Positions 1 through 64,000 of a stretch of 64,000 nt of DNA are shown here, piece by piece (within the stretch, counting starts at the first letter, position 1; the number at the start of each line of letters is the position of its first letter). Position numbers and translations under genes: made by a program. Source of the DNA: Coffea arabica (Eukaryota > Streptophyta > Magnoliopsida > Gentianales > Rubiaceae); contig NC_092329.1 of NCBI RefSeq assembly GCF_036785885.1, forward strand, positions 6,696,001-6,760,000, written 5' to 3'. The notes under the pieces are model-generated. The model saw nothing but the letters and a program-made list of their open reading frames with translations, did no database searches and had not been told where the DNA came from.

Positions 1-716
1 GTTATACTTTCGACAGTAAATTTCAGAAAACTCTGAAATCTTTGAACTGATCTCTATTCAAATTTGATTTTCAGTTTTTCCATATATCATATACATCTGC
101 ACCTGTCAGTGTAAAATTTCTATACACTGCACAAAATATTAATCGTATCTTTAATATCATTTAATGTCATCATAACATGGTTAAGCAATCAATTCCCTTT
201 GTGTCTTTTTTTTTTTTTCCCAATTGCAAGAAAGAGGGCATTGGCAGTAGTAACTAAGCAGAGGGTAAGATTCAACAACACAGAAAAAAAAAATTAAAGA
301 GGAACTAATAACGCTTCTTGTCACGAACAATTTTTGGAATAAATTGGGAAACAATCTCTCTTTCGATGAAAACTTTTAACACATAGAAAGGAAAGAAAAC
401 TAGTTCAATATCCTGATTACGTAGAGAAAAATCCTGCTGCAGGCAAGTTCTAGACTTTCACAAACTATCATTAATCCTCACAACTTTCACAGCAATTTCC
501 TGTTAGAGTTTTTGTGCTTTTCTATATACCTATTAGAACTAAATCAATATTACAGCACTAATAACCGTCGCTAATGAACTTTGGAAACAACGGGGATTTG
601 AAACAATTTGAAAGGGGACAACCTAATGAACAGAAAAATATACCGTCAAGCAATGATTCCACTTTGAACCTCTAAAGTTTTAACTAATTCCACAAATACT
701 GCAGGCGCTTAACTCT
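1..716. other. AT-rich intergenic sequence, no gene seen
   Basis: No reading frame or RNA gene can be supported. There are short A and T tracts. A fragment near 105-133 resembles the TATACACTGTCAG motif that recurs near 33.43 kb and 62.85 kb, so a MITE remnant is possible. Confidence 0.6.
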
Positions 717-724
717 CATTTAAA

Positions 725-1419
725 TAGGGATGGCAGCGGGGCGGGGTTGGGGTCCTACAAACTCCCCCCGCCCCGCGTAATAAAAATTTGTTGTATAATT
801 TTAGTATGGTTAAATTTTAGCAAATAATCAAGTACTAAAATATCAATACATCATCAAATTATTATTCATTGTAATTTTACAATTGAAACTTATAAAAACA
901 ATCAAATAAAAATTATTTGAATACAATCCAACATGATGAAATAAATATAACTAAAGTAGTCAAGTTTTCACTTTTGGCACAAGTACAATCACTAATTCAT
1001 TATTGTGCTTGTGCTTTTTTTAAGAAAAAAATGTTATTGTATTAAGTGTAATTAGGGATTTAGTATAAATATATTAGTAAATTTAGTATAACCAATTAAT
1101 AATTTGTATTAGTACACATATATAATTATTAGTATAATTAATAATATCAATTATATTATATATACTAATAAACATTATATAATGCATATAACTAATAATA
1201 TCATTATCATAAGTTTGTAACTAATTAAATTATATATTATATACATATATTTATTTTATATATTTATTTTTTTAAAGCGGGTGGCGGGGCGGGGGATGGG
1301 GCGGGGTACACTCCCCCGCCCCCCGCCCCGTTTCTAAGCGGGGGGAATTTTTTTTCCCCCCGCCCCAACCCCCTCCCCATTAGCCCCCCGCGGGGCGGGT
1401 GCCCGCATTGCCATCCCTA
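725..1419. mobile_element. Non-autonomous hAT-type DNA transposon (695 bp)
   Basis: The ends are perfect 11 bp terminal inverted repeats: TAGGGATGGCA on the left (725-735) and TGCCATCCCTA on the right (1409-1419). The element is flanked by an exact 8 bp target duplication, CATTTAAA, at 717-724 and 1420-1427. An 8 bp duplication with short inverted repeats is the hAT signature. No transposase frame is present, so it would need a partner in trans. Both subterminal regions (about 736-779 and 1277-1405) are very rich in G and C runs and can fold into hairpins or quadruplexes, while the middle 450 bp is about as AT-rich as the flank. Confidence 0.92.
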
Positions 1420-1427
1420 CATTTAAA

Positions 1428-1971
1428 CATTCGACAAGAGATTATTTTAAAAAAATTATTTGAAATAATATATTGTAGCATTCTTTGTGATACGATACAA
1501 TGTAAGTTGAATAAATTTTTTTTTTTGATTGCAAATGATGCTAACCAAATGAATTCTGTGCGAAATAATAAAAATGAGTGTTTGATGTATGTATAACAAA
1601 ATAGTTGGCAACTGTATTGAAAATCATAAGTAATATTTTAGAGTAATAAATATTATATATTGTGAGATAAAAAAATAATTTAAAAAGCGTAATTTATAAT
1701 ACAATTAAAATTCAAAAATTAAAGGTGACAATTGTTTGAATTTTGAAAACATTGAAAGGGGCATGCAGTAATTAGCCCTAAAATGGAAGCGTAAAGTTGT
1801 GAAGGCGTACAGGAAAGCATCTAGAGCTTTCCAGCTTCCACTGCTTTTCCTTCAATATTTACCCTTTTGCGTCTTCGCAATTATAAGTTCCCTCAACTCT
1901 TCATTACCCATCATCCTCATAACCTAGTTTAACGGTACAACTTCTCCTACCACAGATCAACAATAGCAAAG
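1428..1971. promoter_or_regulatory. 5' flank and leader of the p23 gene
   Basis: AT-rich upstream region of the p23 gene. A TATA-like TTATAAG lies at 1881-1887, about 85 bp before the start codon at 1972, followed by a CT-rich leader. The assignment rests only on spacing and base composition. Confidence 0.35.
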
Positions 1972-3837
1972 ATGAGGTACAATTATCTTCTCCTTTTGTC
2001 CTATTCTCTTTTGTCAATTGTGTACTATTTTGCTTTTTTTGTTTTGTTTTGGATTATAGTTATTTTTTCCATTTTGTGTTCTTTTTATTCTACTTAATTT
2101 TGTCCTGTACTTTTAATTAGTGAAGTGCATTTTTTTAGTTCATTAGTTTGGTGGTTTTTTTTTTTTGTGCCGTTCAGTTTTATCTCAAGTTCTAGTGGAT
2201 GTTCGAGTCAAAACCCTAGGGTTTAAGACTGCTACTTTAACTCCAACTGAAGCAATCAACTCTTTTCCCTGGAGGGTTTTCATTTGCTGTTTAGTTTGTT
2301 CCCCATCTGTTTGGAATTTTAATGCAACAAAATGTAGCGATGACTTGGGGCTTTAACTTGTGAATTTGCGTTTGGGGAATTTTCTGTAAGGTTTTGATGT
2401 TTTTCTTCGATTTAACTGAATACGTTTTGGGATTTGAAATCCAAAATAGTTGATGAATTTTCTTGCATGTTGCGATTGCGGGTTGAATGCTGTTTGGATA
2501 GGGTTCATGGATAGAGTTTGCAAATGAATGGTGATATCTTAAATAATAGTGCGGTGGTGGCCTCCAACCCAGGGCATAGAAACTGAACCAACTAGGAGGT
2601 TTTGTAGTTTCAAAAGGTTTATTAAGGAGACTACCATGAATGTTAATGCTTGTATAGAATTGAAAATATTCCATTCATGTTGTTTTATAACCTGATTCTG
2701 TATGGTGGTGTGATTAACGAATACCATTTTTCTTGCTAAATAATTCATTAATGAGCACAGCCTGTGATTTTCTATGGGAGTTGTTATGAAATTATCTAAA
2801 ATAAGCACGACTCACTTGGTGAGGACTTTTTACTTGTTATGTTACGTATTTACATTTACTTTTTCTTATTGATTTTCCTTCCTTTTTCGGTGCTGATCTA
2901 TATTAAGAGAGTTTGTGTTCTTTGTACAGCCGACATCCTATGGTAAAGTGGGCTCAGAGGTCTGACAGGTTGTTTATAACTGTTGAGTTACCGGATGCTA
3001 ATAATGTGACACATAAGCTAGAGCCAGAAGGAAAGTTTTTGTTTTCTGCCACAACTGGAGTAGATAACACGCCTTATGAAGTTGAATTCGATCTTTTTGA
3101 CAAGGTCGATGTAAATGTAGGTGTTGCAAAATCTCTCACTTTGCTTCTTGTATATATACACATTGACGAAGAATGACAATATTTTAAAACTATGTCTTTT
3201 AGGAGAGCAAAATTAGTGCTACCTCCAGGAACATTTGTTATCTTGTAAAGAAGGCTGAGAATAAATGGTGGACTAGACTCTTAAAGCAGAGTGGAAAGCC
3301 TCCTATCTTTCTGAAAGTTGATTGGGACAAATGGGTGGATGAAGATGAGCAAGACGAGAAAGGTAAATGACAATCCTGAATCCTATATCTCCCGCTCCTT
3401 AATTGGTTCCCATTGAAGATATCTCCTGCTTGTTATTTGGTAGTCATGGTTGCCTTTTTATTTTCAGTTGGATCTGACATGGATTTTGGTGACTTTGACT
3501 TCTCGGTAAGTATCAAACTAGAATATGTCATGAGTGATTCATCTATTGTTTTTTTGGATATTAACCTGCTTCCATATGTTCAGAAATTAAATATGGGCGG
3601 AGGTGGAGATTTTGATGCTGATATTGCTGACAGGGATGAAGGCAAGTGTTCTTATGTTGAACCTTTTGTTTATATAAACTTGCTGAACGGCTTTTGGTTG
3701 ACAATTGTGGTTGGTATTATGAACTTGCAGGAGATGATGACAGTGACACGGAGGATGAAATTAAGGAAGAAGGAGCTGCAGCTAGTGGTGAACCACATAC
3801 AGCACCTGCTAGCAGTGAATCAGAAACAAAAGCTTGA
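1972..3837 (+). CDS. Co-chaperone protein p23 (CS domain), six exons
   Basis: Six exons: 1972-1976, 2930-3116, 3203-3362, 3468-3505, 3584-3641 and 3731-3837, giving 184 residues. The first exon holds only ATGAG, so the protein begins MSRHPMVKWAQRSD. Residues 1 to about 110 form the CS/p23 fold. The plant p23 signatures KLEPEGKF, TPYEV and FLKVDWDKWVDED are visible. The tail has the plant-typical DMDFGDFDFSKLNMGGGG stretch and an acidic, disordered end. p23 proteins bind the ATP-bound Hsp90 dimer in the cytosol and nucleus and tune client release. The short tail lacks the long Gly-Met repeats of Arabidopsis p23-1. Intron 5 has a GC donor (AAG|GCAAGT at 3639-3647), and the conserved acidic frame is kept only with that splice. 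The family call is firm; which p23 paralogue it is remains open. Confidence 0.93.
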
Positions 3838-4924
3838 AAGGACGGGGAGGAGCAAGAAACTTGAGAGGATCTGAGCATGTCGGTCTTGGTTTTTTTTAAA
3901 ATTTATTTAGTCATATGACATATGCTGGGATACGCCATCGTTTGACATGTTTAGCTTGTGTGCTTGTTATGGTGTTTTGAATATAATGAATTTAGGCCTT
4001 TTAACATGAAGTAGGCTTGTATTAATGTCACTAATCCACTGTGGTTATACTGCTTGTTATACTCTTGAGATCATTATCCACCTTCTTCCTTCTTCCTTCT
4101 TCTGGCTCAGACGAAATTTCAGATCATTATCCACCTCCTTCAACATATGGAAATTATTGTATTGCTTTTGTGATTTTTGCTGGCAATGTGTTTTTGGGTT
4201 CAACAGCAGGCGTTGCCTTTTGAAGATTGAACTGGCTTACGCCTGACCCTTTCTCTCCCTTTCTAAAGCCAAAGACGATACCATTAGTTGGTCATCGGAT
4301 TGATAAAAAAGAGAAAGAATAGGGCAACACTTGGTTCTAATCTTGAATTGACAGGTGCTGTTTTAACTTCTAACACGCGGTAAGTTTTTCAAGTGCTCGT
4401 AACTTGACGTTCATAACTCGGATTGGGAATGGAAGAAGATGGCAAAGGCAAAAGACAATCAATACCAGTCTTTAATTAAAAAAAGTAGATGTGCAATCGA
4501 ACTTTTGTTCCTTCCTTGCACTAGAGTCTCAAGAGTGAAGACACGAAACAAGTGCTCATTCGTCTCTGGACCATGAAGAAAGAGAGAGCAAGCAAGCCTA
4601 CATGAATACAGTGCAGTTACCCTTTCCAAATAATGGTACGATCGCACTTGATAGTTTTGCCCCCTTCTCAGACTGCACTTCTCGATTGACAGAGTAAAAA
4701 GAATTAGCCTAATGCTATTCAGCAGTTGCAATAAGCTTCTTGCGAGGACCTGCACTTGTTCTGAAATGCTGTCTGTATATCCATCAATGCATGCGTACGT
4801 AGGTAGGTATGCATAAGAGCTTATCATCTGCTTCCAAAATTGTAGTAATTCAATCTTCAAGTAACAAGAACTATCCAGGGACACTTGTACAGCCCACAGA
4901 CGAGAAATTAAAACATTATGCATT
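3838..4924. other. Shared 3' region between two convergent genes
   Basis: This is the 3' flank of p23 (+) and of the PPR gene (-). A 20 bp phrase, AGATCATTATCCACCTCCTT or close to it, occurs twice (about 4069-4088 and 4122-4141) around a CTT-rich stretch. An open frame on the minus strand at 4459-4992 overlaps the end of the PPR gene in another frame; it looks like chance (see rejected items). Confidence 0.5.
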
Positions 4925-6649
4925 TCACCAATAATCTCTACAAGTACAAGAGCCATTCTTGAATTTGTGAAAGCGAGTTCTGTCACGAACAATAATTTCC
5001 CTCTTATAAATCTTCGAAATGAGTTTAATCGCTGTATGACAGTCTCCGCATATTCTTAGATTCTTGTTTACACTAATAGGCACCTCAGCGCTAGTGCTTA
5101 TCAAAGCAAAGGCCACAGCCAACTTCTCACTGTGATAACCCAAGACATTCTCCTTGTCCTCATGACCTATATCGTGCAACACATTATTGGTCTCTGGCAC
5201 ATATCCGCATTCACTAATCCTAAACCTAATCTCATCAAGCTTCTGATAAATATCCCTCCAATTGGGATGGCTCTGATCACCGTTAATAAATTTATAGATC
5301 ACACCACCAACTTCAGTATAACTGAATCCTGGTATTTTTTTGACAGCCCTATTTTTCATGGCTTCCCTCACCCTCCCCACATCATTCCACCTCCCATGTG
5401 AAGCATAAAGATTCGACAGTAACACAAAGTCCCCACAACTACGTGATCCCATTTCTACAAGCTTCCTGGATGCTTTCTCTGCCATCTCCACATTCCCATA
5501 AGTTTTACAAGCCCCTAACAAAGTTTGCCAAAGCACAACATCTGGATATGTGGGCATTGATGCTATAATCTTGTACGCCTGCTCCAACCGTCCTGCTCTT
5601 CCTAACAGGTCAACAACACTACCATAATGTTTCACATTTTTATCCACCCCACTTTCCTCCATTGACTCAAACAACTTCAACCCTTCATCCACCAACCCTG
5701 CATGGTTACACGCGCACAATGCTGCTAAATAACTCACGCTATCCGGCCCCAAACCATCTCGTTCTAATAGCTTGAACAGCTCTAATGCTTTAACTCCATC
5801 CCCATGCATTGCATATGCCATAACCATTGTATTCCAAGTAATAAGTGTTTTCCTACATTTCATGCCACTGAACACTTCAAACGCCTTGTTAACAAATCCA
5901 CATTTCCCAAACATGTCAATAACTGCATTGCAAACGTTTACATTGTCATCAAGCTTTTGATCTCTAATATAATCATAAATCTTTTCTCCCTCCTTAAAAG
6001 CACCAAGCTGTGAACATGCAGATAGTGCTCCCAGGACGGTAACCTCATTTGGGCTCAGCCCATTCTCCCTCATCCGCTTAAAAAACTCTAGAGCTTCATT
6101 TGGTCGGTTCCCCTGAGCCATCCCAGCAATCATAGCATTCCAACTCGCAATATCCCTACTAGTCATTTCTTCGAACATAACCGACGCGCAATTCAAATCC
6201 CCACATTTTGCATAGGCATCAAGCAGAGTAGTCTGCAATAAAACATCAGCACCCACCCCAAACTTGACAATCTCACCATGGAACTGAAGGGCTTCAATCC
6301 GGGCCAATGCGCGAGCGCAGGCCTTGAGGGTGAAGGAACAAGTTAAGGCATCAGGGGTGCAACGGGCACGCCGCATGGACACGTAGCAAGTGACTGCATC
6401 TAGCGGTTGGCGGCTTTGGGCGAGGCCGCGGATAATGGCGTTCCAATCATTGGTGGCAGGGTGGGGGATGTGGTTGAAGATAAAGGTAGCGTAAGACAGG
6501 CTGCCGGCGGAGGAGGTGGCGCAAAAGTCAAGCAGCTTTGAACGGGAAAAGTAGGATTTGAAAAGGCCGGTGGTTATGAGGTGGGCTTGAAGTTGCTTGA
6601 TGTGTGGTAGGGAATTGCATTTGGTTAGGAGCTTTTCAGCATAGGCCAT
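4925..6649 (-). CDS. DYW-class pentatricopeptide repeat protein, intronless
   Basis: A single 574-residue exon. It opens MAYAEKLLTKCN, then has PLS-type PPR repeats from about residue 35 to 430 (for example DIASWNAMIAGMAQ, TLITWNTMVMAYAMHG, VVDLLGRAGRLEQA). E-type motifs follow (KKIPGFSYTEV) and then a full DYW deaminase domain. The zinc-site residues are present: H506-x-E508 in YHSEKLAVAF, C534 and C537 in CGDCH, and C568-x-C570, before the terminal Asp-Tyr-Trp. Such proteins bind single organellar transcripts and deaminate a chosen C to U in plastids or mitochondria. The sequence closely resembles what I recall of Arabidopsis At1g34160 along its whole length. No clear transit peptide is visible by eye. 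The gene is convergent with p23 and looks intact. Confidence 0.95.
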   Translation of the reverse strand: MAYAEKLLTKCNSLPHIKQLQAHLITTGLFKSYFSRSKLLDFCATSSAGSLSYATFIFNHIPHPATNDWNAIIRGLAQSRQPLDAVTCYVSMRRARCTPDALTCSFTLKACARALARIEALQFHGEIVKFGVGADVLLQTTLLDAYAKCGDLNCASVMFEEMTSRDIASWNAMIAGMAQGNRPNEALEFFKRMRENGLSPNEVTVLGALSACSQLGAFKEGEKIYDYIRDQKLDDNVNVCNAVIDMFGKCGFVNKAFEVFSGMKCRKTLITWNTMVMAYAMHGDGVKALELFKLLERDGLGPDSVSYLAALCACNHAGLVDEGLKLFESMEESGVDKNVKHYGSVVDLLGRAGRLEQAYKIIASMPTYPDVVLWQTLLGACKTYGNVEMAEKASRKLVEMGSRSCGDFVLLSNLYASHGRWNDVGRVREAMKNRAVKKIPGFSYTEVGGVIYKFINGDQSHPNWRDIYQKLDEIRFRISECGYVPETNNVLHDIGHEDKENVLGYHSEKLAVAFALISTSAEVPISVNKNLRICGDCHTAIKLISKIYKREIIVRDRTRFHKFKNGSCTCRDYW

Positions 6650-7445
6650 GCAACGAAAGAAGCGTCGTTGTGAACTTGTAGCCGGAACTACGCAGAGCGA
6701 ATTTTTTATGTTGCTGAAATCCCAAGCACCACATTGATTTGATCTTGAGGCTCATTGCAATAATAATAGGTCCAATTTAATGTTTATATGTAGATCTGAA
6801 AACTCTCTATTTTGAGCGAATATAAAGATTGACTTCGGTCTCCTTTGAACAGAAAGAGTAAGGACTTCCTGTTCTTTTTCATTTCTTTGACGATTCAAAT
6901 TTCAAGTTTACGATTGCAATTTATGGATGTATACACAGATATGGCCTGGACTGTGGACATAAAATCTAAGGTCATTATAAACATCAAATTTACTAATAAT
7001 CAATAGTATTGACAACTTAACAACAACAACATTGATGTAATGCATATTTGTATGATTCTTTGATCTGATTAGAGAATTAATCTTGTTCAAGGCAGAGGAG
7101 TTGCTAAGGATATTGAAGTACTAAGGATCGCCCCGCCAAATTTCCAATAAATAGATGAGTAAACAAATGGACATATTCAATGAAGTATGTTATACTCTAG
7201 AATCAAGGTCAGAAAATCTATTTGACGGTAAACAAACTTCTCTTCCTCAAATAACCGCAGATTTACGCCATGATTAATCACAAGAGTGACCTACTACCTA
7301 CTACTTTTATAGAGAAAAATGAGGGCGAAATGGTTTACTAGAATTGGTGGAAGACAATAAATTTATAGGGTAGTGTCAAACTATTGGTACAGATGAAGAA
7401 AATCCATGTGCTTAAAAGCACATATAACAGAGGCAGAAAAGAATC
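6650..7445. other. Intergenic: PPR promoter side and capping-protein 3' end
   Basis: AT-rich sequence with no supported gene. It serves as the 5' flank of the PPR gene on the left and the 3' flank of the capping-protein gene on the right. Only short chance frames are present. Confidence 0.5.
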
Positions 7446-10378
7446 TCAGCTATCAGGGAGTCTCATCTGCACCAGTTCAGCTGGAGGCCGCAGGGTACAA
7501 ACCATTTCTTTTGTTTTCCCAAAATAAACCTGCAGATTCGTGAAGATTTAACATTTTAAGTTTTGTGTCTTTTGAGCAAACCAATCAACAGAAGAGACAT
7601 TTAAGAAATACAAATATCATGACAAGAACTGAAGGTAACAAAAATCTTCTGGTTCATGTACACCAAGAAAATGACGAGTGTTGATGACCTATTGTAAATA
7701 GAATTGCTATACCTGATCCAGAGAGTTTCTAAGTTTTCCCTCCATTTCTTCAATCATTTTTCCCATGTTGCATAAATGACCTTCTGCAACTGAGAGGTCC
7801 ATGTTCATCTGTTGCAAAATGAAAGACAGTCAAAATCATGATATAAGAAACCTGCATAAAGACCCCTTCTCATCTCTTTGCATCATTTTATACACCTGTG
7901 GGATGAACTACGTCATAGCCAAAATGTTTGGCCAAAAAAAAAAATTTTCAAACAACAAATAGCAGTAACTTGAACCTCATAGCTTAAATACCAATTTTTA
8001 CGGGAGGAAAAATCCAGTCATAAATATACAACCAAATGCAAGCATTAAGATTAAAATAAAAGATATTCCAGTCATCACAACAATAATCATCAAGCCCAAA
8101 CAATCGTATATAAATTACCTGTCTTCTAATTGATCCGGACAAATTAAAGGTGCCTGATGACTCATCATTTGTGGTCAATGACAACATAACTGTACTTGTC
8201 AAACAGTAATGGGCTTTTCCTTCTTCCTCGGGACCCACCTAATTCATATGTATGAGATTTACAAGAGGCATGAAAGAGTAAGAAAAAAAATGAATGGGGG
8301 CTTGCTCCCTTTTAATTAATTTATTCATTATAGAAGGTTGCGGGAAAGAACTACCTCAATAACGTGTATGGCATCCCAAGCTCCTTCCTGCAGGTAACCT
8401 CTTTTACCATGTGCAGTCTTCGAGCCATCTTCAAGATATTTCAGAAATCAGTTCAAAGAAAGAGCATTTCCCTTCTCCCTACCAATTCAATAGAAACAAT
8501 TACCTTTCTTTATTAAGAAACAAGCTACAAACCCTTCATTTTCATCTTCCCATAGATATACGGATGAAATTCCACCTTCATAGTACCTAACAACAATTTG
8601 ATCAATTGAAGATCAAGCTCTAAACAGAGTCAAGATACTATTTATGGCTTGTCCTTTCATGAATCATCCAGAACGAGAAAGAATCTTGCACAAAGCTACT
8701 ATCAAGGAAACAATTTCTCCTGGGTCTTTCTCAAACATGGAAATTGTGGGGAGCATGGTGTCTTAACATAGAACAGTTCTTTTATTCTCTAACTATAGGA
8801 TAAAGGAAAAACGAGATAGGTAAAGGTTCTCACTGCTCACGATAGATAGCAAAAACTTCATTTGCTTCAATCTCAAGTTTTCTCAATTCTGGTGATGGAT
8901 GAGGTCCATCTTCTAGTGGTGGATGATATTTATTTGACCAGGGCGACCTGCAAGTGAAACCAGGGATTTGTAAGACAGTACTTCAGAATATAAATTTACA
9001 ATAAAAGCTAAAAGACAATATCAGCAAAGGGTTGAGTAACTGAGTTATGCATCTTCAAAAGCCCGATAAAATTCAAATAAGGTACCTAATGCACACTTAA
9101 TATATGGACTGATGGGGCTTGTCTAGACATGTTACCATCCCAAATACTAAGCTCTAGAACTGGCAGTACAAGAACGTAGATATTTAACCATAGGAAAAAC
9201 AAAAACTGTGTACTCAGGATGGCATTGATAATATAGATGACAAATAGCAAAAGCAACCAGATACCTTGGACAGGGCATTTAGAACAAATGTCAACAGAGT
9301 AATTTCCAATCTGAAGTGTATAATATTCCATTTTATAACAGTGCAAGATAACAAACAGGGAACTTTACCTGTAAGAGTCAGCATCTCTGTTGTATTCACA
9401 CAATATGAACTCTTTCCCACAGTCCACATCACATAAAACCTGTCTTTCCGAGTAAATGATTAGCATTTGTTCTAGATGAATATAAAGCCCAGCAATAGAG
9501 AAGCACCAAATACCTGCATAAGAACAGCAGCTTATAATAGAAAGAACTTGCAAGATGAACTCTTTGCAAAAAAGAATGGCATACTGCAAATTGCTCTATT
9601 CTAACAAATACAGCTTCAACCAAACTCTAAAACATCTTTTACTAACCAAAATAACATTTTATTGAGCACGATAAGATTTACTTGAAATGCATGTTCACGT
9701 AGAACATCTTATATTAACCAAAGAAGAGCCTTAATCCAGTTCAATTCAAAGGCAGTATTTTAAACTTCTCAATAGAACTGAACCACGAAATTGCATTCAA
9801 CCTACCCTTAAAAGACAGAAACTATCACTAGAAACAACACACAATGCCAATAATACGTCCATTCATTTTGCTCCTCTTTTAAGTCAAGCAAAAAGCTACA
9901 TTCTTTGAAGTTAGAAGAGTCTCTGCTTACTACTTACTCAACATGAAGCAAACATAGCCACAGAAAGTGCAGGAAACGAGCACAGAAGATTAAAACCCTA
10001 GCAAATTGAACTGCTCAGAAGGAATAGGTGTTCTCATTTCAACCTAATCAGCCGTAAGGCCTCACCAAAAACCACAGTTAGTGTAAAAGGAAAAGCATAA
10101 TTAACACAAATTAGTTGCAGACTCCATAAAAACAATGACCCCCCAAATAAAAACCAGTAAATACTTCAATTATCTTCATATATTTTTCACCACACAAAAG
10201 AGGGGGTAAAAAGCAAAATCGGAATGACCAAATGCAAGAGAAATTTTACCTGGAGAGGCTGATCGACCTGAGAAAGGAGATCGGAGGAATGGTGAGGCAA
10301 TAGGCTGAGCAGTGCAGAAAGCGCCGTTTCGGTATGCTTGGGCGGAATTCTTCTCATCAACCCCATTGCCGCCTCCAT
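7446..10378 (-). CDS. CPB: F-actin-capping protein subunit beta, eight exons
   Basis: Exons in gene order: 10250-10378, 9369-9439, 8834-8947, 8504-8586, 8355-8428, 8119-8238, 7713-7808 and 7446-7529. They give 256 residues, the length I recall for the Arabidopsis protein. It starts [20 protein letters not shown] and contains [19 protein letters not shown], the [10 protein letters not shown] core, [19 protein letters not shown] and the C-terminal VQMRLPDS. The C-terminal tentacle of the beta subunit caps barbed ends. With the alpha subunit it forms the CapZ heterodimer, which blocks addition and loss of actin at filament barbed ends and limits filament number in the cytosol. All splice sites are GT-AG and every phase fits. 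A divergence is AAC-Lys-Thr-Ala-His in place of the Gly-rich loop around exon 5. Nothing suggests damage. Confidence 0.96.
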
Positions 10379-12554
10379 TTTTCAAAACCAAAACCACCAC
10401 CTCCACTTTCTCTCTCTACATTCAACTGTATTGCTTAATAGCCCTGTATGTACAGGTAGATAGAGAGAAAAGTATTTTGCTCTTCTTCTTAACCACCCCC
10501 CCCCCCCCACCCACACAAAAAAAAAAAAAAAATCAAAATCGTCGTTTTGTTTTATTCCAATTATTGTGATTTTTAATTTTCGGCGATTTGTTTGATCCGA
10601 GCTTCCCTCGCGGGAACCATTTTAGTGGAGAGAATGCTGCTTTGATTACTTGGGAAGGTTACAAAGAGAGCCAGCTTCAGCCTAGTTATTGGACATTTGG
10701 ACCCCTGTTGATTATAATGGAAATTCGTGAACTTCTTTTTATTCATTTTTCTTCCTACTTAGGAGAATCATATTTGGTTTGGATGTTGGTTCTGATTTTA
10801 TTTCTCTTTCTTTCCCTGAGAATTTAATTTTCATTTTTCAGAAAAATATTATTGTTTTTTGGAGTTTTTTTTTAAAAAAATGTACTGTAATGATTTAATA
10901 CATGTTAGGAAAAAAGGTGATTGAAAAAATATTTTCATGAAAAACATATAAATTTTTGAAGAAAAATGGCGATCTAAACATAATAGTTAATTTAACAAAA
11001 AAATTTTCAACGAGAACATATTTAACGTCTTTCTTGATTTTTAATATTAATAATCAACTTACCATGCAAGTTTTTTTTCCTTTTAAAAGTGAAACAACGA
11101 GCATTTTTTTTTTTAAATGTTACTTCGTTTGTATAGAGCACTCTAGTCAATGTTTAGCAAAAGTGATGCATTGATTAGCTAATCTAATTGGCAACGTTGC
11201 AAGTTAAAAAAAAAAAAAACAATTTGTAACTGGTCAAACGATAATCATTTCAATCAAAATTATTATTATAAGCACTTGTACAGTATCGTTGGCAATTATT
11301 ATAACCACCATTTATGTTAATGACTTTTGGCTAAGGTCATATGTGAACCCTCGTGCCAGTTATCATCAATCCACGGCCACCATTGGGTGATGGTGAGCTG
11401 TTTTGGGACCTATTGGCTCTACTTTTAAGCAAAGATATGATAGCTGTTATGGACGTGAGCGTTGTCAATGAGTGACCATGGAATAAGCAATGGTTGAAAA
11501 TGAGACGAAGAGGGTTTCAAACCACACCTTTCTTTTGGAGTGTTGTCTTGTTGGACTTGTGCCCAAAAGAAATGGGATATTTACTGAGGCAGATGAAAGG
11601 TGCTGTTTATGTTACCTTGACTTGTCATCGGACTAGTCATTGTCGCAAAGTTGTGTAAGACCGTTAAAAGTGCACATCCATCGAACATTTTACGTACGGC
11701 GTAACTCTATTTACACATGATATAATTTATTTTCAACAATGTGTAATTTTAAAATAAAAATTTATAAATTCCACACGTGTTATTAAAAACGAGATATAAA
11801 ATAAAATCTCGCACAATTTTTTTTGGCCAAATTCTAGCCGTGAAGCAAAGTTCCTGCCCCCTCTTCCATTTAGATAGGAGGTTGTCTGAAATATTTATTT
11901 GAAATAATTATTGTACCACTTTTTATGATGTAATATATGTACGATAAAAAGATAATTGAAAATTGTTTCTATGATAAAAAGGCAGAACAAAATTTCAATA
12001 TTTTTTTTTTTTTGCAAATCTTGATAACAAAACAAACCCTGAAATTTAACTTTTAAGAGAAAATTTAAATTTGATGAAAGTAAATACTTGACTAATAGTC
12101 CAAGAACTGCTAATCACTTGTAACCGCACAAGTTTTTTTTTTTTTTTTTTTTAAAAAAAATCATTTAAATAGCAGCAATTAAAAGTACTGGATGCAAAAC
12201 AAGCATTAAGAGAAGCAGCAGCTGCTTGTTCGGTGTACTTATCTAGCTGCACGAGGATCCGCATACCTGTAGATGACAGACACTGCCTACGGAATTTTAG
12301 GTAGCTTGCCCGCTTAACCCAAGTTCGACTTTAACTCTCTGACAAGAATGCAGATATGACTACAAAGATTACACTACATTTGGCACCAAAGGCATTAGAA
12401 ATTCGAAGTACTCTTTTTTAAGTCACTGTTACGACAACAGGATAACCAAAACTAGCAAAAGGAAACACGAGCGGACGCTTGAAATTCTGCAGTCTGGAAT
12501 AGGCTGGCGGGGAGAGTGTGCGTGCGTGCCTGTGAGTCCGCTAAACTTCTACCC
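10379..12554. other. Intergenic: capping-protein promoter and pseudouridine-synthase 3' flank
   Basis: A CT-rich leader follows at 10379-10440, then a C tract plus A tract at about 10496-10531. The rest is AT-rich with long T runs (10860s, 11104-11116, 12001-12014, 12132-12151). No coding frame can be supported. The part near 12200-12554 probably holds the 3' UTR of the pseudouridine synthase gene. Confidence 0.5.
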
Positions 12555-15500
12555 TCATGTTTTACCTGCAGTGCTAAATTTAGCACGCCGCTCTTCATAG
12601 GAAGCTGAAAATGTTTCTGTAGTATTAGTTAAAAGGCAACAACAAAAAACTTCGAGCACACAGCATATGCTACTAACATCATGTGAAAACGGAGAGAGGC
12701 CCATGGAAAGAAATATTTTGTCATACGTCACTAATAGAGCGTATGCATGAATATTAGCTAACCTGTCAACTAGAAGATGGCTTATAAAAGAAGAATGAAA
12801 ACAACTGGTTAGCTTATTAGTGTTCAGATTGACATATGTTCAACTGCATTGGTATTGTACAGATTAGCATGAACTCAGGATGCTACTCAAGATTTGTGCC
12901 AGCCATATAACCAAAGAAGTCACCTTACTTCCATTTTCTGATAGAATGGCTAAAACCACTAAAATAAAGTTTACATGTTTATGCATCTATATGTTGAAAA
13001 TTGTTTAGTCTTTTCAACCTTTTTTTTTTTTTTTTTTTTAAGTTAGTATATTTGGGTGGGTGAAGCTAGGGATGACTGGTTGATCCACTGCACAATAAGC
13101 ATACGCCGCATTATGAAACAAAGATCTTTGATGAATTTTTCAGTTATTGACATCATGAACGGATATCCCTCCAAATAAACTTGATAGAAATGATAAATAA
13201 GTCTAGGTTTAATTGTCAAATAGGTGTGTAGACACACAAATATGCGCAGAGAAAAAAGGTGGAAACTTAAATGTCAAATGCATTCTTTTCCTCTAATAAA
13301 GTCAGATATTCCTTTGAAGCGCAAAGAGGTTATATAAGATACCCAGGGGTTAATTTTGAAACTCGCATCCATGTTAACCAATAGTCTTCCTTCTATTGTA
13401 TTGATTTGGCTTTTAAAAAACTAGGCTGGTTTTTTTTCTTGTTTCTCTTTCCAGCAATGAATCAGAAGTGCTCAAATTGCACAAGGAAAGAAGGTGCCAA
13501 GTCAATTCAAGCGACCATATTTATCCACTAAAATAATAACTTTAAAAGTGGCAGACTATGCTACAGGTTGGGAGATAATGGAACTTACGTTCGGTGGGCC
13601 TTGACATGATGGGAACATAGACAGCTTTCCTATGTTTCAATCTAACATTATTCAGCAAACTGTCATCTGAAAAATGAAAGTTAACTAAGTAATATAACCA
13701 CGGTTTGGAGTTGTTATTAGGGAAGAGGAAGTAAGAGGGTTACTCAAATCAAACCAGTTTCAATAAGGGAACAGCTCTGTAAAGCCTCATCATATATTGC
13801 AGCTTGAAGCTTGTAATTAAGGCATTCCTTCTTCAAGTGCTCATCCAAAGCTTGTTTAGCACCTAAAAAGAAACATTTCATGCTAAGCAAACAAAATTTC
13901 CAACACCAACGGTGTTTAGGGTAAATAAATTTTAAAACCAAATACATCGTCGGCTATCATCAGTAGTTCAACTGAAGATGAGTCATGTTTAAAGCACCTT
14001 ATTGCAGACAAGTATAAGTGAAAAGTTTCACACTTGGATTTCTTTTAGATGTGACAATATGCCTTGGTTCAGCAATGCAGAAACAAAATACTACAAATGT
14101 CATAACATACTCTTTAGTGTTAAGTAGCCAAGCTGCAATAACACGCTTGAACATGAACAAGTATGACACAAAATGTATTAACTGGAGCTGAATTAGCATA
14201 AAAGAGTCCAGCAGTAGTTGCATATATGTAAAGATAAAACAAGTAGTCCTCAAGTAGCTGATCATGTAATGCTAATCCAGCATAAAGAATTCCAGCTCTA
14301 GCTGCATAAGTATCAAACAATAAAACTAGTAGACCTCAAGTACCTGATGAACAAATGAATCTAAGACCTTCAAATTCACAAGATTGAAGAACTAGTGGAA
14401 TTTCCGAAGCCATTGTGTATTGAGGTTTCCTTGTTGTCTTCTCAATATCAAGTAATAAATCTATAACCTACAAGATAATGCTGTCAGAATGCCTTCTAAT
14501 TGTAAAAGGTTCGACAATGGAACTCAGTGTATCCTGCTGAATCCCATCATCAGACTCAAACCACATCATACTATCACCAGCACCATTTGAGATTTAAGAA
14601 AATTCATAACTTTCACACTGCATGTTTTTACGCACATTAGGAGTTTCAAGGCCTTCTCCGATCAGAAATAGTAGAGCAGCCATGCATCGGATTTGGTGCC
14701 ACAGGAAAGCACTACCTTTAATTTTTATCGCCCAGAGTTCATTGTCCTCAAAACTGCAAAATCATGGGGACAACAGTCAATGTGACACAAGGTCTGTGGA
14801 TAGGCACCAGAACTAAGAAAACAATTGTGAGCTTAACTCTCACTTATGGACTCTAATGAGCAAAATAAATGTTCCAAACATACATCTTATTTAAGTTTGC
14901 ATTCGGTATTTGGGTGGTTTGCCAAGGGGAGTACAGGGATGGACATATAAGGTGAATTCATCCAAACTATAGAGGAAGAAGTGATGCCTCACTCAATGCA
15001 ACAAGACTTAAAATTATACAATGCCAGTGACTTTGAAACAAAAGATAGCCAAACTAAAATCCCACACACGAATTTGCTACTTCTGATAGCAATATACTCT
15101 TAAAAAGTTCCTTCAAGACCTTCAAGAAGCCAAATCCAATCAATCCGAGGGTATCAATTTTGTATGTATCAAAGTGATATTTTTCATTTCCAAAGGAGAT
15201 GGGACGAATAAGGTTCTTCTACCTGAGGAAATGACATTAAGCTATACCTTTAGTTAAAAATACTAATCTCATTTCTTTATATAAGAATATTTTCTTTTGA
15301 ATATCTCCACATTTAGTGCAATACCTTTCTTGATGTATTTTCAAAATGCCTTAGGGAGTGCAATTGTTTTCTCCTTCCCCTCAAAAGCTACTACAGAACT
15401 CAACTACAGAGCACCATAGAATGTATGAATTTGAAGTAAAAGTGGAAAATTTTTACATTCCGTCGTTCCCTTTTCATACTATGTTGGAGTTCAGACTCAA

Positions 15501-18500
15501 ATGCATACAGGTTTTCATATACACTCAAAGCTTCAAAGACAGCACATGCTTCATCGTTCTATGGAATTAATATCATTTCTTACATATGGATGAAGTATAA
15601 CTCAAAGAAAATACTCAACAACCAATCAAGCAAATGAAGTATAGATCAAAAATCTTGTACTATCTAAAATTAATATCAAGTTGATGAGAACAAATGCACT
15701 TTACATTCTACTACAAAAAAAAATGAGGTGAGAGCCACGGGTTAAAGAGTCAAAAGAGTTAAGAATACACAACCTTTCACTGCAATGGGAAATCTCAAAT
15801 AGCGTGATGCAACGTCTGAAATTGTGTACATTAATGGCATCCATCTTGCAAAAGTTTCGGAAATCATGCTCACCAAGAAATTTCTTCCCAGCAGTCTCCA
15901 TTGCCTAGTAAAACATGGTATTGGGAAACATATTCAGAATCCTTCCATCCAGCACAAGGAGCAAACAGCTCAAATAAGTCTCAGAATTTGGATTCAAGAA
16001 AATGGCACACCATTATATTAAGATTATCCCTCCAAAAGAAGTACTTATATTGTCTACTTAAACAGCTGAACCTGGAGAACAGCACCAAAGAAATAATCAG
16101 AGCAAATTGGGCAGCACGTGGTGTAGAGTCCAATATATTGTCAATTTTGAAATTCCTTGAGATAAGCAAGTTACCATTCAAGGATGGATATTATTGTCCT
16201 TGGAATAGGTCCAAACCAAAAAATGACAAGAAAAGAAACACAACTCCCTCTTATCTCCCCCACACACAAAACAAAAAATAGACAAATAAAAAGAGGAGAA
16301 ATGAAGGCAAGAACAAGAACAAGAAATCCCAAAATTTTTAACCCTCTCTTCTTAATTAAAGCTAATTAAACCTTCTGCATTATTATGTTTAGGCCTTAAG
16401 GACCACAACAAGCATAACATTCAGCCAATTAGTTCTCAGCCCTTCATCTCATGCAACATAGTGACATCCTGGCACCCCTAACTTTGTTGCATCATGAAAC
16501 ATGGAGTTAATGCCCATATACATTCCAAATCATCCAATAGTGAGGGTGCTGTTATAGCCACAGAATGGACATAAGAAGCGAAGACCTATTCAGGCCATGG
16601 CTATCCTCATATTTCATCTCTTTTATATTGGTCACCATACGATCTCACCCGTGCAAAGCATGGGAAACGTTGCTGTTTTCATGTGCCTGTTCATAACGTA
16701 CTCAACAAGGTAAATAAATAGTTGCAAATTATTTGAATTCTCAGAAATCCTTATCATGCAATGAAGCCCTTCAACTTGACATGTTCCAAATGAGAATAAT
16801 TTTTTTTTAATAAAAATACGCATAAAAGTGTAGACCATAGCTTCCATCAGAAAGAGAGAGAAGAAAGCGAGCTTTGCTGAGCTGTAATGACCTTGCACTG
16901 AAATCAACTGGAGCAGGAGACCAACCCATAACTTGAATATCTTTTGGAAGGACTTTATTAATCATGCCAACATAGTCCATTTCTCCTGTTTATTAATCAT
17001 TAGAAATGCTTATTAACTGGCAAGGAAACATATATAGCTAGAAAGGACGTCTACAGTTTGACATTAAGAGTTCAAACTAAGGTGGTATTAAGAAATGATT
17101 GCATAAATGAAAAACCTATATCCCTCTTTTACGAGTAAAACTCTTCATTCTATTAAATTTGACAATATTTTGACACACCCAAAAAGTAGAACTTTCCTTC
17201 AAAACAAAGAAAGTAACATAACGATCTTCTAAAAACTTGATTCTAAGGTACGATCAAAAGCAAATACTATTCTTTCTGATACATAAAAAAAAAAAAAAGC
17301 TGACCACATGATTCTTCCGGCCAAATATCTCCAGCATATTCAGTGTTCCCTCTTGTTTGCTTCAGGTTTGACCGTAAAAACAGAGCAATTACCTGCATCC
17401 ATATACTTTGAGCTTTCAACGAGTAGAACAATTAAGTGGAATACCACCTTCCAACCAAGAGAAATTGGATGAGTAGTTAAATACAGAAATAAAACAGAGA
17501 GAGGTCTTCCAGGCGAAAAAAAAGTAGTCAATCAAAGATGTGGAACTTTATTCAGATCAGGAGATGAACCACAAATGTCAGATATATACAGTATTCTTTA
17601 CAAAAGTCTGATGTAGAGCCAAAAATATTTCTGTCAAGCTGATTGACCTGTGAAGTGGCCAGCCAAATGAACAATAAGATAATTTCTTCCTTTCTCCTTT
17701 TTCTTCTTATTTTCTTTTTTTTTTTTGGGGGGGTGGGGGTGGCACTGGCAAAAGAGGGGAAATATAAAGTAGTTTTCACATTATTTGTGTGACTATTTAG
17801 ATGAAATATTTTGCCAATCTTCCATTTATCACACTGAAATGCAGCTATCTGTTACTAAAAGGTAACTTGAAGCATTCTAAAACTTAAAAAGGTCAGACAA
17901 TATGGAGACAGCTATACAAGAACAAAGTGCTTTGAGACAGCTGGAGTCTCATTCACAGAATCATAGCAACAGATGGAGCAAAAGGATTGACAACATACTT
18001 GCCCAGTAGAAGAAACTCCTTTGTCTGTTCTACCGCATCTTGAGTATTGTAGTCCCTTCTTGTCTACTCTATCAATGAGCTTTGTCTTCTTAAGAGCTCT
18101 AAAAATTTCCGACTGTAAAATCACAAAATTCAAAAGCTAACTACTACATATAAACCACAATCCAATATTGTCTATCAAGTAGTTTCTTTCCCAAAGTGTG
18201 CATAAATGGAAAATATCAGGAAAGAATTCTAAAGGAAAAGGAGAAAGGGATAATGCAGCATAAAAAACAGCCTTTTCTACTCTTAACAATTGATAGATCC
18301 AAATTCTAGTTCAAACATGCAGCGTAATTGGCCTCAAATGGCAGCAGAACGCTTCTGTATGAAAAAGCAATTTCACAGTTGTTTTAACAGGGAACAATTG
18401 CCAACATAGAGCATATTTCAGAAGAACCATACGGGGGATAACCAACCCAATCATTATGGATATATTAGAAATCAATCTTTCTTTGCACTGAGTGGAACTC

Positions 18501-20264
18501 AAGATTCTACAGTGGACCACAAAGGGTATGAAGTGCAAAACTTGGAAAAAGGAAGGAAACACCCATCATCTTTCAATTATTTGCTGTAAAATGGTAAAGA
18601 CAATATGCAATTAAACCATCCCACAGCAATCATGCGTTGACAATTCAATATCTCATCTTCCTAGACCTTCCCAAATTAATAATCTATCAATGACAATAAA
18701 AGCAATAAAAGCAGTAAAAGAAAGAAAGATGAAAGAAGATGAGAAAAAACAGATTGACTTGACTCATGGATAGAAATATGACAATGTCAATTAAGGAACA
18801 TGAATCATCAAGTGCTGTTGAAATGAGGAGAATGACTAGGAAAACTAGTGAACACACCTCCACAGTTGGATCCATGTGTGCCTCTGAAGCAAAACCATAA
18901 AACCTAAAAGAATCATGTCAAATAGTTATGTTCAATCCATTGCTCATATACAAACATACTATTACGTATACTTCCTATATGGTAGGTAAGAGAAAATTTA
19001 AGGTAAAGTGCACCACACCAGATCTAACAAACATACACTTGTAAATGACTAGTTCCTTTTTATTTCAGCCAAGCATTTACACAATTTCCAGCAATAACTC
19101 ATCAATCATTGTATGGACATCATTTGACAAAAAAAATATTGTATGGACATCAAATTGATTCTTGAAACCACTTGACACAACTTTAGACCGCAGATGCACC
19201 AATAAGATTGACTATGAAAAACATGAAAGTATAGCTTGTGCATAGCTTTATAAGGGAATAGTAGAAAAAGGTCTCCTGTAAATATGTGTGCTATTATGTT
19301 TTCATTTTTCTTTTAATAGAAGAAATGAAATAAGCATCGAGTTATATCCATCCCTGGAACTCGTACCTCTGACCGAAGTACATAACTTTTAAAGCAACAT
19401 ATCTCCTGGGGAATTGACGCACACCACTTGTCTGGGGACCTGTGTCCAAATATTGAATCAAATCTTATTGAAGAAGGATAAGATTTCATCACACTGCCAA
19501 ACATGCAAAAGAGGGCCGATGCATCCTAATTGATTGAGGTACAAAAAAAAAAAAAAAAAAAAGCCCTGAATATTCCTGCTAAAGATTCCTTTACTTCCCC
19601 GTTTAAGGATGTAACTAGGACAATGAGTTGGATTTCAGTGCTTAATTTCCATAATGGAGAACTGAAGACTATTTCACTGGGAGGTAGTTATATTTTAGCT
19701 AACATTGTAATGCATTTCACAGCGATAATTTTGAAATATCATCCATCACAATGAATAATCACAGAAAATAGGAAGAGGAAAAAGAGCATTATTCAAACTT
19801 AAAATGCAGAAACCTGAATCTTTCTTCGTTCCCCCTTTGTAGGTTGCCAAGTCACCCTCTATTTTTAATTCCTCTAACTCCTCAGCTACAGCACTGGCAC
19901 TAACATTTTCCTTCCCCTGCAAAGTCATTAAAAAAATCCCACTTCAATTATTCACCTATATACAGAAACAAGGGTAAAATAAAGAAAGAAAGAAAGAAAA
20001 GAGGATTGTTAAAGTAAAGCAAACCTTTTGACAATGGCAATTTGATAGCAATGACGACAACTTAGCCTTTTCTGATTCTAACTCCTGAGTTTTACATGTT
20101 GCAGACACTTATAGTAGACACAAAATAGGAAAAAGAACAGCAAAAAAGAGCAATCAATTAGTATTCTGACTTCTGGGTACCTTGACTCTTTTCTGGAGAG
20201 AGTGGAGCTGTGCTTGTAGAGAGCTGATGAGGTCCACATCGGAGTCGGAGTTTGCGAGATCCAT
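12555..20264 (-). CDS. PUS3: tRNA pseudouridine synthase, Deg1/Pus3 (TruA) family, 15 exons
   Basis: Exons in gene order: 20181-20264, 20025-20084, 19814-19916, 19367-19439, 18858-18903, 17999-18112, 17305-17392, 16892-16985, 16011-16071, 15774-15904, 14636-14753, 14344-14467, 13755-13862, 13589-13666 and 12555-12604. This gives 443 residues with all phases matching. The N-terminus (about residues 10-48) is a leucine-rich coiled coil. The TruA fold starts at RRYVALKVMYFGQRFYGF. The catalytic motif is RCGRTDKGVSS, with the nucleophile at Asp152. FSCLSRQYKYFFWRDN, NFRRC and FLWHQIRCM are further family landmarks. Deg1/Pus3 enzymes convert U38 and U39 in the anticodon arm to pseudouridine. It resembles what I recall of At1g34150. 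Introns are long and AT-rich. The last residues after PSYEERRAKFSTAG are less certain, since a weak donor lies just before the stop. Confidence 0.9.
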
Positions 20265-21250
20265 CGTATGTTGCTGTGACTGCTATCTTTTGAAGTTCAA
20301 GTGTTCGACGATATGTTTACAAGGAAATGCCTCTATGAAGAACAAGAAGTCAACAACAGAGTACCGGAAGTAGGCTTTTCAAATGTTTGAAAACTGGCGC
20401 AAAAAGCTTATATGTATTTCACGGCTCAAGGATGGAGCATAGAAGGCGCGACCTGTAATGCTGAGCTACTTTACGCCTTTGGGTCAGTGGTAGAAAGGCG
20501 TGGCTGCATTGATCATTTTGAAGTATCTTCTAATAGCACATAATTCAAAATTGGTGTATTATTGTTTAAAATTTGACACAGCATTTGAAGGGTTTTTTTT
20601 TCCCTGAAAAGGCATTTGAAGATTATTCAAGAAAATTCATACCACATTGAGACTTTTAATTTCTCTTTGGTTATAGAATTCCACTATTTTATTTATTGGG
20701 GCATCCAAAGTAGGTATTATAATTCCTTTTCTATAAACGATTTCATGTATCAAATTAACTTATGTATCATAGTGTGTTGATATCTAGTTTTTTAGGAATT
20801 TATATGTGTCATAATGTGTGTTTGATGACTTATTTTAAATTTTTAGAAAACCTAAACTTAACAATCTTGTAGTTGTGTACATCACTAGAATATTGTAAAA
20901 ATATGTCTTTGAGCACTTAAAATAGAGAATATGCTTGTATTACATATCAAACATATTTATCTTGCAAATTATTTTTTTCAACTTTATTCATCTAGAATAA
21001 TGATTTACAGGTATGTTATATAAAATTTGGCTACATGTCAAGGATTGCTTTTTCTGGATATACTCGAACCGAGAACTAGATTGTGTAATGATGATACTAA
21101 AAATGAATATTTTCCTAAAATGTATGATCCTTTTCTTAAAAGGTGCATATTGTGGAAGAATCAAAACTATACTTTCACTTTCTAAATTGATTGATTGATA
21201 TTCTATCAATTAGTACTAATTACTATTTCCCAATGTTATCTTCGATACTA
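20265..21250. other. Intergenic, 5' side of the pseudouridine synthase gene
   Basis: AT-rich upstream sequence with no gene that I can support. The 5' UTR and promoter of the minus-strand gene should lie just right of 20264. Short frames on both strands look random. Confidence 0.45.
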
Positions 21251-21904
21251 AGGTTCCGTTTGATAAAACTGAATCTGAATTCTGAAGTTTGAATTCTGAA
21301 ATCTGAATACTGAAACAATTAATTTGCTGAATTTTAAACACTGAAAAAATATATATGAATGTTTGAATTTTAATGCTAAACTTATTTATGTTGTTTGATA
21401 AATATTTATAGCTGAATGTTTAACAAGTTTAATTTGACAATTTTGCCCTTATATCCTTTCATTCAAAAAAGAAATAGAATCTATGATTTAATTAGTTTAA
21501 CATTGTTAGGTATGAAAATGACAATATTTATTTTTAAATCAAATTAATATAAAAGATGAAATATATTATATGAGGAGTATGGAGAAGATGTGAAAGTCAT
21601 TAAAAAGGGAGAAAAGAGAAACTAAAAATCGTTAAATAGAGAATATTATGTTGTTTAATTAGATAAGAATTTTGAACATAATTAACAAACAAGGGTAGAT
21701 AAGATAAGGTAGTTGAAGTAATTCTATTGATTCTTATTAGAATTAAACATTCAGTTAGGATTCTTGTGCTGAAAAAAATACACACAGGTTCAGCACTGCT
21801 TAACAAGTTCAGCAAATAGATTTTTCTTTATCAAACACTCAAAACATCTGAATGTCTGAAAAAAATTCAGATTCAACACTTTTTTATGTTATCAAACAGA
21901 CCCT
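21251..21904. mobile_element. MITE with GTTTGATAA-type inverted ends
   Basis: The left end reads AGGTTCCGTTTGATAA and the right end, inverted, reads AGGGTCTGTTTGATAA. Both continue into CTGAATCTGAAT-like sequence, so the terminal inverted repeats are imperfect but long. This end type is widespread in plant hAT-like MITEs. I could not find a convincing target duplication, so the borders may be off by a few bases. There is no transposase frame inside. Confidence 0.65.
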
Positions 21905-23600
21905 AAATAAGATTGATATTCTGATTGATTAGTTGATATTCTATTGCTTATTTAATTTCGCAGAGGTTTATTAATGGCAAATACTTGGCCATAATTTGTG
22001 AAGAAGGGGCATAGTATTAGAGCATAACCAAGTATTTGCCTTATTAATTCGTGAAGAAGGGCATTAATTTATAGCCAAGTGTAGAGCTCAATTACCGTTT
22101 AGAGCTCAATTACCGTTTCAGTTACTTTGACCACCGAGTTTCCCGGGCATAACGTTTCAAAGGCCATTCCCAAAGTGCTCTCTCATTCGTTGGATGAAAC
22201 AAAAGAGAAACCTCAGTGGTCTCCGTAGGATAACTGGACTGATTCCAACGACCGATTCATAACTCCCACCGAAATGCCTAAAACAACTTTCTTGAACCCC
22301 AATAAACTTGTCAAACAATAATTTGTGACAGAACTCTACACTGTCCAAAACTAGACAAGACAATTCTCCAAAATTCTCCAAAACCTCATTGAATTGGTGA
22401 GCTTCACTATTTCCTTTTCTTTTCCTACTATTTGTCCGTGCTCATTTTCTTTATGGCAAACTTGAATTGTGACTCTGATTTTGTAACTTATACTTTGTTT
22501 TCATCTCGAATTAAGAGAAAGTATAAAACACATATGTTTTTGGTGGATCCCAGATAGTATTTTCTTGAAATTTTTTGTGCACCATTTCCTTTCTGAGAAG
22601 TTTGATGCATTATTCGTTACAGCATAATTTCTTCTAAAAAAACAGTGAAAGAAAGATTCTTTTGGTAGGAAGTAAAAAGGTTCAAATGAGACTGCTGTTG
22701 AGAAGGAACAGAAAAGGATGAAATCTAATTTCATCCATTTCTATGAAACAGTATTCAGGGGAAAGGCTGCGCTGTTTTATGTGTATGCAATACTGTGTGA
22801 TTGGACTGGAGATAAAGCAGTGCCTCGACGAAAACATTAGTACTGCTATTCTGAATTCTGGAACATGATTATGCTTTAAAATTTAAACAGTTGATGCACT
22901 CGATATACATCCTTTTTATTTTATTTTTTTGTCTCCTTTTCTTTTCTTAATCTAAGGATACAAATTACAGATATGTAGGAGGGAAGAGTGGTGAAATTTT
23001 AGTAATGTAGTACAGGAGAAGCAGGGGAGGTTGAGAAAACAAGAGAAGAGGAAATGAAGAAGAAGTGGATGTGCAAGAAATCGACTTCCCAATATTTTTC
23101 TCCTCATTTTTTTGCCCTGAAGTCATTAGGTGTTCGATTTCATTGATCATTTAAAGGTGGATCTGAATATGAGAACTCATAGATGACGTGATAGTAAACA
23201 ATATGTAGCATACAAATGCTTAATTTAGCATCAGTTTTTCTTGCCATTTATCAGCTAGAAACTGCACGAGTCTAGTAAGTGCTTCTGATGTTGATAATGC
23301 CTGTTAATTTCAGGATTCCAGGGAGCCCGGCTTTCACGCCATTCCGGCAGTGGAATACGCCTGTCACTGGTGCTATATCAATTTTCTCAACTACTTCCTG
23401 TAATTATTGTAATCTTCACCTTAATCACAGCCTAAGTGAAGTCAGACATTCCAAAGACTCAGCTTCCTATTTTCTCAGGAGATACTTAAACTACCTCTGA
23501 TTTCAAGATTCTGAAATCAAGTTGAACGTTTGCTAGCTTTATATACGCTGCAAGTCGACTTGGTTCTCTCAAGTTGTTAGTGCAATCAGAACTCACCCTG
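21905..23600. promoter_or_regulatory. 5' flank and leader region of the MA3 translation-regulator gene
   Basis: An 18 bp unit, TAGAGCTCAATTACCGTT, is directly repeated at 22084-22101 and 22102-22119, just before the likely leader. Further left, a looser repeat of GTGAAGAAGG-containing sequence occurs twice (about 21978-22070). A 5' UTR intron is plausible, from a GTGAGC donor near 22398 to a TTTCAG acceptor near 23312, which would place untranslated exons before the start at 23601. That intron is inferred, not proved. Confidence 0.4.
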
Positions 23601-26262
23601 ATGGACTTCAGTGATGGGAATATGTCAAAGAAGCACCGGGAACAACACCAATCAGCTTCGGAGAGTGTAGATCTTTTATCTCTTTCCACTTTGCAGATAT
23701 CCACATCTCGAAGGTCACCACGATCTCCAAGGTCTCCAAAATCTCCAAGTTCACCACGATCACCTAATTCTCCTAGATCTCCTCATGGTAAGCATGGGAC
23801 AAGCAAGAAAAGTCCACTCAAAAATCTGAGACAGTCACATTCTAAAGGAGATGGCCGTCCAAAAAAAGGTTGGAACATAATTTTTTCTGGCGTTCTAAGT
23901 TGAATCATGAGTTCATAACTTGAGGACAATCGTTTTTAATTTTTACAGTATAATTTGAATGAAAACCTGCTGAAAACCTTTTTTTTTTTTTTTGCATGGG
24001 GCAAATCACTTGGGTGATTTTAGTAGTGCATTAGACATTTACAATAGCATTTGTTATTTCTCTCTTGCTTGGTTCTAGATTATTTGCTTTGTGATCAATT
24101 AATATATGCGGCTTCTATTGGTTAGACACTTGTTAAAGAAATTAGGCTTTAAAGCATGCTTAAAGTTATTCCCTTCATACTTCGGATCACGCAGGTGGTT
24201 GTGGAGGAAAAGGAACATGGGGGGGACTACTTGATACGGATGATGGCCATGTCCTTGACCCAAATGATCCAAATTACAGTAGCACTGAGGTAACTGCCTT
24301 TATAATGCTGCATATTGTATTGTAGATCAAATTCTGTTCTCTGTCTCCACTCTTCAGTCCACTAGTAGTGTTTTGCCAGTAATCGTTAAATTCTTGATGC
24401 CAATCATGAAATGAAATTCTTGGTTTCAGGAAAATGAGCAGTCATTTGCTACAAAAGTAAATACATCATTTGAGGAGTACAAAAAGAAGGCTACCATAAT
24501 AATCGAGGAATATTTTGCCACTGATGATATCACCTCAACAGCCAATGAATTAAGAGAACTTGGAATGCCAAACTATGATTTTTATTTTGTCAAAAAGCTC
24601 ATCTCTATTGCAATGGATAGGCGTGATAAAGAGAAAGAAATGGCTGCTGTTCTCTTATCCTCACTTTATGCTGACATTATTGATCCTCAACAGATGTACA
24701 AAGGTTTCATTAGGCTATTGATGGCTGCTGATGACTTGATTGTAGATATACCAGATACAATTGATGTTCTTGCATTGTTTCTAGCTCGTGCAGTAGTTGA
24801 TGAGATACTTCCTCCTGCATTCTTGACAAAGGCATTTGCGTCCTTGCCTAATGACTCAAAGGGATGTCTTGTCATCAAACGAGCTCAGAAGAGTTACTTG
24901 TCAGCCCCTCTGCATACAGATAGCATAGGTCGGCGTTGGGCAGGAAACAAGAATAATACGGCTGAAGATTTCAAAAGCAGAATTAACAATCTATTGACTG
25001 AATACGTATCAAGTGGTGACAAGAAAGAGGCTTACAGATGCATCAAGGATTTGAATGTGCCTTTTTTTCACCATGAGATAGTCAAACGAGCTATTATAAT
25101 GGCAATGGAAAAGCAGCATGCTGAAAGCTACCTTCTGGACTTGCTGAAGACAGCTGCTGAAGAAGGTCTTATTAATTCAAGCCAAATTTCAAAGGGATTT
25201 GGTAGAATCATAGACAATGTAGATGACTTGTCACTCGACATTCCGAATGCTAAAAGGATATTGCAGTCATTGATTTCCAAGGCAGCATCAGAAGGTTGGT
25301 TGTGTGCCTCTTCTCTGTCAGCCCTGTCGCTGCAGCCTGGAAGGCAAACAATAGGAGATGGTGTTGTAAAAGCTTTCAAGGTGAAGGCCCAGTCAATAAT
25401 TCAAGAGTATTTTCTCTCTGGTGATATTTCAGAAGTAATTCACTGTCTGGAATCAGCAAACAGCTCCTCTTCAGGAGAACTGAATGCGATATTTGTCAAG
25501 AAGCTAATTACTCTAGCCATGGATCGGAAAAATAGAGAGAAAGAAATGGCTTCTGTTTTGTTATCGTCCTTGTGCTTTCCAGCTGATGACATTGTGACTG
25601 GATTTGTGATGTTGATAGAATCTGCAGATGACACAGCCCTAGACAATCCTGTTGTCGTTGAGGATCTAGCACTGTTCTTGGCCCGAGCAGAGGTAGATGA
25701 AGTCTTAGCACCACAAAACTTGGAGGAGATTGAAAATCAATTTTTGGGGTCAGGCTCAATCTGCAATAAAGTTACTCAAATGGCAAAGTCCTTGCTGAAG
25801 GCTCGACTTTCTGGGGAGCGGATTTTAAGGTGCTGGGGTGGTGGAGGAAGCTGCAGAAATGGGTGGGCAGTTGAAGATGTCAAGGACAAAATAGGAAAGT
25901 TGCTTGAAGAATACGAGTCTGGAGGGGACACGAGGGAAGCTTGCAGGTGCATTAAGGAGTTAGGGATGCCATTTTTTCACCACGAGGTTGTTAAGAAATC
26001 ACTGGTGATTATTATGGAGAAGAAGAATGATAGGTTGTGGGGTCTGCTTAAAGAATGTTTTAGCATGGGACTAATAACCATGAACCAGATGACGAAGGGG
26101 TTCATGAGAGTGGCTGAATCTCTTGATGACTTAGCTTTGGATGTACCGGATGCTAAGAAACAGTTCAAACATTATTTTGATCAGGCAATGGTTGAAGGAT
26201 GGCTTGATTCATCATTTGGTTTATATCGATCAGAACAATCTTTGGAGAATGGATTTTGTTAG
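23601..26262 (+). CDS. MA3-domain translation regulatory factor (MRF / PDCD4-like)
   Basis: Three coding exons: 23601-23868, 24195-24289 and 24430-26262, giving 731 residues. The N-terminus is serine-rich and disordered, with SPRSPRSPKSPSSPRSP-type repeats (about residues 38-62), which are likely phosphosites. GKGTWGGLLDTDD then DPNDPNYSS follows. There are four MA3 domains, at about residues 136-257, 300-421, 432-555 and 601-722. Each has landmarks such as VKKLISIAMDRRDKEKEMA, FFHHEIVKRA and the repeated LALDVPDAK type. MA3 domains bind eIF4A. The plant MRF proteins associate with ribosomes and eIF4A and adjust translation under energy limitation downstream of TOR. An earlier in-frame ATG at 23574 exists; I chose 23601 because MDFSDG begins the more family-like N-terminus. 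Which of the Arabidopsis MRF genes is the closest match was not resolved. Confidence 0.93.
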
Positions 26263-27485
26263 TGCTATGAACTTATCTTTGATCTTAGTTAATTAAAGGA
26301 ATTCATATGTGTAAGAGACTGCCCCACTCTCACTGATTCTCAGCTAAGAATCACAGGACAAGATCTAGAACAATACTGGATTTATGTTTTTTCTCCTTAT
26401 AGTTTCTGTTTTATGCTCGGATACTTCTTCTTTATTCTTGTTTCATGGTTTAATTGCGAGGATTTGCGGAGTTACCTCTACAACTAGACTGGAACATAGG
26501 ATTTTCACTTTCTTTTCTTGTGTTAAATTAGGGATGGAGATTTAGACTCTGGATTGTTGAATTTTCTTCCCAGGTGGTATGCTAATCAGATATCTTGAAC
26601 CTTTAGCATAAAAGTTGGCACTGTTGCTGTTTAAAGTTCAATATGCACCAATGAAAAAAAATTAAATTTACATTTGCATTTCTGGCAACTAAGGATTGAT
26701 TATCTACTTGATCATTATGTCACTAATAATAGAAAACTAGCAAAATGAGGAAACACCTTATTCTTTCCTGGTAATTGATCTCCAGAAGTATAACCGTAGA
26801 GCCTAATGCATGGTTGATTTCCTCCAATTGTTTGTGAAAGCAGGCGTCAGCGTCAAAGCAAACTTGACACCTTTGCTCCCTAGAAAAGATGAGGAGAACT
26901 TAAATTAAAGTTTTGTAACCTTAAACACTATGATGGAACCTTTTTTCTTAGAAAAAGTGTAGTTGCATCTTTTGAAAAAGATGATGCATCGAAATCAAGT
27001 CTTAACATTTTCAGCAGGTAGGAGATTTCTTTCTTTCTTTCTTTTTTTCCTTTTTTTGGGTGGTGGTGTTGCAGTTAGAACGGTTTATTGGCAACACTAG
27101 TCATAGTAGAATAATTATGAACAATATTTTGTCCTTGGAGGCACCCTGCGTTTTTCTTTCCAAGAGATTATTAAATTCATTGGAAATTAAACAGGTACAA
27201 AGTACTTTAATCGGATGGATTTTTATAATAAAAAACTTTAGTCCTGCCTTAATACAAGGCAGGCGGTTTATAATTCTTTTTGGAATACTTGTTAACTATT
27301 TTGACATGTGGATGAAAGTTATAGATCCTTCATAAAAATTTGCAGAAGCTAATTGCAAGGTCCTAATCTTCCCGTATAGTAGATTCACTGTTGACAAACG
27401 AAGCAGTTATACAATTCAAAGCCTAATGCATCTCCTTAAAACAATTGTTGAATCGTGTTATATATCTAATTCACCCTCTTCCTAT
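26263..27485. other. Intergenic between convergent MRF gene and peptide-gene relic
   Basis: The first few hundred bases are the probable 3' UTR of the MA3 gene. A CTTT-repeat and T tract lie near 27029-27058. The plus-strand frame at 27060-27335 has no recognisable features and I treat it as noncoding. Confidence 0.5.
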
Positions 27486-27589
27486 CTATAATCCTGGAGG
27501 GGATTGCTCAAAACTGTTAGATTGAGAAAAAACAAAAGCTTCGGGTTTTGGCGGAGCATCAGGTGATTCTTGAGCACTTGGCCCTGAAG

Positions 27590-28212
27590 GAACAAGCCTC
27601 TTAACCTTAAATGCAGGAGGAGAATCCGGTCATTCTTTTGGATTTGGTCCCGAAGGAACAAGTCTCTTAACCTTAAATGCAGGAGGAGAATCTGGTGTTT
27701 CTTGCACATTTGGCCCTGAAGGTACTAGTCTCTTAACCTCGAATCGACTGGGAGGTTCAGGTGATTCTTGACCCTGAAGGAACAAGCCTCTTAACATCAT
27801 AGCTCGGGGGAGAATTTGGTGATTCTTGCGCGCTCGGCCCTGAAGGAACAAGTCTCTTAACCTCGAATCGGCTAGGAGGTTCAAGTGATTGCTGACCACT
27901 TGGCCCTGAAGGAACAAATCTCTTAACATCATAGGGCGGGGGAGAACTAGTGATTCTTGCGCGCTCGGCACTGAAGGAACAAGTCACTTAACCTCGAATC
28001 AGCTAGGAGGTTCAGGTGATTGCTGACCACTTGGCCCTGAAGGAACAAGCCTCTTAACATCATAAGGCGGGGGAGAATCTGGTGATTCTTGCGCGGTCGG
28101 CCCTGAGGGAACAAGCCTCTTAACATCAAAGCTAGGGGGAGAATCTGGTGGCTCCTGGGGATTTGGCCTCGAAGGAACAAGTCTCTTGACCTTGAAAACA
28201 TTTGCTTTTGGG
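27590..28212 (-). repeat. Ten tandem 66 bp units encoding a 22-residue CLE-like repeat
   Basis: Successive units begin, on the minus strand, at 28190, 28124, 28058, 27992, 27927, 27861, 27795, 27737, 27671 and 27605. The steps are 66 bp except for one of 65 and one of 58. A typical unit is VKRLVPSGPSAQESPDSPP plus three residues. Units 2 to 7 alternate between a form ending ESPDSPPxYD and one ending QSPEPPSRFE, so the array grew in part by doubling a 132 bp pair. The lost bases (1 and 8) sum to 9, so the reading frame is restored after unit 7. TGA codons fall in units 3, 4 and 9. Confidence 0.9.
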
Positions 28213-28299
28213 AGGGAGTTGATTGCAGGGGTACCTGGTGAAGTTTCTGGATTCGGTCCCAAAACAATGCCATTATGAACATAGAACTTTTTTATCCCC

Positions 28300-29170
28300 C
28301 AAGAAACTAAAAAATGTGAAGGAAAAATATAAAAAATTTTTTTTTACAGAAGAACACATGCATTAATAAAGTTTTAAGACTTGTAAGATAAAAGAAAATG
28401 CAAAAAGAGAAACGATAAATTAAAGCAATGGAGTATACAAGTGAATCATATAGCATATTTTAAGTTCTCTTAATTAAACAAATTGTATGTGTGTGATTTA
28501 CTAGGTTCTCCTTTTCTTTTATTTGATAAATAAATTTAACACACTTTTTGTGACTTTTGGCACGATGGTGATTGGTGAATTACATTATTTTGGCGACAGA
28601 AGAATAAATGTCATTGGAAGATTTGTAATATTTACTTTTAATTAGGAAAAATGTTAGGTATGTCATTGAGGCCCCTTTAAAATAGTTGCGAAATATCAAA
28701 AAAATTAATGCATTTATTAAGAAGATTCTTTCTTATTCATAATAACGTGAACAGCCCATAGAAATTTCCTTATAAAAAAAAATAACACATGAGGCCCTTC
28801 TTAACCCCTTGGCCAAACCAATAAATGCTCTATAAAAGATATGCATAGTAGATTAAGAATCAATGATGATCGAGAAATTTTAGCAAATTAATTAAAAGAA
28901 TTATTATTGCAAATATATTAAAAGGGAAGGTAATAAAATAAAAGTTATCCACGTTACTCTCCAAGAACTAATACTGCACAATCTAACATTCTCGGCTGAA
29001 ATTGCCATTAATTATTTCTGATTTGCTAATGTAATGTAGTATAAGTTGGATTTTTTATATGTTTTCCTTAGTTAATTTTATATTTCAAAAAATCTAACAC
29101 ATGAAATATATCTTGATGAGTATCCGTTAGATAGGCCGATTTTCTTTATTTGGATTGTGCAAAATTAACA
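28300..29170. other. AT-rich gap inside the peptide-gene relic
   Basis: No coding frame is visible. On the minus strand its exit side has a strong acceptor-like TTTTTTAG just before the resumed peptide frame (about 28310), so it may be an intron. The best donor candidate, after VPSAPK near 29190, does not leave the matching phase. An insertion is the alternative. Confidence 0.4.
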
Positions 29171-29541
29171 AGTTGATATATAATACAACTTTGGCGCAGA
29201 AGGAACTTCATGATCAACCTTTGACTTATCCGACAGAGACGTGCCTCTAGGAGGAGTACCTGGCGATTCTTCAGGATTTAGGCCTGAAAGCATGCGATTT
29301 CAACAGCGACCTGATCCGACGACGACCGCCAGGTGACTTCTCTGGATTTGGCCCTCCAGGAACAAGTCCTCCAACCTCACAGGCATTGGATTTTGTTAGG
29401 GAACCATGTGTAGGTTCTGGCTGCTCAACACTATCCAGCTCTATTCGAGATGGCCATTGCACCATAATGGGGTGGAACCAAACATATCAGCAGAAGAATC
29501 ATTGCTGTAAACATATGGGATTTGACTTCGACAAGATCCAT

Positions 29542-30192
29542 TGATTTACACGGAGCTCTTGCCTCTTTCTTACCTTGTCAGATTTTTGTAGCTGTTCTTG
29601 CCAAGTTCACCGTCTGATGGTAAAAGTTTCTAAGCCAAAATGGGAAGATCTGCTTAGGGAAATGCTTTCAAGTTATATATCTCTTCACTTACCAGTTACC
29701 ATACAGTAATTGGAAAATAGAATTGATTTTATGGTTTTAATCACTACTATCACCGTACAAAAACGTACGTATCTACCGTTTATGCAAACTCACCTTACTA
29801 CTATTATCACAATCATTTCCCAAAATGTGCCATTAATTATTCCTCTGTCATTTGTTCACCATAAAGCCAGTTCCACCCTTTTTAGCCAATCTAGTTTAAA
29901 TTTTTTTTAAGATCTTTTTTTTTTTTTCATAACTGCAAGCTGTGTCAATCTTGATTTTGGAGTTTTAAGTATTGAATCCTAATTAATTGCTTCCATTTAC
30001 TATTGATTTGATTTATGCTATAAATTGCTTTATGTTCCACTTTACAAATACTAATTGAAACTTGTTCCACGTTTGCTTAGTCTCAAATAATTTATATTTA
30101 ATCCACGAACAACCACTACTACCGTCTATCAATTTCTTTGCTAAATATACATTTTGAGTCAAGTCAAATTCCCCCAAGAATGAAATAGAGAT
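29542..30192. other. Intergenic, 5' side of the peptide-gene relic
   Basis: AT-rich spacer between divergent loci. It would hold the promoter of the minus-strand peptide gene. A T tract lies at about 29900-29927. The plus-strand frame at 29710-29910 has no family features. Confidence 0.4.
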
Positions 30193-30584
30193 GGGAAAAT
30201 GCCAGTTTTTACTCTTAAAACTCTGGGTCATGAACAAATTTTATCATTGCACTTTTTAGCATAACATTTTTAGTATTTGAACTATCAAATTTTGATCAAT
30301 TTTATCCTCAAATGGGAAATTAATCAATTTAAAGAAAATTTAGAGTTGCGAATAAAGGTATTTGAGTTGGGAAAGTGAACATATCTATTCAATTTTGCTG
30401 ATTTTAAGTTGTGTAAACCTTTTTAATTAATGGGCAAATTTTCATTCAAATTGATTAATTATCCGTTTAAGAATGAAATTGATCAAAAATTGATAATTCA
30501 AATACTAAATGTGTTGCTCCAGAAATTTCAAGGATGAAATGTATCCGTGATCCAAAATTTAGGGACCAAAATTTGCATTTTCCC
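30193..30584. mobile_element. Foldback MITE, 392 bp
   Basis: The two ends are long inverted repeats. The left arm opens GGGAAAATGCCA and the right arm, inverted, opens GGGAAAATGCAA. The arms stay alignable for about 150 bp each (both contain TTTAGTATTTGAA and AATTAATCAATTT), leaving a loop of roughly 80 bp. No clear target duplication was found. It ends about 200 bp before the start of the membrane-protein gene. Confidence 0.7.
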
Positions 30585-30679
30585 AAACAGAGACGTAAAA
30601 TATGAGTAATTGTTCACCCAAAAAAAAATGAAAAAGAAAAAATAGTAGCAATGTTAGTTTTACCACCTCTCAGCTTAAG

Positions 30680-30718
30680 TGGGCCCCCGCACGAACCAAT
30701 TCGAAAGGCTTTATAAAG
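30680..30718 (+). promoter_or_regulatory. Candidate core promoter of the membrane-protein gene
   Basis: Within 40 bp there is a TGGGCC site II-like motif (30680-30685), a CCAAT (30696-30700) and a TATA-like TTATAAAG (30711-30718), about 60 bp before the start codon at 30781. The spacing is plausible for a housekeeping plant promoter; this is inference from motifs alone. Confidence 0.4.
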
Positions 30719-30780
30719 TAGTGACAAACAGAAAACTCCTCCTCTCCGACATCGGCTTGCCGGCAGAAAAATAATTTCGG

Positions 30781-33731
30781 ATGGGAGAAATCGAAGAGGA
30801 AGCCGCACCAGCAAACGCCGACGAGTCATCACCGTTATTATCGGACCCGAATTCTCCCCATAGGATCCGGTCGGTTAGAACGAAGGTGCCCGAGGTCGAG
30901 GTCCACCTCTATAAGCTTGGGAAAGGCCCCATCGACGTCTTCAAGTCCAGCCTCAGTGGGTGGGACCAAGACCAGTTGGAGGTCCGCGATATTCTGGACA
31001 AATATGGGTTCAAATCCGTCTATGCTTTCACTCCTGGGTCAGGTCGCGGAGCCCCGATCCGATTTAATCCCAGAAATGGCAGATCTTTGCTTTCTTACAA
31101 AGATGGCTCCGTTGTTTACCTCGATGGACAACCCAAGGTAATTTAAACTACAATTCCAGTATTACTCTAAATTCTCGTGCATTGCTTTTTGGGATTTTTA
31201 AAATTTTTGTTGTTATTAGTATTATTACTATTTTCATTTTGTGATTGATGCCTTGATGGGCAGTAAAATTTCGTATAGGCATGAATTGGGATTTGAAATT
31301 AAACTGAATTTGTTACTGTTCTGGATGTGGTGTCTATCTTATCAAGCATCAAATTCGAAATTTTAGTGTTAAAAAAACCATGCTAGAATAGATAGTGTTT
31401 AGCTCCTTAATATGTGTTGACAGGTTGCAGTGGAGTATAGCGAATGTAATTTGGGGAAGGTTGGCAGATAATTATGCAATTGCTATCTTAATGAATAATT
31501 TGATTGATGATTCTTTAGAAACAAAATTTCAAATAGTCTAAATAGCTCAATGGGTTAGAGCTTGGGCCTACAATGAAACCTGTTTTTTGGGTTTTAAAGG
31601 GCAAAAAAAAAAGAGAAGAATTTTTGGAAGGGGAAGCATAAACTTGGGAGGGAGAATAGGGAACAATGAGGAAGAAAGGCCCTTTAGCTACTGGGTAATA
31701 CTTGACTCTCCACTAAGAAGCCTCTGTTTTGCAGCTATGCCACATTTACTGAAGGTTAATTGGAGAATTGTTGGCTTCCTAAAGATTATTTTGACCTTCC
31801 TTCTATTAACATGTAGATACATGAACATTTCAAAATCTTGGATCGATATGTTTGGTTAGTATCCTCAGAATTGCATAATACAATTTTTATTTATTCTAAT
31901 TTCATATTGTTTCACGGAATATTAAAATTAATTTTTTTTATGAAAATCAGTGGATCAAGAGACTGGAAAATAAAAAAAATAAAGAGAGAACAGCGGTGCG
32001 GTTCCCCTTCAAAGAGCAGAAATCAAGTAGAAGATTCAACACCCCCGCCCTTTTTTTTTTGGGGCGGGGGGGGGGGGGGTGCATAATTGTAGTCGTTTTT
32101 AACCTTATGGTCTTACCTCATCTATTCATGCTTAAAAAAGTTGATATAGCTTTGAAAATCATTATTCATGTGTGCTCTTTTATGAGACTCTTATGGATAG
32201 GTCACTCGTGAACAAAAAATTTCTGCAACTTAAGTTTCTGGTTTATGCGTATCATCTGGTTTCTTAAATTTAAATTTTCTTTCAAATGGTTTGGGAACTT
32301 CTCAAATGCAGAATTGACATGTTACGTGGCCAGGGAGTTGAAATGATGTAAAAAAGTTTCACTTATATAGGACTACTTTGAAGATGGTGGCGTGTGTCTA
32401 TGGCTAAGTTGGAAAAATGGTTCTACATCAACTTGTTTCATTCTAAATGGAGCTAGGGGTGGTCATACAAGCCTCCTTTGTGCTAGGACAAGGAGTAAAA
32501 TGAAACATTACTCGAAATATAGCAACAAATGAAGAGAAGTAAAAATAAAAAAGATGCCTAGAGTAGTGCTAAATATCATTTAGTCTTGTTCAACTTGGAG
32601 TTAAATTTTCATGTTCAGCTTTTGAACTTCCGGTTGTTCAAATTTTGATTGTTATTTATTCTAACCATGAAAGACAAATCCACATTAGATTGGAGATAGG
32701 GGCATGATTGAGGGGAGTGGGCAACAACCTCTTTCTCTGTGGAAGAGGAGGAGGGTGGGGGGGGGGGGGGGGTTGGTCCTGTGGTGAATTGAGATGGTAA
32801 GTGGACAAGCACCTCTTTTCTGGTGGGAGAGAAGCAGGAAAATACGAGGAGGACACAATAGGACCGACTTGCAATTTCTTGATCCTTAGACATTTTGGGA
32901 AGGACATAAGTTGTAGCAATGGTATCTCGTAATAAAGCTCTTAGTTTGATGTGCGGTTGGATAATCATACAGCCTTTAAGATGTAATCTCGTGATTTCTT
33001 TTCTCTTGCAGGATACATTTCTTGTCATACCAAAATGTGGTATCTGCTAAAATAGCATTAATAGCATATGTAGCTAACGTTTTCATTTTGGCCATATAAT
33101 CACCAAGGAGCAAAGCTTTTCTTAACTTAAGAAGAGAGCTTTGCTCTGTTTCTACCTTCCCCCCCAAATCATACTGAAAATTAATATTTGGTGCTTTGCT
33201 TTTTGAAAAACTTCCCATATGAATTTTGTGTTTTTTGTTGGAATCCATGCGTTTGCAATTGTTTTTTGAGTGCTATTCATCTTGAACATCTGATAAGCAT
33301 GAAACAGATGTAATAATTAAGGATTAATCTTCCATATACTAACGATTTATACACTTTCACCATTGGATGCATGACACATAATTCGAATTTGAATTTAAAA
33401 CCTAAATTTTGCATGTGTGTTGTGCATCTAACTGTAATAGTATATACACTGTCAGTGTGTATAAAATTTACTCAATAATTAATTGACATGATGCTTTTAT
33501 AACATCTTATTTCAGGACTCTTTGGTCAAACCAGTTACGAAAATAGTGTCCGGGGTTGCATTTATAACCGCTTTGATAGTATTTGCTATCAAGGAGGCCC
33601 CGCCAGATTGGGCAAGTAAGTTGAACCTTTCAGGTGGTCGTATTCCCCCATGGATCCTTGCTTGCGTGGTTATTGTGTTCACCCGCATGAGGAAGAGAAC
33701 CAGGGATTTTCTGGAAAAACGTGGCAGATGA
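30781..33731 (+). CDS. Conserved plant membrane protein of unknown function, two exons
   Basis: Exons 30781-31137 and 33516-33731 give 190 residues. The N-terminus is acidic with an ESSPLLSDPNSPHRIRS stretch that looks like an endomembrane sorting region (a dileucine after acidic residues). A conserved soluble part follows (KVPEVEVHLYK, GKGPIDVFKSSL, FNPRNGRSLLSYKDGS). The second exon encodes two hydrophobic segments, about residues 130-147 (VSGVAFITALIVFAIKE) and 165-178 (PPWILACVVIVFT), then a basic tail, TRMRKRTRDFLEKRGR. I recall a similar Arabidopsis protein at At1g71780, next to the capping-protein beta gene, but cannot check it here. No function is known to me. The intron (31138-33515) is long and holds repeats; a damaged copy of exon 2 lies at 52144-52362. 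Confidence 0.85.
31543..32085. other. Repeat-rich part of the membrane-protein intron
   Basis: TAGCTCAATGGGTTAGAGC at 31543-31561 matches a tRNA-type A box, but no B box follows, so it may be a SINE or tRNA scrap. At 32041-32080 a C-rich run, T tract and GGGGCGGGG run form a hairpin. A further G run lies at about 32756-32773. These tracts are prone to assembly error. Confidence 0.35.
33320..33482. mobile_element. Short MITE-like insertion in the membrane-protein intron
   Basis: This stretch contains ATACACTTTCACC on the left and TATACACTGTCAGTGTGTAT on the right. The equivalent intron of copy B (about 52108-52125) runs straight through without it, so it was either inserted in A or removed from B. 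The borders come from that comparison and are accurate to about 10 bp. Confidence 0.5.
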
Positions 33732-34050
33732 ATTGAAGCTTTCATGAGTTTAGGCAAATTTTATTGGCGCGAAAATTTTCAGTTCTTAAACATTTCCATG
33801 TTCCAGCTAGTACTAACCATCACATGGTGCTGTTGCTTAGATTTCCTCAGAAAATACAGAGAACCTTCCCCTGTTGCACTCATTTACGTATAAATAACTA
33901 GTTTGGGTACTTGCAGATTGATAATTTATTTTTTTCCCCGAGATTAATAAGCAGAAGAAAAGTTTAACCACTTGTGCTACTTTAAAGGTATTAAGTTGAT
34001 CGATAATTCTTTTATGCCACACTTAACCGGTACATAAGCATGGCAAAGGC
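33732..34050. other. 3' flank of the membrane-protein gene
   Basis: No gene. The first 170 bp align with copy B (about 52362-52530), including TGTTGCTTAGATTTCCTC; after that the two copies part. Confidence 0.5.
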
Positions 34051-34059
34051 AATCAATCA

Positions 34060-34149
34060 TGCGTTAATAATGGCAAGAAAATCGCGAAGCCATTGGAATC
34101 TCAGGTTCGAAACCTCTCACTTGAAAAAAAAAAAAAAGGGGGGGGGTTG
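34060..34149 (+). mobile_element. SINE-like 3' fragment
   Basis: A pol III B-box-like GGTTCGAAACC (about 34113-34123) is followed at once by a poly(A) run and a G run. A B box with an A tail is typical of tRNA-derived SINEs, but no matching A box could be placed and the length is short. Confidence 0.35.
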
Positions 34150-36844
34150 ATGATAAATTGATATTCTCATGATTGAAACGTAATAATCACTTTCAAAAGG
34201 ATCTTAAACCTGAACTATCTCGTTGGTATTGTATTTGCCCTTTTTAATACACAGGATGACACAAGTGAGGTGGGTTCCTTTGAAGTATAACTTACACTAA
34301 GGAATAAGGCAAGTACTTACTTGCCTTCCACATTTGGTATAAAAAGAATGGAAGTTAAAGCATAATGATAATGCATTCATCCAAATCAAGTGCCTCTTTT
34401 ATCAATTATTTCTAAAGATCTCAACAAATGTTTAAGTATTTCCTTCTACGAGTTTAGGAGCAATATTAATCGGTTAATTGTTTATTTACATGCCTTGTAA
34501 ATTTTATTTTTCCGCTTAGTATCGATCATAATGAAATTGCTTCCTACAAGTTCCCTACGGGCTTGTTCTTGATTGATCACTTTAACTAATTATAGATTCT
34601 GATTAGTTTAGGATAATTAGTTTTTGTGATGTTCTTAATTAATTATATATATTAATTATAGAATTTTTAATGATAAAAAAGTTAAATTTATAATCACCTA
34701 AAGATTAGTTTTTTGTTGATTCTAAATTTTTACGCAATCAATTTCTATAATCAGATTTTGTAACAATCGAGAACAGGGCCTACACATAGAGCTTTCCTCT
34801 GAGAGTCCTGAACCGTAGCTAATAAGGCCCTGAAAACGTCATTTTCACCTATCGTTCTTAACTTTAACAATAATGGTCCCCAATATTGCTCACGAAACTG
34901 GGTCTTGGGAATGCATTCTTTGGACCTACTGGGAATGATACTGATTTGATCCAATCAGATAACTCATCAATTCTGTCTCAATGTATTTGAAGTCATTGGA
35001 TTACATGTCTCAGAATGCTAAACAATTGTGTGTATTAGAAGTGTTGGGCTATACGCACCATTATCTGAAAAGTAAGTTCGGCCCAAATAGCTAATTTACT
35101 CTTAAGTTGGGCGAGGTCTTTGTCCTTTGTTTCTCCGTTTGATGAATTGCAAATAACTCCCCTCACAAAAAATATTCCTAAAATGATTCCTTCATACTTT
35201 ATTAATTATTTCCATAATAGCCTTTTCTGCTATCCATCCGGTCAGACTCAAACGAAAATGAGAAAAAGGGTAAAGTAAACCCCTTTATTAGCCATTAATA
35301 CAGTGCAAAAGAATCCATCTTCCCCTTTTCGGACTATAAGACTCTATTTTGTTTCTATTTGTCACTCTTCTGTAACTCTCCTCACCAAAAAAGTCTTGGT
35401 TACTTAACATAAAACTGATGATACAAAATCTAAAATTTGATTATTCATCTCCATACCAGTTGCAATAATTTTCTCTTTGTGACGCTCTCCTTCTCACTAA
35501 AAAAAACAAAAGAAAAACTCATTCAGGGAAATTGGAATTATCACCAAACATGAGGGAAAAATCTAAAATTTTGATTATTCATCTCCGCTCCAATTATGGT
35601 GATTTTCTCTTTCTGATGCCTTCATTCCTATTGGAACTATTAGTATATTTACATAGAACTCTCCTTCACTTATTCATTCTATTAACTCTTTTTGGAGTTT
35701 TAGTTTTGATTTTGTTGTACTGCATTGGACGGAAGTTCGTTGTGCATGTGGTTATGTGGGACGAATAGCAAGTAAGGTTGGGGAAAGGAGCTTATGCATT
35801 TATTTTGGATGAACACTCTGTGAGTCTGGAATCTCCTGTATTGCCAATGGTGGTGACAAGAATCTGATTGAGTTTGTAGAATTTGATTGGAAAAACATGG
35901 AGGAGGTTTCTACTTGTTAGAGATAAGATCAGAAGATTAGATTAGTAATAAAATTTGGAGTTGAATCATTGTAGGAATATTTTCTAGGAAATCATTGTAG
36001 GTTATTTTGGCAAAGGACTGCTGAATTGAGTAGGAGCAGGAAAAGTCTCAAAAGCAATTCGAATTGGTAAAACTAGCAACCTCTAACTAGAAGTATCAGA
36101 TAAAAAAATTCTTGATGTGGACGATACGAATAGAAATTAGATGAAGCAAACAAAACGACATCCAGTTTCGGTGCATGTCACTATTAGTTTGGCATGCATA
36201 ATTATCCACTGTAAATAATGAGTCTCTAGAAAACCTGGAATTGACTAATTTTGAAACTAACAAACAATTGGCAATTGATCATCACGAGCCTATAAGCGGG
36301 GATGTGGACCTCAGGCTCGCATAGTTGGGTTTATTCAATTCCTTGAGATTGTTTTTTTTTTTTTAATATATATATAATGATTCCTTGTGATTGTTATATT
36401 TGCCCTCATATTTAATCTAATGTACAATCACATTATCTTAAAATACTGAATATAATATGAAATATTTTATTCAAGTATATTAAAATTTTCACGAATAGAA
36501 TAATATCATGTGCTTGTATAACAAAAATGCAAGCGCAACTGTGCCTGTCCAAATTGAGTCAACCCATGCTGTATACATGAACGATAAGAACCAAACCTGA
36601 TTTTATTATACTATACTTATTTTTATACAAGTTTTTTTTTATGCAAATTAAAATACCCATACTGGCTCGAGTCGCTCATTTTCCATCTCAACTTTTTCTC
36701 AAGTATCTGGAACACAATTCTTAATCTGAACATTCTTTCTCATTACAGATAGGAAGGAGAATGCGTAGGTGGAAAGAAGCATTGGACAGAGTCCGATTTA
36801 TTCAATTAATGTGTCTCATCATTGTTCCCAAATGATGGCTAAGT
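34150..36844. other. Intergenic, largely an insertion specific to copy A
   Basis: From about 33900 to 36110 there is no counterpart in copy B, so this is either an insertion in A or a deletion in B. Two frames are open (minus 34751-34954, plus 35532-35768), but neither has recognisable features. The second contains hydrophobic runs, and a neighbouring frame reads RCACGYVGRIASK, which hints at a zinc-finger gene scrap. From about 36110 the sequence again aligns with copy B (52560 onward). Confidence 0.4.
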
Positions 36845-36849
36845 GGCTG

Positions 36850-37236
36850 TGTGGAGGCCAATTGTGGATTTGTCCACCTCGGCAGGAGAGCAGCCTGGGG
36901 AGCAGGGGAGCCTGGACTCCCTGGTGGTGCTTGGAGGGGGGCCTCCCCAGGATTCGAACCCTTGACCTTAAAGGTTCTTGGGTTGAAGTCCTGGTACCCA
37001 TTGAGCACAAAAAGGCAGGCCTTTTTGTGGAGGCCAATTGTGGATTTGTCCACCTCGGCACCGTCTTGGGGAGCAGGGGAGCCTGGACTCCCTAGTGGTG
37101 CTTGGAGGGGGGCCTCCCCAGGATTCGAACCCTTGACCTTAAAGGTTCTTGGGTTGAAGTCCTGGTACCCATTGAGCAGGCTCCCCTACTCCCCAAGACG
37201 GTGCCGAGGTGGACAAATCCACAATTGGGCTCCACA
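36850..37236. mobile_element. Foldback element with pol III-like boxes and 5 bp target duplication
   Basis: The element begins TGTGGAGGCCAATTGTGG and ends with the inverse, CCACAATTGGGCTCCACA, so its ends are TG and CA. It is flanked by GGCTG on both sides (36845-36849 and 37237-37241). Inside are two direct copies of a roughly 150-175 bp unit (36850-37024, 37025-37178) followed by an inverted copy of the first 58 bp (37179-37236). Each direct copy, read on the minus strand, contains GCTCAATGGG (A-box-like) and GGGTTCGAATCC (a perfect B box). The corresponding place in copy B (about 53478) lacks it. Open frames across it (36769-37336) are by-products of the repeat. Confidence 0.75.
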
Positions 37237-37241
37237 GGCTG

Positions 37242-37949
37242 CGCATAGGTTTATTAACTTGAAAAAATTGTATGCAATTCATGCTCCAACTGCTAATATT
37301 ATATTAACCAAGAAATGGTTCTTCTTGGCAGAATGATTAAATATTTAAACCACTCATATGAGGGCTGCCGGTTTTCTATGCAAATACTTTACATATAGCA
37401 GTAGGAGAAGATTGTGATATTTACCATTCCATCCATCTTAAAGGACGAAAAGGCAACTGATCAGAATGAAACAACAAAGGGCCTTTGCTCAAAAGGTGTA
37501 TGATTTTACAACCCTTTTTGAAGTGTAAACACTCATGGTGGTTGATGGTCCAAGTGATGAATCATGAGGACCCTAAAATCTTCTTCGTCCAGGTTTGATC
37601 CTTTCACATTGAAGTTATGATTGTAGCCATTGGAAGAGGAAAACTATATCTATTTTGTGTTTTCCTTTTTGCCCAGATGCTCTTTTTTTTTTTTTTTTGG
37701 GGTTACTAGACTTGTTTGTTCATATGCAGGGAGAAATTTGAGAAGCTTCACAATTCAGTAACTGTATATACATAGATTTGAGGCTGAGTCTCGTTTTCGT
37801 AATCGGTGGAATCAGTATTTGAGCCGCCCATAACCAGTAGAGTTTTATGCGAGTAATTTTGTCGTCCTTGGAAGGGAAGGGGCAGGAATAGCAAGAGTTG
37901 ATCATGTATCTAATTACCGAGCTTGTAGGCCTATTATGGCACCAAATCA
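37242..37949. other. Duplicated noncoding spacer, copy A
   Basis: Aligns with about 53640-54390 in copy B, including CCACTCATATGAG, AACAACAAAGGGCCTTTGCTC and GTTTGAGAAGCTTCACAA-like stretches. No gene is seen. A T tract lies at 37682-37699. Confidence 0.5.
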
Positions 37950-37959
37950 TGATATAGTT

Positions 37960-39390
37960 TTAAGGTTTATTGGTATTGTGATTATTTGTTACAGTAATAT
38001 GAGTCTTGACAGGTATCGAGTATGTGTAATTATAATAAATATCTACTCAAATAAAATACAAATTTTGTATATAGCAGTAAGTAGGGTCGAATCCACAAGG
38101 ATAGGGGAAAATTCGTTTCTTCTAGAGCACAGAGTAAGGGAAATTTTTATAAAGATGAGAATAAATAAATAACTCAAATAGAAAAGACTAAGTGACAATT
38201 TATTAAAATTGAAGTAATAATAGATAAACTCTAGCCAAGAAATAACTCTGGAGATGATTCACTTAATTGATCATCGATGCAATGATAATTTCATTTACTC
38301 ATTGATAAACAAGTTATAATTATCAAACAAGCGATGATAGTCAATTTCTCCTTATTGTATTAGTGATTAAGGTACGACCGTTAACCACAACCTTAATTAA
38401 GAAATAACCCTAGATACGACATTAAAGTTCAATTTTTTAATTGCCTTAAGAATTAGAGAAACTCTGTTCTAATCCAATAACACGCTACGATGGTTATTTT
38501 AAATTAACTCATATATCCCCTTACACGAACCCAATCATACTAGTTACTACTATTTTAAAGTAATTAAACAATTACGAATTTAACTACTCCAATTGATTTT
38601 ATTAGATTGAACTAAATATGGGCGACCTTGATATTTAAATAAAATAATAACTATAAGAAAGTAAATCAGAAAACATACGAATACCAATAAATAAAAGAAA
38701 TAAATATAAACAATTTGATCTCATAATTTAAGTTGAACCAAGTCCTCCGTTATTTCTTAACTAGAATGAGAAAATTAATTCATCTTCGTTGAAGAAATCC
38801 CACGCAAATTAGTCGAACTAATTAACATGACTATCCTCCAAATATGAGATAAAGCATCGCAAGAAAGAAAAGAAGAAAGAACGTTGATTCTTGTTTCTTT
38901 CCGAAAAGAAAAGATACCTACTACACTTGTTTTGCTTGGAGAAAGAAAAGATAAAGAAAAGCAAACGTCCTCCTGCTGTTCCGTTTCCTAATTCTACTAG
39001 ACTACTTCTACTTCGTGAAATCCAATTCCAAAGCGGCCTTGATTCTTTTATAAGAAGTTAAAATAGAAAAGAATGGACTAGTGTCCTATTACAAACGAAA
39101 GACTATCCATTCTGTCAAATCCAATCAGGGCTTTGATTCAGAGTTGGACATCTTCCTACGTGTCAAATATCGAGCTTCCTAGACATGCAGAGTAATACTT
39201 TGACGTGTTTATGTTGAAGAGCACATCTAGTGAGAAATCACATGTCTTTAATTCTCTTTTTGTTTCGAATTTCTATCACTAATATCAATTATAAAAAATA
39301 AGTAAAATCTTCCAATTAATGTAATATTAGATAAAATTCAAGAGGAAGACAATCATAAAATTAATAACAAAAATGCAACCTATCAATTCT
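37960..39390. mobile_element. Interspersed repeat inserted in copy A, about 1.1-1.4 kb
   Basis: The sequence between the shared anchors at about 37890 and 39400 is some 1.1 kb longer than its counterpart in copy B (54390-54820). It opens with AAGTAGGGTCGAATCCACAA and is AT-rich with no protein frame. That opening phrase is familiar from dispersed repeats in many eudicot genomes, but I cannot name the family. Ends and target duplication were not resolved. Confidence 0.45.
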
Positions 39391-39399
39391 TTTCTGTGT

Positions 39400-42193
39400 C
39401 ACAAAGTTAATGAAATTACTCGTCAATCCATCTGGTTTCGGTGGAAGAAGTTCACGTAGAATCACCCATATTCACTTCCTTAATTGTAAACTCTATATAC
39501 CCCCACCCACCATGGATTAGGATCCTTTCCATTTGAATTCTCTCCATTTATTCATATCTAACTTTATATAATGTTATAAAATTAAGCAATTGTGTCCTTA
39601 CTTTTCTTTTGATCTCCAGATCAATTTATTGAAAAATGATATTTTTTGAGAATATTTTGACATTAATTTGCACAAAATATTTGTAACGGAGAAAAACAGT
39701 TCAAAATTGTGACAAAATTTGCAATGGTCATTCAAATGGCAAAACTCGGTCAATTTCATATGAAATTTTATGTATAACCAATACAAGTAATGAAATATAT
39801 TATGAATGGAGTCGATCTTTGAAAATAATTTTTAAATTAATTTGATTATGGCATAATAGACAGAAAATCTCTCCAATGCAATGGAGAGGAGCCTAATCCC
39901 ACCCACCACCCTCCCCTCCAAGAAAAAAGAGAAAAAAAAATTATGTCTAAAAGTCAAGAACTTTAGAATGTTAATCAAAGATTTTTTTTATTGAATTTCT
40001 ATCATTAATCAACTAAATATGCGCTACATATGACACAGGATGCATAATTAGCACAATAACAGAGACGATAGTTATTTAAGGGCTACAAAATTGCAGACGG
40101 AAGTTTAATCTGTAGTAATACAAATTTGATCATAAGACTAGTAATACAAATTCACTGTTTTGGTTGACAAGTTTGGGAAAATATGATTATTTTGTGGGGG
40201 GTTGATTATATGCATGGTTGTGAAATTGGTGTTTCTCTTTCCTTTGAATATAGAACTCCTTTAGACTTGGATATTTTCGTTAGCGTCCCATATTCCAATA
40301 ATAAATTCCTCTATGAAACTTTGCGTACGCAATCATTCTTGTTAGGAGACTCACCCACGACAGCCAGGTGTACGACCCGGGTCGACCAACGGATTAGTCA
40401 GGACAAAGCCCTGGATACCATGGCAGGCAAACCAAAAAAAAAATATTTAGATTTAATTACTAATAACATCTCATAAAAATAAGGACATAGACAGAACAAT
40501 AGAAAAAGTAATACGAAAAAAGCACAAATAGAAAACTATTGCTCATGGTCATGGATATCTACAGAAAAGCACTTATCACGACAGGACAATCGTTTTGACA
40601 ACATATGTTTAAATAGTAAATTAAGAATGCTTATGGGTAGTTAATCTTGACAATATATATTTGGATAATTAAAGTAAAATTAGTTTTTTTTATAAGGGCA
40701 AAAATGAGGATATATAAAGCGACAATAAAATATTTATACCAACCCTTTCCTCTCTCTACCTATATGGTATAGATATGAAAGAAAAGGATCATTTCAAAAC
40801 ATTTTACTTTGTTAACGATTTTATTCTGAAAAAAATGGCTTAAGTTTGACGAGGTAGAAACCAATTGAATACTGCTGGATCTTTCAAATTTCTCATATTT
40901 GGGAAAAGAAAAAAGATAAACTAAGTGGAAATCGTGATTATTTTTCTTTTTTAACGATAAACTAGGAATGCGCTTTTATGAAATAGTATGGAATAGAGAA
41001 AAATAAATAAAAATGAGTAAGTTTTCTCTTTTTTTTTTTTTTTTCTTTTTTGTACTACCTACACATTAGTCGCATAGTAGTTGATGCACGCATAATTGAT
41101 CGTTTTTGGTTTAGTTGTGGCATTCTGCACAATTGGAGATGTGTATTGGATGATTAAAAAACTCCTCGTTTTTTCAAATATCCATCAGAAAGAATACCCT
41201 CACTAATGTATTTCTTGGCAATAAAACATTGAATCATCAATCTCATGTTGCAAAATATGCACTTGGACTGAGTTTTGAGGATGAGCCAATCATTATTCCA
41301 CAAATGAACTCGTCAATTGGCTAGTTGCAATTACCTAACTAATTATGAAATTTAGACAAATTTCTATTAAAGCAACATGCTGTGGTTGCTGCCAATCAAA
41401 CTTCGACATGAAAATATTGAGGCCTTGTTTGGATTACAATTTTTTACCTAAAAATTTTTATATTTTTTAATCATTTTTTTATCTCACATACGCATTTCTC
41501 AAATTTTTGAGCGTGCAGCATGTGTCTAAAATCATTTCTAGAATAAGTCACGTCATCTACCAAATGCGTATTGCCTAACTACCATTCTAGTTTATAATAC
41601 TGTTCCAATTCCAAAGCTCACTTCTTCTGACTTATCTAATTCCTTAGTCTTGCATTACAAAAATTTACAGAACGTACGACATACATTCCTTTAGGAGTTT
41701 TTTTTTTTAATATTTTTTTGAACAATATGACTTTTCAAGGTTTGATAAAGTCCCAAGTCGCGTAAGATAATTTGCTATCGAGATTAATTAATGACAAATT
41801 GAAAGAGTTTACTAGTCAAGTAGAACATGATTTATTATAAAACTGCAAAAAGAAAGAAAAAGAAAAATTACACTCGACTATACTCAATAAAAGAGTATAC
41901 TTTCTTTTTTTCTCTTTTTGCAAGTGGAAAGTCCTGTATTCAGTACCTCTTACCTACTTACTTATTTCTGGGTAAACGAGTAATTTCGAAGAAGGTTTAC
42001 CTCGGTCCCCAAATGATGGCTAAGTGGCTGGCAGGTTGTGGAGTTTTCCTTACATGAAAAATCTGTGGGGCTCATATTCCAATATCCAATAATCGTACTG
42101 TTTATTCCTTTTCCTTTATTATAAATATAAACTGCTATATTTACAGCTGTAATTTGGTAGGTAGTATTACAGAAGCAGGACTGGCCTGTTTGA
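39400..42193. other. Noncoding spacer 3' of WRKY copy A
   Basis: Aligns in patches with 54820-57370. At 40361-40443 there is a SINE-like tail: CGGATTAGTCAGGAC, then CTGGATACCATGG and a poly(A) run. GGCCTTGTTTGGATTACA near 41432 looks like a MITE end. No gene is supported. Confidence 0.45.
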
Positions 42194-43845
42194 TCATGAA
42201 GATTGTGATGGTTGCAAGGTCCATCCATAGGAAATGGCCAATGGCAATTCATCACAATAGATAAAACAGGGGCCTTCATGGTTATGCCTCCCCTCATAAG
42301 TTGTAACCAAATAGCTTGGATCTTCGACATCTCTTTCCACTCTTTTCTTTACTTTGCACCCTTCAGTGGAGCACTTGTAGTAATTCCTGTGCAACCATTT
42401 ATTAATCCGCTATTAGATAATTATTTTTAGATCAAGTAATAGATACACGTAAATAAGATCTAATAATCAATTAACCTCTTGCATCTACTGATGAGTTATT
42501 TAATCACAAAAATCTTATATCTATAAAGGACTTACTTTGTCATGTGTTGTGTGTCTATTAGAGAAATGCCTGCTTAAAAAATGTATGAATTATCCATTTA
42601 CTATATGCGTGCATGCGAGCAAGGTAGTTGAAATTCTGATTGAGCCCAAAAATCTTCTTCATCGAGAAATCAATCATATCATATATGCATGTTGATCAGT
42701 GCAATTCTTGGATAGGAATCACTCTGATTTTGTGATTACGATGAAAAGCAACTCTTTTCATCATTTGTTATTGTCCACAAATATACTTGTGAAAGAAACT
42801 AGACATGTAGGTTTCCAAGAAAGTAAAGAAACTGAGGAGCTCCACATGTTTAATTGACTGGAAATCAACGAAGAGCATATGAAAGACTTCCAAGGTAACA
42901 GGATACTCAAGCAACTTAAGCAACACCTGAACTGCACCCTTCCTCCCTCAATTCCCCCCCCCCCCCCCCCCCCCCCCCCTCTCTTCCCCTACCGGAAATT
43001 GAAAAAAAAAAAAATACAACAACACAGAATGAAAAATAACATAATCAAATCGACAAGCTTAATACGTGTGATAATTATTAATTATCAGTCACCTCGATCT
43101 TGTGCATTGGAGCATGCATGCAGATTTTCATAAGCTTTGATAAATACTCTTCATTATTTACCTTGGATTAGGATTACTCTTCACCTTTTTCTTCCCATAC
43201 TTCCTCCACTTAAATCCATCATCCAAGATCTCAAGCTGAGTCTTTGTTCGAATAGCAATAACATTTCCTTGATCCACCTTAGCCCTCTTCATCACCCTCT
43301 TGCAACTTGACCTATGGAGAAAAAAAATCTTAATTAAACTGCAAAAATACATACTACCAATAGGTATTTGGGAAACGACAATATGAATCACTTTTCTTTC
43401 TTATTTTGTGGATTTGAAAGAAACTATATAAAACTTTGTGTACTAACTGATCTTCTTCCATGTAGCTATTGATTGGCATGCCATCCATACAGCTGGCTGA
43501 ACTTCCAGTAGTACTAGTCATTTCTTGAGTGAACAGAGTTGGATGAACACATGCTGTGAGGCTAGAATTGGAATCTTCATGAACATTGTTGATTAAGAGC
43601 TGTCCATGATCCGGTATGTCAAGATAATGAGAAAGTTCTTGGCTTCCTAGATGATCAGTGAAGTACTTGTCAAGTAAATAATCAGAAGTATAAGTGCTTG
43701 GAATAACAGTGTCATGATGAATACTAATGCCTGGCTCTGGTGGTGGGAGGAAAGGGGAGTTGAACATGGCGTGGTAGAAAGGCAAAGACTTGGAATGTAT
43801 TGAGTCGTTGAATTGGCTTTTGGTATGAAAAAGTGGGATCATCAT
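42194..43845 (-). CDS. WRKY transcription factor, group IIc, WRKYGKK type (copy A)
   Basis: Exons in gene order: 43448-43845, 43162-43311 and 42194-42386, giving 246 residues. The N-terminal 130 residues are poorly conserved and rich in Ser, His and Pro ([12 protein letters not shown]). A basic stretch, [14 protein letters not shown], precedes the DNA-binding domain: [17 protein letters not shown], then a zinc finger of C-x4-C-x23-H-x-H (YYKCSTEGC to GRHNH). The intron within the domain sits after NPNPR, as in other group IIc genes. WRKYGKK in place of WRKYGQK is typical of the WRKY50/51/59 branch, which acts in salicylate and jasmonate defence signalling; the tobacco member NtWRKY12 prefers a TTTTCCAC box. 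The gene looks intact. Its sister is at 57375-59108. Intron 2 holds a run of 26 C at 42954-42979. Confidence 0.93.
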
Positions 43846-45000
43846 CCATACATATAGTAGAACAGTGAAGATGTCATTTTCTGAAAGAGGCTTCCTAACC
43901 TGCTTCCTAGCAAGATACTGGGGGCTTCTTTAGCAGTCTATATTATGTCAGATTAATTGTTTTGTACTGAGACTTCTTACCCTACATGACGAAAGAAATT
44001 GAGCTAATAATTTTCGAGATTTAATGGTCTGCATAGACTACATGTGTCCATTTAAAAAAAAAAACAACAAATTATGGATTTGTAAATGTCGGAATTTGAA
44101 GGAGTGATGTATAATTTCGATGAGAATGGCTAGGAGTCACCATTAGATTTTGTAATATGGCAAGTCACTATTACAATAATAAATGAATCAGAAATTTTAG
44201 AGTTTGTCACTAAACTATGCAGAATGTCCCATTTTGTCGCTCTATAAATTCGTATTTTGTCCAAACGGCCCCTCAACTTTTACTACGTTTCAAATGAATC
44301 CTTCTGTCTATTTGCGCCCTTATGCCCGCGGAAGTAGCCACTCTGTGCCCACATTGACTTGTAGCTAGGTTGAGCTTTTGCAACAAAATATCATTCTGGC
44401 TGCATATGGAATAGGAAACAGGGCATCTCCAGTTGAGTCTTGTGACTGGTGCAATTCTTACATCATTTGGTATATATTCACATAGATTTAGCGTAAGTAT
44501 GAATTTTACACCACTTAATCGCATGAGTTTATAAATTTCGTGATTACACTAAATTTTACGAATTTATACCAAATGTATTGTAAAAATTACGTCAACTAGA
44601 CAGAATTGAACTAGAAAGGCCCTAGATCCTATGGTATAAGGGGTAGACTAGCAACTTGCTTTAATTGTTAATATATCTCATTGCTGTTTTCTTGTTGGTT
44701 TTGTGTTTTCTTCTTTGCTCTTTTTTCAATCTTCTTAACATGATTATCACACATGTACAGGTCTTAGCTGCAAAATCATTTTTATGGCTTTTTTTTTTCC
44801 TATGTCGTGCAAAACAACAAACTTACAAAACGCACCTACTATTGGCGGCGTGGAAAGGATGGTGGTTGAATGATTTCTGGCATTCTAGTTTGGTATGTAA
44901 ATCGAGTCTTGGCTTTTGTATGTTTTTTAATAAGGTTATCCTTTGATCTCGTATTGCACTCCTAATGTTAAGAAGAGTGCCTTGGTATAAACTACATGAA
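43846..45000. other. 5' flank of WRKY copy A
   Basis: Upstream region of the minus-strand WRKY gene. The first part aligns with 59109-59600 in copy B, including TTCTTTAGCAGTCTAT and AATGTCCCATTTT. The regulatory content is unproven. The plus-strand frame at 44665-44946 is T-rich and I do not treat it as a gene. Confidence 0.45.
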
Positions 45001-45005
45001 GCTTA

Positions 45006-45195
45006 GTATAAATACCAACGCATGTTGGTGCAAGCGACGGAACTATGAGATCTTGAATTCGAAACTTATGGGAATAGAAAAAATAACGTTGGGAGAGCTT
45101 TCCTTCGTAAAGGGGTCCAGCGTGACTTGAACAGGATTAATTGTAAACCGTAAAACGGATGCGGATACCTGTGGGTTATACCAAAAAAATTTATA
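45006..45195 (+). mobile_element. SINE-like insertion in copy A
   Basis: Contains a B-box-like GAATTCGAAAC (about 45055-45065). It ends GGATGCGGATACCTGTGGGT, then ATACC and an A-rich tail, much like the tail at 40361-40443. Copy B has no counterpart. No target duplication was established. Confidence 0.4.
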
Positions 45196-45871
45196 CAAAA
45201 AAAATTAAGTTTAGTATAAATGAATTTATTGGAATAGTGGAAGAGGTATCATATAAAAAGGATATATTCCTAGAATTTTAACTGTTGAAGATTGAGAAAA
45301 CTAAGATTTGAAATTTAGGTCAGGATAGGGATGAAATAATAAGAAGAAGAATTAACCAGAAGAAAAAGCAATAGGTTAAGAATCTTAAAGGTTAATTACG
45401 AGAAAGCAAAAAGAAAATAACTCTTATTTGAGAAAATTTCCCTCTGCAGAAGTTAGGCAAAACATAAGTTACTAGCATGCCCTTCAAACTATCCACAAAA
45501 CGAAATCGATGGGCAATGTGAAAACGTAGTAAAAATGTGGTGAATAAGTTATTAAAAGGTAAAACAACTCCTAAGACAAAATTGAAGCATCACAGAAACA
45601 GTACGTTTTCTTGGCAGGATTGATTTGAGCTTTAATACGGACATAGAAAATAAGGGATGTTCAGCTATATCATGTTTTTCTTATAATTATCGCAGTTGAA
45701 CAAAAAGAAAATGTTGAACTTGATTTTAGATCATTCTAAGTAAACCAATGGTTGGCTCGGATGTTGAAGCAAACAAGTGTCATATTTCCCCTCAAGTTTT
45801 ATCTGGAATACTTTGAAGCGATTGGAAAACCAAACATTTTTTTTTTCTGTTGGTGCCATTTTCTAAGGCAT
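45196..45871. other. AT-rich sequence specific to copy A
   Basis: No gene or known repeat is recognised. It belongs to the 1.6-1.7 kb stretch of copy A that is absent from copy B (about 44830-46580). Confidence 0.4.
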
Positions 45872-46384
45872 TAATTAATTAATTCAATACCAATCCACAT
45901 ATTAAACAAAAACTCTAAAATTTGCTGTTTATCATTAGAGATCAAATCACATATGGCATCAAAAAATAGTATATTATTTTATATTTTTCACTTAATATAA
46001 GATCCAAATTATTCTTTTCATTTATATACCCATTGTCAAACATGATCAGTAACAAATAATAAAAAAGTTTGCAACCAAAATATTACAAAGATCAAACTTT
46101 AACATGATAAATATTCTTGTCAACATATTAAGATTAGTTATTGAGATTTTTATGGTATTAAAATTTACTCTTTGTAATATTTTGGTTGCAGTTTTTTTTA
46201 ATTATTTGTTATTGATCTTGTTTGATAACGGATTTGCAACTGAAAAGAACAATTTAGATCTTACATTAAATGAAATATATAGAATGATATACTATTTTGA
46301 TGCCATATGTGATTTAATTCCTGATAATAAACAATAAATTCTAGTATTTTCTTTAATATTTTGGTTGGTATTAGATTAATTAAA
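45872..46384. repeat. Near-perfect 513 bp inverted repeat (foldback MITE)
   Basis: The left arm (from 45872) and right arm (ending 46384) are reverse complements over about 245-255 bp each with almost no loop; the centre is near 46128. Shared phrases include CACATATGGCATCAAAA and AACCAAAATATTACAAAG. Both ends carry TAATTAAT. Copy B lacks it. An RNA from either strand would form a long hairpin. The plus-strand frame at 46104-46337 lies within it and is not a gene. Confidence 0.8.
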
Positions 46385-46589
46385 TAGTTTAGTAGATAAG
46401 GGGCAATAATGAAATCATATTATCTCTCTCTTCTACTATCACTTTTTAATTATTGGTTGGATTTAAATGTTACAAGATAATAAATCTTAAGGAAGGTTAC
46501 TGTAATTTTCAAAACCTAAAGGGAGGACAGTGAAATAATCAGAAACCTTAGGAGAGGTTTCTAAAATTATCCCAACTGACCAGAAAATC

Positions 46590-49500
46590 TCCTATTGAGA
46601 TTTGAATATCCGTATTAAGAAAGAAGTATGAGCGCATCATGATCAATTGTATACATCATGAAATCCTTCTTTTGAGCACATTTGTAAAGGAAAGAAAATC
46701 TTTTCATGGTAACTGAGGCACCTATCTATCATCAATTACTGCGTTACAGCAATACATTCACATATCTGACCGTTTGGACCCACTAATACATGAGTAGCAA
46801 TTAGCATTTGTACGTATTCTATGTGTCGTATATACATGCATTTCGAACTATTATAAAGAACGAGAGTTTAATAGAAGTTGAAAGTATTGTTTTATTTAAT
46901 CCCGTCTTATGGAACTTCCCTTTTTTTTTTTTTTTTTGTAATTTGATTCTCAATACTGATTTTAGGTAGATGTATATCTTTTTAGGACTTGAAGTTTTTT
47001 TTTTTTTTTCCAAGCTTTCTTATATGTAAAGCTTGAAAATTTTAAAAAACCTATAAAACTGAACGAACATGTTATAAGAAGAAATTTCTAAAAGAAGAAA
47101 CCAAACGGAGATAGTCAAGTAACCTAAGAGATCCTATATAAACAAAAGAAAAAGTTGAAGAGGTTTTTTTTTTTTTTGGTCTTTGTCTTTTAGAAAATTG
47201 TAGACATTCGATGCCTTTCCTGCTTCTTTTGCTTTTAGCATTTGAATATTCTGGTCAACCCTCCGCATAAGATTGTAAGCAAGACAAGAACAGCAAAAGC
47301 AATCTTCAATTCTTTAATTCTAAATGTTCAAAGCAGTCTCAGTTGTGCATGAGGGGGTATTGTGATTGGCTTCTAAGTTGTTGTCAACTTACGGTTATAT
47401 AAGGAATAAAAAATGAAATCTAGTGTATGGACCGTGTGCTATTTGAGCTTATCAATTTAAACGTCCATTCCTTTATCTGAAAAAAGTCTAATTCAATGTT
47501 ATCACAAGTTATAGGTTCAATGCATAATATGTTTGAAATTGCTGCTAGCTAGAGAATATTGATGACCAAGTCTTACATCATTCACCAATCACCGTAGGAA
47601 TTAAACAGGTGTTTGGCTTTTATTCGAAAATCAGAATCATAAACCTCATCATGTGTATGGGTTTTGGTCATTTTTCTTTACATATTTGGTTTAGAAGTGT
47701 GATGAATTTCATTCTATTTTGGTGAGATTAATTTCTCAATTTATTAGTTTGACGTAACGGAAGCATTAACAATAAAACTTGACTCTAGTTCATAAAGGAT
47801 TTATGTATAGCAGTTTAAATCATGGGGAGGTTATGTAATAAAACACCAAATCATAGGAAGGTAAAAGGTCATTTTCCCTAGATTTTTAGCATTTGTACCT
47901 ATTTTGTGTTACATATGCATGCATTTGAAACTATTATCAAGAACGAGAGAATAAAAGAAGTTGATAGTATTGTTTTATTTAATGCGGTCTTATGGAACTC
48001 TTTTATTGTAATTTGATTCTCACTACTGATTTTAGGTAGTTTTATAGCTTTGGAAGACTTGAAGGTTTTCCACAAGCCTTCTTAACATATAAAGCTTGAG
48101 AATTTCAAAAAAACCTATAAAAATGAACGACGAACGTGTTATAAGAAGAGTTTTCTTCAAGAAGAAACCAAACAGAGATATTAAAGTTACCAAAGGGATC
48201 CTATTATAATTAACAAAGGAACAAATTGAATAGCCTTTTTTTTTTTTTTTTTTCCCTTTTGCCTTCTAAGAAATTTTAGACGACAGGGGAGGCCTCCCTT
48301 TACCTTTTGCAGGTCAATATTTTGGTCAACACTTGTTGTAAACAGGAAAACAATAATAGGCAAAAGAAATATTCAAGTCTTTAATTCTAAATCTTCAAGC
48401 TAGTCTCAGTTGTGCGTAGAGGGGTGATGTGATTGGCTTCAAGTTATTATCAACTTATAGTCGTATGTGAGGGAAAAAAAAAAAAAAGAGTGTATGGACC
48501 CTGAGCTATTCGAGCTCATCAATTGAAATGTACATTCGTTTAACTTTATTTAACAAAAAAGTCTATTCAATATTCCCACAAATTATAGGGTCAATGTATA
48601 ATTAAACGCGTTTGAAAGCGGTGCTAGAGAATGTTGATGGTCAAGTCTTACATCCTTCACCATTATGTTTTTGCTAGAGACCAAATTAATTAAGGAGGTT
48701 TTTGGTTCTTACTCAGGAAGCAGAATCATAAACCTCATTATATATGTGCATGGATTTTGGTTATTCTCCTTGCATATTTGGTTTGGAATTGTAATGAGTT
48801 TTGTTATTCTACTAAGATGTTAATCAATTTGAAACCCATGAACAACGACAAACGGAAATATTTAACACTTCCATTCCTATTGAATGACTCACACGCATGA
48901 GGATCTATCAAATAATTGGTATGGGTATCATTAATTTGATACCCATTCATGCACCTCATGCACATGTGCCAAACACCCTTAATTACATTATTATATTCTC
49001 GGTATGAAATGTAATTAATAGAGGTTGAAATGCTTCCCATCATCTTGAGATCTTATGTGAGAAGATTATTTCATTATTTTTTTTGACGTGGCATTCTCGA
49101 AGATCATGTAAAAATAATAGTAGCATTGACCAAATGATTAATTTTTCCACAGGCACAAATCAGTCTTAGTCACCACTTTCACCAACGCATTAGAAAACAG
49201 AAAATCAAGGGATTAAAGTCTAACAATCGGAATCCTAAATTAATGCATCATACGTGGTCATGTTGCCTTCTTCTTGGCTGCTATGACTTGTGAGTGATTA
49301 TAACTATAAAAACACAATTTCACCTGCTTTCCGAATTAATGCGACATTCTTAGGCCTAGGAGATTGACTGGCAAACAAATGACCGGTCCGTAGTCTGCCA
49401 GGCGGCAGAAAGTATGTAGAAAGTGGAGAATTTATGATGGACGGATGCCTTTATTCTGCTAGATACACGTCGTTTTTCTAGTTTCTACCCTTATTTGAAT

Positions 49501-50900
49501 GGACTGAAGGAATGCGTTAGTAGTTATTGCATTGAATTATTTAGGCACGCCGACCAATTAAGGTGGTGATTGGAGTTGAATCTCCTATTTGATAATATCT
49601 CTGGAAGAGAATTAATGTCTTAGATTTTCTGTTTCTAAATTGCACCGGTCAAAGTGGATATGTGTGAGATAAAAGGTGGACGTCTTTAGGGTTTTAAAGC
49701 TAATTTTCTGGCGAACAGAGATAATCAAATAAGCAACGTTACATAGCAAACATCTAACTGTCACCATTATTTTATTGCTAGTTCTCAAAATTAATTAAGC
49801 AAAGAAGAAAAAGATAACGGACGATGATCATTTGAAAAGATAACAGTCTTTTCAAAAAAAAAAATGAATACTCAAAATCTTAATTTGCTATCTTATTTAT
49901 ACTAAATTGATGTGGTTTTGAACATATAGGCAAGTGGTTCATCCTAACTTAATGGCCTTTATGTTGTCTAATCTAAAATTATGTTAAAAACTTAAGACAA
50001 TCTCTTTATGCACTACATTAAATAGACCACTTTCTGTTTTCCAATTTAAATAAATTTCCAATGGGATAAAAGTACCAAACTTCAAACCAAAACCAATTTT
50101 ATGATTCCACTATTTGTATCTGTGTTCTTCATTAGTCCCCCCAACCAACAAAAAAAGGGAAAGAATTTTTTTGTTGGAACTGTTAGATTTGCAGAGTCAT
50201 CTTTGTGCTTAAAATAACGAGTCTCGACACACTCCAAAAGGGTTGTCCAATCCAAACATATTGGAACATTAGGTTTGATATTCCATATTGGAAATACATA
50301 GTAGTACAATATTTGAATTTCCGCAAAATAAAAATAATAAAATTGGATTGATAACAGAAAATTTTTGCTTTGCATGCCCCTTGCGTAAGGATGATACCGA
50401 TATTGAGAAATGGTCCACTGTGGACCCTTCCACAAGAAAGTACGGCTGAGGATTTGAATTACCTAAGCACAAATTCTATAATAATATTGCTATGTTTGGA
50501 TAGCAAATTTTTTCAAAATTTTTTTTCCTTTGTATCATAAATACATTTTTTAATTTATATTTTTATATTCCCAATCACCATTTTATCTCACATACATCAC
50601 ATCAAAAAAAATTGTTACAGTAATTATTCTACTCTATCTTTGAAGTAAATTGGAATAATTATCTCACATGCACTTTGAATTAAATTCAATTCTAGAAATC
50701 CATGTCCACTTTGAATTAAATTGAATTATCTCATGTCCACTTATATTTGGTCGGTGCAACTTTGTCAAGTGTTTGATTTTCGAGAAGTCAAAGTTAAAAT
50801 TTGACAAAAAAATGAAGTCAAAGTTGAAAAAATCCAACAGAAAATTAGGAGTTGATTCTTTTTTTTTTTCTTTTGATAAACAATAATTTTCACTTTCATA
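46590..50900. repeat. Noncoding block of copy A with an internal tandem duplication
   Basis: The stretch from 46798 to about 47885 is repeated from 47886, in both cases starting TTAGCATTTGTAC and running through CAAGAACGAGAG-like, TTTGATTCTCA and ACTGATTTTAGGTAG phrases. Copy B has a single version (59906 onward), so there are three related copies. Inside lie MITE-like pieces with AGGTGTTTGG or AAACACCC ends (about 48688-48985). No gene is found. Confidence 0.7.
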
Positions 50901-51261
50901 AACTTCGCTAATTCCAATTCCTTTCCCAAGGAATTCTTGTAGTTCCAAAAGGATCTATGCATGTACGTAGTCAATAATCCGACTCAGTATATAAAAAATT
51001 ACAAGGCTAATTATCAAGTTTAAATCTTTTTTTTAATTTTTTTTTAAATTTAGGATCTCTAAACCTTGAGACCTCAATTATAGCCACTAACAAACCAAAC
51101 CTGAAAAAATTGCAGATCTTACCCAAAAAAAATACATCAACTAATGCCATTACAAATTGACTTATACCACCAACAAATAAAATACAATGTTGTCTCTCTC
51201 ACCTTTTTACACGTTTTCTGGCAAATTTTGTTTCTTCACTTATTTTATATGATTTAAGAAG
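50901..51261. other. Junction between duplication copies A and B
   Basis: AT-rich and low in complexity (T tract at 51027-51047). It does not align with either copy as far as I can see and would contain the join. No gene is seen. Confidence 0.4.
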
Positions 51262-52143
51262 GTGAGTGGGCAACAACCTCTTTCTTTGTGGAAGAGATTA
51301 GGGAGAAATCAATGGGGCCCTGTGATAAATTGAGATGGCAAGTGAAATTCGGGGAATATTAATGTGGGGTTCGAAACTTTTTTAATATTGTGTTCTGACT
51401 CCTAGGGTGTTAAAAAATTATTAATTTACCTAGAAATGTTTCATAGTCTATAAATGTTGTTCTAAAGTTTGGTATTATTTTTCGAATAAGTCCATCAATT
51501 TAACTTTAAACTTGTAAATATGCATTGAATTATATAAATTGCTATCTGATTGTTCTAATTTCTTTTTATTTTCTTATTAAATAGCTTTGAAACATCAAAC
51601 ATGTATGAATATACCGTTATTGGTATTAACATGCTTTTAGTTATTTTACATAGCAATTTAGTTTTAAAAGAATTTTTACTAATGACATCATATTGATTTT
51701 ATCCTCAATCCATCCTCATCGTGATTGGTACCTATGAGTATAACGTCTATATGTCAACCACCGTTTTGGAGTTATAATTTTTATGCGAGAGTTGAGTCCT
51801 TTTGGACTAAATCTAAACTTATCAAACATGTAAGTGAAGTTATAAACCATCAATTTAAGAATAACTTGTATATATTATTGTAATTACATATCATTAATAC
51901 GTAATTATGATGTATTTATGATGTTATCAATATCCACCTTGACACTCGATCTAACTGGTGGAATCCATTGATCCTTAACTCGACTAAGTCGCTACTCGGT
52001 CTTGAGTTTCAAAACATAGATCCATGCATTTGCAATTGCTTGCGTTTGGAGTGCTATTCATCTTCAAAATCTGATATATTGCTGCAAGCAACAGGCATGA
52101 AACAAATCTAATGATTAACTGACATGATGCTTTATTATTTCAG

Positions 52144-52362
52144 GAATCTTTGGTCAAATCAGATTAACCAGTTACCAAGACTGTTTCTGGGGTTGCATTG
52201 ACAGCCATTTTTTTGATAGTATTTGCTATCAAGGACGCCCCGCTAGAATGGGCAAGGACGGTGAACTTTCTGGTGGTCTGGATCCTTGCCTCTGTGGCTA
52301 TTGTGTTCACCCGCGCGCATGAGGAAGGGAACCGCAGTTTTCTGGAAAAACGTGCAGATGAA
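52144..52362 (+). pseudogene. Broken duplicate of exon 2 of the membrane-protein gene
   Basis: Aligns with 33516-33731, including the acceptor TTTCAG just before it. A 9 bp insertion brings an in-frame TAA right after the first few codons (about 52164). Part of the SGGRIPPW segment is lost, and small indels around 52317 change the basic tail. Readable remains are IVFAIKDAP and SVAIVFTR. No copy of exon 1 was found nearby, as expected if the duplicated block began in the intron. Confidence 0.88.
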
Positions 52363-52419
52363 TTGAAGCTTTCACGATTCAGGGCAGAATTTATTTGCGC
52401 GAAATTTTGCGAGTATTGA

Positions 52420-55400
52420 ACATGTTCATCTTTCGGCTAGTGCTAACTATCCTATGGTTCTGTTGCTTAGATTTCCTCGGCAAAAACAGAAAATCTTCCC
52501 CCTGCTACACTCTTATATATAACTAGTTTGATTTTTTCCACCGTCAAGGTTCAAATATTTGATGTGCACAATCCAATTACAAATTAGGTGAAGAAAACAA
52601 AAAGACGTCGAGATTTGGTGGATGTCACTCTTAGTTTAGGTTGCCTGCTGCCAGCAATCAGCAATGCATAGCTACAACAAAACTGGCAGTTTTCGAAAAC
52701 AAAATATAGAGAGAAAAAGGAAAAGTAAAAGAAGTGGTTCTTACTTCTTAGTCAACAGTCAACGAAAGCTTAACACTGTACTGCCCCAAATGGGGGGGAG
52801 CTCGCGGTGCACACGAGAACGATAAGAACCACTCCTGATTTTTCTCAATTATCAAATTTATACTATAATGATTTTGACTTAGGTTTTTTGGCAAATTAAA
52901 TGCTTGCATTGCATAACAGATCTTCTGTCTGTCTCACCGAGTCTTACTTTTTATTATGCTGTCATTTTTCCTTCATAAACACTATATTTTAATTCTTTTT
53001 TATTTACTTAAGTTTAAAAAACTCCTAACAAAGTAAAAAATAAAATATAACAATTTAAAAAATGATTATAATAGAGAAATAAAAATTATAGTAGAAAATT
53101 CACAAAAATTTCATTTTTCTATGAATTTTAATTTTCTATTTTTTTTGTTGAATTTCATGTATTACTTTATTAATAGTTATTGAAACTTTAAAAAATAAAA
53201 AAAATAAAAATATAATATTTACAAAAGAGAAATAGTAATATAATTAAAAATGAAGTAGAGAATGACACAAAATATCCGTTCCGCACGCACACCCTGGCTC
53301 GATTCGTCACTTTCGAGCCCAAATCTCGTCAAGTTTCTGGAAGACAATTTTTCATCTGAACATACAGGAAGGACCATGCATGGCCGTCGAGTTGCAACTT
53401 GACTTATTATAAAGCAAAAAAGCTAAGAAAGCAACATTAGATGTGTAACGCACTATGACCATATTCACAAATGATGGCTGTGGGTTTTCTAGAGGTTGAC
53501 TAATGGACACTTGATAAGAGGCCTGAATCATATTAAATTTATTGTGTGAATGTACATACTAACAATTAATATTTCATCAGATATTTATAAGTTTTTTTAT
53601 TTAATTTTATATTTTTAAAATATTAACACTTGAACTACATCTTAGATTGATTGACATTTTATTAACCCAGAATTTGTTCTTTTTGGCAAATTGATTGATT
53701 AGTATAAGCCACTCATATGAGCATTGGTGGTTTTTTATGCTACTACTTCATATACATAGTAGCATAAGAAGATTGTGATGTTTTCCAACGTCCATCCATC
53801 TGAAAGGACGAAAAGGCAACTGATTAATTAGAATTAAACAACAAAGGGCCTTTGCTCGAATGGTGTACAATTCTACAACCCTTTTCTGAAGTGTAAACAC
53901 TATTTTTGTTTGGATGGGAGTGTTTTTCAAAAACTAGTTTTCAAATACAATAAAAATTTTTAAAAAGTACTCTAAAAGATAATCTAAAAATTAGTTTAAA
54001 TTTTTTAAAAATTTTAAAAAATATCTCAAAATATATTCTAGAAACTCTTCTACTCTTAAATATCCAAAAATATTTTCTAAAAATATTCCAAAATATACTC
54101 TAAAAATTTCACTACAGGAAAATTTTTCAAAAACACCTCCAAAATATACGTTGTCTTTTCCTCGTTTCCTAGATGCATATTTTTGTTACTAGACGTTGCC
54201 GGTTAATATGCAGGGAACGAAGTTTGAGAAGCTCCACAAGCTCAGCTTTGATTGAGGTTGAGCCTCGTTTTCCTAATCAGTTGAATCAGTATGTAAACCT
54301 CCCATTTGCATGGGAGTTACTAAATAACCAGTAAATTTTTGTGTTAATAATTTTGTCGTCCATGGAAGGAAAGGGGCAAGCATACATAATTCAATATGTA
54401 CATCTTCTTATCCAATTTCCTGTCCCACCTTTCCTTATATTACTACACAAATATTCTATTTTAAATTTTTTTTTTGTTTCCTCAAGTTCCAATGACTAAT
54501 AGCAAGGTAAAAAAAACATAGTAAAACAACACTATATAATACAAAAAAAAAAAAATCCAACAGAAAATCCATAAAAATTTTCATTTTTCTTTGATTTTTT
54601 TATTACTCTAATGTCTTTAATTGTATCCTATTTTTAGTTATTGACGCTTAAGGAAACCAAAAAGGATTAAAATAGGATGTTTGTAAAGAGAAAAAGTACA
54701 ATATAATGAAAAGTGAGACAGAAGATGCATTTAATTACAAAGCTTATATTCCTAAACACATATTGTGTGGGTTTGAGTTTTATTAGTTTTATTTTTGCTA
54801 CACTAAATATGATTCGTTTCTGTGTCACAAAGTTAATGAAATAAGTACATGTCAATCCGCCTGGTTCCGGTTGAAACAAGTTCGTCTAAAATCACCCATA
54901 TGCACCTTCCTAAATGTAGAACCTATACACCCCCAACCCCAGACCAAAAAAAGAAAAAAAGAAAAAGAACACCATTAATGGTCTTGCTAAAACTTCATGC
55001 TTAAAACGCAAGACTTTAGAATGCAAATCAAAGATTGAAAACGTAAAAGATTAGACTAAACTTCTACTATTAATCAAAGGGAAATATTAGTTGCACTCCC
55101 TTTTTCTAATTCACACTTTCACCATCATTTTAATCATATAGTTTTTATTTATTAGACTACATGATAAAACAAATTATGAAAGTGCAAAAAACAAAAAATA
55201 GAGAGTAAATAACATTTCCCTTAATGAAATGAATATGCGCTCCATATAACACAGTACGCGTACTTAGTAACATAGACTGATAACTGTTTAATGGCTATAA
55301 GTAAGTTTAATTTGTAGTAAAATAAATATATTCATAAGATTAATACTTTTTTGTTTATTATTTTTTCTGGGTAGGTTCATAAGATTAATAATTCATTGCC

Positions 55401-57374
55401 TGCTTATTGCAGGCAATTCTCTCGATTGAAATCTCGCATAATTTTTATTTTTTTTCCTTCAGCAATAATTAGTGCGCCTCGCGATTGTGACATATATATT
55501 TTTTTTTGTTTATTTGATTGTCATACTCTCTATGATTACTTGTAGTTTGCAGATTGCAGCCACAAAGCGCCGCCGCAGCAATTCCTACCTTCGTCGAAGA
55601 GGAGTGAGGTGGTTGGAATGTCAACTCTCTAAGAGGCCAGAATACGGTGGAGTAACTGCAACTTTTTCTTACTTCTATTTTTTTTGGTTAGTTGAACTTG
55701 GAAAAGTCTCAGCAGCACTAGAGCAGAAAAAAATACTAGTGGGCCAATTATTTCTTCCCCAATAGGGATTTTGATGGATTTGGAGGACTTGAATGTGGAA
55801 TATGTACATAGATAATTTTAGCTGGAGTTTTTTTTTTCTTTTTTTTAGTAAGTAACGAATGTTAAATCCAGAGCCTCATATTTATAATTTTTTTCACCTT
55901 AATATCTAACCCAACCTCTCCTCTCAACAGGAAGATAATTTAGTTGGTGCATGTCCTTATCTGGGCAAAAAAAAAAAATAGATAATGGAAGTCAAACTAG
56001 GAGAAGGTCTTGGGTACAAATCACTGGTTCAACCGGATAACCATTGGTTTAACCAATAGAGTGAAATCGAATGAAAGGATAAATGCAGAATAGTAAGCAA
56101 GAAAAAGCTAGAGCGTAGTTTTGGCGAAATTGCAGTAGGGTCAATAAGACCCGTCATAAGTATAGTCATTAAAGTTTGAAGAAATTAGCGTGACAGAATG
56201 ATATTATGTATTACTGTCATTGTAATCATTCAAGATTTTACTTCCAGCAATGTACAGATTCTGATTACTGTCACTAAAGGTATTTGAATTTGACTAATTT
56301 AGTACCTCCAACCAACATACAGTGCCATATTATTTAACTTTTCAAGCAAATATTGAAAAACATCTTAGAAAGTTTCTTTGCTTAATTGCAATTTCTTTCA
56401 TGTGGTTATGAAGGTTAGGGATGGAGGTAGAAGAGCTTTTTTCTTATACGAAAGAAAAGGATCATTTCATAACGCTGTGCTTTGTCAACGATTTTATTCT
56501 CAAAAAGTGGTTTAAGTTTGATGAGGTAGAAACTAATTGAATGCTACTGGATCCTTCAAGTTTCTCATATTTGGTATAAAGAAAAAAAAATAAAAAAGCT
56601 TGTGTATTTGTAGTATTGCTAAATAACATGAGTGGAGATCTTTATACGACAAATTAGGGCCGTGGAATTTATAAGACAGAGGAAGTAGTGAAAAAAACAA
56701 AAAAAGAGAAGTGAGTTCATTCTTTCATCTTATCTATTGTTGCATGGTAGTTTTTTTTTTTCCCTTTCACCCCTCTCCACACCTTTTTCATCCTCAATTG
56801 TCAGATACAGGATTGGAATCCTGAACTTGGCATTGAAAAAACTCTAAAAACTCTCCCTTAACCATTGAATTGACCCCAGTGGTTAATGCCTTACTACTGC
56901 TATTGTAGTTTATATTACTGTTCCAAAAGATCTCTTATTCTAACTTAACCAATTTGTTTTTCTTGCATTCCAAAAAGTTACAGAAAGGTTTGATCAAGTC
57001 CCATATTAAGTAAGATAATTTCTGGTTGAGATTATTTGAAGACAACCTTAAAAGATCTTATTAATGAAGCTGGAACTTGATTTATTAGAACAATGAAAAT
57101 ATCAAAAAAGAAAAAGAAAATTTGCACTGGACCATACTCAATGAAAGAGTAATTTCGAGGAAGGTTTGCCTTGGTCCCCAAGTGATGGCTAAGTAGCCGG
57201 CAGGCTGTGTAGTTTTCTACAAGAGAAATCTGTGGGGCTTAAATTTCCGATTTCTAATCATCGTAGTGGTTATCCTTTTTCCTTTATTATTACTTTAAAC
57301 TACTATATTTGCAGCTGGATACTTGTGCAAATAATTTGGTAGATAGTATTAGAGAAAAGGACTAGTCTTGTCGA
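52420..57374. other. Noncoding spacer 3' of WRKY copy B
   Basis: Aligns in patches with 33740-42190 of copy A. The rest is AT-rich. A stretch with many TTTTTAAAA and AAATATNNTCTAAAAA phrases (about 53905-54140) looks like a MITE. The plus-strand frame at 55472-55765 starts with a hydrophobic run and then has a basic patch, but it has no family features and I do not call it a gene. Confidence 0.45.
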
Positions 57375-59108
57375 TCAAGAATATTGCGATGGTCGCAAGG
57401 TCCATCCATAGGAAATGGCCAAAGGCAATTCATCACAGTAGATAAAACAGGGGCTTTCATGGTTATGCCTGCCTTCATAGGTTGTAATCAAATAGCTTGG
57501 ATCTTCGCCATCTCTTTCTACTCTCTTCTTTACTTTGCACCCTTGAGTGGAGCACTTGTAGTAATTCCTGTGTAACCATTTATTAATCCGCTATTAGATA
57601 ATTTGTAGATCAAAAGACCAAATAATTAATTTACCACATGCATCATCCAGTACTGATGAGTTATTTAATCCCAAGAATGTTAGATGTATTGGGGAATTAC
57701 TTTCTTTTGAGTGTGTGTGTGTGTGTGACTGATGGAGAAATGCATGAATGATAATCTTAAAAAGTGTATAAACCATTCTTGATGTGCATGCATGCATGCA
57801 AGGTGGTTGAAATTCTAATTCAGGCCAAAAATCTTCTTCATCAAGAAATCAATTATATCATATGTGTACGTTGATCAGTGAAACGCTTTGATAGCAATCA
57901 CTCTGATTTTGTGATTACCATAAAAAGCAAGTCTTTTCATTATTTGTTGTGCTGTCCACAAGTATACTTGGGAGACTAGACATGTAGCTTTCCAGGAAAG
58001 TAAAGCAGCTAAGGAGCTCCACATGCTTAATTGACTAGAAAACTCTGAAAACAGTACTGAGAAAATTCATCAAATTCTAAACTAACTTCAAGAGGAGAGT
58101 GAAGTTGTAAGAACCTCCTTACCCAATCCAAAGATGGATGTAGCTATGCATTCAAACACCGCCCCTCCTCCCTCATCCCCCCCAACCACTAAGTCCCTTA
58201 CCCAAAATAAAAAAAAAACAATTATACACATAAAACAACAAAAAAAAAAGGAAAACAAAACAGGAGGAGGATAGAAGGGGTCAGCCATAATACGTAATCA
58301 GGTTGATAAGCTTAACATGTGTGATTATTATTCCTGATTAGTAGCCTCGATGATCTTGTATGGTTGGAACATGCATGCAGATTTTCATGAGCTTTGGTAA
58401 ATACTATTGTTTACCTAGGATTAGGATTACTCTTCACCGTTTTCTTCCCATACTTCCTCCACTTAAATCCATCATCCAAGATCTCAAGCTGAGTCTTCGT
58501 TCGAATAGCAATAATATTTCCTTGGTCCACCTTAGCCATCTTCGTTGCCCTCATGCATCTTGATCTATACAAATATCAAAAGAACCAATTAAATCATAAT
58601 TAAACTGAAAAAAACATAAACTACCAATAGATGTCTTGGAAGCTACAACATGAATAATTTTTCCTTCTTATTTTGTGGATTTAAAAGAAATTATACATAA
58701 CTTGTTGACTCACTCATGCATGTTGCAATTGATTGGCATGCCATCCATGCAGTTGGCCGAGCTTCCAGTAGTATTCGTCATTTCTCGAGTGAATGGAGTT
58801 GGATAAACACATGCTGTGAGGGTTGAATTGGAATCAGTATGAACATTGTTGATTAAAGGCTCTTCATGATCTGGTAAGTCAAGATAATGAAGAAGTTCAT
58901 GACTCCCTAGATGATCATTGGAGTACTTTTCAAGCAAGTAATCAGAAGAAGCATAAGAGCTTGGAACAACATTGCCATGATGAGCGCTAATGCCTTGCTC
59001 TGGTGGTGGGAGGAAAGGGGAGTTGAACATGGTGTGGTAGAAAGGAAAAGTCTTGGAATGTATTGAGTAGTTTAATTGGCTTTTGGTATGAGAAAATGGG
59101 ATCATCAT
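57375..59108 (-). CDS. WRKY transcription factor, group IIc, WRKYGKK type (copy B)
   Basis: Exons in gene order: 58714-59108, 58415-58564 and 57375-57567, giving 245 residues. Intron positions and phases match copy A. The DNA-binding domain reads [17 protein letters not shown] with the zinc finger YYKCSTQGC to GRHNH. Within the domain it differs from A at only a few places, notably Thr for Lys after GKK, Gln for Glu in the first zinc knuckle, and Gly in RDGED where A has Val. Gly is the usual residue there, so B keeps the older state. The N-terminal part is more diverged but alignable throughout. No stop or frameshift is seen, so both sisters could be active. A GT repeat lies in the 3' flank side of exon 3 at 57711-57727. 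Confidence 0.93.
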
Positions 59109-59690
59109 CTATATATATAGTAGAACAGTGAAGTTGTCATTTTCTTTAAGAGGTTTCCTAACCTACTTCCTAGCAAGATACTGTGGGCTTCTTTAGCAGT
59201 CTATGTTATGCCAGAGAGCAAGCCACTATTGCAATAACAAAAGAATCACAAATTTTACTGGTTGGCTCTAAACTATATTGAATGTCCCATTTTATCCCTT
59301 TGTAGACTCAAAATTTTTTCCAAAGGGACCCTCAACTTGTCCTATGTTTCAAATGGTTCCTCCTTACGAGTTTTGTCCGCGGAAGTGGCCACCTGATTGT
59401 CCAAATTGACTTTGTATTTTGACCTTTTTGCAATAAAGTATCATATGGCCTTATCGGATAAGGGGTAGACTGGTAACTTGAGCTACTTATTCATAATTTT
59501 CATTGCTGTTCACATTTTTATATTCTTCTTGGTTTTGCGTTTTCTTATTTTCTATTTTATCTCTCTTCTTTAGTTATTTTCTTATGGCTTTTTTTTTTAA
59601 GTCTTGTAAAACAATAAACTTATATCAAAATAAGATGCCAGTTTGTACAAGTCATCAACTTGTACTTCAAGGTACGATTACCCTACTCAC
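59109..59690. other. 5' flank of WRKY copy B
   Basis: Promoter side of the second WRKY gene, still alignable with the copy A flank for about 450 bp. No gene is seen. Confidence 0.45.
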
Positions 59691-62540
59691 CAGTAAATCA
59701 CTAAATCTCTTCATTGAGATTTGAATATCCACATTAACAAAGAAGTCTTACTGCATCATAAGTGCTCTTATGCATCATCATTTCTTTCTTTTCAGCACAT
59801 TTGTAAAACAAGAAAAAAAGATATTTATCATCAATGACTGCATTACAGCGATACGTACATTCGCATATCTGACTGTTTCGAAGCAGTAATAGATAAGTAG
59901 CAATTAGCATTTGTACCTGTTCTATGTGTTATAAATGCATGCATTCCAAACTATTAGCAAGAACGAGAGTTTAAGAGAAGTTGATAGTACTATTTTACTT
60001 AAATCGGTCCTATGGCACCTTTTTGTTGGAATTTGATCCTCAATACTGATTTTTAATTTGGTAGTTTTATGGCTTGAAGGTTTTTTACAAGCCTTCTAAT
60101 AAGCAAAGCTTGAGAGTTTCAAAAAGCCTATAAAAGTGAACGAAAAACGTGTTGTAAGAAGAATTTTCATAAAGAACATACCAAACAGATATAGTAAAGT
60201 TACCAAAGAGAAACAAATTCAAAAGATTTTTTTTTTTGTTTCTTTTGTCCTTTTGGAAATTATAGACAACCGGAGAGACCTTTCCTGCTTCTTTTACTTT
60301 TTGCAAGTCATTATTTTGGTCAATATTTTTTTCTTTTTTGCTTATTCTGGTCAACACTTATTGTAAACAAGAAAACAATAACAGGCTAGGCAAAAGACAT
60401 CTTCAAATGTTTAATCCCAAATCTTCAATCTCGTCTCAGTTGTACAAAAAGGGTGATATGATTGGCATCAAAGTTATTATCAACTTATGGTCATAGATAA
60501 GGGGGGGAAAAAGGTGTGTATGGACCGTGTGCCATTCGAGCTCATCAATTTAGACATGCATTCTTTCAACCCTGAAACAAAAATCTCTGTTCGATATTCC
60601 CACAAGTCATAGAGTCAATGTATAATTAATACATTTGAAAGTGATGCTAGAGAATTTTGATGATCAAGTCTTACATCCTTCACCACAGGAATTAAGGAGG
60701 TGTTTGGTTCTTATTTTAGAATCACAATCATAAACCTCATCAGGTGTCTTAGTTATAGTCATTTTCCCTTACATGTTTCATTAGAAAGTGTAATGGGCTT
60801 CATTCTATATGGTGTTACTTAATTTGAATCCCAAATTATAAGTGAATAATGGCAAAGAAAAATATCTAACACTTTCAGTTTTATTGAATGATTCACATGT
60901 ATACTTATCTACCAAATAATAGGTATCATAGGCATAACTCATTTTAATTCCCATTCATACACACCTCATAGCCATATACCAAACACCCCTAAGTTAGAAT
61001 CTTATATTCTTCGTATTAAATGTAATGAATAGAGATTGAAATGCTTCCCATCCTTTTGAGATGGTTATTTTTTACCCAAAGAGAAAAGTATGAGAAGATT
61101 CTTTCTTTCTTTTTTTTTTTTTTTGTGGCGTGGTATACTCGAAGATCATGTAAGAATAATTTTCAACAGACGTTTAATTCCACAGGCGCAAATTGGTCTT
61201 AGGCAACACCTTTGTCAACTCATTGGAAAACAAAAATCAAAGGATTAAGGTCTAACAATTGGAATCCTATATCAATGCATCGTGTGTGGTTATGTTGCTT
61301 TCTTCTTAGCTGTAACTTGTGAGTGACCGTATTGCAAAACTGACAATTTCAAATGTTTTCAGAGTGGGGCATTTTTAATTCATAATTCAGATTAAGGAAA
61401 AAAATGGGATCTAGGAGACTTGACTAGCAAACAGACGAGAGTCTGTGGTCTGTACCAACCAGCGGGAAGTAAGTAGAAAGTGGGGAATTTATGGTGGACA
61501 GCTCTCTGCCTTTATTCTGCTGGACATGTAGGGTTTCTAACAATCCTTGTATGGACTGAAGGGGTGGATTAGTTACTGTGGATTGGCACGCCACCGACCA
61601 AAGTGGTGATTGGAGTTGAATCTTCTATTTGACAAAGCAATCTTCTTGCAGGATACAATAGAAGAGAATTTTGGATATTTTGTTTGTAAATCGTAGCAGT
61701 TAAAGTGGATATGTATGAGATAAATGGCGAACGTTTTGGGGTTTTAAAACTAATTGTCTGGTGAACAGGGCAATTCAAGCAGATGAAACCAAATAAACAA
61801 CAACGTTACATAGGAAAGATCTAACTTTCACCACTATATTGCTAGATCTCAAAATTAATTAAGAAAAGAAAGAAGAAAAAGAAAAAGATATATAACAGAC
61901 AATGATCATCTGAAAAGAATTAAGCCTTTGAAAAAAAATATACTCCAAATCTTAATTTGCTATCTTATACTAAATTGATGTGGTTTTGATCATACAAGCA
62001 ACTGGTTCATCCTAAACATAGTTGCCTTTGTTTTATGTAACCAAAAATTATGTTAAGAACTGAGTATATTTATCAGGTTCAGATGATCTCTTTACGCACT
62101 ACAACACTTTTTTTTTTTTTGTTTTCAAATTTAACTAAATTTTGAATGGGAAAAAATACCAAACTCCCCCCCCCCTCCCCCCCAAACCCAAAAAAGGGAT
62201 AAAAGTCATCTTTGTGCGTCAGATAACTAGTCTTGACAAACTCCTAAAGTAGTTGTCCAATCCAAAAATATTGGAACATTATGTTTGAAAGTCCATATTG
62301 GAATATAATGTTTGAATGTCCTCAAAATAACTACATTACATATAAATTCCCCTGTGGTCCTTCCCCAAGAAAGTAACTTATCACAAATTCTATATATTGT
62401 TTGACGCACTTAGGAGTAAATTAATTCTAGAAATCGTGTTTGACAACTGAAATTTGATTGGCCTAAAGTGACTTTATCAAGTCTTTGATTTTCCAAATGT
62501 CAAAAGGTTAAAAAGTCTATAGAAAATCTGGTGTTTGCAA
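59691..62540. other. Noncoding tail of copy B
   Basis: Aligns with the 46590-50870 block of copy A. Includes a MITE-like piece from AATTAAGGAGGTGTTTGG (about 60690) to CAAACACCCCTAA (about 60985) that is also in copy A and so predates the duplication. A C-rich run lies at 62167-62183. No gene is supported. Confidence 0.5.
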
Positions 62541-62576
62541 TTGTAACAACAATAAGAATTTAAAAAAAAAAAAAAA

Positions 62577-62715
62577 CATGGCTAAGAATTGGTTGGCCAG
62601 GTTGAATTGCAACCAAAGTTGCCTTAACTAGATGAGAGATTTCAAAATGGATAAGAATCGGAAGGCTCTGGTTGAATTGGAACTAAAGTTACCCTAACTA
62701 GGTGAGAGATTTCAA
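62577..62715. repeat. Two diverged tandem units of about 69 bp
   Basis: Two adjacent copies both carry a GGTTGAATTG core, then AAAGTTNCC and CTAACTAGNTGAGAGATTTC. The second starts near 62647. They are about 80 percent alike by eye. No function is inferred. Confidence 0.6.
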
Positions 62716-63200
62716 ATTTTAATTAATTAAATACAATACTATTACAAACTAACACACATAGAGAGTTGTATTACCATCAGATTGATGACATATATGCAAA
62801 AATTGAATATCAAATTGAAAATTTGCATAATTATCATTCATCTAAAGGTAACAGTGTATACACTGTCAGTATATAGAAAATTAATCCAAACTGATTATGG
62901 AGGAATATCAAAATCAACAAAAGTTACTTTTTGGCTGATTATAGATTTTAGTCTTTTTTTGTCATTAAAAAATCTATAATCAAAATATAAAAGCAACCAA
63001 AAACATTAGAAAAACTGATTTTTCAAAATCAAAATCTATAATCAATCGAAATAGTTTGAATTGAGACCTGTCTGTCTTACTTCTACTGTTAGAGTCCTTG
63101 TAATCTTATCAAATTAAAAAAAAAAAAATTAAGCACGATATTGGTTTGAGAGGACAAATCAGTTAATTAGCCACGGGCGAGTTGGGCTGTGAACTCACTT
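62716..63200. other. AT-rich spacer
   Basis: No gene. GTGTATACACTGTCAGTATA at about 62854 recalls the MITE-like motif at 33430. Confidence 0.4.
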
Positions 63201-63266
63201 TTGAAAGTTGGGTCGTAATATACAGCCACAGGTTTGAAAGTTGGGTCGTAATATACAGCCACAGGT
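63201..63266. repeat. Perfect 33 bp tandem duplication
   Basis: The unit starting TTGAAAGTTGGGTCGTAATA and ending CCACAGGT occurs twice without a break (63201-63233 and 63234-63266). Confidence 0.85.
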
Positions 63267-64000
63267 TCTTTCTCTCCCATTTTGCATTTAATGAGTGGTT
63301 TGGAGTTTCTCATTATTACTCATATTTCTGGGCACCCATTCCAGCCAACCACTCACGCATGCCAATTGATGACAACAAAATTGACGTTTTTTAAGGGTTG
63401 TGGTTTTTGCTCAAATATATGAAACACAATAAATACCAACATCCCGGGTTCCATACTGGGGTTGACAAATCAATAAAATTTTAAGATTTTGGTTCAGGGT
63501 ATTTTTCCTTGGACTTTTTGTACCTATAAAATTCTACTTCTCTTCAGCTCATTATTGGATACAGTTCAACAGATCTTTCAGTCGGAACACGAAGAATTGG
63601 TTCCAAATTCTGACATGGTCCGGCAGAATCATAAGTGCAAATCCCATGTTCTTCAAATGGTCAGAATGTCCGCTTAACAAATAACTCCTCTTACCAACAT
63701 TAATATATTTCGTTTTCTTCATCTTCCCCTGGAGAACAATGAACCTATAGTTAATTTTTTGCCCTCTTTTATAACAATGAACCATACGAGTTTTATAGCA
63801 TGAAAATGTCACTGCATTTAAAGTATTAGGTTAAATGGTGAAAGGTAGAGCATCTGTATTGACAATAATGTATTCGTGTTAGGCCAATGACCACTTGACT
63901 TGGCAAAGCTACATGAAGGTGTATGAACTTAAGACCCCAATATTCAATCGTCGAGTGTATATTCAACTTCCTTCTGCGCACGTGTGTCGTGGGATTGACC
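63267..64000. other. Right-end sequence, no gene supported
   Basis: A plus-strand frame at 63489-63677 exists but shows no family features. An exon of a gene lying beyond the window cannot be excluded. Confidence 0.35.

Follow-up and report, generated by a model that had tools for sequence, protein, structure and literature searches.

The locus studied here is probably a decaying gene of the multi-CLE (CLE-like) type, whose secreted precursor would have released active peptides. It lies on the minus strand of a 64-kb window of the coffee genome (C20:6696001-6760000 of assembly G000), and has a homeolog on contig C19. The central point of the original prediction is upheld: the locus is a coding gene in decay, and its product was a secreted-type precursor of several units that have a CLE-like core. 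Other parts of the prediction, among them the extent of the gene and the origin of its start, had to be revised.

The array in the window and its lesions

Tandem Repeats Finder identified a 66-bp period (22 residues) between positions 27553 and 28193 of the window, and an additional period of 132 bp at 27553-28124. The array was predicted to hold ten or more 22-residue units in which Pro, Ser, and acidic residues abound; we counted ten, and they have this composition. The cores had been said to read RLVPSGPNP or close variants, which holds for the variants rather than for the string itself. RLVPSGP is present in 6 of the 10 units, as is R.VPSGP[NDS], and VPSGP is present in 7, but the exact RLVPSGPNP occurs in just one and the cores are not uniform. 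No tRNA (ARAGORN) and no Rfam match were found within the 64-kb window.

The array gene, hereafter gene B, has three in-frame TGA codons and two frame-shifting deletions in this copy, in agreement with the predicted stops and frameshifts, and one deletion of 929 bp (Table 1). The window copy is a pseudogene. The size of the large deletion is well defined: if it is set to 929 bp, 40 of 40 bases agree past the junction, against 14-18 of 40 at 926, 927, 928, or 930 bp. The deletion took the signal-peptide start of gene B, and the missing DNA is present in C19 upstream of position 5422947. Since the missing piece includes a signal-peptide segment with homology to the one in a neighboring gene (gene A, see below), a deletion in C20 seems likelier than an insertion in C19.

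Table 1. Features of genes A and B in the window (window positions).
Feature	Positions	Strand	Basis or remark
Gene A: signal-peptide-like MDLVEVKSHMFTAMILLLICLVPPHYGAMA, followed in other frames by the CLE-like units GLVPGGPNPEKS and RMLSGLNPEES	29190-29541	-	
Gene B, breakpoint of the 929-bp deletion	28258-28260	-	GGG common to both sides; comparison with the C19 homeolog
Gene B, first unit, longer and divergent, GPNPETSPGTPAINSLPKANVFKV	28188-28262	-	Deletion fuses the unit to former upstream DNA
Gene B, array of ten 22-residue CLE-like units	27537-28187	-	Tandem Repeats Finder and unit count
Unit 3, in-frame TGA	27999-28001	-	
Unit 4, in-frame TGA	27984-27986	-	Unit also 1 bp short (65 bp)
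Unit 7, frameshift	27735-27792	-	58 bp instead of 66 (8 bp short)
Unit 9, in-frame TGA	27630-27632	-	
Gene B, C-terminal tail FVFSQSNSFEQSPPGL and stop	27486-27536	-	Stop at 27488-27486; same tail in C19

The original prediction placed a single gene over 27486-29541 and gave the array the signal-peptide-like start at 29541. We identified two tandem genes instead. The ATG at 29541 belongs to gene A, a paralogue that lies upstream of what is left of gene B, at a distance of about 930 bp. We ruled out a single gene running from 29541 to 27486 because the stretch between the two genes (28258-29050) is 92.4% identical to DNA upstream of the C19 gene, and because the two signal-peptide-like starts are those of tandem paralogues. 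The signal-peptide and upstream regions of genes A and B match at 98 of 146 bp (E 2e-8). Gene A has broken frames on both contigs, and its window copy has lost the 3' end that is still present in C19; there the gene carries the CLE-like HEVLSAPNPEQS in another frame.

Two further observations were made elsewhere in the window. A 171-bp near-tandem pair (93% matches) at 36850-37178 carries GGATTCGAACCCTTGACC, which looks like a reversed tRNA T-arm, and may be a pair of tRNA-derived SINEs; ARAGORN found no tRNA at this pair. The open reading frames 43354-43845 and 58710-59108, both on the minus strand, look like paralogues (MMIP.HTKSQ...) produced by local duplication, and the first has no Pfam match.

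The homeologous locus on C19

We searched the assembly (1.198 Gb, 131 contigs) with a composite protein of the units. All 12 matches listed fall either at the C20 locus or at C19:5421446-5422811. The two loci are syntenic, with identities of 97.95% over 2,980 bp, 96.5% over 721 bp, 94.8% over 910 bp, and 92.4% over 805 bp. An additional inverted match of 77% between window positions 30435-30585 and C19:5426886-5427036, beside the locus, suggests a local inverted repeat. A search with the 22-residue unit had been proposed as a way to look for an intact copy. The search led to a less damaged relative, with a signal-peptide-like start and five units in an open reading frame of 160 residues; the C19 array is itself damaged.

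This reading frame starts at an ATG (5423090) upstream of, and in frame with, the array, and remains open until a TAG at 5422610. It consists of the signal-peptide-like MMEPAACQGHMFRAVILLLLSLNPCHNVAMA, a longer first unit with VLKGPNPETS, and four VPSGP units. The hydropathy of the MMEPAACQGHMFRAVILLLLSLNPCHNVAMA start peaks at 2.59 over 10 residues, against 0.95 elsewhere in the protein; the peaks of two coffee CLE precursors are 3.53 and 2.62. No Pfam family matched the 160-residue product. The C19 copy may still yield a precursor of 160 residues with five units.

The complete C19 array comprises 23 units. VPSGP is kept in 11 of them, and in 9 GS replaces GP at positions 6-7 of the core. Farther along, the array contains units of 47 bp and 65 bp and, at 5421970, another TAG. 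The TAG-bearing unit is present twice, with starts 640 bp apart and a single base of difference, which suggests that duplication within the array continued once the stop had arisen. The units past the stop appear to behave like an expanding minisatellite.

Relationship of the core to CLE peptides

To compare the units with CLE peptides, we built a score matrix from eight homeolog pairs of coffee CLE genes of the same genome. In leave-one-out scoring, which is not fully independent because two of the eight CLE 12-mers occur twice, the coffee CLEs obtain 30.2-40.1 bits over the full 12-mer and 27.4-31.4 bits over positions 1-9. The 16 array strings that we scored in full (7 from the window and 9 from C19, some identical) obtain 2.7-22.4 bits. 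Thirteen of them exceed the best score (10.0) among 59,466 background 12-mers taken from the rest of the window, and the remaining three score 8.0, 8.0, and 2.7. At positions 1-9 alone, 16 of 17 array strings reach 13.8-31.9 bits, and one has 8.5. The CLE consensus at these positions, R/H-x-V-P-S/T-G-P-N/D-P, is matched in full by the units with GPNP, and weakly by those with GS or lacking P9. Older units vary in their scores: RRVLKGPNPETS has 15.5 bits, GLVPGGPNPEKS 20.3, and HEVLSAPNPEQS 17.7, while NRMFSGLNPEES has 2.4.

The end of the motif gives a different picture. Positions 10-12 score -5.8 bits in all 16 array strings and -2.4 in the older units, and the His-Asn end (x-H-N/H, or I-S-N in the TDIF type) is absent from every unit of the window and of C19 that we examined. 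The full pattern R-x-V-P-S-G-P-N-P-x-H-N, put forward originally, is hence found in no unit. By these scores, the front of the CLE core (positions 1-9) is present and its end (10-12) is missing. In the TDIF-receptor complex, as summarized in a review, the C-terminal anchoring site serves conserved binding and the N-terminal site provides specificity (PMC6749341).

Several features outside the score bear on the same question. The dipeptide KR precedes the core in 9 of the 10 window units and in 19 of the 23 C19 units; it also does so in 4 of the 8 coffee CLE pairs. The layout with one C-terminal core per precursor does not describe this locus, given five units in the C19 reading frame and 10 and 23 in the arrays; multi-CLE precursors are known to depart from it. 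A multi-CLE layout does describe it: the period is of 22 residues, and the open frame of 160 residues contains four VPSGP cores and one older unit. The mature part of the C19 product has three matches to R.VPSGP[NDS], and only 16 of 200,000 residue shuffles contain at least one.

When the mature product was aligned locally with three coffee CLEs and five motifs from rice, wheat, and Medicago, 0-7 of 1000 shuffles reached the observed score. With a single 28-residue unit, 0-8 of 1000 did so for all but one of the eight; the exception was the wheat motif, at 67 of 1000. Against one Arabidopsis peptide of each of the other types, the whole product gave 171-800 of 1000 shuffles for CEP1, PSY1, and IDA, and 7 of 1000 for PIP1, and the single unit 228-868 of 1000 for the four. 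The shuffles thus favor CLE over CEP1, PSY1, and IDA, whereas PIP1 matches CLE with the whole product and falls behind with the single unit. Comparison of the N-termini with the eight precursors of coffee CLEs gave no clear homology (the best result, 7 of 500 shuffles, is one of 16 comparisons).

These data allow us to weigh a doubtful alternative, that of a Pro/Ser-rich repeat protein secreted to the cell wall or apoplast and left uncut, in which the likeness to CLE would be convergent. The unit is indeed rich in Pro and Ser, with SPP stretches that may be hydroxylated, the canonical CLE end is absent, and 22-residue repeats with a higher-order period of 132 bp fit the turnover typical of repeat proteins. 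However, the core is more specific than the composition predicts, as the shuffles indicate, the KR dipeptide is placed as in half of the coffee CLE pairs, and the 160-residue product has no match to a wall protein in Pfam.

Relatives in the genome

We also searched the genome for other members of the family. The N-terminal 94 residues of the C19 product gave 18 listed matches, 17 of which are at the two loci. The other, at C19:3522241 (E 8.75), was rejected, as it is Pro-rich and of low complexity on both strands. Genome-wide, the pattern VP[STCW]GP[ND]P is matched exactly at 21 places, of which 16 are single-core CLE genes, 3 do not look like CLE, and 2 belong to the arrays. Since the reversed pattern, used as a control, gives 16 matches, this pattern is weak on its own. 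The 16 CLE precursors form eight homeolog pairs, whose 12-mers end in LHN, LHH, ISN, or ESN. The pattern RLVPSGP followed by one residue has 23 matches (4 in the control), of which 14 belong to the arrays and 8 to CLE genes; the last, at C19:48348438, has a stop in its frame directly ahead of the motif. Among the best-scored candidates of the protein and pattern searches we found no further family member, with patterns that capture only part of the CLE genes of this assembly.

Neighboring contigs behave as homeologous pairs, with CLE genes in common between C1/C2, C3/C4, C5/C6, C7/C8, C11/C12, C17/C18, and C21/C22. In addition, a methyltransferase exon on C1 agrees at 125 of 127 residues (a count by eye) with PDB chain 2efj_A, the 3,7-dimethylxanthine methyltransferase of Coffea canephora, and its counterpart on C2 has a lower score (256 against 264 bits); contigs paired up to C22 make allotetraploid Coffea arabica the likely source. 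Among the CLE genes are some that we take to be of the TDIF type, with HEVPSGPNPISN on C1/C2 and C17/C18 and HNVPSGPNPESN on C5/C6. One CLE pair, C5:7061669 and C6:7050966, ends in HNVPSGPNPESNK, an unusual variant near the TDIF type.

The older units raise the question of a separate peptide family, related to the CLE/PIP/CEP/PSY group and signaling through non-CLE receptors, which we regard as improbable. These units read GPNPE.SPG, and the four places where the assembly exactly matches the corresponding DNA pattern lie within genes A and B (none in the control). The lack of His-Asn in every unit and the alignment of the whole product with PIP1, as good as with CLEs, point in the same direction. 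On the other hand, positions 1-9 score well on the CLE matrix, and the single unit is no closer to CEP1, PSY1, IDA, or PIP1 than its shuffles are.

Coding history of the array

We estimated dN/dS among 23 distinct full-length units (15 types from C19 and 8 from the window), after dropping four length variants and collapsing duplicates. The sense frame gives a value of 0.41 (bootstrap 0.23-0.66), and the two remaining frames of this strand give 0.98 and 1.28. One antisense frame, whose third positions coincide with those of the sense frame, reaches 0.39, but it contains 15 stops whereas the sense frame has 4. In line with this, nucleotide diversity among units is 0.36 at third codon positions, and 0.19 and 0.18 at first and second positions; the units are related by duplication, and not independent, so that these figures and the dN/dS values serve as a guide. 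When complete arrays are considered, stops are fewest in the sense frame: the window array has 3 there and 9-16 in the other five frames, and the C19 array has 5 and 22-46, respectively. The pattern of differences indicates that the units of gene B diverged under protein-level constraint. Such purifying selection implies that the gene was once translated.

The leading block of the homeologs differs by 6 nonsynonymous and 3 synonymous changes, a ratio of 0.70 (one codon, the window stop, was set aside), and hence there is no sign of recent constraint. This change between homeologs and the doubled TAG unit, which reveals expansion after the stop, would suit a non-coding minisatellite with a fortuitously open frame, but the third-position bias between units, the low number of stops in the sense frame, the in-frame signal-peptide-like start, and a tandem paralogue of the same design make it very improbable.

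A model of the precursor

We favor a multi-CLE-type gene, whose design can still be read in the C19 copy: a signal-peptide-like N-terminus and the VLKGPNPETS unit are followed by four KR-preceded VPSGP cores, one every 22 residues, with core-to-core spacers of Gln, Glu, Ser, and Pro. The precursor would enter the secretory pathway, where the prolines of each core could be hydroxylated and perhaps arabinosylated. Subtilases would then cut near the KR ahead of each core, freeing several short peptides per precursor. These peptides would act on LRR receptor kinases of the CLE type or on their relatives. Without the His-Asn end, they might have served as ligands of low or changed activity, or as competitors.

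A bolder version of this model, which we hold to be rather unlikely, is that the C19 copy is still alive and encodes a precursor of five CLE-like peptides of non-canonical form (VPSGP cores that lack the His-Asn end), from a lineage-specific branch of multi-CLE genes producing altered or competing ligands, and that the C20 copy died by losing its signal-peptide start. Were it true, the locus would be a natural example of a young allopolyploid in which a peptide signal disappears from one subgenome and persists in the other. If the C19 reading frame is unexpressed, the two loci are an ordinary pair of pseudogenes of a rare gene type. The homeologs provide one dead and one half-readable copy within a single genome, and the coffee locus would let one ask if such arrays amplify, dilute, or antagonize CLE signaling, and how they die.

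Comparison with known systems

Multi-CLE precursors are known in several plants, and their processing and function are described as little studied (PMC4526924, PMC8496505). A total of 59 multi-motif CLE proteins were reported in 27 species (Goad et al., as cited in PMC8496505), and the same source mentions that multi-motif genes of switchgrass had no amplified activity in Arabidopsis (PMC8496505). The main text of a survey of 69 species does not contain the word Coffea (PMC7552357). Judging by titles, no paper on the Coffea CLE family and no account of this locus is among the matches listed for the open-licence literature, where the string LVPSGPS was not found either.

The canonical coffee CLEs, such as the one at C21:41534768 ending in GVEKRLVPSGPNPLHN, share with the arrays the KR before the core and the VPSGPN. 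They differ in having one core at the extreme C-terminus, an LHN or LHH end, and an N-terminus without clear similarity. TDIF-type peptides resemble the HEVLSAPNPEQS of C19 gene A, which differs in lacking the ISN end and in belonging to a broken gene.

The genes described in Medicago truncatula and Lotus japonicus (MtCLE14/22/26/27 and LjCLE32/33/46/47) encode prepropeptides of 116-347 residues, each of which contains CLE units in tandem; the unit length is reported as constant within each gene except LjCLE33 (PMC5570945). Soybean GmCLE37a/b are listed with six units and MtCLE14 with seven (PMC4526924). By their description, these genes resemble the coffee locus in the tandem CLE units within one prepropeptide, and differ in that their units number three to nine and measure 24-35 residues (PMC5570945), against 10 or 23 of 22 residues in coffee. 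An array of up to 23 units exceeds the range given in these legume papers, and its core lacks the C-terminal end.

The closest described design that we found is that of rice CLE76, with VPSGPDPITSDPPP units (PMC2254619). The tabulated entry has four motifs, e.g., EFPVLREVPSGPDPITSDPPP, spaced by 25-29 residues (Oelkers et al. 2008, PMC2254619). The rice protein has several regularly spaced cores, VP[ST]GPDP in its case, and shares this layout with coffee; its core is followed by a Pro-rich segment of Ser, Asp, and Pro (ITSDPPP), and LHN is absent as in coffee. The residues before the core are also similar, with EFPVLREVPSGP in rice and FEVKRLVPSGP in coffee. As far as the motifs in the table can be compared, the rice protein differs in having four units that keep DP at positions 8-9, whereas in the coffee arrays, which comprise 10 and 23 units with a length of 22 residues, most units lack P9 and stops interrupt the frame.
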